Part shown: in pieces, positions 1-30,600 of the stretch
Numbering within the stretch: position 1 is the first letter of the stretch
Layout of the letters: the number at the start of each line of letters is the position of its first letter
IMG/VR virus record: IMGVR_UViG_3300049217_000106
Span: 1-30,600 of that record
Length of the DNA: 30,600 nt
DNA from: a virus
Reading direction: 5' to 3' (one strand)
The notes under the pieces: model-generated
Database searches by the model: none
The model's input: the letters and a program-made list of their open reading frames with translations, nothing else
What the model was told of the DNA's origin: nothing
Position numbers and translations under genes: made by a program

Positions 1-1194
1 TGGACCACGGGGTCGGGAAATACTCTTCAAATCAACTCGTATGGTACCGCAAAATGGGTTGTTAATCCAATTGCAGGCGTTGGAACACATCAAACTATTC
101 AGGCAGCGATTAATACCGCAAGCTCGGGTGATGACATTTTTATCACAGAAGGAACGTATACAGAAAACCCCATTATGAAAGCTGGGGTTAATCTTGTAGC
201 ATGGGGGGCAGATCCTTTTAATCCCACCGTTGTGATCGCAGGTACAATTACAGCTTCCTACACCGGAAATGCTTCTATTACTGGAATTGATTTAACAACA
301 AATGGAGCAGCTGCAATTTCCATAACAGGAACTAACGTTTTAGCTCTTAATTTAATAGATTGTGCAATTACAGCTTTAAATGCTAATGCTATTACTTCTT
401 CAAATCCAAACGCCGCTTTATTTTTACTAAACAACACATCAGCAGCATCAGGTTCAAATGCTATTTTTTCTATTACAAGTATTGGTGGCGCAACAATAAC
501 GAATTCTTATTTGGGATCATCATTAGGAAATAATACGATTGCGGGCGGTTCTTTAAACTTTTATAATTCAACTTTAAATTCTTTTGCATTAATTACCTCA
601 AATGCAGGTGCATTAAATGGTTTTAATTGTTATTTTAGTAACCCTGGAAATATAACAGCTGTAACTTTATCTGGCACAGGGGCTGGACTTTTTGAAAATT
701 GCTCTTTTGCTACTGGTTCTGCGTCAGCAATATCAGTGGGCGTAAATTGTATTTTAGCTCTTACAAATTGTCAAATTACATCTTCCAATACAAATGCAAT
801 AACTGGCGCTGGTCAGGTAAACTATGCTAACGTGGCATTTTTAGGCACATCATCTACCATCAATACTACTACACAGGTTTTATATATTTCACAACCAGGA
901 GCAAACAAAGTTGTTCGACCTGGATCTTACCCCTACACTGTGAGTGCTCAAGACCGAATTATTTCAGTAGATACATCCACTACAGCAAATACCGTCAATT
1001 TCCCAGCATCACCCTCCCAAGGGGAAGAACATACAGTCAAAGATCGTTCGGCTAATGCAGCAACGAACAACATCACCGTGAGCGGAAACGGACACAACAT
1101 TATCGGCACTACAAGCGCAGCATCTCAGGTCATTTCTTTAAATGGTGCTGCTGTTACTTATGTTTATGATACAAGTGTTTGGTTATCAATCTAA
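1..1194 (+). CDS. Tail spike, right-handed beta-helix (5' end cut by window)
   Basis: The reading frame is open from the first base, so the gene begins before the window; at least 397 residues are visible. An ATG at 175 is internal to the frame. Near base 90 the protein has a segment of the form GTHQTIQAAI followed by a glycine/aspartate stretch, the usual entry into a pectate-lyase-like parallel beta-helix. After it come many short repeats rich in Asn, Thr, Ser, Ala and Ile, with no cysteine-rich or catalytic motif I can name. Such folds form phage tail spikes or fibres that bind, sometimes cut, surface polysaccharide. It precedes another fibre-like gene by 12 bases. The tail role is inferred from fold and composition; enzymatic activity is not shown. 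Confidence 0.75.
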   Translation, partial: WTTGSGNTLQINSYGTAKWVVNPIAGVGTHQTIQAAINTASSGDDIFITEGTYTENPIMKAGVNLVAWGADPFNPTVVIAGTITASYTGNASITGIDLTTNGAAAISITGTNVLALNLIDCAITALNANAITSSNPNAALFLLNNTSAASGSNAIFSITSIGGATITNSYLGSSLGNNTIAGGSLNFYNSTLNSFALITSNAGALNGFNCYFSNPGNITAVTLSGTGAGLFENCSFATGSASAISVGVNCILALTNCQITSSNTNAITGAGQVNYANVAFLGTSSTINTTTQVLYISQPGANKVVRPGSYPYTVSAQDRIISVDTSTTANTVNFPASPSQGEEHTVKDRSANAATNNITVSGNGHNIIGTTSAASQVISLNGAAVTYVYDTSVWLSI

Positions 1195-1206
1195 AGGAAA
1201 TATTAT

Positions 1207-1884
1207 ATGGCATATATTCAAGACGGTCAGCAAAGTTTATCTACTCAATGTTATATATTTGATGATGCACTGAGTACAGTGTTTTATGACTTAAGAAGTA
1301 ATAACGGTCCTCCTGCTGCTTCCGGATTTACAACAAGTGCAGCTAACCCAGGTCAAGTTTACGTAACAGTTCAAAACGTTAACGATGTTGGTAATGCAAA
1401 TTACAACAGTGACGGACAAAATGGAATCAATAGTCCAAATTTTATTTTCGGAGGTGGTTTTTTCACTTGGGTGGGATACTTTAATCTTTCTGCCCTAGGG
1501 GGAACAGATCATTTTCAATGGTGGATCGGAGTTCACGATGGCTGGCAATATTCTGGACCTTCTAACGGTGCGTATTTTTTTTATGATTCATCAGTTAGTG
1601 CAAATTGGCAAATTGTTAGCAATAATGCGGGAACAGCTACAACAACAACTTCATCTAGTGTAGTAGCGACAGGTTGGCATAAATTTAGTATAATATATAC
1701 AACTTCATCTATTAATTATTTTGTTGACGGCGTCAATATTGGAACAATTACTACTAATTTACCCGGTTCAAATGTCTGTAACATAAGCGCAAATAAGATC
1801 CTAAAAACACTAGGCAATACATTGTTGATTACTGTTAAACAAGATTATTTTGAATTTCAGATGCAATTAACCACGCCACGTTAA
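1207..1884 (+). CDS. Putative tail fibre / receptor-binding protein
   Basis: A 225-residue protein rich in Ser, Thr, Asn, Gly and aromatic residues, without a membrane segment. The run of beta-type sequence with the pattern TGWHKFSIIYTTSSINYFVDG near residues 152-172 resembles a concanavalin-like (LamG-type) jelly-roll strand pair in which a ligand-facing sheet is followed by a turn. AAAGGAAA lies about 8 bases before the ATG. The gene follows the tail spike closely and its stop codon TAA shares the TTAA palindrome with the stop of the convergent gene at 1881, so the two operons meet back to back. A host-binding role is inferred from context and fold; I do not recognise a specific family. Confidence 0.55.
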   Translation: MAYIQDGQQSLSTQCYIFDDALSTVFYDLRSNNGPPAASGFTTSAANPGQVYVTVQNVNDVGNANYNSDGQNGINSPNFIFGGGFFTWVGYFNLSALGGTDHFQWWIGVHDGWQYSGPSNGAYFFYDSSVSANWQIVSNNAGTATTTTSSSVVATGWHKFSIIYTTSSINYFVDGVNIGTITTNLPGSNVCNISANKILKTLGNTLLITVKQDYFEFQMQLTTPR

Positions 1885-2081
1885 CGTCTAGATTTTCGCG
1901 GTTCATCCGGAAAAGGCATCCAGTGAGTGATTTTTTCGTAATTCAATTCGCCTTCGTCTACAAAACATTTAGTCAATTTATTAAAAATTGCAATTCCAAT
2001 ACCGCATTTTTCGCCCCACACATGCACTTCTTCACCGTCCAGAGGTAATTGCTCGGTTAATCTATACCATTTTCTTTTCAT
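1881..2081 (-). CDS. DUF551-like small protein
   Basis: A 66-residue protein with the DUF551 layout: an N-terminal W-x-R-L-x-x-x-LP-x-x-G segment, a V-x-V-W strand, and the C-terminal hallmark THWMPFPDEP. This family is common as single small ORFs in phage and prophage early regions and has no established function. It is the last gene of the leftward early cassette. Its stop overlaps the stop of the rightward fibre gene within one TTAA. Three other proteins in the window share the same pattern (3729, 10897 and the end of 16123). Confidence 0.75.
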   Translation of the reverse strand: MKRKWYRLTEQLPLDGEEVHVWGEKCGIGIAIFNKLTKCFVDEGELNYEKITHWMPFPDEPRKSRR

Positions 2082-2096
2082 TCTTTTTAAGTCCGA

Positions 2097-2333
2097 TTAC
2101 AAACCTCGCCCGTGTTCATTGACATCCATGATTTTATCATGAACTTCTTCGAAAGCGTCTAAACGGCCCACTGTGTACCAATAATAGTCAGTGTCTTCCA
2201 GATCCATTTCTTCACAGAAACGTAAAGTAAAATAACAGTCGTAGATATTGTTTTTGACGAAATCATGCAAACATAAACAACATGCCGACAATTCTACATG
2301 AGCAAGCAGGACTAGACAAAAAATTGATTTCAT
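2097..2333 (-). CDS. Hypothetical protein, small, early cassette
   Basis: A 78-residue product if started at the ATG at 2333. That start is preferred because the upstream gene at 2330-2503 ends in ATATGA, overlapping this ATG, and AGAG lies at a proper distance; an in-frame ATG at 2378 has no ribosome-binding site and lies inside that upstream gene. The first 20 residues are hydrophobic (MKSIFCLVLLAHVEL), then a cysteine cluster CCLCLH and an acidic/aromatic C-terminal half with DYYWY and an amphipathic helix. No family recognised. Confidence 0.55.
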   Translation of the reverse strand: MKSIFCLVLLAHVELSACCLCLHDFVKNNIYDCYFTLRFCEEMDLEDTDYYWYTVGRLDAFEEVHDKIMDVNEHGRGL

Positions 2334-2503
2334 ATGACAACTCTTTTTTGATAGGTTTTTTTTGATTTTTGCATACATTTTTTTAATACAATCACTTTAT
2401 CTTTTGTATCTACAAGAATTTTTAACTCGTCGACAAGCCAGGACAATTCCGAAGAATCATCCTGATACGTTTCAACTTTTGGCAATATTCGTGCTAATGT
2501 CAT
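2330..2503 (-). CDS. Hypothetical 57-residue protein, translationally coupled
   Basis: A short gene below usual length cut-offs. Its ATG at 2503 overlaps the TGA of the gene at 2500-2781 (ATGA) and its own TGA overlaps the ATG of the gene at 2097-2333 (ATGA), so it fills exactly the space between two neighbours. This coupling on both sides is the main evidence. The product begins MTLARILPKVETYQ, contains an ELSWLVDELKILV helix, and ends in a lysine-rich tail. No family recognised. Confidence 0.65.
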   Translation of the reverse strand: MTLARILPKVETYQDDSSELSWLVDELKILVDTKDKVIVLKKCMQKSKKTYQKRVVI

Positions 2504-2781
2504 ATGTCCTCTTCATCTATGTTGTCTTCATGATGAGCTTTTCCTAAAATTATTCGCTGCACGTCAAAATTGCATTTCAATTTTTCTTTGACCCATTTAA
2601 GTGGGCAATTTTCATAAAGCCAACCTTGTACATTACCAGTATAACAAATTCTAGTTTCTACACCATCAACGTCAGGTTCCGGATACATTGAAACAAGCCA
2701 TTCCGCTTTATTTTTTTTTAAAAATTTATACAATTGTTTCCATTGTTTTTTTGTACCGTACAAATTATCGCAAGCAGCCAT
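2500..2781 (-). CDS. Hypothetical protein, small, early cassette
   Basis: A 93-residue soluble protein. Features visible are an N-terminal QWKQLYKFLKKNK helix, a WL-x-SMYPEPD segment, a central WLYENCPLKWVKEKL motif and an acidic C-terminus. Proteins with a similar W-x-x-L-x-x-x-L ... WL-x-x-NCPL-x-W layout occur as uncharacterised phage early proteins; I cannot assign a function. It heads a run of three genes joined by ATGA overlaps (2781 to 2097). AAGAAG precedes the ATG. Confidence 0.6.
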   Translation of the reverse strand: MAACDNLYGTKKQWKQLYKFLKKNKAEWLVSMYPEPDVDGVETRICYTGNVQGWLYENCPLKWVKEKLKCNFDVQRIILGKAHHEDNIDEEDI

Positions 2782-2811
2782 TTTAACTTCTTAATTTCTA
2801 AAATTTATAGT

Positions 2812-3096
2812 TTATCTTCTTCTTGAACTTCTTTCAGTCCCACACAACCCACAATAGCGTATGCCATCGTAATTATCATAACCGCAGCTTTTATTCGGGC
2901 ATATCCATTCGTTTTTCATTTCAACTTTTTTATGATGTTTAGACACTTCTGCTTGCAGGGGCATTAGAGCAAGCACAGTAAATAACAAAACTGCAAGCAT
3001 AATCAAAGCAAGTTTGTTGTCTCGGTACGTTTTTTCCCGGGGTGTCATATCACGTCTATAATCTTCAACCCAAATGTAATCTAAAAATTTCTTCAT
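2812..3096 (-). CDS. Membrane-anchored zinc-ribbon protein
   Basis: A 94-residue protein with three parts: a charged N-terminus (1-27), one hydrophobic segment about residues 28-47 (LALIMLAVLLFTVLALMPL), and a C-terminal zinc ribbon with C-x4-C at CPNKSC and C-x2-C at CGLC, ending in an Arg-rich tail. The likely arrangement is a single-span membrane protein displaying a metal-binding ribbon, side not determinable. Its ATG overlaps the TGA of the upstream gene (ATGA at 3093-3096). The function is unknown. Confidence 0.65.
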   Translation of the reverse strand: MKKFLDYIWVEDYRRDMTPREKTYRDNKLALIMLAVLLFTVLALMPLQAEVSKHHKKVEMKNEWICPNKSCGYDNYDGIRYCGLCGTERSSRRR

Positions 3097-3314
3097 AATT
3101 TTTCCTTTTTGATCCGATTGATGTGATGTTGAATCAAACTTTCGATTATTTTTTTTAAATTATTTTCAAAATCTTTTGCGCAAACGATCATTGCAGCTAT
3201 TTCAAAACATAAAACATATACCACATCGGCATTACTTTCTTCTATTAAAAGATTATGAAGATTTTCATGTAGTGTGCAAATTCTATCAAAATTAAAGTCG
3301 GACAATTCATTCAT
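3093..3314 (-). CDS. Hypothetical 73-residue helical protein
   Basis: The product is predicted mostly helical, with a hydrophobic centre (VVYVLCFEIAAMIV) that is short and flanked by acids, and a basic C-terminus. It is joined by ATGA overlaps to the genes on both sides (3093-3096 and 3311-3314), which supports the start and the gene. No family recognised. Confidence 0.6.
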   Translation of the reverse strand: MNELSDFNFDRICTLHENLHNLLIEESNADVVYVLCFEIAAMIVCAKDFENNLKKIIESLIQHHINRIKKEKL

Positions 3315-3538
3315 TTGTTTTTCATTTCCATAATAATTTTTCTTAATGTGTCAATTTGTCTTTGCTGATCTTCAAGGCGTTCTTGCTGTTTCATAAGCAT
3401 GTTACCTTGTTGCGATATTTTAGCAAATGTTCCACGACGAACATTTCCCAACTGATCTTGTATTTTGTCGATTTGTTGTTGCGCCAAATTTATGTCGTCG
3501 TTCGGCAAAAACAAATCTAGCTGTAAAGGCATTGGCAT
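3311..3538 (-). CDS. Small coiled-coil protein
   Basis: A 75-residue protein. After a short hydrophobic N-terminus (MPMPLQLDLFLP) residues 18-75 are a continuous coiled coil very rich in Gln, Glu, Lys and Leu (for example QQERLEDQQRQID). Its ATG lies one base after the stop of the 3540-3710 gene and its stop overlaps the next ATG. Probably an oligomerising accessory protein; the partner is unknown. Confidence 0.6.
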   Translation of the reverse strand: MPMPLQLDLFLPNDDINLAQQQIDKIQDQLGNVRRGTFAKISQQGNMLMKQQERLEDQQRQIDTLRKIIMEMKNK

Positions 3539-3539
3539 A

Positions 3540-3710
3540 TTATTTTCTTATCCATCCATAAATATTTATCGGTTGGTTTTGGCTAGATTTCCAACACATG
3601 TTTTCGAAATCATACGTTACACGAATAAAACTAGTTAGTAAGGGTCGCACCCCCATGACAACTTCTCCTTTTCTGGGAAAAATCCAGGGTGGATTAAGTG
3701 ATTCTATCAT
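3540..3710 (-). CDS. Hypothetical 56-residue protein
   Basis: A short gene in the gap between the DUF551 gene at 3729 and the coiled-coil gene at 3538. AAGGA precedes its ATG (3710) by 8 bases and its TAA is followed after one base by the next ATG, so spacing fits the operon exactly. The product is basic and aromatic, with NPPWIFPRKGE near the start and INIYGWIRK at the end. No family recognised. Confidence 0.55.
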   Translation of the reverse strand: MIESLNPPWIFPRKGEVVMGVRPLLTSFIRVTYDFENMCWKSSQNQPINIYGWIRK

Positions 3711-3728
3711 GATCAAATCCTTTTATTG

Positions 3729-3962
3729 TCATTCATCGGGTTCTTTTGGTAAATCCATCCAATGTGTAGGACTCATATATCTAGCCCAAGAATAGTTATC
3801 TTCCCAACCGTCATCTGTATAAAATGTTGATCCATCGCTTTCGATATAACTTGAAACATTATCTGAGCTGTAAGATCCTATCGTCATTCCATCTTTGGGA
3901 TTGTAAATTAAGACATCATCATCATCCTTTGGTAATCTTTCTGAGCATTTAATCCATTGCAT
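3729..3962 (-). CDS. DUF551-like small protein
   Basis: A 77-residue protein beginning MQWIKCSERLPKDDDDVLIY and ending with SPTHWMDLPKEPDE, the two conserved ends of DUF551. The middle is Ser/Tyr/Asp-rich and varies between family members. It lies two bases downstream of the YqaJ-like exonuclease gene and is probably co-transcribed with it. The function of the family is unknown. It is clearly paralogous in layout to the protein at 1881-2081. Confidence 0.75.
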   Translation of the reverse strand: MQWIKCSERLPKDDDDVLIYNPKDGMTIGSYSSDNVSSYIESDGSTFYTDDGWEDNYSWARYMSPTHWMDLPKEPDE

Positions 3963-3964
3963 AA

Positions 3965-4843
3965 TTAAATCCTTGTTATACGCGACGATTTTATCACAGC
4001 CTTCCTGTATTGCTCAAGATCAACTTGCTTGAGTTCAGGAATTTTATCGTATGAGATAGCTCCACGTTTAAAAAAATGTGTAAGTTTCGTGTATGCGCCG
4101 CAAATATTTTTTCCTTGCGACATCTCAAAAAGTTTTACACGAATCTGTTCTTTTTGTTCTTCCAATTTTTCTAATTTATGACAGATATCGACGTAAGCAG
4201 CTTCGGCAGCTCTATAATCAGGATTTTGAGACATATCGCGATAATCTTTTGATAGAAGTTCTGGCGCTGTAAACGTTTGGACGCATTCCCAAAATTCTCT
4301 TGCTTTCGGAATATAATCCGCCAGAAAGGCTTCGTCACGTATAATGGGAAATGAATACATTGCCAGATTAGCATCTGGATGATAGCCGACATAAGTTATT
4401 TCCTGAAGACTACAAACCAGCATTTGATGCTGCAATTGAGCATAATAAATCGGAAGAATTTTACCTTTTATTGCTGCATTATGATTATTGAGATTTAAAC
4501 ATTTTATTTCGCAGGCATAAGTTTTGTTTGGTGTGATGCAAAGCCCATCAAGCGAAGCGCACATATAAGGATATTCCTCAGACTCAATAACAGCCGGCGA
4601 ATAGGTACCGTAAGTATTGTTATTCATGAGATATAAAGCTTCCGACTCAAGATTCTTTCCTCGTTGCATCCCTAAAGTCGTTTTCTGCTCCGAACTCAAT
4701 CCTAATTTACGTTTCCATAAAGAAAATGGCGTACAATATGATGAGAATCCTAAAATTATAGCGGCATCGGAGCTCCCAATTTTTGAACGGCGATATTGCA
4801 ACCATTCTTCTGTATTTTGTTCGATCATAATTATTCGGGGCAT
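3965..4843 (-). CDS. YqaJ / lambda-exonuclease family recombinase nuclease
   Basis: A 292-residue protein of the PD-(D/E)XK fold used by YqaJ and lambda Red-alpha exonucleases, which resect one strand of double-stranded DNA ends. Visible motifs are WLQYRRSKIGSSDAA (residues 14-28), the glycine/Glu segment RGKNLESEA (61-69), the catalytic aspartate in SLDGL (D99) and the E-x-K pair in CEIKCL (E112, K114). The C-terminal third contains a coiled coil. An internal ATG gives MIEQNTEEW as an alternative start. The neighbour at 4956 is a RecT-like annealing protein, the usual partner. Together they form an exonuclease plus single-strand annealing module for phage recombination and concatemer formation. 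Confidence 0.88.
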   Translation of the reverse strand: MPRIIMIEQNTEEWLQYRRSKIGSSDAAIILGFSSYCTPFSLWKRKLGLSSEQKTTLGMQRGKNLESEALYLMNNNTYGTYSPAVIESEEYPYMCASLDGLCITPNKTYACEIKCLNLNNHNAAIKGKILPIYYAQLQHQMLVCSLQEITYVGYHPDANLAMYSFPIIRDEAFLADYIPKAREFWECVQTFTAPELLSKDYRDMSQNPDYRAAEAAYVDICHKLEKLEEQKEQIRVKLFEMSQGKNICGAYTKLTHFFKRGAISYDKIPELKQVDLEQYRKAVIKSSRITRI

Positions 4844-4875
4844 ATGTAAACCTGCTTTACATTAAATTTTAAAAA

Positions 4876-4902
4876 TATTATTTAGGAGATTGTAATTCTC
4901 CT
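4876..4902 (-). terminator. Possible weak leftward hairpin before the exonuclease gene
   Basis: On the minus strand AGGAGA and TCTCCT pair around a seven-base loop, followed by an A/T-rich stretch with five T. This may attenuate reading from the recT-like gene into the exonuclease gene, or only be a structured leader. Weak evidence. Confidence 0.25.
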
Positions 4903-4923
4903 TATGTTGACTAGTTAGGGTGT

Positions 4924-4956
4924 CCCGTGTAGCAATTGTGCTACACGGGTTTTTTT
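4924..4956 (+). terminator. Strong rho-independent terminator, rightward
   Basis: A perfect 11-bp stem, CCCGTGTAGCA with TGCTACACGGG, around the loop ATTG, followed by seven T (4950-4956). The T tract is on the plus strand only, so it stops rightward transcription, although both flanking genes are leftward. It abuts the stop codon of the recT-like gene. On the minus strand the hairpin may instead protect the end of the recT-like message. Confidence 0.8.
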
Positions 4957-5792
4957 CATTCGTCGACAGCCTGCTGTTTCATCGCTGTTTCTTCCTCGCG
5001 ACGTGAATAATTTGCTTTAGCATCATTGTTTACTTTTTCAAACATTATTGCCGGAATTTCAGCTAAAGACATGATCCCCAGTTTTGCTAAACGATTCATG
5101 ACAGATTTTAAATATGCGTCGTCATTGTCAATAAAATGCAACAAACACTTAAGTTGAGACTCGTTGATGGGAGTCATATCAATTTGTTTCTTGGGTTTTT
5201 CTTCTATGTCAAGCTGCTTTACATTCTCGACTTCGACTTCAGCTTCGGGTAAAGATTTAGCATAATCACCCGTGCGAGTTATCTCTTTCAACTCATCTTC
5301 AACGTAACCGGCACCTAAAGACAAATCAGGGAACAGTTGACGAAACAGCATCGACATACAACGATTATAAAGCATGACGCCAGGGTATTTTTTCCACGTG
5401 GCACTATTCCAAAGTCCGGCCGCTTCAGCATCAGCGCGGGTAAAAGTACATGTCCAAGTATCTCCATTATCTGCGCGCTTGCCATGTAAAATTACACATT
5501 CGCCATTAGACTTAGAATCTTTTTGGATTGAATGTCCACGTTGCCGGACTAATGCAGCCATCATTTCCGTACTCATCCCCACGCGTCCTTGGACCACATA
5601 AAAAGATCCGTTAAGTGCTTCAAAAGGATGTATACCCAATGCTTTCGCTCTTGCCATAATAGCATGAATCCCAGATTCTCCAAGATTAGCATAATGTTTG
5701 GTGCTCATAAGCTTTCTACAGGTATCTTGTATTTTATCGAATTCCTCTAGCTGCATTGTGAAGTCACTCTTTATCATTATTTCTTTACTCAT
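4956..5792 (-). CDS. RecT-family single-strand annealing protein
   Basis: A 278-residue protein from the ATG at 5792, preferred because AGAGGTG lies just upstream; a GTG two codons earlier sits within that site. The N-terminal two thirds match the RecT/Redbeta-like recombinase layout: a MARAKALGIHPFEALNG helix-turn, a strand YVVQGRVGMSTEMMAALV, then TCTFTRADAEAAGL and a WKKYPGVMLYNRCMSMLFRQLFPD-type helix ending at GAGYVEDEL. The C-terminal third is charged and variable, as in the family, with a helical tail. Members anneal complementary single strands made by a partner exonuclease, here encoded at 3965-4843. It is the first gene leftward from the divergent control region. Confidence 0.85.
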   Translation of the reverse strand: MSKEIMIKSDFTMQLEEFDKIQDTCRKLMSTKHYANLGESGIHAIMARAKALGIHPFEALNGSFYVVQGRVGMSTEMMAALVRQRGHSIQKDSKSNGECVILHGKRADNGDTWTCTFTRADAEAAGLWNSATWKKYPGVMLYNRCMSMLFRQLFPDLSLGAGYVEDELKEITRTGDYAKSLPEAEVEVENVKQLDIEEKPKKQIDMTPINESQLKCLLHFIDNDDAYLKSVMNRLAKLGIMSLAEIPAIMFEKVNNDAKANYSRREEETAMKQQAVDE

Positions 5793-5922
5793 ATTCACCT
5801 CTTTGTTTAAGAAAGCACCAGTCTAACATAAGTCGTATTTTACAGCAACATGTTTAACAAAAAAAAATCAAGATTGCGCAAAAATGTGATTTAGTATATT
5901 TTTATCAAAAAAGGGGAGAACC
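5793..5922. promoter_or_regulatory. Divergent control region 1 with AACATGTT motif
   Basis: This intergenic region separates the leftward recombination genes from the rightward repressor-like gene. It holds AGCAACATGTTTA (5844-5856) followed by an A tract and ATCA, a segment repeated almost exactly in the other divergent region (10655-10680). AACATGTT is an 8-bp palindrome and a plausible operator half-pair. AT-rich stretches such as TAGTATATT before 5923 could be a -10 region, but no clean promoter is called. Confidence 0.5.
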
Positions 5923-6201
5923 ATGGATTTATATCAATACATGTCCTTACGAAAAGTACAGGATCGAAAATTTCGCGACAGTTATTTTGCAAAAGAACTA
6001 GGATTACATAGACAATACTTGTCTCAGCTCAAAAATGGTCACGTGAAGCCGAGTGTTGACTTAGCGAAACGCATTGAAGAAAAGACGAACGGACAAGTTA
6101 CAGCATGTGAGCTTTTGAACATCAGCAACAATCAAATAAAACTAAGCGAAGCGTTGGAAATATGTTTACCGAAGAAAAAATTGGAGACAATTTCTAAATA
6201 A
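5923..6201 (+). CDS. Cro/YdaS-like helix-turn-helix regulator
   Basis: A 92-residue DNA-binding protein. Residues about 18-50 read as a helix-turn-helix: SYFAKELGLHRQYLSQLKNG, where FAKELGL and QYLSQLKNG are the two helices, followed by PSVDLAKRIEEKTNG, the classic third/fourth helix of Cro and YdaS-type repressors. The C-terminal 25 residues are basic. AAGGGGAGA gives a strong ribosome-binding site. Its position as first rightward gene opposite the recombination operon is that of a phage early switch repressor. The likely operator is the AACATGTT palindrome upstream (inference). No integrase is visible, so a role in lysogeny is not supported. Confidence 0.8.
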   Translation: MDLYQYMSLRKVQDRKFRDSYFAKELGLHRQYLSQLKNGHVKPSVDLAKRIEEKTNGQVTACELLNISNNQIKLSEALEICLPKKKLETISK

Positions 6202-6213
6202 TTAAGGAGAAAT

Positions 6214-6357
6214 ATGGATTGTAGACAAGAATTAAAAACCGAGAAATGCGGGGTTTCGCCTGCTAGTAACACTCTTGATTTAGAAGATATAGAGCTATGT
6301 GAGGTATGCAAAGCTAAATTATTATCTGCTTTTCTGAATGCATTTGGACCGTGCTAA
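6214..6357 (+). CDS. Hypothetical 47-residue protein
   Basis: A short gene with an excellent AAGGAGAA site six bases before its ATG, 12 bases after the repressor gene. The product has four cysteines, two in CEVC, an acidic middle (LDLEDIELC) and a C-terminal hydrophobic helix ending FGPC. Possibly metal-binding. No family recognised. Confidence 0.5.
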   Translation: MDCRQELKTEKCGVSPASNTLDLEDIELCEVCKAKLLSAFLNAFGPC

Positions 6358-6427
6358 GTCCTTGGGTAATTCAGTATGTATTAAGCAAACGAAAGAAGCG
6401 TTTAAAATCTTAATGGGTATTAAATGA
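6338..6427 (+). CDS. Possible tiny coupled ORF (29 residues)
   Basis: Overlaps the end of the 6214 gene in another frame and ends in AAATGA, coupled with the next ATG at 6424. The product MHLDRAKSLGNSVCIKQTKE and onward is helical and looks protein-like. It could also be a displaced C-terminus of the previous gene. Weak. Confidence 0.25.
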   Translation: MHLDRAKSLGNSVCIKQTKEAFKILMGIK

Positions 6428-6539
6428 AAAAAAAAGATTTAATTAATCACTTAAAAAATCTTTTCCTTCTGATAACTTTATGAGACATTCCCCTGAAGAG
6501 AACTTAAAAATAATTTTGCGTGAAGACGATGAAGATTAG
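6424..6539 (+). pseudogene. Small gene with apparent frameshift
   Basis: The ATG at 6424 opens MKKKDLINHLKNLF and then meets a stop at 6481. The adjacent frame continues naturally from about 6468 as SDNFMRHSPEENLKIILREDDED and stops at 6539. One extra T in the TTTT run at 6461-6464 would join the two into a 38-residue protein with an acidic tail. Either a one-base deletion (real or sequencing) or frameshifting at the T run explains this. No family recognised. Confidence 0.35.
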
Positions 6540-6618
6540 CCGAGATGGAAGATTAGTAAGAGAAGGTTTTTTTTATGGAATATTTGTCATGTTTTTATTG
6601 TGGTACTTTTTTGGATAA
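6529..6618 (+). CDS. Possible 29-residue membrane miniprotein
   Basis: The ATG overlaps the end of the frameshifted ORF. The product has a basic N-terminus (MKISRDGRLVREG) and one hydrophobic segment FFYGIFVMFLLWYFFG. No good ribosome-binding site, so it depends on coupling. Listed because the basic-then-hydrophobic layout is typical of small phage membrane proteins. Confidence 0.25.
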   Translation: MKISRDGRLVREGFFYGIFVMFLLWYFFG

Positions 6619-6900
6619 AAAGGCAGGACGTCTCGCGACGTCCCATGATTTCGCTTGGCTTAAAAGTTAAAGCTAGCTACATTGACTTTTGTTCTTGCGT
6701 AGATAACTTGGCGGTTTCCGCATAGAACAGAATGACTTGACCTGACAAATCCGAATATATCATGTAAGGGTTGCCAGGTCAAGCGTTCATTAAACAAAAC
6801 CGCCGGAAAGCAGCTTTATTAATGAATTCTCAATCAAGAGACACTCAAGATAACAAGTCCCAACATTATTCGCAACATTTTTTTCTAAAGGCGGTTTAAC
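6619..6900 (+). promoter_or_regulatory. Structured leader upstream of replication gene
   Basis: A gene-free stretch with nested inverted repeats. GGCGGTTT (6710-6717) pairs with AAACCGCC (6797-6804). Inside it AATGA plus CTTGACCTG (6731-6744) pair with CAGGTCAAG and TCATT (6775-6791, with a CGT bulge). A third copy of GGCGGTTT at 6890-6897 forms part of the ribosome-binding region of the gene at 6901, so AAACCGCC has two possible partners. A smaller palindrome GGACGT/ACGTCC lies at 6627-6644. TTGACC (6737) with TATCAT (6758) resembles a promoter with short 15-base spacing. It may be an RNA switch, an origin, or both. Confidence 0.5.
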
Positions 6901-7734
6901 ATGACGCTTTTTAGAGTAAATCATAATAAAAATTATACAATTATAAACAACACAATTTGTAAAGATAACCGTCTTTCCTGGAAAGCTAAAGGGATTTTTC
7001 TTTACGCCTTTAGTCGACCTGATACCTGGCAGTTTTTTCTTGAAGATTTAATTAAACAATCCACAGATGGGAAAGATTCCGTTAGTGCTGGATTAAGAGA
7101 ATTAGTCGAAGCAGGATACTTAAAGCGTGAGAGAATAAGGAAAGCAGATGGTACTTTTGAAAGAGGGGCTATATGGGACTTTTTTGAAACTCCACAAGAA
7201 TTAAAAGAATTTGTACCAGAAACGGAAAATCCAGTTTTGGATAATCCAGTCTTGGAAAAACCGCCACTAATAAGTACTGATCCTGTAATAAGTACTGAAA
7301 AGAACAGCAACAGTGCTGTTGTTTTTTTTGATTGTTTGAAAGATTTAGATATACCCATTGCTGACAAAATTGCTATTTCAGCCACTAACCCTGAATCTCG
7401 CGTCAAACACGCTGTGGCTTTCGCTACGCATCCCGAGACTAAGTTTACTAAAGGACTTGTCCAATGCCTCAAATGGGCCTGTAACGAACAGCCTGCATTA
7501 CCTAAGGGAAAAGGCGATATAATCCAAGAAAATAAGGCTTATGCGCAACATCTTGTAAATATAATCAAACCTATTCAACATGTTAGTTTTGAAGCACTTA
7601 ATGCATCCGTAGAAATTCACTATATTATAGGTCAAATGGAACCTTTTGTATTAAGTTATCATGAAAATGCTTTTAAAGAACAGCTACATAATGGTTTAAG
7701 AAAATTCGGTTACAAAGTGGATAATTTAAAATGA
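6901..7734 (+). CDS. Replication initiation-like protein with winged-helix N-terminus
   Basis: A 277-residue protein. Residues 1-100 match the winged-helix domain of phage replication organisers: an N-terminal strand FRVNHNKNYTIINN, then LSWKAKGIFLYAFSRPDTWQF, a recognition-helix region STDGKDSVSAGLRELVEAGYLKRER, and a beta wing with Arg and Gly. A Pro/Thr/Ser-rich linker covers roughly 100-135. The C-terminal part (about 140-277) is helical, plausibly the origin or helicase-loader contact domain, but I do not recognise it. Members bind the origin and recruit the helicase. The structured leader immediately upstream fits regulation or an origin. The stop overlaps the next ATG (ATGA). Confidence 0.7.
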   Translation: MTLFRVNHNKNYTIINNTICKDNRLSWKAKGIFLYAFSRPDTWQFFLEDLIKQSTDGKDSVSAGLRELVEAGYLKRERIRKADGTFERGAIWDFFETPQELKEFVPETENPVLDNPVLEKPPLISTDPVISTEKNSNSAVVFFDCLKDLDIPIADKIAISATNPESRVKHAVAFATHPETKFTKGLVQCLKWACNEQPALPKGKGDIIQENKAYAQHLVNIIKPIQHVSFEALNASVEIHYIIGQMEPFVLSYHENAFKEQLHNGLRKFGYKVDNLK

Positions 7735-7976
7735 TTTTCAGATGTAGAAATGAGATATGTAATAATGAAATTAATCCCAATGAAGATTTGTTTTGTAAAT
7801 CATGCCGTGAGAGACTAAATCCTGAGGACGCTGCAATAAGAAAGTTTTGTGAAGAAAATCCTTCCTATTATGATCCAAATGGAGATTTACCAATTATTTT
7901 GGATAAAAATGGAAGGCAATTAACTCATGAAGAAATCTTAAGCGTATGCGATAGTCCGAACTCTGGGCATAAATAA
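7731..7976 (+). CDS. Small zinc-ribbon ORF that runs into intron remnant
   Basis: An 81-codon frame coupled to the replication gene by ATGA. The first 26 residues form a zinc-ribbon-like site, CRNEIC (C-x4-C) and CKSC (C-x2-C). From RERLNPE onward the frame reads through the conserved P7/P3/P8 strands of a group I intron and ends with CDSPNSGHK, the same C-terminus produced by the ORF in intron 1 (CDSPNSDHK). The middle (residues about 37-70) lies in the P8 loop and looks protein-like. I infer a native zinc-ribbon gene fused to inserted intron sequence, or an intron ORF whose 5' part was lost. Confidence concerns translation, not function. Confidence 0.4.
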   Translation: MIFRCRNEICNNEINPNEDLFCKSCRERLNPEDAAIRKFCEENPSYYDPNGDLPIILDKNGRQLTHEEILSVCDSPNSGHK

Positions 7977-8062
7977 AGCCACAGAAGAGTCCAGAAATGA
8001 GGCTCTCGCCTATGTGACAGCAATGTAACGCGATGTCATTTAGGTCAATAAGTAACAGAATG
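7802..8062 (+). ncRNA. Partial group I intron (3' half), ectopic
   Basis: The sequence CCGTGAGAGACTAAA is shared with capsid intron 1. P7 is GACTA (7813-7817) with TAGTC (7952-7956), followed by CCGAAC as in intron 1. P8 pairs ACGCT with AGCGT around an insert of about 100 bases. The 3' end has the family signature GTCAATAAGTAACAG and should end at G8062. P4 and P5 cannot be found upstream. One possible P3 strand, TTTTCAGAT at 7736-7744, can pair with ATCCTGAGGA (7819-7828) with the same bulged C as in introns 1 and 2, so a degenerate 5' half is not excluded. The 3' exon is a capsid gene fragment, but no capsid 5' exon precedes it. Confidence 0.75.
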
Positions 8063-8227
8063 ACAGGTCCGGTCCGCTCAGCATATTTTATGCTCAGCTC
8101 GACTGAACTACAATCCGACTTTGATAGTTTGGTGGGTTCTGGCTTTTTAAGTCAGTGGAATTACCCAACAAATGCAAGTGCTTTGCCTTCTGAATATGGC
8201 TCTGTTTTACAAAAAAGAATATTTTGA
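8063..8227 (+). pseudogene. Fragment of a second, diverged major capsid gene
   Basis: The frame starting just after the intron remnant encodes TGPVRSAYFMLSSTELQSDF and continues to SEYGSV near 8207. It aligns without gaps of note to TAPVRMAFFGLTHTNMSADL through SEWGSV of the resident capsid protein (residues 183 onward). The DNA is well diverged from the resident gene, so this is not a recent duplication. The frame ends at TGA 8227 after LQKRIF, so only about 50 of some 320 residues are present and no start or 5' exon exists. It is most simply a capsid exon that came in with the intron from a related phage. Confidence 0.75.
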
Positions 8228-8287
8228 AAATTTATTGCAAGAAATGCTTAATGATGGATTGATTGAAAAGATTAAACCTATCCCTGA
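8151..8287 (+). pseudogene. Possible C-terminal remnant of a disrupted gene
   Basis: In a frame different from the capsid fragment, sequence from about 8196 encodes MALFYKKEYFENLLQEMLND and on to KIKPIPEF, then stops at 8287. The stretch has the look of real helical protein sequence but no ribosome-binding site, and overlaps the capsid fragment. It could be the tail of the gene into which the intron/capsid segment was inserted. Speculative. Confidence 0.25.
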
Positions 8288-8295
8288 GTTTTAAA

Positions 8296-8466
8296 ATGAA
8301 AGCTAAACGCGTTGTCTTCGTCCGTAGAGGTCAAAAGGAATTCCGTCTATACATCAAACCCGACTGGTGGAAGACAATACCCGATCTTGACTTTATCGAG
8401 GATATTGAGATATATACTTCGAAAGATATTAATAATAAAGACCATAAAGAAAAAGGTGACCTTTGA
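8296..8466 (+). CDS. Hypothetical 56-residue protein
   Basis: Started at the ATG at 8296; an upstream TTG at 8263 lies in the debris region and has no ribosome-binding site. The product begins MKAKRVVFVRRGQKEFRLYI, strongly basic beta-type sequence, then WWKTIPDLDFIEDIEIY, and ends in a Lys/Asp-rich tail. It overlaps the start of the RusA-like gene by four bases. No family recognised; possibly a small nucleic-acid-binding accessory protein. Confidence 0.5.
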   Translation: MKAKRVVFVRRGQKEFRLYIKPDWWKTIPDLDFIEDIEIYTSKDINNKDHKEKGDL

Positions 8467-8903
8467 TTAAAGACAAGATCATGGTTTTCGTCCCGCATAA
8501 AATCATCAGCGAAGCGAATAACACCGATCACTGGACAAAAAAAAGACAAAGAACAATCGCCCTGCAATTTGCCATTATCGCCGAATTAAAAAACAAATTT
8601 GAGTTTCCTTTTCCCTGCATCGTCACTTTTGAGCGGGTTGGTAAGAAATTTCTTGATGACGATAATCTTATACATGCTTTCAAACACTGCAAAGATCAAG
8701 TTGCCGAACTTATCGTTTTGCAAAATGATCCTGTTTTGACAGTGAAGGCCCTTAAAATGCCACCAAATCAATCAAAAGGCGTTTGGGATAGCTGCCCTCA
8801 CATTGAGTGGCGATATGGTCAGAAATCGAACGTAGATGCGTTTAAACGAAAACATCCTTTAGGCTTCTGGATCACTATTGAACCCGCGATCAAAGTGCAA
8901 TAA
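8463..8903 (+). CDS. RusA-like Holliday junction resolvase
   Basis: A 146-residue protein of RusA size. The start is the TTG at 8463, with AAAAAGGTGA a few bases before; the next ATG (8481) would leave five residues off. The RusA signature is the acidic cluster DDDN at residues 65-68 in KKFLDDDNLIHAFKHCKD, followed by D78 and a second ND pair at 88-89, the positions that bind Mg in RusA. The N-terminus has the substrate-side SEANNTDHWTKKRQR. RusA enzymes cut four-way junctions and branched DNA before packaging. It fits functionally with the exonuclease/annealing pair at 3965-5792, although transcribed separately. Confidence 0.7.
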   Translation: MIKDKIMVFVPHKIISEANNTDHWTKKRQRTIALQFAIIAELKNKFEFPFPCIVTFERVGKKFLDDDNLIHAFKHCKDQVAELIVLQNDPVLTVKALKMPPNQSKGVWDSCPHIEWRYGQKSNVDAFKRKHPLGFWITIEPAIKVQ

Positions 8904-8966
8904 GAATATGCTTGACTTGCTAAAGCAACATAGATAAAAAATCTTTAGATAGAAAAAAGGGGATTT

Positions 8967-9074
8967 ATGCCACCGATCAAAGATATAGAATTTTTTGTGT
9001 GGATCCTATTTCCAATTTTTATAATTTTAATGATGTTTATTTTTTATATAGTTTTTAATTGGAACGTGACATGA
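8967..9074 (+). CDS. 35-residue single-span membrane protein
   Basis: AAAAGGGG lies five bases before the ATG. After ten polar residues (MPPIKDIEFF) there is one strongly hydrophobic segment of about 22 residues rich in Ile, Phe and Met, then NWNVT. Its TGA overlaps the next ATG (9071). Could be a small holin-like or inner-membrane accessory protein; nothing in the sequence decides this. Confidence 0.5.
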   Translation: MPPIKDIEFFVWILFPIFIILMMFIFYIVFNWNVT

Positions 9075-9259
9075 CAGAACACCCACTCTATTTATTATAT
9101 CGCGATGTGAAAGTCGCGGGGAAGTCTTTTGACAACTTTTGCAATATTATCGTGTGTTTAAATCAAATGATGGAAGAAATTCCTGATTCTCATCGCGATG
9201 ACATTTTAGATCACATAATAGAATTTTTAAAAACACAACAATCACCCACCAAAATGTAG
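9071..9259 (+). CDS. Hypothetical 62-residue helical protein
   Basis: Started at ATG 9071, which overlaps the preceding stop (ATGA). The product begins MTEHPLYLLYRDVKV and is mostly helical with an acidic DSHRDDILDHIIEFL segment. It lies directly before a lipoprotein gene. No family recognised. Confidence 0.5.
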   Translation: MTEHPLYLLYRDVKVAGKSFDNFCNIIVCLNQMMEEIPDSHRDDILDHIIEFLKTQQSPTKM

Positions 9260-9265
9260 GAGTTT

Positions 9266-9463
9266 ATGCAAAAAAAAGGTCTGTTTTCAATCATCTGCGC
9301 CGTCATGATAAGTGTGCTGACTTTTTGCACAGGCTGTCAATATGTTCCCGACGCTCTCAAGGATCTCGGAAAGTTTCAAGTAAAAGAATCGCTAGAAATT
9401 GATATCGAGCCAAAAAACGAATTTCCCGAGCACTGTAATAAAGACGATGTACGAGAAAAATAA
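9266..9463 (+). CDS. Small lipoprotein, possible outer spanin
   Basis: A 65-residue protein with a type II signal: MQKKG basic start, hydrophobic FSIICAVMISVLTF, and a lipobox-like FCTGC with the acylated Cys expected at residue 24. The mature part of about 41 residues is acidic and lacks a membrane segment. AGGAG precedes the ATG. Small lipoproteins next to tiny membrane proteins can be outer spanins (Rz1-like), but no inner spanin or endolysin is visible nearby, so this is only a suggestion. A lipobox is consistent with a Gram-negative host but does not prove it. Confidence 0.5.
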   Translation: MQKKGLFSIICAVMISVLTFCTGCQYVPDALKDLGKFQVKESLEIDIEPKNEFPEHCNKDDVREK

Positions 9464-9641
9464 AAATCCCTCATATAGATTTATTTGCTATGTATGCGGA
9501 GAACCGCACGATTTTCGGGACGAGCTTTGCAAATGTATGACTCCTATCGACGATGACAGCGATGATAACGAAGAAATAAACAACAAAAGACATAAAGATG
9601 CCATTAAAACCCGGGAAAAAAAATATAGGCACGAATATTAA
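9447..9641 (+). CDS. Cysteine-rich small protein, zinc-ribbon-like
   Basis: A 64-residue protein from ATG 9447 (overlapping the lipoprotein end). CYVC and CKC are separated by 12 residues, giving a short metal-binding knuckle, followed by a very acidic stretch (DDDSDDNEE) and a basic tail. An upstream in-frame ATG (9399) lies deep in the lipoprotein gene and is less likely. Confidence 0.45.
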   Translation: MYEKNKNPSYRFICYVCGEPHDFRDELCKCMTPIDDDSDDNEEINNKRHKDAIKTREKKYRHEY

Positions 9642-9741
9642 AGAAATGGAAAAAACAGGACATTCGAAAGCTCAAAGTATTGCTGCAAGTCTTAACGAAG
9701 CCAGAAAAGCGGGCGCTTCAAAAAAAAAATCTAGAAAGTAA
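9598..9741 (+). CDS. DUF6496-like basic small protein
   Basis: A 47-residue protein overlapping the previous gene in another frame. It reads MPLKPGKKNIGTNIKEMEKT, then GHSKAQSIAASLNEARKAG and a Lys-rich tail. The pattern N-I-x-E-M-x-x-x-G-x-x-x-x-Q-x-x-A-x-x-L is the one seen in the short basic DUF6496-type proteins widespread in phages and bacteria, function unknown. Family assignment is from memory of the motif. Confidence 0.6.
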   Translation: MPLKPGKKNIGTNIKEMEKTGHSKAQSIAASLNEARKAGASKKKSRK

Positions 9742-9790
9742 AAAGGCTACGTGTTAACGTAGTCTCGTCCTGTGAGATTTTTCATATATA
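9742..9790 (+). terminator. Possible rightward terminator
   Basis: A hairpin GCTACGT/ACGTAGT with loop GTTA is followed by a small CTC/GAG hairpin and ATTTTT. It lies directly after the last gene of this rightward group. The T tract is short and set back from the main stem, so strength is doubtful. Confidence 0.35.
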
Positions 9791-9814
9791 GTTAGTGTTA
9801 GTGTAAAGTGTTTT

Positions 9815-10012
9815 TCATTTTGTCTCCGAAGAGCTTCTAGAAATAGGAGCTCTTTTTTTTGCTAAAAGATATTCCCTGTACTCTCTAGTGTAAATATATT
9901 CTTTCCAAGCTTCTTGTGTTTCCCGTTCCATCTCTTTAATTCTTTCGAGCATGTCTTTCAAACGATCTTCATAAAGGTCGATTTCGTCTATCAAGTTTTC
10001 TAAATCAATCAT
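9815..10012 (-). CDS. Small coiled-coil protein
   Basis: A 65-residue protein that is one long charged helix: MIDLENLIDEIDLYEDRLKD, then an ERIKEMERETQEAW segment with heptad spacing, and a basic Ser-rich C-terminus. Its C-terminal codons lie in the rightward terminator stem. It overlaps the upstream gene by eight bases (ATGATTGA). No family recognised. Confidence 0.55.
   Translation of the reverse strand: MIDLENLIDEIDLYEDRLKDMLERIKEMERETQEAWKEYIYTREYREYLLAKKRAPISRSSSETK
9830..9860 (+). terminator. Strong rho-independent terminator, rightward
   Basis: A 10-bp stem AGAGCTTCTA with TAGGAGCTCT (one T-G pair) around a GAAA tetraloop, followed by a run of T to 9860. It terminates the rightward group ending at 9741 and overlaps the last codons of the convergent gene at 9815-10012. 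Confidence 0.8.
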
Positions 10013-10304
10013 TTAAATAATCCCATGTTTTTAAAAATAATTTCCCATATTTTTTTCTACAGATGTTTTCAGCGCACAGTGCCAACATTTCTAAATGCGA
10101 TATGTCGCACAACTTCACAAAATTTAAAATCGCTGGTTCCCCTTCTTCCCAGCCACAACAAATTGCTTTATCAAACAAATAACTGTATGAACCCAACTTT
10201 TTTTGGATAGATTTTTGAGCCTCATAAGCATGTTGGTCGATCAAATCATCATTATCTGTGTCTATTCCACACTCCTCACAGCCCCCGCAATAACATAATC
10301 CCAC
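10005..10304 (-). CDS. Hypothetical cysteine-rich 99-residue protein
   Basis: The first 14 residues (MGLCYCGGCEECGI) hold four cysteines in a tight cluster that could bind zinc; more cysteines occur at AICCGW, LCDI, LCAENIC. The rest is helical with an EEGEPAILNFVKLCD segment. It belongs to a leftward three-gene group starting at 10528. No family recognised. Confidence 0.5.
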   Translation of the reverse strand: MGLCYCGGCEECGIDTDNDDLIDQHAYEAQKSIQKKLGSYSYLFDKAICCGWEEGEPAILNFVKLCDISHLEMLALCAENICRKKYGKLFLKTWDYLND

Positions 10305-10342
10305 TGCACTTAACTCCTTTTGATTTTAAGACTTTTTTTCTC

Positions 10343-10528
10343 TCAAACTTGTTTCCATTTTATTTCTGCTGATCCTATTCCTAAATCTTTGCAATATTCT
10401 TCGTAATCGCCTAAAGTACCGGAATGTCCCAAAACATCAGCAATATAATTTAACGTTGCTTCTTCTTCGTTTTCAGCTTTCCAAATGTTGTATTCGTAAT
10501 GACAATCCTGCAATTCAAATTTATTCAT
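10343..10528 (-). CDS. Hypothetical 61-residue protein
   Basis: AAAAGGATAAGAAA precedes the ATG. The product begins MNKFELQDCHYEYNIWKAEN, contains an EEEATLNYIADVLGH helix, and ends EIKWKQV. Soluble and acidic. First gene leftward from divergent control region 2. No family recognised. Confidence 0.5.
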   Translation of the reverse strand: MNKFELQDCHYEYNIWKAENEEEATLNYIADVLGHSGTLGDYEEYCKDLGIGSAEIKWKQV

Positions 10529-10758
10529 TTTCTTATCCTTTTTTTAGTCTTGTGTTTTGTTTTGTTTATCTCGCAACTGCTACAACCTACCCTTACAGGG
10601 ACTATCGGGAGACCGTTGCTTGATATCTACAATATAACAAAGATGATAATTTAGAGCAACATGTTTATCCAAAAAAATCAGAAAAAGAATTTATTGCCTA
10701 GAATTGCATTGAATTGCACTCATATGTATAGTGACAACTTAACTACATGTGAGAAAAA
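10529..10758. promoter_or_regulatory. Divergent control region 2 with repeated AACATGTT motif
   Basis: No gene is seen here. AGCAACATGTTTA (10655-10667), an A tract and ATCA (to 10680) repeat the segment in region 1 at 5844. Nearby TAGAATTGCATTGAATTGCA (10698-10717) contains a direct repeat of GAATTGCA/GAATTGCAC. The segment GGGACTATCGGGAGACCG upstream of the leftward gene has no clear promoter. The region probably serves both the leftward group and the late genes. Confidence 0.5.
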
Positions 10759-10893
10759 ATGGACAAATCATACAAAAAATTGATCAAAAAAGAAAAAGCA
10801 CTTGAAGATGATACAAAAAAAGTTCTTGCTAAAGACAAAGCCAGGGACAAAATCGTGGACAAAGCAAAGAAAAAAATGAAAGGTACATGCTAG
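10759..10893 (+). CDS. Lysine-rich 44-residue protein
   Basis: MDKSYKKLIKKEKALEDDTK and onward; about 40% Lys plus Asp/Glu, helical, no hydrophobic core. GTGAG precedes the ATG. The composition resembles other highly charged small proteins in this genome (15860-16120). Possibly a DNA-associated protein; function unknown. Confidence 0.5.
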   Translation: MDKSYKKLIKKEKALEDDTKKVLAKDKARDKIVDKAKKKMKGTC

Positions 10894-10896
10894 ATC

Positions 10897-11100
10897 ATGT
10901 GGATAGATCTTACTGATAAATACCCGCCTTTTAGCGGCATCTATCAAGTAAAACTAGACAACAACTTTGTAATTAAAGCCTACTATCATGACGATGCGAT
11001 GAACTGGTTAAATTTGTTTGGCCAAAAAACAAATCATTTTCAAGACCACGAAACGCTTAAGTTCATAGATAATGTAACTCACTGGTTCAAAAAAATATAA
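10897..11100 (+). CDS. DUF551-like small protein
   Basis: A 67-residue protein starting MWIDLTDKYPPFSGIYQVKL and ending VTHWFKKI. The N-terminal W-I-D-L-x-x-x-x-P, central Y-x-V strand and final THW are the DUF551 layout, but the usual P-L-P after THW is missing. It sits three bases after the lysine-rich gene, just before the packaging genes. Confidence 0.5.
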   Translation: MWIDLTDKYPPFSGIYQVKLDNNFVIKAYYHDDAMNWLNLFGQKTNHFQDHETLKFIDNVTHWFKKI

Positions 11101-11114
11101 CAAGGTAAATGCTA

Positions 11115-11567
11115 ATGTCAGCTCACAAAGGCAATCAATATAACTTAGCTCTGAAGACTCCTGAAATTAGACAAAAAGCATATAAACTATTTTGCCAGCA
11201 TCTTGCAAATGGCTACTCGGTTAAATCTTGGTGGTATGAAGACAATGAAGGTAATGCTTGTACGTGGGAAACTATGATTTCTTATTTACAAAAATTTCCA
11301 GATGAATTCTCACCCATACAAAAAAAGATAGCTGAAACTAAAGGCTATATGTTTTGGGAAAATACAGTTAAAGATTCCGCAACAGGCAAGAATAAGGACG
11401 CTTCTACTGCTTCACTTCAAATGGTCATGCGTAACAAGTATGGCTGGGATAAAGACGAGTCAAAACAAGCTAATACTTCATATACAATCAAAATAGATAA
11501 AGATGGACTTGCAACTGGCATTTCAACCAAGACATTATCAACTTCCGATACTGAAAGCTCTGAATAG
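11115..11567 (+). CDS. Putative terminase small subunit
   Basis: About 150 residues, starting at ATG 11115 with AAGG nine bases upstream; an ATG at 11109 is too close to that site. The N-terminal half is helical with a putative helix-turn-helix around IRQKAYKLFCQHLANGYSVK and a WETMISYLQKFPDEF segment. The mid-C-terminal ASTASLQMVMRNKYGWDKDE (about residues 107-126) is the typical short pattern of phage small terminases, where a helix ends in N-x-x-G-W. Small subunits recognise pac/cos DNA and recruit the large subunit, which starts 65 bases inside this gene. Confidence 0.7.
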   Translation: MSAHKGNQYNLALKTPEIRQKAYKLFCQHLANGYSVKSWWYEDNEGNACTWETMISYLQKFPDEFSPIQKKIAETKGYMFWENTVKDSATGKNKDASTASLQMVMRNKYGWDKDESKQANTSYTIKIDKDGLATGISTKTLSTSDTESSE

Positions 11568-12879
11568 CGGCACTAAAAGAGCCGTTTGGGTTGTCCATAG
11601 ACGCGGTGGCAAAGACGTCACTGCTTTCAATTGGTGCATTTTACAGCTTATCTTGAATCCAGGGTGGACTGCTTTTCATATACTCCCAACATATTCCCAA
11701 GCCAAGAAAGTCATTTGGGATAGCTCTACAAACGATGGCCTACGCATTCTAGACTACATCCCAAAAGAATTAATTGCGTCTAAGAATGGCCAGCAAATGC
11801 AAATAAGGCTTACAAATGGTTCTTTATATCAACTCATTGGAAGCGATAATATTGATAGTTTGGTTGGAACTAATCCCATGATTATCATATTTTCTGAGTA
11901 CGCCATACAATCACCTGCCGCTTGGGACTATCTTAGACCGATTTTGGACGTTAACAGGGGATATGCTGTCTTTATATCCACTCCTAGAGGTAAGAACCAC
12001 TTTTACAAGTTAGTGAACATGGCTAATGACAATCCTGATTGGTATTGTGAAATACTTGGCATAAGAGAGACAGGAGTGTTAAGTGAATCAGATATCGAAA
12101 ACATTCGCAGAGAAGGTGTTTCAGAAGAAGTGATACAGCAGGAATACTATTGCAGCTTTGACCGTGGTGTCGAAGGTTCGTATTACGGGAAGTTTATTGA
12201 GAAAGCACGCAGTGAAAAAAGAATATGCAACGTTCCTTATGAAACACGATCTCCAGTGCATACAGCATGGGATATCGGTTTTGGAGATAGTACCAGCATC
12301 GTATTTTGGCAAGAGATCGGTGGTGAGTTACGTATAATCGACTTTTACGAAAATCACGGAGAAGGGATAGCGCATTATGCCAAGATCATCCAAGGAAAGC
12401 CTTATGTTTTCGGTACACATTATATGCCCCATGATGCCGGCTCGGGATCAATACAAACAGGTCGTACATTGCAAGACGTTGCATATGACCAAGGACTTAA
12501 AACTACGGTTCTTGAAAGAGAAAATGACATCTCCGTGGGGATCGACTCGGTCCGCTCATTACTATCTATTGCGTATATCGACTCCACAAAATGCAAGTAT
12601 TTGATAGAATGTCTAGAAAACTACCATAAGAAATACAACGAGAAGACAAAATCATATTCAGAGACACCCACGCATGATTATTGTTCACATGCAGCCGACA
12701 GCGTGCGCTATATGGCTAATGCTCGTATACAGTTTGGAAGGGGGCCCGGAAGTATGAATAAAGATAAATTAGATCAGCTTAAGTCATCGCAAGGCTTTGG
12801 ACCGAAACCTCAAGCAAGATTAGATCCGCAGAAACCCTTTGGACCTGAAAACAACAATCCCTATTCCTTCAGGAGATGA
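11503..12879 (+). CDS. Terminase large subunit
   Basis: A 458-residue packaging motor and nuclease. ATPase domain: Walker A-type VHRRGGKD (residues 31-38), adenine-side segment around HYQLPILKA, Walker B hydrophobic strand with FSEY (130-133; Ser replaces the usual Asp before Glu, as in several phage families), and coupling motif STPRGK (159-164). Nuclease domain: WDIGFGDSTS with D257, HDAGSGS (310-316) and HDYCSHAADSVRY with D399, the three acidic sites of the RNase H-like fold. The protein pumps DNA through the portal encoded at 13360 and cuts the concatemer. Its start overlaps the small subunit gene by 65 bases; GGCTGGGAT-type spacing shows no strong ribosome-binding site, so coupled translation is likely. 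Confidence 0.93.
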   Translation: MDLQLAFQPRHYQLPILKALNSGTKRAVWVVHRRGGKDVTAFNWCILQLILNPGWTAFHILPTYSQAKKVIWDSSTNDGLRILDYIPKELIASKNGQQMQIRLTNGSLYQLIGSDNIDSLVGTNPMIIIFSEYAIQSPAAWDYLRPILDVNRGYAVFISTPRGKNHFYKLVNMANDNPDWYCEILGIRETGVLSESDIENIRREGVSEEVIQQEYYCSFDRGVEGSYYGKFIEKARSEKRICNVPYETRSPVHTAWDIGFGDSTSIVFWQEIGGELRIIDFYENHGEGIAHYAKIIQGKPYVFGTHYMPHDAGSGSIQTGRTLQDVAYDQGLKTTVLERENDISVGIDSVRSLLSIAYIDSTKCKYLIECLENYHKKYNEKTKSYSETPTHDYCSHAADSVRYMANARIQFGRGPGSMNKDKLDQLKSSQGFGPKPQARLDPQKPFGPENNNPYSFRR

Positions 12880-13164
12880 ATGAAAGAACACTTTTACGGT
12901 GAATGGGTTCGCTACGACAATGAAGAAGAGAAAATAGAGGCTGAACAATATTTAAAGCTTTGGAAAAAATTTTTTCTTAAGAAATTACCAGAAGAAATGG
13001 AATTTGTCGAAGATCATTTAATTGATCGACCAATTGGTACCCTTATGATGAAATCTTTAACTCATGATGAACCATCTAAATTTGGCACATTGGGCGTCAA
13101 AATATGCGTTAAACGTGAAGAAAATATCGCGGATGAAAAAGGCCGATTTGATTGGAGGTTGTAA
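12880..13164 (+). CDS. Hypothetical 94-residue protein
   Basis: The ATG follows the terminase stop directly, with CAGGAGA inside the end of that gene as ribosome-binding site. The product is acidic and helical at the N-terminus (WVRYDNEEEKIEAEQYLKLW), then LPEEMEFVEDHLIDRPIG and a beta-type C-terminus ending FDWRL. No family recognised; position between terminase and portal is conserved for small accessory genes in many phages but gives no function. Confidence 0.6.
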   Translation: MKEHFYGEWVRYDNEEEKIEAEQYLKLWKKFFLKKLPEEMEFVEDHLIDRPIGTLMMKSLTHDEPSKFGTLGVKICVKREENIADEKGRFDWRL

Positions 13165-13165
13165 T

Positions 13166-13297
13166 ATGTCGGGTGACTGCGGCGAACATTGTTTAGATTG
13201 TCTTTGTTTTAGCAATGAAAGCAAAATTGAAGCCGACTACAAAGAAGCCTTCAGCATTCCTCAGTATTTTGGGCCCAATGGAGATATCGAAATCTAA
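13166..13297 (+). CDS. Cysteine-rich 43-residue protein
   Basis: Started at ATG 13166 with GGAGG upstream; an earlier in-frame ATG lies inside the previous gene. The N-terminus MSGDCGEHCLDCLCF has four cysteines and a histidine in 14 residues, a likely metal site. The rest is acidic. No family recognised. Confidence 0.5.
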   Translation: MSGDCGEHCLDCLCFSNESKIEADYKEAFSIPQYFGPNGDIEI

Positions 13298-13359
13298 ATA
13301 TACCACACATTAAAGAAAAATCTGATAATGTATAAAAATATTATGCAAGAGGTATTTCG

Positions 13360-15393
13360 ATGACGAGCGGTATGCTTGAAAGATCCCAAACACTTCCGAA
13401 TCTGTATAGCCAATACTATCAAGACGGCAGGCGCGATATAGTCGCGGAAGCTGATGAACGCTATCAAATGAATCTTTCAGCGTGGCAGCTTTATTTCTGG
13501 GAACAGCTTATTGATCGTAAAGTCTACCTCGGTGACCAGCGCTATCTTAATCTTTATTCTGGTCTTAATTACGAGCATCAAAAATGGATATTTAATAATG
13601 CCATGCCCGTTGTGAATATGATATGCGGTCGACAAAGACAGCATCGTAAGGGTACACAAATAAAACCCGTTCACGGTTCTAGTGCAAAAACAGCTTCACA
13701 AGCTACTAAAGTCATTCAAGGCGCATATGAACATGACGATACTTACAATAAGTTTTCAAGCTGTTTTAAAGACTCTGCAGGTATCACGGGATTATCCCTG
13801 CTTCATTCTTGGATAGACTATAGAAGTGATCCGATCTGCGGTGATCTACGAACAGAAGTTTTTAGCGCTGACATGTTAATCATGGATGCTTTTTGGCGTG
13901 AGATGGATCTTTCAGATTGTCAGTTTATACGTACAAGAAAATATCTTCACAAAAATCAAGTAAAACAGCTTCTACCTGGTCGTGAAAATGATATTGACAT
14001 GCTTAATGACCAAGCTTATTTTGATACTAAGTTTACTTTCATGCCTCAACAATACAATATTCGAAGAAAGGGTTTCCTCGCATATGATGAATATTGGTAC
14101 ATGACCGATCGAATGGGGACGTTCATTGTTGATCCAGACACATATGAGAGCACGGAAGTGGACTTAACAAAAGAAGAAAAAGCTAGACTAAAACATCAAT
14201 ATCCTCACATCGTGATAGTGAATGAAAAAATACCGACGGTGCACCTTGCGATTATTGTTAACAACGTTTGTTTGTATGATGGCCCAAACCCCCTGGGCAT
14301 TGATATGTACCCTTTTACACCCTTTGTAGGATATCATGATTTAGCAAATAATAACTATAGTTATCGCTACCAGGGCGCTATTAGAAATATTAGAGATAGT
14401 GTTTACTTGCACAATTATCGCAAGCAATTAGAAATGGACTTATTAGCAGCTCAATTTTCGGGTGTAGATGTCGAAGAGGATGCGCTTATTGATGATGCAG
14501 ACGCTTTCAAAGTGGGTCCTGGAAAGGTTAGATTCTTCAAGAAGGGTCGTCTAGCTTCACTAAATGACAAGCCTGGGGCAAATATTAACCCTGCTAATTT
14601 TGATGTTACAGAGAGACTAAGAAATGACACACAAAGCCTTGCAGGCGTTACACCAGAACTATTGGGCCAAGCGGAAGATAGTGACGTTGGCATCACCGAG
14701 CAGCTACGTCAGGGCGCTGCGCTTACCACTTTGCAAGAATTTTTTGACAACCTTAACTTGTCTCAGCGCAATGCGGGCCGGCTCCACTGGGCTATTATTC
14801 AAAAGAAATATACTCTTGGCAAAATCAAACGAATGATCGAAGAAGAGCCCACAAACGAATTCCGAGACAAATCATTCCAGAAATATGATGCTGTCGTCGC
14901 CAATGCACCTCTCACGGATACGACACGACAACTGGCATTCATACAGAAATATACTATGTGGAAAGATGGTTTCCCAATTCCCATGTCTTCTCTCTTGGCT
15001 GAAGCTGATATGCAAGATAAAGACAAAATGCTTGAGCAAATGGAACAGGAGAAACAACAAGCGCAGCAACAAGAACAGCAAATGGCTCAATTACAAATGG
15101 AAAACCAGCGTATAGTAAACGAATCACTTCAATCAAAGGCCATGAGTGATAGAGCTCTAGCGGAAGAACGCTTGCAAAAAGGACAGCTAGAGCAGATGTC
15201 AATACAAACAAAATACAACGAATCGGAACATCAAAAAGCTGGCGCATTACTCGACAAAGCAAAAGCTGCAAAAGAGATCGAATCCATGGGAATAGATGAC
15301 TTTGTTAAAGTATTTTCATTGATACAAAATATTCAAAACGGTCAAGATAAAGAAAACCAAGAAAAGGGTAAAAACAATGGCACACAGTCATAA
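13360..15393 (+). CDS. Portal protein, P22-like
   Basis: A 677-residue protein that forms the dodecameric DNA gate at the capsid vertex. Visible features: an N-terminal helix with LSAWQLYFWEQLIDRKVYLGDQ, FNNAMPVVNMICGRQRQHRKG (a conserved N-x-x-x-P-x-x-x-x-I-x-G pattern of P22-type portals), GITGLSLLHSWIDY, DAFWREMDLSDCQFI, then YPFTPFVGYHD and GAIRNIRDSVYLHNYRKQLEMDL, the stem/crown helices, and AGVTPELLGQAEDSDVGITEQ. Residues about 560-650 are a Gln/Glu-rich coiled coil. AGAGG precedes the ATG. It is followed by small genes and then scaffold and capsid genes, the standard order. P22-type assignment is from motif and size. Confidence 0.88.
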   Translation: MTSGMLERSQTLPNLYSQYYQDGRRDIVAEADERYQMNLSAWQLYFWEQLIDRKVYLGDQRYLNLYSGLNYEHQKWIFNNAMPVVNMICGRQRQHRKGTQIKPVHGSSAKTASQATKVIQGAYEHDDTYNKFSSCFKDSAGITGLSLLHSWIDYRSDPICGDLRTEVFSADMLIMDAFWREMDLSDCQFIRTRKYLHKNQVKQLLPGRENDIDMLNDQAYFDTKFTFMPQQYNIRRKGFLAYDEYWYMTDRMGTFIVDPDTYESTEVDLTKEEKARLKHQYPHIVIVNEKIPTVHLAIIVNNVCLYDGPNPLGIDMYPFTPFVGYHDLANNNYSYRYQGAIRNIRDSVYLHNYRKQLEMDLLAAQFSGVDVEEDALIDDADAFKVGPGKVRFFKKGRLASLNDKPGANINPANFDVTERLRNDTQSLAGVTPELLGQAEDSDVGITEQLRQGAALTTLQEFFDNLNLSQRNAGRLHWAIIQKKYTLGKIKRMIEEEPTNEFRDKSFQKYDAVVANAPLTDTTRQLAFIQKYTMWKDGFPIPMSSLLAEADMQDKDKMLEQMEQEKQQAQQQEQQMAQLQMENQRIVNESLQSKAMSDRALAEERLQKGQLEQMSIQTKYNESEHQKAGALLDKAKAAKEIESMGIDDFVKVFSLIQNIQNGQDKENQEKGKNNGTQS

Positions 15394-15589
15394 AAACACA
15401 TCAATGGGCGGAAGAGAAGGCCGAGGCAATTCAGGCGCAGATTATTCGAAGATCAAAGAAAATGTTGATCCCAAACCACCTGCGGGCGCATCAAATAGCT
15501 ATGAGAAGATTCGCGAAAAGATAGACCGTAAGGATGCATCTTCTCTAGCCAAAATGCCGTACACACGCGAAAAAATGAGTAATAAGTAA
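15377..15589 (+). CDS. Hypothetical 70-residue basic protein
   Basis: Overlaps the portal gene end by 17 bases. The product is Gly/Lys-rich and probably disordered, beginning MAHSHKNTSMGGREGRGNSG, with two similar segments YSKIKENVDPK and YEKIREKIDRK that look like an internal repeat of one short helix. No family recognised; likely expressed with the portal by coupled translation. Confidence 0.55.
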   Translation: MAHSHKNTSMGGREGRGNSGADYSKIKENVDPKPPAGASNSYEKIREKIDRKDASSLAKMPYTREKMSNK

Positions 15590-15624
15590 GCTTACGAAGT
15601 AACGGTAGTGATAAGCACCGAATG

Positions 15625-15659
15625 TATAGTCACTTATAGTCACTTATACTCACTTATAG
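15625..15659. repeat. 10-bp tandem repeats
   Basis: TATAGTCACT occurs twice in tandem, then TATACTCACT, then TATAG, giving 3.5 units with a 10-base period, one helical turn. They fill the gap between two small genes after the portal gene. Possible protein-binding array or slippage product; function unknown. Confidence 0.7.
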
Positions 15660-15677
15660 CTAAAAACAGGTATAAAT

Positions 15678-15857
15678 ATGCCAAGAATTAAAATCATACC
15701 AGAGGCTAAAAAGCCTTTTGTGCCAGGCAATAAGAATCTAAGCGAAACTCGCCCTAGATTCACACCACCAGGCGGTAAGCCCCCATTACCAATTCAAGAG
15801 AATTACAATAGACAAGGTACAGATGGTGCTCCAGCATCTAAAAAGAATGTAGGTTGA
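15678..15857 (+). CDS. Proline-rich 59-residue protein
   Basis: AACAGG precedes the ATG, and its TGA (15855-15857) ends two bases before the next ATG. The product (MPRIKIIPEAKKPFVPGNKN ... PPGGKPPLPIQENYN) is basic, Pro/Gly-rich and probably disordered. No family recognised. Confidence 0.5.
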   Translation: MPRIKIIPEAKKPFVPGNKNLSETRPRFTPPGGKPPLPIQENYNRQGTDGAPASKKNVG

Positions 15858-15859
15858 AT

Positions 15860-16120
15860 ATGGCAGAAACACCAAAACCAGTTAGAAAAGACATCAAAAA
15901 AATGGCTTCAAAACTGAGAAAAGAAGTTCATCATGAAAATAAAGATGTTTCTAAAAAAAGTGTAAAATCAGAGATAAAATCTGGCGAGCGTTTTTTAAAA
16001 AAAACCGCTGCACTACATGATTTGAAAAAAGATATTAGAAAAGAAAAACAGCACTCCATGAAGCATTCTAAAGAAGATTTAATGCAAGCTAACGAACATA
16101 TGGCAAAGCATAAGAGATAA
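15860..16120 (+). CDS. Lysine-rich helical protein
   Basis: Started at ATG 15860 with GTAGG upstream. An 86-residue, highly basic helical protein (Lys, Glu, His), with repeats of KSxKxEIKSGE and HSKEDLMQANEH type. No cysteine or hydrophobic segment. Could bind nucleic acid; it resembles the 44-residue protein at 10759 only in composition. Confidence 0.5.
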   Translation: MAETPKPVRKDIKKMASKLRKEVHHENKDVSKKSVKSEIKSGERFLKKTAALHDLKKDIRKEKQHSMKHSKEDLMQANEHMAKHKR

Positions 16121-16122
16121 TC

Positions 16123-16524
16123 ATGACACGAGAATACCCTACACCAAGAAGCTTATTAGATTTTCTTAATGTTTTGTTAAGACAAACTGAAGAAAATATA
16201 AAATTCATGTGTAATATTGAAACCAATAAAGTATACGAACTAGATAAATATAAAAAAGAAATTGAAAAAGTTCAATCATTGATAAATTCTTTTACTTTTG
16301 AATTGCATGAAATTCCTAATCCTTTTGTTCAAAAATGGATTGATGTAAAAGAAGAGTTGCCGCTTGTTGATGGTTCTTATGAAGTTACAGATCATCCTGA
16401 AAAACCATTTGATCTAGGTGTTTGTGAATATAATGGATTAGGGTTTATAGCTGATCGAATTTATAGAAATCCTAAATATTGGCGTTATATGCATAATTTA
16501 GAGAAAAAATACGGTAAACAATAA
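16123..16524 (+). CDS. Hypothetical protein with DUF551-like C-terminal half
   Basis: A 133-residue protein. The N-terminal half (about 1-65) is a helical domain with RQTEENIKFMCNIETNKVYE. The second half begins KWIDVKEELPLVDGSYEVTD, the DUF551 entry pattern W-x-x-V-x-x-x-LP, and ends KYWRYMHNLEKKYG where DUF551 would have its HWM motif. It looks like a fusion of a helical domain to a degenerate DUF551. The next gene's ATG overlaps its stop (TAATG). Confidence 0.5.
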   Translation: MTREYPTPRSLLDFLNVLLRQTEENIKFMCNIETNKVYELDKYKKEIEKVQSLINSFTFELHEIPNPFVQKWIDVKEELPLVDGSYEVTDHPEKPFDLGVCEYNGLGFIADRIYRNPKYWRYMHNLEKKYGKQ

Positions 16525-16661
16525 TGACAATGATTCCCCCAAAGATCAAGAAGCTACCTAATTTGCACAAAATGCAGTCTGGCTACGTCGCAAAGCCTCA
16601 GCAAGGTTCTACTCATTCTAATCGCTCACTATATTTGAGCGGGGCTAAAATGGTGCGCTAA
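16524..16661 (+). CDS. Hypothetical 45-residue basic protein
   Basis: Coupled on both sides: its ATG overlaps the preceding stop and the next ATG follows its stop directly. The product MTMIPPKIKKLPNLHKMQSG is basic and ends SLYLSGAKMVR. Probably disordered. No family recognised. Confidence 0.5.
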   Translation: MTMIPPKIKKLPNLHKMQSGYVAKPQQGSTHSNRSLYLSGAKMVR

Positions 16662-17126
16662 ATGGTTCGCGGAAGTGACAAAACTTACGGCGAGCATATG
16701 CTTAAGGCTCGCGAGCAGACTGACAGATTCGAAATGGGGGAACTCCAACCATATATCGAAGAAAGGGTCAAGAATATCATCGAAAAAGCTGTCCAAAAGC
16801 AAGCCGAAGCAGGAAAATTTTATCCTAAATATTACGTATGGTTACGCTTTCGCAAGGAGCCATATACAAGCAATGCCATCCACATATATCCCCAATGCAG
16901 AATAACGCGTCCTAGTCCCTACCAAGACCCGAATCATTCTCTTTGGATGGTCGAGCATATGAATAAAATCACTCCGCAATGGTCTGTTATGGATCGTGGA
17001 ATGAGAGAGTATGTTCTCAAAAATCCTAATCAATTTGATAAACACACTGTACAACAAGCTATAGACTACAAAAAAGATAGATTAGAAAAAATAGAAGATT
17101 ATCTTGTTGATGGCAAGATACAATAG
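16662..17126 (+). CDS. Hypothetical 154-residue protein
   Basis: A soluble protein of alternating helix and strand, with a YYVWLRFRKEPYTSNAIHIY strand region and a PSPYQDPNHSLW loop, followed by YVLKNPNQFDKHTVQQAIDY and a C-terminal helix. No catalytic motif I can name. It is the last rightward gene before the leftward island at 17141-18073. Confidence 0.55.
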   Translation: MVRGSDKTYGEHMLKAREQTDRFEMGELQPYIEERVKNIIEKAVQKQAEAGKFYPKYYVWLRFRKEPYTSNAIHIYPQCRITRPSPYQDPNHSLWMVEHMNKITPQWSVMDRGMREYVLKNPNQFDKHTVQQAIDYKKDRLEKIEDYLVDGKIQ

Positions 17127-17140
17127 TATACTAAAAAATA

Positions 17141-17680
17141 TTAATTTGTATTTTTCTTTTTGACTGAGTGTTCTTGCATTTTCTTGATTTTGTTTTTCAA
17201 GCGTGTCGCAGTCGCTTTTTTTTTAATAAGTTCTTCCCTTAATGAAGATATTTCTTTTATAAATTTAGCATTATCAAAAGACATATTATAAAGTTTAGAC
17301 TCAATATGATTCTTAGAGAGTCGTAACTTTTCAAATGCATTCTTGTAAAAATTTATAGTTTTTCTAGCTTTTGCCAATTCTTGAAATATGGGATGATTAA
17401 ATCGAATGTCGCTATATTGATTAGTTCCGCCATACTGTTTCTGCTGACCAAAGCCAAATTCATCGTAAGGATCATTTTGAGTATCTCTCCAATCAAATCC
17501 TTGATAATACTTTTGTTCTTCAGAAGAATGGTTGCTCTTCGGCTTCCAATTCTCATATTCTTTCTGCATGGCTTTAAATGTATCAGTATTTCCCCCGTGG
17601 TCGGGATGATACTCTTTAGCAAGTTTACGATATTTGGTTTTTACTTGTTCCTGAGTAGTACAATCATCAAAATAGGTCAT
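17141..17680 (-). CDS. J-domain (DnaJ-like) protein
   Basis: A 179-residue protein. The first ~50 residues are a compact J domain: helix II KTKYRKLAKEYH, the invariant HPD tripeptide (25-27) in YHPDHGG, and helix III TFKAMQKEYENW. Residues 60-100 are Gln/Tyr/Gly-rich, and the last 70 are a basic coiled coil. There is no zinc-finger or CTD, so this is a J-only cochaperone that should stimulate the ATPase of host DnaK. Phages use such proteins in replication or capsid folding. It is encoded leftward within the late region, overlapping the upstream gene (ATGA). The target is unknown. Confidence 0.82.
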   Translation of the reverse strand: MTYFDDCTTQEQVKTKYRKLAKEYHPDHGGNTDTFKAMQKEYENWKPKSNHSSEEQKYYQGFDWRDTQNDPYDEFGFGQQKQYGGTNQYSDIRFNHPIFQELAKARKTINFYKNAFEKLRLSKNHIESKLYNMSFDNAKFIKEISSLREELIKKKATATRLKNKIKKMQEHSVKKKNTN

Positions 17681-17856
17681 ACATTAATCCACGATTCCAG
17701 TTGCTTTACCACAGGACCTAGAACTTTTTTGACTTCATCATCCGGTTTGACTTTGTATTCATGCATAAACGCCATTGTCTGTTCGATAGTTGAAAGCATA
17801 TTGACCATCTTTTCGTTAGCTAACATATAAATAAATTGATCAGGTATGTTATTCAT
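17677..17856 (-). CDS. Hypothetical 59-residue protein
   Basis: Fills the space between the zinc-finger-like gene and the J-domain gene: its TGA overlaps the J-domain ATG (ATGA) and its start overlaps the previous stop. The product MNNIPDQFIYMLANEKMVNM and the rest is helical with LSTIEQTMAFMHEYKV. No family recognised. Confidence 0.6.
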   Translation of the reverse strand: MNNIPDQFIYMLANEKMVNMLSTIEQTMAFMHEYKVKPDDEVKKVLGPVVKQLESWINV

Positions 17857-18073
17857 CTTTGTTTAATGTTTTCCTCAGGTTGAAGATCCATTTAGGATTA
17901 ATTATAGTCAAACAAGTTCCTCTGCATCCACTATTCTTGTGATGCATGAAAAAACAATCGTGCGAAATTGAATTGCAAAAACTTTTTTTGCATTTTTTAC
18001 AACTGCTTGAGGGTTCTTCAGCATAATCAACAATTTTATTACAAAAAGCGCATTCAAATATCGTGATATTCAT
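17849..18073 (-). CDS. Cysteine/histidine-rich zinc-finger-like protein
   Basis: A 74-residue protein with about ten Cys/His: C8-x2-C11, C25-x2-C28, C33, H39, C41, H44/H45, C50 and C54. The order of paired knuckles with an H-x-C in the middle is reminiscent of cross-braced RING/PHD or AN1-type fingers and is unlike the simple zinc ribbons elsewhere in this genome. It is the first gene of the leftward island with the J-domain protein. A role in protein interaction is possible. No family assignment. Confidence 0.5.
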   Translation of the reverse strand: MNITIFECAFCNKIVDYAEEPSSSCKKCKKSFCNSISHDCFFMHHKNSGCRGTCLTIINPKWIFNLRKTLNKDE

Positions 18074-18190
18074 TTCAAATTTTAAAGTTGTATCAAATTA
18101 AATATTAGCGTATATATCAAACCATTAAGCATATCAGCTTGATTAATAGGGCGCAATCGAGAATTCGCCATTCTCAAAGGAAAATAACGC
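18074..18190. promoter_or_regulatory. Divergent region between island and scaffold gene
   Basis: This AT-rich region must promote the leftward island and may promote the scaffold/capsid genes. GAGAAT-TCGCC-ATTCTC (18159-18175) is a 6-bp hairpin immediately before the AAAGG ribosome-binding site of the scaffold gene. No clear -35/-10 pair is called. Confidence 0.4.
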
Positions 18191-18934
18191 ATGAGTAACA
18201 CAGAACAGACCCAAGCACCTGAAGTGGTCGATCAGGCTGTAGATACGCATGAAAAGAAGTCTCCCCAGGAAAGTTTTGGAGAGCTTCGAAAAGCTAAAGA
18301 AGATCTTGAAAGACAGCTTTGGCAGGCTCAGAAAGAGCGTGAGATGTTCGAAAGACAGTTGCAGATGCAAGCGCAGTATCAGCAAAAGCCCCAAGAGACA
18401 TCTCTGGAAGAAGATTTTGATTTTAGACAACTAGAGCAAGAAGAATTTCCCGACGGAAAGAAACTTGTCAAAGCTTTTAGCCAAGTCAACAAGAAATTGT
18501 CTAGCTATGAGCAAAAACTAGCTGAGAAAGATGTCAAAATTCAACTTCTAGAAACTCTTTCCGATCCTTCAATGGCTGATTTTAGAGAGATCGTCACAGC
18601 TGAAAATATTGAAAAATATATCAAAAGTGACGAAGATTATAGCGATGCTGTGGCAAAAGCTGCGAATCCTTTGAAGAAGGTGTATAATCTGCTCAAAAAA
18701 GATCATAAGTTTCAGAGTGAAAAGCAAGCAAATTTGCTGGCTCAGAAACCAATCTCCCAAGAGCAAAAAAGAGTAGATGAAAAAGAAGGCAAGCCAAAAA
18801 CTAGCAGCCTAGGAGTACGTTCCGAAGCTGTTTCCGTCGCGGCACAAACTTCAAATTCAACTATGTCAAAGCAGCAAAGAGAAGCTCTCTGGCGCGAAAC
18901 GCAAGAACTAGCTAAAAAATCACCGCGTCGCTGA
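18191..18934 (+). CDS. Putative scaffolding protein
   Basis: A 247-residue, highly charged, Glu/Lys/Gln-rich helical protein placed directly before the major capsid gene, as scaffolds are. Residues about 30-65 are a strong coiled coil (RKAKEDLERQLWQAQKERE), then an acidic patch EEDFDF and a second helical region to 150. The C-terminus is basic (ALWRETQELAKKSPRR), matching the usual coat-binding helix-loop-helix. It would guide procapsid assembly from the spliced capsid protein. Assigned by position and composition; sequence families of scaffolds are weakly conserved. Confidence 0.75.
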   Translation: MSNTEQTQAPEVVDQAVDTHEKKSPQESFGELRKAKEDLERQLWQAQKEREMFERQLQMQAQYQQKPQETSLEEDFDFRQLEQEEFPDGKKLVKAFSQVNKKLSSYEQKLAEKDVKIQLLETLSDPSMADFREIVTAENIEKYIKSDEDYSDAVAKAANPLKKVYNLLKKDHKFQSEKQANLLAQKPISQEQKRVDEKEGKPKTSSLGVRSEAVSVAAQTSNSTMSKQQREALWRETQELAKKSPRR

Positions 18935-18962
18935 CATCTTCGTCTTAACAAAGGTTAAGACT

Positions 18963-19070
18963 ATGTCAGGTCCTACAACCAGTAGTATTCTGCCTCCAGC
19001 TGTACAACAGCAATTGAGCATGAAACTACTCGCTCGTCCTATGCCTGATCTGATCCATACGACGTTGGGT
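18963..19070 (+). CDS. Capsid gene exon 1 (36 codons)
   Basis: Encodes MSGPTTSSILPPAVQQQLSM and ends with ...TTLG at GGT. The last U pairs with G19079 in P1. The unspliced frame meets TAA at 19071. Confidence 0.85.
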
Positions 19071-21669
19071 TAACGGTAGCCCACTTAAAACTTTTGGTAA
19101 TTGACTTGGAAGCCCGACAGGGTGACAAGGCGGAAGATATGCAAACCATACAGCTAGATTATAATCAATTATTAGATTTAGTGATTGATTTAAAGATAAA
19201 TGAAAAAGAATGCTATCCTTTGGATACGTATAAATTTACTGATTATGTATGGAAAAAATATCACCGTGAGAGACTAAACCCAGAAGGCGCATTATGCGCA
19301 TGTGATAGTCCGAACAGCGACCATAAATAAAATCGCTGAGAGGGGAATAACAAGACCCTCCGCCTAGAAATAGGTCATAAAAGTAACAGATGTACCCCAT
19401 CACTATGGATCAGCAAGCAGGCGATATTCTACGTAGACGTAGATATAACAACCTCAAAACAGCTCCGGTGCCTTTGGGCAATGGAATTGTTAATCCTGCA
19501 GCTCAACAGCTCACCGCACTAGACATCGACGCAAGGATCGACTGGTACGGAACTTACATGATACTACAAGAGCAAGTTATGCTCATAAACGAAGACCCTA
19601 GAGAACAATTGCAATTAGCTGCTTAACAATTTAACTTGTTCCTAAAACACGATATTGATATACTTCCTTTTTAAATAGGAGGTTGTCATGCAAGAGAAAG
19701 AATTAATGAGTTATTTATCAGGATTAATGGACGGAGATGGAAGTTTTACGATTGGCAAATTAAAAAATGCTAGTCGTTCACCTTTATATTATCCATTAAT
19801 ACAATTTGGTTTCCAAAAAAAGGATATCGTTAATATTTTTATGGAAAAGTTCGGTGGTTCATTCACTGAAATAGATCCTAAAAAAGACAAACGATACAAA
19901 CAATCTTTTTTCTCGTGGAGACTAAGAAGTTCTGATAATGTTATCCCTGTTCTTGAAAAACTCATCGAATTTCTTATCTTAAAAAAGGAAAGAGCGGAAT
20001 ATCTTTTAAGTTTCTGCAAAAATTTTTCTTTCAAACGAGGATTGATGGTTGACAAAGATATTCTTGTCGAAAGAGAAAAAGCATATTTAAAAATGGGTCA
20101 GATGAACGATTGCAGGATATTTACTGGTTTAGAAAAAACCTATAGACCTGTCAAAAATGAATCATGTGCTTATTTTTGGTCTTATGTAGCAGGAATTATA
20201 GATTCTGACGGTTCTTTTTCAATTAAAAAGCAAAAATATCAATATGGTCAAAGATATAGTGCCGTTATCAGTATTGATATGGTAGATCCTAAATCTATTG
20301 ATTATATAGCATCTAAAACAACATTTGGACGAGTTGAAGCAAATAAAATGAAAGCTTGTACAAATGGAATTTGTTATCGTCTTTCGATATGCAAAAAAGA
20401 TGATGTTATTGCTTTTTTAGAAAATGTAATTCCCTTTTTACGTGTTAAAAAAGAACAAGCTAAAACCCTTCAAGAATTTTGCTCAAACTGGAAAAATACT
20501 GGCTATTGTAAAGCTGGTGTACCACTTGAAGAAATGGCATTTCGAGAAGAATGCCATCAAAAGATTAAACAGTTAAACAAATATGGGGTCTATAAACCGT
20601 CGGTAATTGACTCGGAACTCCAAAAGCAGGACAACGAGGGCCAAGCAGGAAACGTGCAGGCTGAACGACTAAACCCGATGGACTCGAAAGAGTGTGTAAT
20701 AGTCTGAACACGGACAATAGCTAATGAAATCCGTGAGGGTGGGTCGAAGAACCCGCCCCGCCTAGAAATAGGTCATAAAGTAACAGATAGGTATTAAACA
20801 GTGCAGTGTCCGTTTTAGGCCAGTCTCTTCGTGAAACGGAAGACCAATTGGCTCGTAGTATGATGGAGGGTGGTGCTCCACCAGTTAATTGTACCTCGGG
20901 TACAAACGGTAGAGTTGCCGTTTTAAAACCTTCTCTGATTGAGGTGGAACTCTGTTTTTATGTAACAGACAACACTGCGCAAGCCGTAATGGCAGCGTAA
21001 ACGACTGAGTGAGAAGGATTGAGTTATGTAACGCGATGTAACTCAATATGCGACAGTCTGATCTCATAGGCGACTATGAGAGGAATCTCCGAAGAGGGAT
21101 TCCCGCCCATGATATAGGGTCAACAAAGTAACAGGGGTTAGGACAACCCAACTAATATCACTCCATTGGATTGCAGCAAAGCCGTCCGCTTATTGCGCAC
21201 TGCAAATGCCCAATTCATCATGGATATGATAGAAGGTGAATTGAAATTTGGAACTGCTCCAGTGAGGATGGCTTTTTTTGGTTTGACTCATACTAATATG
21301 AGTGCCGACTTAGACCAGATGGTTGGATTTATCAACGTTGCGAATTACGCAAATAACTCCAATTTGCTTATGAGCGAATGGGGCAGCGTTCGAAATTTGC
21401 GTTTCTTATTGTCTTCAGTCGGAAGCGTTTCCGTTGGTGCTTCTGCCTTGGGTGCGGATATTTATAATATCTTCATTCCTGGTCAGGAAAGCTATGACAT
21501 GATTGACTTGGATGGCTATAGTGCACAATTCATCTATGCGCCGCCTGAGATCGCATCGCCACAATTAAGACTGTATCAGACAGCGGGTTGGAAGATGGCG
21601 CAAGTATTCAACATCACGAATACTTCTTGGATCATTAATCTACGCTGCACACTTGCAGTGGCTATTTAA
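18963..21669 (+). CDS. Major capsid protein, N4 gp56 family, split by three group I introns (join 18963..19070, 19393..19599, 20791..20910, 21142..21669)
   Basis: Joining the four exons gives 320 residues with no stop. The N-terminal KLLARPMPDLIHTTLG joins YPITMDQQAGDILRRRRYNN, giving the family's loss-free pattern of a helix, L-I-H-T-x-x-G, a strand, then a basic R-R-Y. Exon 2 ends INEDP and exon 3 continues VLNSAVSVLGQSLRETEDQL, the family's E-D-P-V-L-(x6)-LG-x-(x7) motif. Exon 3 ends CTSGTNG and exon 4 resumes DNPTNITPLDCSKAVRLLRT. Exon 4 holds the rest of the shell fold. AAAGGT precedes the ATG. Without splicing, exon 1 stops one codon into intron 1. Family from motif recognition; splice sites from P1/P10 pairing. 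Confidence 0.85.
19071..19392 (+). ncRNA. Group I intron 1 in capsid gene (322 nt)
   Basis: P1: exon TGGGT with GCCCA (19079-19083), U-G at the splice site. P10: GGTA upstream of that G pairs with TACC at 19393. P3: CTTTTGGT (19091-19098) with ACC[C]AGAAG (19278-19286). P4: CTTG/CAAG (19105-19108, 19126-19129) with a CCC-GACA-GGG hairpin between. P7: GACTA/TAGTC (19272-19276, 19306-19310). The tail has GAGGG/CCCTC and CCTA-GAAA-TAGG hairpins, then GTAACAG; last base G19392. No P2. A small ORF fills the loop between P6 strands. Confidence 0.88.
19139..19330 (+). CDS. Possible intron-encoded 63-residue ORF
   Basis: Lies in the P6 insertion of intron 1 with AAGG eight bases upstream. MQTIQLDYNQLLDLVIDLKI and a short KFTDYVWKKYH segment appear protein-like, then RERLNPE and CDSPNSDHK are translations of the P7/P8 strands. 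No endonuclease motif (LAGLIDADG, GIY-YIG, HNH) is present, so it may be a degraded endonuclease ORF or a chance frame. Confidence 0.3.
   Translation: MQTIQLDYNQLLDLVIDLKINEKECYPLDTYKFTDYVWKKYHRERLNPEGALCACDSPNSDHK
19393..19599 (+). CDS. Capsid gene exon 2 (69 codons)
   Basis: Encodes YPITMDQQAG through MLINEDP. Start fixed by P10 with intron 1 and end fixed by AGACCCT pairing with GGGGTCT of intron 2. Reading past 19599 gives 8 extra codons to a stop at 19626. Confidence 0.85.
19600..20790 (+). ncRNA. Group I intron 2 in capsid gene, with homing endonuclease (1191 nt)
   Basis: P1: AGACCCT (19593-19599) with GGGGTCT (20585-20591), 7 bp with U-G; the endonuclease gene lies in the P1 loop. 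P10: ATAT before that IGS pairs with GTATT at 20791. P3: CCGTCGGT (20597-20604) with ACC[C]GATGG. P4: CTCG/CGAG. P7: GACTA/TAGTC (20667-20671, 20700-20704). P8: GACTC-GAAA-GAGT. The tail shares CGCCTAGAAATAGGTCATAA with intron 1; last base G20790. P3 and P4 differ from intron 1 by compensating changes. Confidence 0.9.
19688..20707 (+). CDS. LAGLIDADG homing endonuclease, intron 2-encoded
   Basis: A 339-residue two-motif LAGLIDADG protein: LSGLMDGDG at residues 10-18 and VAGIIDSDG at 167-175, both with the catalytic Asp, so it can act as a monomer cutting an asymmetric intronless capsid site. Each motif is followed by SF and a beta-rich half-domain; the halves look like a duplicated fold. AGGAGG lies six bases before the ATG. 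From about residue 297 (NKYGVYKPS) the frame passes through IGS, P3-P8 and ends within P7 (SKECVIV), so the last ~45 codons double as ribozyme core. Such enzymes mobilise the intron into empty alleles. No sign of inactivation. Confidence 0.93.
   Translation: MQEKELMSYLSGLMDGDGSFTIGKLKNASRSPLYYPLIQFGFQKKDIVNIFMEKFGGSFTEIDPKKDKRYKQSFFSWRLRSSDNVIPVLEKLIEFLILKKERAEYLLSFCKNFSFKRGLMVDKDILVEREKAYLKMGQMNDCRIFTGLEKTYRPVKNESCAYFWSYVAGIIDSDGSFSIKKQKYQYGQRYSAVISIDMVDPKSIDYIASKTTFGRVEANKMKACTNGICYRLSICKKDDVIAFLENVIPFLRVKKEQAKTLQEFCSNWKNTGYCKAGVPLEEMAFREECHQKIKQLNKYGVYKPSVIDSELQKQDNEGQAGNVQAERLNPMDSKECVIV
20791..20910 (+). CDS. Capsid gene exon 3 (40 codons)
   Basis: Encodes VLNSAVSVLGQSLRETEDQL through CTSGTNG. 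The boundary at 20791 is set by the five-base P10 (GTATT) and gives the family motif E-D-P-V-L-N across the junction. It ends at GGT before AGAGTT of intron 3. Confidence 0.85.
20911..21141 (+). ncRNA. Group I intron 3 in capsid gene (231 nt, no ORF)
   Basis: P1: exon AAACGGT (20904-20910) with GCCGTTT (20917-20923), 7 bp including U-G. P10: GTT before that G pairs with GAC at 21142. P3: CCTTCTC (20929-20935) with GAGAAGG (21011-21017). P4: GGTG/CACT. P7: GACTG/CAGTC (21003-21007, 21054-21058), a compensated change from GACTA/TAGTC. P8: ATTGAGTTA/TAACTCAAT, 9 bp. A CTCATAG-GCGA-CTATGAG hairpin follows. Tail GTCAACAAAGTAACAG then GGGTTAG; last base G21141. The shortest, probably most streamlined copy. 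Confidence 0.9.
21142..21669 (+). CDS. Capsid gene exon 4 (175 codons and stop)
   Basis: Encodes DNPTNITPLDCSKAVRLLRT to the C-terminus TLAVAI. The codon just before 21142 in this frame is TAG, so the exon cannot extend left. It holds the region that aligns with the stray capsid fragment at 8063 (TAPVRMAFFGLTHTNM). Confidence 0.85.
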   Translation, partial: DNPTNITPLDCSKAVRLLRTANAQFIMDMIEGELKFGTAPVRMAFFGLTHTNMSADLDQMVGFINVANYANNSNLLMSEWGSVRNLRFLLSSVGSVSVGASALGADIYNIFIPGQESYDMIDLDGYSAQFIYAPPEIASPQLRLYQTAGWKMAQVFNITNTSWIINLRCTLAVAI

Positions 21670-21680
21670 GGAGGTGACTT

Positions 21681-22808
21681 ATGAGTACTCAAGTAGTCAC
21701 AGGCTTGTTTACTAACGTAGCCTCAACTCCTTATTTTATCCCATTGAATAACTACATTTCTGAAATCAGGTTGAAAAACTTGACCAGAAGTGGTGTTACT
21801 GTGGGTTCCGTTGCAGGTTCACTGACATCAACTAGAATCGTCGAAGCATTCTGGTGCGATTACATGAATCAGGGTGTTGCTCAAATTATCCAAAACGGAA
21901 CCGTTTCGGGTGCTTTGGCTCCTATGAATAATGGTAATTTAGCACAAAATGGGTTCACTGTTTACAATGCAGCTAATCCACCGATCAGTGCGGCAGTTGC
22001 AATTTCCTCATTTACTCCAGGCACAACAACTGTTTGGGTAACAGGTGCTGCACACGGTTATCAAGTAGGGGATACAGTTAGGGTATACGGACTAACAAGT
22101 GCACCACAGTTTAGCGGTTTGGCTATGACTGTGACAGCCGTTGGTTCCACTACTCAATTTACAACATTACTAAATTCAACTGGTGCCACGACATCCGTTG
22201 GTTCTGTTGTGAAAATTGGTAATGCTTACTTGCCTCCACGATCACTTTATTACCCTGATCTAAGAGTAATCGCGGACATGACGAACGCCAACCCGATGGT
22301 TTTGACGATGCTTGTTGCTCAAAACTATGCCGTTGGCGATGTTGTTACATTTGACGTACCTTCTGTTTTTGGGGTTCCTCAACTAAGGAATTCCATTAGT
22401 GGATTACCATTCCAAGCGACTGTTGTTGCTGTTAACAATGCGGTTGGTACACAAACCGTCAGCGTTAATGTCGACAGCACTAATTTTGGGGTATTTGGCG
22501 GAACAAATGGTTGGCCAGGCTCTTCAAGTTATCCTTTCAGTTTCCCTTACCTCGTTCCACAAGGCGAAGGGAATCTGAATAGCTTACAAGCCTATGGAGT
22601 CAACCCCAGCCCACTTCCTTACGCTAACCAGGATGTTTTGAGTTTTGCTCGTCAAAACCAAGGCGTCAATGGTATCTTAGTGGGGGCAGGAGATGGAACG
22701 AACGGTGCAAGTGGTGGTATCATAGGATCTACCGTGGATGTATGGGAGTACAGAGTGATCACATCGGCTCAGTCGTACCCACAACAGCAAGTCTATCAAT
22801 ATTTCTAA
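21681..22808 (+). CDS. Virion structural protein with FCCH-like modules
   Basis: A 375-residue protein after the capsid gene, with GGAGG upstream. The N-terminal 100 residues (VVTGLFTNVASTPYFIPLNN) resemble a head or decoration domain. Residues about 105-170 form a beta module HGYQVGDTVRVYGL ... SGLAMTVTAVGSTTQFTTLL, the G-D-x-V ... N/SG-x-x-x-V-x-x-V-x-x-x-x-x-F pattern of FCCH-like domains. A second (about 210-270, NYAVGDVVTFDVPSVFGVPQ) resembles the protein at 23544. The C-terminus is Gly/Asn-rich and ends QQQVYQYF. No cleavage motif seen. Head decoration or tail-fibre adaptor are both possible. Confidence 0.6.
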   Translation: MSTQVVTGLFTNVASTPYFIPLNNYISEIRLKNLTRSGVTVGSVAGSLTSTRIVEAFWCDYMNQGVAQIIQNGTVSGALAPMNNGNLAQNGFTVYNAANPPISAAVAISSFTPGTTTVWVTGAAHGYQVGDTVRVYGLTSAPQFSGLAMTVTAVGSTTQFTTLLNSTGATTSVGSVVKIGNAYLPPRSLYYPDLRVIADMTNANPMVLTMLVAQNYAVGDVVTFDVPSVFGVPQLRNSISGLPFQATVVAVNNAVGTQTVSVNVDSTNFGVFGGTNGWPGSSSYPFSFPYLVPQGEGNLNSLQAYGVNPSPLPYANQDVLSFARQNQGVNGILVGAGDGTNGASGGIIGSTVDVWEYRVITSAQSYPQQQVYQYF

Positions 22809-22821
22809 CAATGTAATTCAA

Positions 22822-22848
22822 AGGGTGGGGACAAAATGTCTCCACCCT
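22822..22848 (+). other. Intergenic mRNA hairpin
   Basis: AGGGTGGGGAC pairs with GTCTCCACCCT (11 bp, one G-T) around AAAAT. It has no T tract, so it is not a normal terminator; probably an mRNA processing or stability element between virion genes. Confidence 0.6.
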
Positions 22849-22861
22849 GAATAAGGTAAAT

Positions 22862-23491
22862 ATGTCTCGTAAAAAAAAGAATAAACACATAGATTCGAGT
22901 AAAAAAGAAGAGGTAATAATGACCCAAGAATTAGAAGTAATTGCAGAAACAGAGTTAGTGCCTGAAAAATTCGACATGGAAGCTACGCAAGCAGAGATCG
23001 AACAAGTTTCCAACGAACTTCAAGAGGCTAGACTTGAACTTGAGCGCACTCGCAGAGAGATAATCGAAAATAAACAGGCCTTACAAGCTTCTGCAAGACG
23101 GGAAATATCGCCGGAAGAAAAGATTATCTCCGACAAACACGTCAGCATGAATAATGAAAAGTTAGCTAAGGTTAAGGCTCTTGAAGATCAAAAAGCCTTT
23201 GACAAAGTGCTTGTGACTGGAAAATTCATGAATCTACGAAATCCTGGTCAACCAGTTAAATTGCCGTACATAAAGTATATTGAAGATCCGGTGAAATGGT
23301 ATCCATTTCAACATGGCAAAATATATACTATTCCTAGGGGCTTCGCTGATCAGATCAACGAACATTACTACACTCCGACATTCATCCAAAAAGATGGTGG
23401 AATTGATAGTCAAGATGGGGATTCATTATCGCAAATTGCGGATGTTGATAAAAGTAATAAGAGGTATAGTTTTGTTCCACTTAATTTTTAA
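22862..23491 (+). CDS. Virion-associated coiled-coil protein
   Basis: A 209-residue protein with TAAGG upstream. The N-terminus is very basic (MSRKKKNKHIDSSKKEE). Residues about 40-80 are a coiled coil (QAEIEQVSNELQEARLELER). The C-terminal half has a compact aromatic domain with GKFMNLRNPGQPVKLPYIKY, DPVKWYPFQHGKIYTIPRGFADQINEHYYTP, which looks like a conserved phage structural domain seen in marine podovirus-type genomes, function unknown. Its position between capsid and tail genes suggests a minor virion component. Confidence 0.55.
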   Translation: MSRKKKNKHIDSSKKEEVIMTQELEVIAETELVPEKFDMEATQAEIEQVSNELQEARLELERTRREIIENKQALQASARREISPEEKIISDKHVSMNNEKLAKVKALEDQKAFDKVLVTGKFMNLRNPGQPVKLPYIKYIEDPVKWYPFQHGKIYTIPRGFADQINEHYYTPTFIQKDGGIDSQDGDSLSQIADVDKSNKRYSFVPLNF

Positions 23492-23543
23492 TCTTTATTG
23501 ATATAAATACTGGGATTATGAATATCTCAAGAGCATTCTTTAG

Positions 23544-23987
23544 ATGACAAATACTGTTTCAAGTGTAACATACTACCCTGGCTATTCTCAGCAACAAATA
23601 TCCGAGAACCTAATTTGGCAGGTGATTTCTTCTATCACTCAAGCTAATCCCTGTGTCGTTACAACCGTCAATACGCATAATTACCCCGTTGGAGTGAATG
23701 TAAGTTTCTTGATTCCGCGAGCTTTTGGCATGCAGCAAATTAATAATGTGAATACTCAGATTATTGCAGTTACTAGCAACACAATGACTTTGAACTTGGA
23801 TAGCACGAGATTTTCACCTTTTGCCTATCCAAGTCCGCTTCCAAATGCTTATACCCCGCCAACAGTATTCGCAGATTCTAGCGGATTACCTCTTCCACCA
23901 ACCCCATTACCATACGGAAATAGTGATTCATTTGAGGGTACAATTTATAACAATGGCGCCATAGGCGACCCAATTAATGGAGCCTAA
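23544..23987 (+). CDS. Virion structural protein, small beta-rich
   Basis: A 147-residue protein. VVTTVNTHNYPVGVNVSFLI, AFGMQQINNVNTQIIAVTSN and LNLDSTRFSPFAYPS parallel the second beta module of the protein at 21681 (NYAVGDVVTFDVPSVFGVPQ ... VNVDSTNFGVF), so the two share a domain. The C-terminus is Pro-rich. Two bases separate it from the next gene. The role is unknown; probably a head-tail or tail component. Confidence 0.55.
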   Translation: MTNTVSSVTYYPGYSQQQISENLIWQVISSITQANPCVVTTVNTHNYPVGVNVSFLIPRAFGMQQINNVNTQIIAVTSNTMTLNLDSTRFSPFAYPSPLPNAYTPPTVFADSSGLPLPPTPLPYGNSDSFEGTIYNNGAIGDPINGA

Positions 23988-23990
23988 GTT

Positions 23991-25064
23991 ATGACTTTTA
24001 CGCAACTTGTTTCTCTTAGTCAGATGGAAAACACAACACGTAGGATGACCGCCCGTTATTCAGAACAACAGTTAACTACAAGTCAGTTAGATTATTACAT
24101 TAATTTAGCTGTGCAGTTGTTCATGCCGCTTGAATTTAAAAACATCAAATTAACAAAACCATATGTCTTTAATACTGTTCCTAATGTTGACACGTACCCG
24201 TTTATTTATGAGGCGGGTCTTGTTGATGATCCTACATTGCCGCCAGGAAATAGGGCTGCTCTTGGGAATATACAAATAAGCCCTCCAGTGTATTGTCAGG
24301 GATATATATTAAGATATTATCAGGATAAAAGTACTTTTTACAACACATGGCCTAATCTCAGTGTTAATCAAATAATCAATAGTGGTACAGGTGATCCCGG
24401 ATACACTTATATTGGAATAATCCCATCGACACCATTTTACAGATCACAATTAGACATCTTTGGTTTCGATACAATTCCGGCTGTGGTTATTTCATCATTC
24501 GATGACACAGGTTTTAATTACTCAATTACTGACGTGCCTCAACCGACTACAAATATAGGTGACTTGACTGAAGCAAATGGAACAGTGGTGGGAGAAGTAA
24601 ATTACGTCACAGGGGCATATTCCTTTACTCCATCCAGTATTACCGAAATCCCGGCTGGCGATGACATTTATGCTGCTGTAATTCCTTATCAGCCATCAAG
24701 ACCAACTGATATTTTATTTTATAATCAGCAAATTACTCTTCGACCATGTCCTCAGCAAGTTTATCAAATAGAATTCCAGATTAGCCAGCAACCTACGCAA
24801 TTGATCGCTGCTAATCAGGCTCCAGAATTAGATGAATGGTATTTGTACATATGCGCTAGGGCTGCTAGACTCATCTATAATGATTTTCCTGATCCAGAGG
24901 GAGAAGCTAGTTTACAACCGATTTTGGATGAACAGATACAGATTGCGCAGAGAAGGACATTGAGGCAATTAAGCAGTCAGAGAGCACAGACTATATTTAG
25001 TACTCCAGGCTGGTCTAGAAATAGGGGGGATTTGTATTTTGGTCAACAGTACTCTGGAAATTAG
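23991..25064 (+). CDS. Virion structural protein, possible head-tail adaptor
   Basis: A 357-residue protein. The N-terminal 60 residues are helical, with SQLDYYINLAVQLFMPLEFK, the kind of opening seen in podovirus tail/adaptor proteins (P22 gp4-like and similar). The middle is beta-rich with Asn, Tyr and Pro; near residues 270-330 a helix set with DEWYLYICARAARLIYNDFPDPEGEASL resembles the adaptor's C-terminal helices. It ends with YFGQQYSGN. It lies between head genes and the nozzle-like gene, the place for an adaptor. Assignment is by position and weak pattern only. Confidence 0.45.
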   Translation: MTFTQLVSLSQMENTTRRMTARYSEQQLTTSQLDYYINLAVQLFMPLEFKNIKLTKPYVFNTVPNVDTYPFIYEAGLVDDPTLPPGNRAALGNIQISPPVYCQGYILRYYQDKSTFYNTWPNLSVNQIINSGTGDPGYTYIGIIPSTPFYRSQLDIFGFDTIPAVVISSFDDTGFNYSITDVPQPTTNIGDLTEANGTVVGEVNYVTGAYSFTPSSITEIPAGDDIYAAVIPYQPSRPTDILFYNQQITLRPCPQQVYQIEFQISQQPTQLIAANQAPELDEWYLYICARAARLIYNDFPDPEGEASLQPILDEQIQIAQRRTLRQLSSQRAQTIFSTPGWSRNRGDLYFGQQYSGN

Positions 25065-25072
25065 GAATAAAC

Positions 25073-25666
25073 ATGTCATCATATAATCCTTCAATTCCCA
25101 TGAATGCCGATCTAATGCTGAAATCTCAGTTTCAGATACGTGCCAATTTTCAGGCTATCAATACCGCTTTTGCCCAAAATCATGTTAAGCTGAATAATTC
25201 TGAACAACAAGGTAAACACAGTCTGTTGTTATTTGAACCACAATCTTCCGATCCTACGACAACAGTTGGCCAAGTTGCTTTATATACAAAACTCGTTAAC
25301 AGCGTCCCTATGCTTTTTTATAGGCCCCAAAGTAATGCAACACCTATTCAAATGACTTATCCTTCCATTTTAACGGGATTGCAATCGACAGATCCCAATG
25401 TATGGTATCCTCAGCAATATTCTTTTGTTGCAGGGCCTTTTGTCGTGTACGCGGGTATAATTATTGCAGCAACAAACGGACAGACGATCACGTTGACGCC
25501 ATCATCAACATTGCTTTATGTGCAGTTAACAGCACAAACGGTAAAAGAGGGTCAAGGCGTCGCTGTACCCGCAACCCCTTCAAATATAAGTGGGAACAGT
25601 TTTAACATCAATTTTAACGGCCTTGTCGGTCCCAATAACTTTTATTATTTAGCGGTGGGGAAGTAG
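25073..25666 (+). CDS. Tandem paralogous virion protein A
   Basis: A 197-residue protein, first of three adjacent related genes. Shared pattern: N-terminal F-x-x-I-R-A-N-F-x-A-I-N-x-A-F, then NHVKLNNSEQQGKHSLLLF, VGQVALYTK and a beta C-terminal half. Its stop TAG overlaps the GTG start of the next gene. The N-H-x-P/K-L ... GKH motif occurs in short tail or fibre-adaptor proteins of podovirus-like genomes. Function unknown; tail or whisker component inferred. Confidence 0.55.
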   Translation: MSSYNPSIPMNADLMLKSQFQIRANFQAINTAFAQNHVKLNNSEQQGKHSLLLFEPQSSDPTTTVGQVALYTKLVNSVPMLFYRPQSNATPIQMTYPSILTGLQSTDPNVWYPQQYSFVAGPFVVYAGIIIAATNGQTITLTPSSTLLYVQLTAQTVKEGQGVAVPATPSNISGNSFNINFNGLVGPNNFYYLAVGK

Positions 25667-26286
25667 TGATCAATCCTATCAATTATAATCCCAACACGCC
25701 CACGATAACGCTCCCTTTTTCGCAATGGCAACCGCAATTTTTACAAAATTTTGCGCAACTTTATGCCGCTTTCTCCACTAATCATGTTCCTTTAGATGCA
25801 GCTTCCAACGCAGGGAATCACACGATAATTGAACTTGTGGAACAGGCTTTGCCTCAACAAACTAATGTAAGCGAATTGGCAGTCTATACCAAAAATGTTT
25901 CGGGACAAACGGATCAGATCTTTTTACGTTATCAAGGAAATGGTCAAGAAGTTCAACTAACAACGTATCAAATTTACTCTTTGGGTAATTTTGCCCAAGG
26001 ACAAAGCAATCAGTATTTCACTTTTCTTCCCGGCAATTTAATCTTGATATTCGGTTACAATGTGGCTAAAACTAAAACAACACGATTAAGGCCGCAAATT
26101 CTAAAAAATGTTATTACCTGTCAACTAACGCCTATCGGACCATCTAACCAGCCCTTTCTTAATGTTTCTTTTGTAGCTAAAAACACTCCTGGAATTCTAA
26201 ATTTTATGAATGTAGCTACTTCAATCACAATAGATGGATCTGAGCCAATTCCCCCTTTAACATATTTAGTCTTGGGGAACATATGA
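25666..26286 (+). CDS. Tandem paralogous virion protein B
   Basis: A 206-residue protein starting at GTG that overlaps the previous stop, with GGGGAAG before it. It repeats the family pattern: FLQNFAQLYAAFSTNHVPLD, AGNHTIIEL (the K of GKH is N), SELAVYTKN, a variable middle, then PGNLILIFGYNV and a beta C-terminus. The next ATG overlaps its stop (ATGA). See protein A for the inferred role. Confidence 0.55.
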   Translation: MINPINYNPNTPTITLPFSQWQPQFLQNFAQLYAAFSTNHVPLDAASNAGNHTIIELVEQALPQQTNVSELAVYTKNVSGQTDQIFLRYQGNGQEVQLTTYQIYSLGNFAQGQSNQYFTFLPGNLILIFGYNVAKTKTTRLRPQILKNVITCQLTPIGPSNQPFLNVSFVAKNTPGILNFMNVATSITIDGSEPIPPLTYLVLGNI

Positions 26287-26873
26287 CATATTCACCGGTA
26301 ATTCCCAAAGTCAACTCATCGCCCTTAACTTCGGCATCTCCAATTGAAGTAAACTTTTCTCAATGGGCCAACATATTTTCTGCCAATGTTGGTGGAGTAG
26401 TTTATAATCATATGCCCATGAATGATTTTAATCAGGGAAAACATGGCGCAGTTATAATGCAAAGGCAGCCGACTTCGCCACCTATTACGCAAGACTTAGC
26501 CGTTTTAGTCGCAATTAATACTACTACTGCCGCAGGATCGCAACCTCAACTATTTGCTAAGGTACCGCAATTTACTGGTTACACTAATTTCGCAGAACAA
26601 TTGACATACAACCAAGTCAATACCACAGGACCGCAATACCAGAGCTTTTTACCTGGTGGGTATCTTGTTTATTTCGGGTCAACAACTACAACCGGCACGC
26701 CTATTTCTGTTGCTCCAACACCGACAAATATTATTATAGCTTTAGCAACACCCGTTTCAACAACTTCTTACGATTGTAGTACTCAAGTTTTTCAACCAAA
26801 TATGTTCCAAATTAATAGTGCCGCTGCACCCAGTGGAACAACATTTTTATATTTCGTAATAGCGGATAATTAA
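26283..26873 (+). CDS. Tandem paralogous virion protein C
   Basis: A 196-residue protein, third of the set: VNFSQWANIFSANVGGVVYN, NHMPMNDFNQGKHGAVIM, QDLAVLVAIN, PGGYLVYFGST, then a Thr/Pro-rich beta C-terminus. It retains the GKH that B lost. The stop overlaps the ATG of the nozzle-like gene (TAATG). The three are well diverged, so the duplication is old. Confidence 0.55.
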   Translation: MTYSPVIPKVNSSPLTSASPIEVNFSQWANIFSANVGGVVYNHMPMNDFNQGKHGAVIMQRQPTSPPITQDLAVLVAINTTTAAGSQPQLFAKVPQFTGYTNFAEQLTYNQVNTTGPQYQSFLPGGYLVYFGSTTTTGTPISVAPTPTNIIIALATPVSTTSYDCSTQVFQPNMFQINSAAAPSGTTFLYFVIADN

Positions 26874-29383
26874 TGACTACACAAAACTTTCTGATAGGGC
26901 CTATCAATGACGGATTGAGAAAAGATCTCAAGCCCTGGGCTACTCCTGAAGATTCATGGATAACTTTAGTCAATGCGATTCAATTTCGAGGAAGAATAGT
27001 TAGGAGACAGGGTTATAAATTACTCGGAATATTAGCAAACAATGCTCCGGTCATGGGATTGTGTACACAAGAACAATTTGGCATTGATTCGCAAAATCTC
27101 ATCGCTTTTGATACAACTCAGGCATATTTATACAACGGGACTTCTTTCGTTGTCTTGCCATCCGTTATGCCTGTAACATGGTCTGGAACCGATTACCAAT
27201 TCTTTCAATATGCAAATTATGCGGGAGGTTTTTGGGTAACAAATGGAAAAGCGGGCCTTAACGGGGTTTCAATCATAAGTGCTGTCGCAGGAGTTGGGAT
27301 AACGACTATTACAACATCCGCAACAAATGGATTTAGCACAGGTCAAACAGTTGTGCTAATAAATTTAGGTGGCACGCCTGATCTTAATGGCAATAGTTAT
27401 GTTATCACAGTGGTCAATCCAACTACTTTTACCATTCCTTTCGCAACAGCTGGTACATACACATCCAATGGAGAAGCTTTAAATTCTTCCGTGTCACAGA
27501 CTGGACAAGATGGAATACGATATTACGGAGACCTAACGAATGGCAATGGTTGGGCTAATTATAACCCTCCGATTGATCCGCTTAATGCTTTAGTTGGGGC
27601 TCTTTTAATTTTTCCTTATAGAGGATATCTTGTTTTTCTTAATACGACTGAGGGTAATGATCAAGGAACGTTCAATTATGGCAATAGGGCACGTTGGACA
27701 CAGCTCGGAACACCCTATTATTCCCTCCCGGCACCCGTATTACCTAATGTGCAGGCAGTGGATATAACAACAGCAAGAGATGATTTATTTGGAAAAGGAG
27801 GCGCGATAGATGCTCCCACTTCTGAAAGTATCGTTGCGGCTGGTTTTATCCGAGATGTACTGATAGTTTGTTTTGAACGTTCAAATTGGAGATTGCGTTT
27901 CTTAAACAATTATCAGAATCCTTTTGTATGGGAAAGAATTAACGTCGAATTGGGTACTCAATGCACCGGGAGTGCTATCGTTTTAGATAAAGGATTAATG
28001 GCCATAGGAAATAGGGGAATAACTATTTCAGATGGAAACGACACTATCCGTTTTGATGAAAAAATTCCTGATGAAATATTCCAAATTCGTCAGGATAATA
28101 ACGGATTTCAGCGAGTAAATGGCATCCGGACATTCAAAAAGAAATTGATCTACTGGACTTATCCAAGCAAAGCTATCAACCCAACTGGAATTTATCCTAA
28201 TCTTGTTTTGGTTTTCAATTATGATACGGGAAACTGGTCTTATTATGATGATACCTTTACAACATTTGGTTACTACTACCCTTCGAATTCTGGATTTAGG
28301 TGGGAAGATTTGCCAGATAACTGGGCATCGTATGATAATCTGAGTGCCGGCGACATGGTCACTCAGCAAGGTTTTGAAACGATTGTTGCGGGAAATCAAC
28401 AAGGTTTTGTTTTCCTGCTCGATCAAACAACTGCTCAAAATGACGCTAGTCTTTATGTCAATGGAATCACTCTTTCTTCTTCATCTACCGGCACTATCAT
28501 AACAAGCACTAATTACAATCTCATAGATGGTTCATGGATTAAATTTACGGGAATAATTGGGACTACTAGTAGTGACGGCGTTTCATTAAATGGACGAAAC
28601 TTCAAGATTTCTGTAATTGACGCAAATACATTTTATATCAACGAATATAAAGCGACTAGCCCGGGAAATGCTTCTGGATCTGTTTTTCCGACATTTTTGA
28701 CTCCTCCTGCTGTAGCTGCTCCATATTTCATAGACTACGTTCCCATCCTTCCTGGTTCGGTTCAAATAGATATCGGAACTCTTGAATTCACTGACGATAA
28801 TTTAGACGGTATTCTCGTGGGATCAGATGGAACAAGCACAGGCACAATCAACTACATTACTGGTCAGTTGAATCTAAGTTTCAGCTCTCCAATAGCATCA
28901 ACGCCAATGTATATTAGAGTTGTATCACCTAATCCACAACAGCCGATCGTACCAGTTCAAACAATCACGAGTTATGTTGGAGGTGGTAAAATCATTAAGA
29001 TTTCAAATATTAATCTTGTTTCCAAAATATTCAATTTCTTTAAAAATAATAAGCGTGCAAGACTATCTAAAATCGACTTTTACACTGCTCTTACGCAAGG
29101 TGGTCAATTTACTGTTGATGTATTTGCCGACAGTTCAGATGTTCCCATTAATGTTCCATTAAACGACAATATTCAACAAAATGTGGTTTTAACTTCTCCA
29201 AATCCATATCAAGTTCAAGGTACCGAAAATCTATACCGATTGTATGCTGATTCTATCGCACAAACGCTTCAACTTCATTTGTACATGAGCGATCCTCAGA
29301 TGGCTGTCGATTCAATTAACGAAAGTGCAATAGAGTTACTTGCATTTATGGTTTCTATGCGACAGGGGGGAAGATTATTATGA
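26873..29383 (+). CDS. Tail nozzle / stopper-like protein
   Basis: An 836-residue protein, the largest in the window. The N-terminus (FLIGPINDGLRKDLKPWATP ... NAIQFRGRIVRRQGYKLLG) matches the opening of podovirus nozzle/stopper proteins (P22 gp10 and T7 gp12-like: a start giving F-x-x-G-x-N-D-G, then N-A-x-x-x-x-G-x-I-x-R-R-x-G). The rest is beta-propeller-like. Two inserted FCCH-like modules are visible, around residues 137-210 (TNGFSTGQTVVLINLGGTPD ... NGNSYVITVVNPTTFTI) and 530-600 (YNLIDGSWIKFTGIIG ... LNGRNFKISVIDANTFYI). It would close the tail tube after packaging. The next gene overlaps its stop. Confidence 0.65.
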   Translation: MTTQNFLIGPINDGLRKDLKPWATPEDSWITLVNAIQFRGRIVRRQGYKLLGILANNAPVMGLCTQEQFGIDSQNLIAFDTTQAYLYNGTSFVVLPSVMPVTWSGTDYQFFQYANYAGGFWVTNGKAGLNGVSIISAVAGVGITTITTSATNGFSTGQTVVLINLGGTPDLNGNSYVITVVNPTTFTIPFATAGTYTSNGEALNSSVSQTGQDGIRYYGDLTNGNGWANYNPPIDPLNALVGALLIFPYRGYLVFLNTTEGNDQGTFNYGNRARWTQLGTPYYSLPAPVLPNVQAVDITTARDDLFGKGGAIDAPTSESIVAAGFIRDVLIVCFERSNWRLRFLNNYQNPFVWERINVELGTQCTGSAIVLDKGLMAIGNRGITISDGNDTIRFDEKIPDEIFQIRQDNNGFQRVNGIRTFKKKLIYWTYPSKAINPTGIYPNLVLVFNYDTGNWSYYDDTFTTFGYYYPSNSGFRWEDLPDNWASYDNLSAGDMVTQQGFETIVAGNQQGFVFLLDQTTAQNDASLYVNGITLSSSSTGTIITSTNYNLIDGSWIKFTGIIGTTSSDGVSLNGRNFKISVIDANTFYINEYKATSPGNASGSVFPTFLTPPAVAAPYFIDYVPILPGSVQIDIGTLEFTDDNLDGILVGSDGTSTGTINYITGQLNLSFSSPIASTPMYIRVVSPNPQQPIVPVQTITSYVGGGKIIKISNINLVSKIFNFFKNNKRARLSKIDFYTALTQGGQFTVDVFADSSDVPINVPLNDNIQQNVVLTSPNPYQVQGTENLYRLYADSIAQTLQLHLYMSDPQMAVDSINESAIELLAFMVSMRQGGRLL

Positions 29384-29919
29384 CCGCTCCTATTGAACCG
29401 ACCAATCCTTCAGAATTGTTTTCTCCGTTTTTGCCTGCAACAATCTTAGTGCCCAATGAACCTGATAGGATGCGTACTTTTTTGCTGGATAAACTTTCGT
29501 CCATGAGCGATGTCATTAATGACAAAACAATCGGTGCTTACACTCAAGTGACTGAAAACTTTGGAGGAGAGAAATGGTGTTACAAAACTAATTCTATAAT
29601 AAGAAATAGTTATAAAACAATCGCTTATATTCCCTCATTACCTAACACCGGTACACTTACGCTTACACGGGCAACCAATCCGCAATATCCTTTGACAAAT
29701 GTAAATCCTCAATTTGTCGCAACAAGAGTATATGGCACAGCAAGCAAACCTTGTACGGCAACAGGATCAGGAAATGGATCGTATTTTTCCTTCATGCCTG
29801 AAGGTGATTCGAGAATATCGTTCACAATGTCGGACACTTCTATCGTTATCACTACCACTACAAATTTGTCAGCATATTCATGCTTTATCATCGTGGAATA
29901 TCTGAGAAATGGTACCTAA
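29380..29919 (+). CDS. Virion structural protein, small
   Basis: A 179-residue protein whose ATG overlaps the stop of the nozzle-like gene (ATGA). N-terminal half: PTNPSELFSPFLPATILVPN, then FLLDKLSSMSDVINDKTIGAYTQ, a helical anchor. C-terminal half is a Ser/Thr/Gly-rich beta domain resembling small tail-fibre or host-recognition modules (YSCFIIVEYLRNGT end). Probably a tail accessory; no family recognised. Confidence 0.5.
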   Translation: MTAPIEPTNPSELFSPFLPATILVPNEPDRMRTFLLDKLSSMSDVINDKTIGAYTQVTENFGGEKWCYKTNSIIRNSYKTIAYIPSLPNTGTLTLTRATNPQYPLTNVNPQFVATRVYGTASKPCTATGSGNGSYFSFMPEGDSRISFTMSDTSIVITTTTNLSAYSCFIIVEYLRNGT

Positions 29920-30020
29920 TTTAACTTATTAATTTCGAGAGGCCTTCTCTAGACGTGTAGGAATAATATAACGGAAAAAATCTATAAATGGTAGGATTAA
30001 AATAAAATTATGGAGATTTT
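29920..30020. promoter_or_regulatory. Intergenic region before the ejection-like gene
   Basis: An AT-rich gap of 101 bases, unusual in this compact region. GAGAGGCCTTCTC is a short imperfect hairpin. No T tract and no convincing promoter; it may separate tail and ejection transcription. Confidence 0.3.
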
Positions 30021-30600
30021 ATGAATCCTTTATTGATGTTAGCTTTAACAACTGCTCTTCAAGCTGGATCAGCGGCTTTGGGTTCTAAAGGTGAGCACGG
30101 TTCCACTTATACCAAGCGACAAAAGGGAGGAATTAATGATATTTTTGATATCATCAATAATATCAAGGGTGGTTCAGCGGATATTAGTCAGAATCCACAA
30201 TACCAACAAGGGCAGAATTGGCTTTCTGGATTATTCAACGATCAGGATTTTTTCAAAAATTTTGAAGCACCTTTGCAAAGGCAATTTCAGGAGAACACGA
30301 TACCTGAATTGGCTCACAGGTACGGCGCTATGGGCAGCGGCGGATCGACGGGTTCGACCGCATTCCGCAATCAATTAGCCCGTGAGGGTTCTAATTTAAG
30401 CACAAATATAGCCGCTATTCGCGGAGGTTTACAATCTCAGGGTGTAAATCAAAGTTTACAATATGCTCAGCAACCTTTTCAAAATCTCATGTCATTATAT
30501 TCTCAGGCTTTGGGATTAGCTCCAAATAATACTTATCAACCTCCAAGTGGAGGTCCCTTAGGTAATACTTTATCAGCTTTCAATAGTTCCTTAGCTTCAG
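30021..30600 (+). CDS. Putative DNA ejection protein (3' end cut by window)
   Basis: A frame from ATG 30021 open to the window end, 193 codons visible; GGAGA precedes the start. A short hydrophobic Ala/Leu-rich N-terminus (MNPLLMLALTTALQAGSAAL) is followed by FEAPLQRQFQENTIPELAHR, YGAMGSGGSTGSTAFRNQLA, and IAAIRGGLQSQGVNQSLQYA, an Arg/Gln-rich helical pattern of podovirus internal or ejection proteins that follow the tail genes. Such proteins are packed in the head and enter the cell with the DNA. Assignment is by pattern and place. Confidence 0.5.
   Translation, partial: MNPLLMLALTTALQAGSAALGSKGEHGSTYTKRQKGGINDIFDIINNIKGGSADISQNPQYQQGQNWLSGLFNDQDFFKNFEAPLQRQFQENTIPELAHRYGAMGSGGSTGSTAFRNQLAREGSNLSTNIAAIRGGLQSQGVNQSLQYAQQPFQNLMSLYSQALGLAPNNTYQPPSGGPLGNTLSAFNSSLAS

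Follow-up and report, generated by a model that had tools for sequence, protein, structure and literature searches.

The window analysed here is a 30.6-kb stretch of viral DNA (30,600 nucleotides), a tailed-phage record that encodes a P22-like portal according to profile and domain matches. RecE/RecT-type recombination genes are present on the minus strand, and a rightward operon headed by a Cro-like helix-turn-helix gene leads to rep, which codes for the replication initiator (Table 1). The rep product matches PHROG replication initiation proteins (4e-24) as well as the HTH_36 domain. A portal search recovered 76 relatives, and the longer relative records have the common gene order exo(-), recT(-), cro-like(+), small gene, rep(+) and RusA-like, the position of rep after the cro-like gene being common to the window and its relatives. 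No close relatives were found in IMG/VR and in bacterial and archaeal genomes using the rep sequence, or in bacterial and archaeal genomes using the portal, and DNA similarity to cultured phages gave nothing beyond a 54-nt match in rep.

Two further observations concern the genome and its group. Between structural genes there is an ORF (19688-20707) that resembles LAGLIDADG homing endonucleases, and 11 of the fetched relatives have matches to it. A ParA-like ATPase is encoded in two relatives, L276 (G003) and L277 (G019), and no tyrosine integrase was found in 20 records; judging from their gene content, some members of the group could be phage-plasmids.

The rep gene itself contains two adjacent 15-nt repeats (7224-7253) and two 13-nt repeats with a spacing of 18 (7268-7298). 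These are a candidate origin within the initiator gene, alike in placement to the origins inside lambda O and pSK41 rep.

Table 1. Features in and around the rep leader of the window.
Feature	Position	Strand	Remarks
Cro-like HTH gene	5923..6201	+	Heads rightward operon; profile matches and same place in relatives
Predicted antisense RNA, about 130 nt	6617..6747	-	Inferred from promoter and terminator; covers U, not A
Putative intrinsic terminator of antisense RNA	6624..6645	-	Sequence signal, followed by CCTTTTTATC
U, 5' arm or pre-emptor, GGCGGTTT	6710..6717	+	Within stretch covered by predicted antisense RNA
Bulged inner hairpin of ON domain	6730..6788	+	Pairs preserved despite letter changes in the homologous leaders L262 and L275
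Predicted sigma-70-like promoter, TTGACC-17-TATATT	6754..6782	-	Extended -10 TG; predicted start near 6747; p 0.015
A, switch strand, AAACCGCC	6797..6804	+	Pairs with U or R; outside predicted antisense RNA
25-aa ORF	6822..6899	+	Probable relic of N-terminus of L262-like rep, by sequence comparison; stop 1 nt before rep ATG
R, GGCGGTTT	6890..6897	+	Overlaps rep RBS (AAAGGCGG)
rep, replication initiator	6901..7734	+	RepA/HTH_36-type N-terminus; regulated gene

Alternative pairings in the rep leader

The first-pass annotation of this DNA had described three 8-mers in front of rep, the middle one (A) able to pair either with an upstream copy (U) or with a copy at the ribosome-binding site (R), and all three lie exactly where it had placed them. 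The bulged stem that it counted as 14 bp within the upstream domain is also present, with arms at 6736-6748 and 6771-6783 showing 92% complementarity over 13 nt. An arrangement of this kind (a word, its complement and the word again) with at least 5 G+C of 8 was absent from all 3000 dinucleotide shuffles of the leader (6600-6903); irrespective of composition it was seen in 0.4% of shuffles, and with the second copy at the RBS in 0.07%. The leader fold is more stable than those of all 200 shuffles (z -3.7 and -4.1).

Folding predicts that the U:A and A:R pairings are nearly isoenergetic. In growing transcripts the ON pairing (6710:6804) has a probability of 0.82-0.99 before the RBS is transcribed, and once the RBS is made it competes with the OFF pairing (6797:6897), which covers the RBS of rep, the balance varying with transcript length. 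Compared with 36 other leaders, the window leader offers the best complementarity to the rep RBS of the window (rank 0 of 36).

The 8-mer occurs four times in the window, with all copies falling within 550 bp and the fourth, in reverse complement (AAACCGCC), at 7258-7265 inside rep, where it stands between the 15-nt and the 13-nt repeats. This clustering, the origin-like repeats around one copy and the overlap of the inner repeat with a minus-strand -35 (see below) are what a DNA-level function would lead one to expect, with Rep or the Cro-like protein binding the copies and the inverted repeat serving as an operator or belonging to an origin. We regard this as very unlikely, given that there is no extended consensus around the copies, that other leaders have the same layout built from other words with no common box, and that the enrichment described below is specific for pairing with the RBS. 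As a search pattern, AAACCGCC-N70-100-GGCGGTTT was rejected as too unspecific, with at least 120 such stretches in viral contigs.

A predicted leftward promoter and terminator upstream of rep

The minus strand of the leader carries signals for a promoter and an intrinsic terminator (Table 1), a pair that is new relative to the first-pass annotation, which dealt with plus-strand pairings. The promoter is situated in the inner hairpin of the ON domain, and from the pair we infer a short leftward RNA antisense to the 5' half of the leader and confined to the intergenic stretch.

Both signals recur across a set of 35 rep leaders taken from syntenic uncultivated phages. A strong minus-strand terminator no more than 300 nt upstream of rep is present in 27 of the 35, versus 21 of 253 starts of other genes in these genomes (Fisher p 4e-18), and is absent in eight; strong plus-strand terminators are found in only three leaders, the window not among them. 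Between terminator and rep, sigma-70-like promoters are enriched relative to shuffles on the minus strand (combined p 5e-10) and not on the plus strand (combined p 0.74), as judged by a scan with approximate E. coli weights, whose sigma-70 consensus may not fit the host. Predicted promoters thus give no support to a transcription start downstream of 6804, the circumstance that the first-pass annotation had held to speak against its switch. The layout predicts leftward RNAs mostly of 55-130 nt, reaching about 175 nt, with no separate rep promoter.

Eight leaders (L207, L213, L226, L234, L245, L260, L265 and L269) have a second minus-strand terminator farther upstream, mostly 115-165 nt from the first. 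It may be a backup terminator or, alternatively, the end of a second small RNA.

Recurrence of the layout in other leaders

In each leader we looked for a strand A able to pair with the RBS and for a second partner U of that strand farther upstream, with shuffles as the null. Over the 35 leaders, complementarity to the RBS has a combined p of 7e-8 and the second partner of the same strand a combined p of 2e-11, values that, like the other combined p values given here, are somewhat inflated by the relatedness of the leaders; for the window leader the two values are p1 0.007 and p2 0.007. Both tests give p < 0.05 in seven of the 35 rep leaders and in two of 177 control gene starts preceded by 110 nt or more of non-coding DNA (Fisher p 5e-5). 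Moreover, RBSs fit their own leaders better than the leaders of other phages (KS p 2e-6).

The words themselves are unrelated from leader to leader, as illustrated by TTAGCACCTCATGC with TTATGAGGTGCTAT in L245 and CCATAATAGATTTCTCCTTA with AAAGGAGAAAAATTATGT in L226, and likewise by L252 and L218. Nine leaders can be mutually aligned (L229, L254, L238, L234, L245, L260, L285, L286 and L288), and in all nine both the U:A pairing (-13 to -20 kcal/mol) and the A:R pairing (-13 to -20 kcal/mol) are kept while letters have changed on both sides, for instance U GGTG with A CACC in L245 against U GATGC with A GCATC in L260. In these nine, the comparison of homologous leaders proposed in the first-pass annotation as a check for covariation comes out in favor of both pairings. 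In L262 and L275, the nearest homologues of the window leader, the inner hairpin is kept with several compensating changes, as judged by eye.

The claim of a translational switch, in which one strand has two exclusive partners, one of them the rep RBS, is supported, and the design recurs in syntenic leaders; the suggestion that it might be a ligand riboswitch is not. A two-state leader that needs no antisense RNA and responds to a ligand or to Rep, as a riboswitch or a protein-sensing translational switch does, would share the mutually exclusive pairings, which are real, and is nonetheless quite unlikely. Rfam 15 at the gathering threshold gives 0 hits in the window, in agreement with the earlier remark that the domain resembles no known riboswitch, and the 35 leaders contain no shared box or conserved aptamer-like core, the layout being kept with unrelated sequences. 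The conserved features are instead the minus-strand promoter and terminator, and because these are conserved and an aptamer-like core is not, the sequences point to an antisense RNA, and not a ligand, as the most likely trigger.

A leftward RNA could also act as in lambda, by hitting the mRNA of the preceding gene or interfering with rightward transcription, with the RBS pairings being secondary. The map position is identical to that of lambda pO/oop, and in lambda rightward transcription is lowered by pO (PMC3985674). We nevertheless consider this explanation unlikely, as these leaders have RBS complementarity and the lambda O leader, put through the same comparison, has none (p 0.69) and no alternative RBS pairing.

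Annotations of 12 cultured phages with related Rep proteins show that in most of them rep directly abuts or overlaps the upstream gene, which leaves no room for a leader; the leader therefore belongs to the phage group rather than to the Rep family.

The start of rep

The rep genes of L262 and L275 start at the equivalent of window position 6822, with the RBS in the 3' arm, such that antisense binding could be opposite in sign in these phages. The 25-aa ORF at this position in the window matches the L262/L275 rep start, and for this reason the start of the rep gene has probably been replaced in the window. The ORF stop next to the rep ATG makes translational coupling possible, and control in the window may have two layers. 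These points make up the main uncertainty about the sign of the antisense effect in the window phage.

The homology of 6822 to these starts and the stop 1 nt before the rep ATG also suit a reading in which 6822 is the regulated start (RBS GGAAAG, 6805-6810), rep is coupled to it translationally and the 8-mer at 6890 is incidental. We think this improbable: a word, its complement and the word again with the last copy at the RBS is rare by chance, and the rep RBS ranks its own leader ahead of all others.

Modelled effect of antisense binding

Allowing a margin of 8 nt, the antisense RNA is predicted to begin between U and A in 11 of 14 leaders, which would put U within the stretch bound by the RNA and keep A available for pairing. 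When the stretch covered by the predicted RNA was blocked in a model and the energy needed to open the RBS compared with that in shuffled leaders, the opening cost rose in most of 25 leaders, by a mean of +4.2 kcal/mol versus -0.5 kcal/mol in shuffles (combined p 4e-13), an effect that persists on 19 non-redundant leaders with near relatives dropped (p 1e-9). For the window alone the change has the same direction; at +1.6 kcal/mol (p 0.23) it is small and falls short of significance, since OFF already competes in the free leader.

A model for control of the initiator

In the model that we consider likely, translation of the replication initiator is switched in this region by a predicted antisense RNA encoded in cis. 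The rightward operon, starting before the cro-like gene, would be transcribed through the leader, and in the emerging transcript A would pair with U and leave the rep RBS free (ON). The leftward promoter within the domain would give rise to an RNA ending at 6645-6617, which would bind the 5' half of the leader, occupying U and freeing A; the freed A would then pair with R and close the RBS (OFF). Because every genome copy would make the antisense RNA, initiator synthesis would be limited as phage copies rise.

There is perhaps an even chance that the leaders represent a large class, not described before, of phage antisense RNAs that occupy the position of lambda oop, diverge fast in sequence and control replication by flipping a switch that hides the RBS of the initiator mRNA. 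Incompatibility-like specificity would then differ from phage to phage, and swaps of the N-terminal domain of the initiator would leave the leader module in place.

Comparison with known systems

The position of the leader recalls lambda oop (pO-tO), with signals for a short leftward RNA and its own terminator just before the initiator gene and behind the cro operon gene. Lambda OOP targets cII mRNA and leaves the stability of O/P mRNA unchanged; what pO does in replication has been called obscure and explained by interference (PMC3985674). The window has no cII-size ORF between its cro-like gene and rep to which the predicted RNA could be antisense. For lambda the purpose of a leftward promoter just ahead of the initiator gene stayed obscure, and the switch proposed here offers a concrete hypothesis for its retention in phages.

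Among phages, extrachromosomal mycobacterial prophages have RNA-based replication using an initiator RNA and no Rep protein (PMC7157519); they are alike in having plasmid-type RNA control, and unlike in having no rep RBS switch. No phage example of an RBS-hiding antisense switch was found in the open-licence literature.

The closest parallels are from plasmids, where a pre-emptor and an RBS-hiding hairpin under antisense-RNA copy control are already known. In pSK41, a counter-transcribed RNAI of ~83 nt is complementary to the part of the rep leader that precedes the translation start, and its binding is proposed to induce an RBS-hiding stem-loop (PMC5703833). The window leader would resemble this RNAI-rep arrangement of the staphylococcal RepA_N plasmids pSK41 and pSK1 in that a counter-transcribed RNA, here predicted, would be directed against the rep leader upstream of the RBS. 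HTH_36, the domain of the 'phage-like' initiator of the pSK41-like plasmid pPR9, is also present in the window Rep. Unlike pSK41, the window is from a tailed phage with a P22-type portal and a long operon behind a cro-like gene, and no rep promoter of its own was detected; the likeness is one of layout, the antisense RNA being predicted here from sequence signals.

In pT181, one strand pairs either with an upstream pre-emptor or with a strand of the inhibitory hairpin, and the antisense RNA decides between them, RNAI acting mainly via transcription termination (PMC5703833). Strand A would be shared in the same manner between pre-emptor and inhibitory pairing, whereas the OFF pairing covers the RBS here, and strong plus-strand terminators were found in only three of the 35 leaders and not in the window. 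By analogy the leader would function like plasmid antisense copy control, and we claim membership in no single plasmid family. If this is true, a large group of uncultivated tailed phages meters its own replication as plasmids do, and superinfection incompatibility is predicted between relatives with the same RNA. The predicted antisense RNA would then belong to a copy-number brake of plasmid type in a viral genome, with a layout found in dozens of unrelated-looking relatives.

What the first reader, a model, noticed from the sequence alone, without database searches (positions are those of the whole stretch)
7802..8227. Ectopic intron half fused to a fragment of a foreign capsid gene
About 11 kb from the capsid gene lies the 3' half of a fourth intron of the same family, followed directly by roughly 50 capsid codons (TGPVRSAYFM to SEYGSV). 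The fragment is clearly diverged from the resident gene. It shows a fourth insertion site, before the residue equal to Thr183, empty in the resident gene. No capsid 5' exon is present. The simplest history is illegitimate repair during intron mobility that carried intron plus flanking exon from a related phage into a zinc-ribbon gene next to the replication gene.
Basis: partly seen in the sequence, partly recalled or inferred. Interest (0 to 1): 0.88.

Follow-up and report, generated by a model that had tools for sequence, protein, structure and literature searches.

The report
Stray capsid-intron piece beside replication gene
A soil phage carries, next to its replication gene, a stray piece of another phage lineage's capsid gene together with the back half of the self-splicing intron that sits there, and relatives that lack the piece show how it overwrote most of a small native gene.

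Summary
Window 7735 to about 8206 is foreign: the 3' part of a group I-type intron (P6-loop ORF, P7, P8, P9, 3' splice site at 8062/8063) fused to 48 capsid codons. The exon matches capsids of another phage lineage (clade B) at up to 100% protein identity, the resident type at 36-47%. In 19 of 157 relatives, 10 of them clade B, an intron ends at exactly this Gly|Thr site. The 5' intron half and 5' exon are absent. Two relatives without the insert (L191, L204) show a different small gene starting on the replication gene's stop codon (ATGA); the window keeps that start and the gene's last ~29 codons, and the middle was replaced. Best explanation: illegitimate, short-homology recombination with clade B DNA during co-infection, possibly by the phage's RecE/RecT-like proteins (inferred). 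An assembly chimera is unlikely but not excluded without reads. No second case was seen in 100 relatives' records. In addition, P6-loop ORFs of these introns share ancestry with stand-alone phage genes (5 of 45), so introns and gene islands may swap small genes at start codons.

The parts
6901..7734 (+). Replication initiation-like gene (rep); its stop codon overlaps the start codon at 7731 (ATGA)
   Evidence: PHROG replication initiation protein E 4e-24; 3' end 7608-7728 aligns without gaps to L191
7729..7734 (+). Left junction zone AAATGA, shared by the native site and the start of the foreign ORF
   Evidence: homology upstream of the ATG to intron cores is not above chance (46 of 353 controls as good)
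7731..7976 (+). 81-aa ORF: intron P6-loop ORF with zinc ribbon, reading on through P7, the P8 loop and the S strand, with the family's usual stop
7813..7817 (+). P7 5' strand GACTA (R motif); P8 5' arm ACGCT at 7828-7832
7941..7956 (+). P8 3' arm AGCGT (7941-7945) and P7 3' strand TAGTC (7952-7956)
7957..8062 (+). P9 domain and 3' end of the intron; last intron base G8062
   Evidence: covariance model hit 7942-8063, 92 bits; alignment A1; fold
8063..8206 (+). Foreign capsid exon, 48 codons (TGPVRSAYFM to SEYGSV), clade B type
8204..8210 (+). Right junction zone GTTTTAC
8205..8294 (+). Remaining 3' end of the native small gene (F-Y-K-K-E-Y-F-E ... P-I-P-E-F, stop)
   Evidence: 57% to the gene behind rep in L191 and L204, E 2.8e-5; nucleotide score 33 against at most 21 in 500 shuffles
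8463..8903 (+). Right-flank gene (RusA-like by my reading, no Pfam hit), same order and strand in relatives
   Evidence: 72% in L191 and L204
3965..5798 (-). RecE-like exonuclease (3965-4843) and RecT-like annealing protein (4956-5798)
18963..21669 (+). Resident clade A capsid gene with three introns of the same family; the Gly|Thr183 site is unoccupied
   Evidence: the automatic map shows only two of the three introns

Best explanation
The insert is a natural product of illegitimate recombination between two phage lineages. DNA of a clade B phage, whose capsid gene held a group I-type intron at Gly|Thr, recombined at very short matches with the small gene behind the replication gene of the window's phage. 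One crossover fell at a start codon (AAATGA), the other at about GTTTTAC in the capsid exon. A piece of about 473 nt (intron P6 ORF to 3' splice site, plus 48 exon codons) replaced about 56 codons of the native gene. Shown: both source types, the native gene, the empty site in two relatives, the missing 5' intron half. Without P1 to P5 the intron half should not splice (established knowledge of group I introns). Inferred: co-infection, annealing or break repair as the mechanism, the role of the phage's RecE/RecT-like proteins, and translation of the 81-aa intron ORF from the native start codon.
For: Exon source: 193 clade B-type contigs, up to 100% aa, 35 silent differences and no amino-acid change against L081. 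Intron at the same site in 19 of 157 relatives. Empty site and native gene: L191 and L204, two metagenomes. Zinc ribbon is intron-borne. 5' half missing. RecE/RecT-like genes. Illegitimate repair at microhomologies is described for T4 intron homing in PMC2988022 (passages).
Against: No reads were seen, so a misassembly is not excluded. The short matches at the junctions are not above chance on the left. The exact donor is not in the collection: best exon DNA identity is 79%. A profile search extends capsid similarity to 8248 across a stop, although one search finds it not significant past 8206. No endonuclease cut is shown.
Confidence: 0.8

Rival explanations
1. Assembly chimera: a clade B capsid stretch was spliced into this contig by the assembler.
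For: Single contig; no second contig with the right junction (0 exact matches, a search that may also hide the window's own record); metagenome origin.
Against: It needs two false joins inside one colinear locus: both flanks continue as in L191 and L204 (rep end, native gene end, right-flank gene), and the native 5' part is replaced, not merely interrupted. No long shared sequence at either junction. No near-identical donor contig in the collection.
Confidence: 0.1
2. The zinc-ribbon ORF is a native gene behind rep, and only the intron 3' half from about 7802 plus exon was inserted into it.
For: The start codon at 7731 lies on the rep stop as the native gene's does in relatives; small zinc-ribbon ORFs occur elsewhere in the window (for example 2812-3096 and 17849-18073).
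Against: The second zinc knuckle abuts the P7 strand exactly as in intron ORFs of L053, L044, L069, L097 and L061; L053 shares 7779-7827 at 82%; the 3' remainder of the gene belongs to a different family with no zinc ribbon in L191 and L204.
Confidence: 0.07
3. RNA route: reverse splicing, or integration of a reverse-transcribed capsid precursor RNA.
For: Reverse splicing is the usual proposal for group I introns reaching new sites (PMC3984707, passages).
Against: Reverse splicing inserts a whole intron without exon; here the 5' part is missing and a downstream exon is attached. I saw no reverse transcriptase among the proteins scanned, but only part of the window's proteins were scanned.
Confidence: 0.02

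Closest known systems
[quoted passage not shown] 1999, known here from passages and reference lists of PMC2988022 and PMC3984707; the paper itself is not held)
   Same: Intron DNA joined to heterologous sequence by homology-poor recombination with microhomology at junctions; suggested as a way for introns to reach ectopic sites.
   Different: A natural case between two phage lineages; the intron is truncated to its 3' part, brings 48 exon codons, and replaced most of an unrelated gene. No endonuclease cut is shown.
Group I introns in phage capsid genes, e.g. Cluster J mycobacteriophages (PMC3706429, title and start of abstract seen)
   Same: Introns interrupting capsid genes of tailed phages.
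   Different: Here one intron family, below Rfam's thresholds, occupies many sites in two capsid lineages and mostly carries small non-endonuclease ORFs in the P6 loop.
Exon co-conversion during intron homing (recalled from the homing literature; mentioned in PMC2988022 passages)
   Same: Exon DNA flanking the intron is transferred along with it.
   Different: Co-conversion happens at the homologous gene; here the exon landed about 11 kb away in an unrelated gene.

Membership tests
Group I introns (the family the piece derives from) | P7 helix next to the G-binding site, kept by compensatory change | tested here: met
   GACTA/TAGTC in 47 and GACTG/CAGTC in 13 of 60 introns examined; ectopic copy has GACTA/TAGTC
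Group I introns (the family the piece derives from) | P8 and P9 helices | tested here: met
   P9 run of at least 6 pairs in 65 of 66 segments; P8 arms pair better than mismatched arms, mean 5.17 against control maximum 4.62; ectopic P8 5 pairs, P9 with one bulge
Group I introns (the family the piece derives from) | Match to the Rfam group I intron model | tested here: not met
   No hit at gathering score in the window or 14 relative loci, none at E 5 in the two regions
Complete, splicing-competent intron at 7731-8062 | 5' half (P1 to P5) and 5' exon present | tested here: not met
   No core motif or capsid exon upstream
Complete, splicing-competent intron at 7731-8062 | Self-splicing of the intact relatives at this site | not testable with these tools
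   Frame is restored on removal in 15 of 18 relatives tried; no RNA data
Intron homing with exon co-conversion | Transfer into the homologous, intron-free gene | tested here: not met
   Target is a small unrelated gene behind rep
Illegitimate recombination at microhomology | Junctions without extended homology, sharing a few bases | tested here: inconclusive
   AAATGA and GTTTTAC zones seen; left match not above chance, right not tested separately

The most novel reading that the evidence does not exclude
The P6 loop of these capsid introns is a slot for small phage genes, and genes move both ways between intron slots and operon islands by recombination at start codons. The window catches one outbound transfer: an intron-borne zinc-ribbon gene placed exactly on the start codon of a native gene, dragging along the intron's 3' half and a capsid exon, and now possibly translated there. 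Basis: P6 ORFs start behind a Shine-Dalgarno-like AAGGGGCAAG in the intron core, differ widely upstream of the R core, and 5 of 45 have homologues outside capsid genes at E below 1e-3, none in 20 shuffled sets.
Probability: 0.35. Interest if true: 0.78.

Novelty: new variant of a known kind. Interest (0 to 1): 0.62.

Why it matters
Illegitimate movement of intron DNA into unrelated sites has long been proposed as the way mobile introns reach new places, with laboratory support from phage T4 (PMC2988022 and PMC3984707, passages seen). Here a natural case can be read with donor lineage, target gene and empty site all in hand, and it shows exon DNA travelling with the intron between capsid lineages. 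If the P6-slot idea holds, group I introns in phages would be carriers of small non-endonuclease genes, which can be tested directly.

Tried and rejected
Rfam at gathering and relaxed thresholds gave no intron hit, so a model was built here. Close-relative scans with rep, with the zinc-ribbon ORF and with the right-flank gene found none; recT gave the empty-site relatives. Intron homology continuing upstream of 7731 through a similar GGTTA..CAA..GG string was tested and dropped (46 of 353 controls as good). Exon continuing past 8206 was tested: identity falls from 0.52 to 0.23 and the best alignment is not significant (fraction 0.10), while the native gene matches. Decay of P9 in the ectopic copy: one bulged A in the best fold, too weak to use. 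Trans-splicing of the half intron was considered and dropped: no free 5' half was found and the exon leads into no capsid frame. Three intron-model hits away from capsid genes in relatives proved to be introns in portal genes. GenBank phages gave no match to the fragment. P6 ORFs against PHROGs gave nothing at E 0.005 or better.

Full report
What is there. The window is a whole IMG/VR record of 30,600 bases from a tailed phage with a P22-like portal gene (Pfam E 8e-53). Its capsid gene, 18963-21669, holds three introns of one family. A covariance model made from 16 copies (the ectopic copy among them) finds their 3' domains at 19296, 20690 and 21044 and a fourth at 7942-8063.

Where the exon comes from. 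The 48 aa at 8060-8203 match 193 viral contigs, of which the best 80 were listed and fetched (L080-L159, clade B) at 87-100% identity. The resident capsid type is a different clade (A; 77 loci fetched); the fragment matches its loci at 36-47%. Full capsids of the two clades are 36% identical. Against L081 the fragment has 35 nucleotide differences and no amino-acid change over 47 codons; the closest exon DNA is L130 at 79%. The piece was therefore under protein selection until recently, and its exact donor is not in the collection.

Where the intron comes from. By the end motif GTAACAG (or GTAATAG) plus exon start, 19 of 157 relatives have an intron ending at this same Gly|Thr site, 9 in clade A and 10 in clade B (window not counted). 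For 15 of 18 tried, the intron could be delimited with the reading frame restored on both sides (L097, L113 and L138 failed; L070 was not tried). The ectopic copy aligns with L085 and L080 from about 7943 to 8204-8207 at 71-74%. P7 pairs in 60 of 60 introns examined with a compensatory change, P9 forms in 65 of 66, and P8 arms pair better than mismatched arms, so the family is group I-like, although no Rfam intron model reaches its threshold. The 5' half of the ectopic copy is absent.

The zinc ribbon belongs to the intron. These introns often carry a small ORF in the P6 loop: it starts behind AAGGGGCAAG or a variant, has a variable first part, and then reads through the core as (Q/R)(P/E)ERL ... 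CDSPN..K. Of 52 distinct ORFs of at least 25 aa found by that start motif, 14 have two CxxC pairs; a few of the 52 are plainly not intron ORFs. A profile of 47 P6 ORFs without the window finds 7731-7976 at E 2.7e-8, next to the resident intron-1 ORF (7.6e-9) and ahead of all others among 111 window ORFs of at least 40 aa. Part of that score comes from the core-coded tail. The first part is supported separately: L053's intron shares 7779-7827 at 82% and has the zinc knuckle at the same place.

What was there before. Scans with rep, the zinc-ribbon ORF and the right-flank gene found no close relative. A scan with the RecT-like protein found 14 loci, of which L191 and L204, from two metagenomes, have the same neighbourhood: recT 78-81%, rep 43%, right-flank gene 72%. 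In both, an 86-codon gene starts on the rep stop codon (ATGA), and its last part matches window 8205-8294 (57%, E 2.8e-5; nucleotide score 33 against at most 21 in 500 shuffles). Homology on the left stops at 7728, followed by the shared AAATGA. So a piece of about 473 nt replaced about 168 nt of that gene between its start codon and its last 29 codons. The native gene resembles a winged-helix protein only below cut-off (Pfam SelB-wing_2, E 0.035). L191's own capsid is a third type, 33-35% to A and B, so replication modules and capsid types are exchanged in this group.

How it most likely arose. Co-infecting clade B DNA recombined at very short matches; the phage's own RecE/RecT-like genes make annealing-type recombination plausible. 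One review describes illegitimate repair at microhomologies during T4 intron homing (PMC2988022, passages); another says illegitimate pathways are thought necessary for intron transposition (PMC3984707, passages). An endonuclease cut is not shown. The left match is not above chance by itself.

How common. Capsid-protein searches of 100 relatives' whole records (50 clade B with the clade B reference; 45 from the clade A search plus 5 clade B with the clade A reference) showed capsid pieces only at the capsid gene, read by eye from the tables; two records wrap round their ends. Pieces too short for E 1e-3 would be missed, and the clade A reference is less sensitive to clade B pieces. The intron model found 97 places in 47 of 50 records: 94 in capsid genes and 3 in portal genes, none stray. 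The window is the only case seen.

The wider reading. Five of 45 P6 ORF first parts have homologues outside capsid genes at E below 1e-3, against none in 20 shuffled sets. These introns therefore seem to pick up small phage genes. The window's piece, with an intron ORF sitting exactly on a native start codon, would be a transfer in the other direction. This is a proposal, not a result; the window's own zinc-ribbon first part had no stand-alone homologue among the loci held.

Literature. Searches on capsid introns, phage intron surveys, ectopic or illegitimate transfer, intron fragments, microhomology, zinc-ribbon intron ORFs and multiple capsid introns listed no paper whose title or abstract start describes such a natural intron-plus-exon piece; only open-licence papers are held and most were seen as listings only. 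In PMC11878797 only a word search was done.

Noticed in passing
L003-L159 capsid genes; window 18963-21669: Capsid genes of these soil phages are crowded with introns of one family: many different sites in the two clades, up to four per gene by an automatic map that undercounts.
   Followed up: partly
Intron P6 loops, e.g. L053 3122-3346, L085 462-650, L069 415-630, window 19139-19330: Small non-endonuclease ORFs in P6 loops, start motif in the intron core, 14 of 52 with zinc-ribbon spacing; 5 of 45 have stand-alone homologues.
   Followed up: partly
L181, L183, L184, L187: Of 9 MAG contigs with a related capsid gene, 4 are binned as Chlamydiota (Chlamydiia, Simkania, Simkaniaceae, Parachlamydiaceae); the hosts may be environmental chlamydiae, though binning of phage contigs is unreliable.
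   Followed up: no
L064 5215-6000: The intron at the Gly|Thr site in L064 encodes what looks like a LAGLIDADG protein (by eye), a candidate homing endonuclease for this site.
   Followed up: no
L188, L189, L190: Introns of the same family also occur near the 5' end of portal genes in three relatives.
   Followed up: partly
L191 record (G107), L208: A phage whose replication module resembles the window's has a third capsid type, 33-35% to clades A and B: modular exchange between capsid lineages.
   Followed up: partly

What the first reader, a model, noticed from the sequence alone, without database searches (positions are those of the whole stretch)
18963..21669. Major capsid gene split into four exons by three group I introns
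The N4 gp56-type capsid gene is interrupted at three sites, each with a matching P1, P10, P3, P4 and P7. Junctions deduced independently from RNA pairing all fall in codon phase 0 and restore family motifs (LIHTTLG-YPI, INEDP-VLNSAV, SGTNG-DNPTN). Three introns in one phage capsid gene is unusual; phage introns more often sit in replication or nucleotide-metabolism genes, although multi-intron phage genes are known (e.g. Staphylococcus phage Twort). All three share the tail GTAACAG and lack P2, so they are one family that spread within the gene.
Basis: partly seen in the sequence, partly recalled or inferred. Interest (0 to 1): 0.92.

Follow-up and report, generated by a model that had tools for sequence, protein, structure and literature searches.

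The report
Capsid-gene introns carrying degradation tags
In this phage family such introns end the unspliced reading frame with an Ala-Ala tail, a known bacterial 'destroy this protein' signal, and in some relatives a tiny intron with no catalytic part seems to be cut out by its neighbour.

Summary
Observation confirmed. Removing 19071-19392, 19600-20790 and 20911-21141 gives a 320-aa major capsid protein. Fourteen relatives carry the same gene uninterrupted, which fixes all three junctions. Rfam's group I model misses these introns, but a covariance model built only from other phages' introns finds exactly these three in the gene (E 5e-41 to 2e-31), with P3-P9 covariation.

Not unique in kind: multi-intron capsid genes are published for crAss-like phages. 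'One family that spread within the gene' is not supported: introns 1 and 3 are closest to same-site introns of other phages.

New here: (1) The capsid gene is an intron hot spot, with at least 11 sites. Translation running on into an unspliced intron ends in Ala-Ala-stop in 62 of 66 cases past site 108 (not counting introns behind a mini-intron), against 0.33% of background stops, almost only in the true frame. Window introns 2 and 3 read ...LQLAA* and ...VMAA*. This looks like an intron-encoded ssrA/ClpXP-type degron. (2) In 32 relatives a 32-79 nt insert with covarying P1 and P10 but no core always precedes a full group I intron, suggesting one ribozyme core splices two introns. Functional claims need experiments.

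The parts
18963..19070 (+). MCP exon 1 (aa 1-36)
19071..19392 (+). group I intron 1 (site 108): TAA stop directly at the 5' splice site, insertion in P6
   Evidence: R1 19063-19392 E 1.8e-31; intact relatives
19075..19083 (+). intron 1 internal guide: P10 strand GGUA (pairs UACC 19393-19396) and P1 strand GCCCA (pairs UGGGU 19066-19070)
   Evidence: sequence
19094..19330 (+). 78-aa ORF within intron 1, no family match
19393..19599 (+). MCP exon 2 (aa 37-105)
19600..20790 (+). group I intron 2 (site 315), homing endonuclease gene in the P1 loop
   Evidence: R1 20567-20790 E 5.4e-41; intact relatives
19600..19626 (+). read-through extension of unspliced capsid frame: REQLQLAA-stop (putative degron)
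19688..20707 (+). LAGLIDADG homing endonuclease ORF (339 aa)
   Evidence: Pfam PF00961 1.6e-9
20585..20590 (+). intron 2 P1 guide GGGGUC, pairs GACCCU 19594-19599
   Evidence: sequence
20791..20910 (+). MCP exon 3 (aa 106-145)
20911..21141 (+). group I intron 3 (site 435), minimal, no endonuclease gene
   Evidence: R1 20903-21137 E 4.7e-36; intact relatives
20911..21000 (+). read-through extension ending ...NTAQAVMAA-stop (AA codons 20992-20997, stop 20998-21000; putative degron)
21142..21669 (+). MCP exon 4 (aa 146-320 and stop)
7831..8062 (+). remnant (3' part) of a group I intron of the same family
   Evidence: R1 E 1.6e-13
8063..8224 (+). fragment of a different MCP lineage (54 aa, about 87-93% identical to capsids of loci such as L264, L240 and L213), starting exactly at intron site 546

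Best explanation
Three self-splicing group I introns interrupt the phage major capsid gene. Each uses its P1 guide and terminal G to join the exons, and the joined message makes the 320-aa capsid protein. If a ribosome reads an unspliced message it stops inside the first intron it meets. Intron 1, only 36 codons into the gene, stops it at once (TAA at the splice site). Introns 2 and 3, after 105 and 145 codons, add a short tail ending in Ala-Ala, the key element of ClpXP/ssrA-type degrons, so that a truncated capsid fragment, which could poison shell assembly, is destroyed. Shown by sequence: intron architecture, exact junctions, in-frame Ala-Ala-stop and its conservation. Inferred: splicing in vivo (about 0.95), and degradation of the tagged fragment with protection of assembly as the reason (about 0.7).
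For: Exact junctions from intronless relatives. Core covariation and model hits. Across 79 relatives, in-frame read-through ends Ala-Ala in 63 of 86 introns past site 108; 19 of the other 23 are site-293 introns that lie behind a mini-intron which itself carries the tag. Wrong frames: 1 of about 168. Background: 228 of 69414 stops (0.33%); 3% of ORFs >=100 aa. The 27 site-108 introns of the same family have no Ala-Ala-stop in any frame in their first 150 nt. Ala codons use all four third bases and all three stops, in three phases and in different RNA places (mini link, P1 loop, P5, P6). Site-293 introns without a mini, in capsids only 25-53% identical over the aligned exons: 10 of 15 end AA; with a mini: 1 of 31 (Fisher 7e-6). 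Terminal Ala-Ala-COO- is the most important ClpXP determinant (PMC7652416). In long records of relatives the introns sit almost only in the capsid gene.
Against: No RNA or protein data. The host is unknown, so its protease specificity is unknown. Introns at one site share ancestry, so counts are not independent (though 11 of 12 sites agree). Some introns of divergent phages lack the tag (L127 'KILCRS', L112/L141 stop after one codon, L125). A tail of LAA alone on tightly folded GFP is not degraded, so the effect depends on the fold of the fragment. T4 td, nrdB and nrdD and one Twort intron have no such tail, so it is not a general property of phage introns.
Confidence: 0.8

Rival explanations
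1. The introns are ordinary group I introns; the Ala-Ala-stop is an RNA-level motif (GCNGCNTAR) or a by-product of stem sequences, without a role in protein turnover.
For: In many introns the motif lies in or near the P5 loop, and family members share sequence.
Against: It keeps to the exon reading frame at sites of all three phases, varies at third codon positions, occurs in P1 loops, P5, P6 and mini links, and is absent in every frame at site 108.
Confidence: 0.15
2. The capsid gene is decaying: insertions have made a pseudogene, or the structure is an assembly artefact.
For: Four open pieces and a second, fossil capsid fragment in the same record.
Against: Spliced frame intact at 960 nt; 196 synonymous changes against 26 changed codons versus L001; the same intron types at the same sites in dozens of independent metagenome contigs.
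Confidence: 0.02
3. The core-less mini-inserts of relatives are translational bypass elements (T4 gene 60 type) rather than introns.
For: Short (32-79 nt), with hairpins, in a coding frame.
Against: Lengths are not constant modulo 3, they start inside a codon at site 262, I saw no matched take-off and landing codon, and P1 (U.G) and P10 follow group I rules with covariation.
Confidence: 0.05

Closest known systems
Multi-intron MCP genes of crAss-like Zeta phages (PMC7886860)
   Same: Major capsid gene split into several pieces by group I introns.
   Different: Unrelated phage group; neither Ala-Ala tails nor core-less mini-introns appear in the passages read.
Capsid intron of mycobacteriophage LittleE (PMC3706429)
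   Same: Probable group I intron with LAGLIDADG-like ORF in a capsid gene; splicing shown by RT-PCR.
   Different: One intron; no tag or hot spot reported in the passages read.
T4 td/nrdB/nrdD and Twort introns
   Same: Phage group I introns in coding genes with an in-frame stop near the 5' splice site; homing endonucleases.
   Different: Read-through ends VFLG*, VSFA*, YELT*, RSFT*, no Ala-Ala; the best of them score strongly with RF00028, these do not.
ssrA (tmRNA) degradation tag / ClpXP (PMC7652416)
   Same: C-terminal ...LAA / Ala-Ala end on an incomplete protein; L053 site 235 ends in YALAA, like the E. coli tag.
   Different: Here encoded in cis by the intron instead of added by tmRNA; degradation not shown.
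Engineered group I spliceozymes (PMC4094466, PMC4509937)
   Same: A group I core removes a separate, core-less intron using P1 and P10; about 100 nt engineered, 32-79 nt here.
   Different: Those are designed and act in trans on a Tetrahymena scaffold; the phage case would be natural and next door in cis. Activity untested.

Membership tests
[quoted passage not shown]
Group I intron (window introns 1-3) | P3/P7 pseudoknot with P4-P5 and P8 core, covarying | tested here: met
   (P6 itself poorly aligned: 37.5% of cells paired)
Group I intron (window introns 1-3) | match to Rfam RF00028 | tested here: not met
   no hit in the window introns; same-family introns in L068 and L031 match at 1.1e-6 and 2.3e-5, below gathering. 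RF00028 is a detection model, not a defining mechanism, so I still file them as group I on structure.
Group I intron (window introns 1-3) | guanosine-initiated self-splicing | not testable with these tools
   needs in vitro transcription with GTP
Phage major capsid protein | full-length match of the spliced product to an MCP family | tested here: met
   phrog_1357 residues 5-313, 4e-30; Pfam PF25209 20.7 bits, below its cutoff of 27
LAGLIDADG homing endonuclease (intron 2) | LAGLIDADG domain | tested here: met
   PF00961 1.6e-9, over cutoff
ssrA-like C-degron | terminal Ala-Ala-COO- | tested here: met
ssrA-like C-degron | recognition and degradation by ClpXP/ClpAP of the host | not testable with these tools
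   host unknown
Core-less dependent group I intron (relatives) | P1 and P10 pairing with covariation | tested here: met
   21/21 and 9/11 with all four P10 pairs; 1/20000 and 0/20000 permutations as good
Core-less dependent group I intron (relatives) | no core of its own, next to a full intron | tested here: met
   R1 hits only the neighbour; mini never found without the 293 intron, which does occur alone
Core-less dependent group I intron (relatives) | excision catalysed by the neighbour's core | not testable with these tools
   needs in vitro splicing

The most novel reading that the evidence does not exclude
Two new things in one phage family. (1) Group I introns have evolved in-frame Ala-Ala degron ends, so that translation of unspliced capsid message marks the truncated protein for proteolysis: a cis-encoded counterpart of tmRNA tagging. 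(2) Core-less group I mini-introns (32-79 nt, P1 + P10 only) are spliced by the ribozyme core of the intron 26-31 nt downstream: a natural group I 'spliceozyme', one core serving two introns. Part (1) includes the window; part (2) is seen only in relatives.
Probability: 0.55. Interest if true: 0.95.

Novelty: new variant of a known kind. Interest (0 to 1): 0.86.

Why it matters
If introns in an abundant structural gene carry degrons, then mobile introns have solved the danger of dominant-negative fragments by using host protein quality control; this would be a direct molecular case of intron-host accommodation. If a neighbour's core removes core-less mini-introns, then dependence of introns on an outside catalytic core, the step supposed for the origin of the spliceosome from self-splicing introns, exists today in group I form and can be studied in short constructs. 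The family also shows that Rfam's group I model misses a large phage intron family, so capsid genes in metagenomes are probably often annotated as broken.

Tried and rejected
Rfam searches by gathering score and E-value: no group I hit, so I built a model. Search of bacterial/archaeal genomes for the capsid: no relatives, host not found. Translational bypass for the mini-inserts: rejected on frame and on P10 covariation. Splicing from site 262 straight to 294 (skipping the micro-exon): rejected, since it removes 31 coding nt and shifts the frame, whereas removing mini and intron separately restores the gene (956-960 nt aligned) with (I/V)DWYG(T/S)Y(I/L)ILQEQV in all 15 genes checked. The first spliced alignment gave spurious small exons around 262-293 and for L023; the former were redone by hand, L023 left out. 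My frame assignment for introns of very divergent loci was unreliable where only the 3' half matched or a mini preceded, and was not used for counts. The per-type mini lengths printed for site 267 were partly wrong (5' end mis-parsed) and were recomputed. Papers on intron-encoded degrons or natural core-less group I introns: none found in the held library, which lacks most subscription journals. I did not fold the capsid protein: it would not bear on the question.
Full report
What was claimed. I re-derived the splice: exons 18963-19070, 19393-19599, 20791-20910 and 21142-21669 give an uninterrupted 320-residue frame that matches PHROG 1357 'major head protein' over residues 5-313 at 4e-30. The best match among 25 annotated phage records has a capsid only 27% identical, so this is an uncultured group. 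The window itself is a 30.6 kb virus record.

Junctions. A scan of IMG/VR found 79 loci whose best capsid segment is 78-94% identical. Fourteen carry the gene in one piece. They fix the three junctions to the base, all in phase 0. The spliced window gene differs from intronless L001 by 196 synonymous changes and 26 changed codons, which indicates purifying selection.

Are they group I introns? Rfam gives nothing for the window introns, even at E<=10, while RF00028 finds the T4 and Twort introns in the same kind of search and two introns of relatives in this family at 1.1e-6 (L068, site 435) and 2.3e-5 (L031, site 293). I aligned eight minimal introns from other phages (196-284 nt) and tested a structure with the P3/P7 pseudoknot: 84% of cells pair against 66% shuffled and 39-52% slid; 25 pairs have changes on both sides against 15.8 shuffled; P4 and P7 pair in all eight sequences; P6 aligns poorly. 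A covariance model from these eight (R1) finds the three window introns at 5e-41, 5e-36 and 2e-31, many more in relatives (113 matches in 50 loci, some of them halves of one intron split by an endonuclease gene), and no significant match in intronless relatives. They are group I introns that the Rfam model does not recognise.

A hot spot. Spliced alignment of the relatives (sites 262/293 redone by hand) shows insertions at capsid positions 108, 235, 262, 293, 312, 315, 353, 399, 435, 546 and 645, in all three phases, with up to four per gene (43 of 57 complete genes have at least one). In 23 longer records the R1 introns lie almost only in the capsid gene. A tree of cores has 21 site changes against 45.6 for shuffled labels; window introns 1 and 3 are closest to introns at the same sites in other phages, while the core of intron 2 is closest to site-108 introns of L020/L015.

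The Ala-Ala ends. I translated each capsid frame into the unspliced intron. At site 108, 36 codons into the gene, most introns stop at once. At nearly all later sites the extension ends in ...(L/I/M/K/T)-Ala-Ala-stop. Leaving out site 108, 63 of 86 end Ala-Ala, 4 more in x-Ala, and the other 19 are all site-293 introns lying behind a mini-intron that carries the tag itself (one further 293 intron behind a mini does end Ala-Ala, which gives 62 of 66 when introns behind minis are left out). In the two wrong frames it is 1 of about 168; over all six-frame stops in these loci it is 228 of 69414, 0.33%. The codons use GCT, GCA, GCG and GCC and all three stops. The tag sits in the P5 region of most introns, in P6 of others (window intron 3), in the P1 loop of the long site-315 introns (window intron 2), and in the linker or loop of mini-introns. 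The 27 site-108 introns of the same family have no Ala-Ala-stop in any frame in their first 150 nt. The rule recurs in phages with much more divergent capsids (25-53% identity over the aligned exons): 10 of 15 site-293 introns without a mini end Ala-Ala, and all eleven site-267 minis end Ala-Ala or Val-Ala, three of them by reading the micro-exon out of frame. Known introns do not show it: T4 td ends VFLG, nrdB VSFA, nrdD YELT, a Twort intron RSFT. The terminal Ala-Ala carboxylate is the most important element of the ssrA degron for ClpXP (PMC7652416). The simplest reading is selection for destroying capsid fragments made from unspliced message. That step, degradation, is inferred; the sequence pattern is shown. 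Introns at one site share ancestry, but the pattern holds at 11 of 12 sites.

Core-less mini-introns in relatives. At position 262 (21 distinct loci) or 267 (11 loci) a short insert interrupts the gene (36-51 nt and 32-79 nt). It starts after exon U, ends in G, and contains a P1 guide followed by a linker that pairs with the following micro-exon of 31 or 26 nt. The base run just before the P1 guide pairs with the start of the 3' exon (P10): CCGU/ACGG or CCAU/AUGG at 262, and CAGU/ACUG, CUGU/ACAG, CCGU/ACGG, AAGU/ACUU at 267; 21 of 21 and 9 of 11 form all four pairs, and permuted partners do as well in 1 and 0 of 20000 shuffles. Intact homologues show the insertion points. R1 finds no core in the insert, but a full group I intron always follows at 293. 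That intron also occurs alone, and full introns occur at 262 (L062) and 267 (L127), the former with a core that groups with 293 introns. Removing both restores the capsid sequence. The best-supported reading is that the 293 core also excises the mini-intron, a natural counterpart of the engineered spliceozyme (PMC4094466, PMC4509937). Because 293 introns behind a mini have mostly lost the Ala-Ala end (1 of 31, against 10 of 15 without a mini; Fisher 7e-6), messages with the mini removed and 293 retained are probably rare, which constrains the order. Confidence that the mini is spliced out as RNA: about 0.85; that the neighbour's core does it: about 0.7. The window has no such insert.

A fossil. 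R1 also hits 7831-8062 (1.6e-13): the 3' part of another intron, followed at once by 54 codons of a different capsid lineage that start exactly at site 546. This is the trace of a foreign capsid gene 11 kb from the working one.

Verdict. Observation confirmed; interpretation partly supported. As introns in a capsid gene they are a new member of a known kind (PMC7886860, PMC3706429). The degron-like ends, and in relatives the core-less mini-introns, make the family a new variant that I did not find described in the held library.

Noticed in passing
window 7831-8224: Remnant of a site-546 group I intron joined to 54 codons of a distant capsid lineage; a fossil of exchange with another phage group.
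   Followed up: partly
L027-L066 (20 loci), L087, L089 (site 262); L113, L116, L120, L129, L132, L134, L136, L138, L139, L146, L292 (site 267): Core-less mini-introns with P1, P10 and a stem shared with the micro-exon, always in front of a full group I intron at 293.
   Followed up: yes
window 19094-19330; L034, L051, L057, L066 site-293 introns: Short unknown ORFs in the P6 extension, often starting just after a purine-rich AAGGCGGAAG-type stretch that could serve as a ribosome-binding site.
   Followed up: no
L127 4120-4622: Two full group I introns only 26 nt of exon apart (sites 267 and 293), a possible ancestor of the mini arrangement.
   Followed up: partly
L062 4042-4730: A full intron at site 262 whose core groups with site-293 cores, i.e. 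the same core type works with the 262 P1.
   Followed up: partly
L136 2563-2773: The one clear same-family intron outside the capsid gene in the records searched; about 25 codons into its gene and with an immediate stop, like site 108.
   Followed up: partly
window 19600-20790; L038, L041, L044, L060, L078 site-315 introns: Long site-315 introns carry about 1 kb before the core, in the window a LAGLIDADG gene in the P1 loop; the tag lies in the variable part before it.
   Followed up: no
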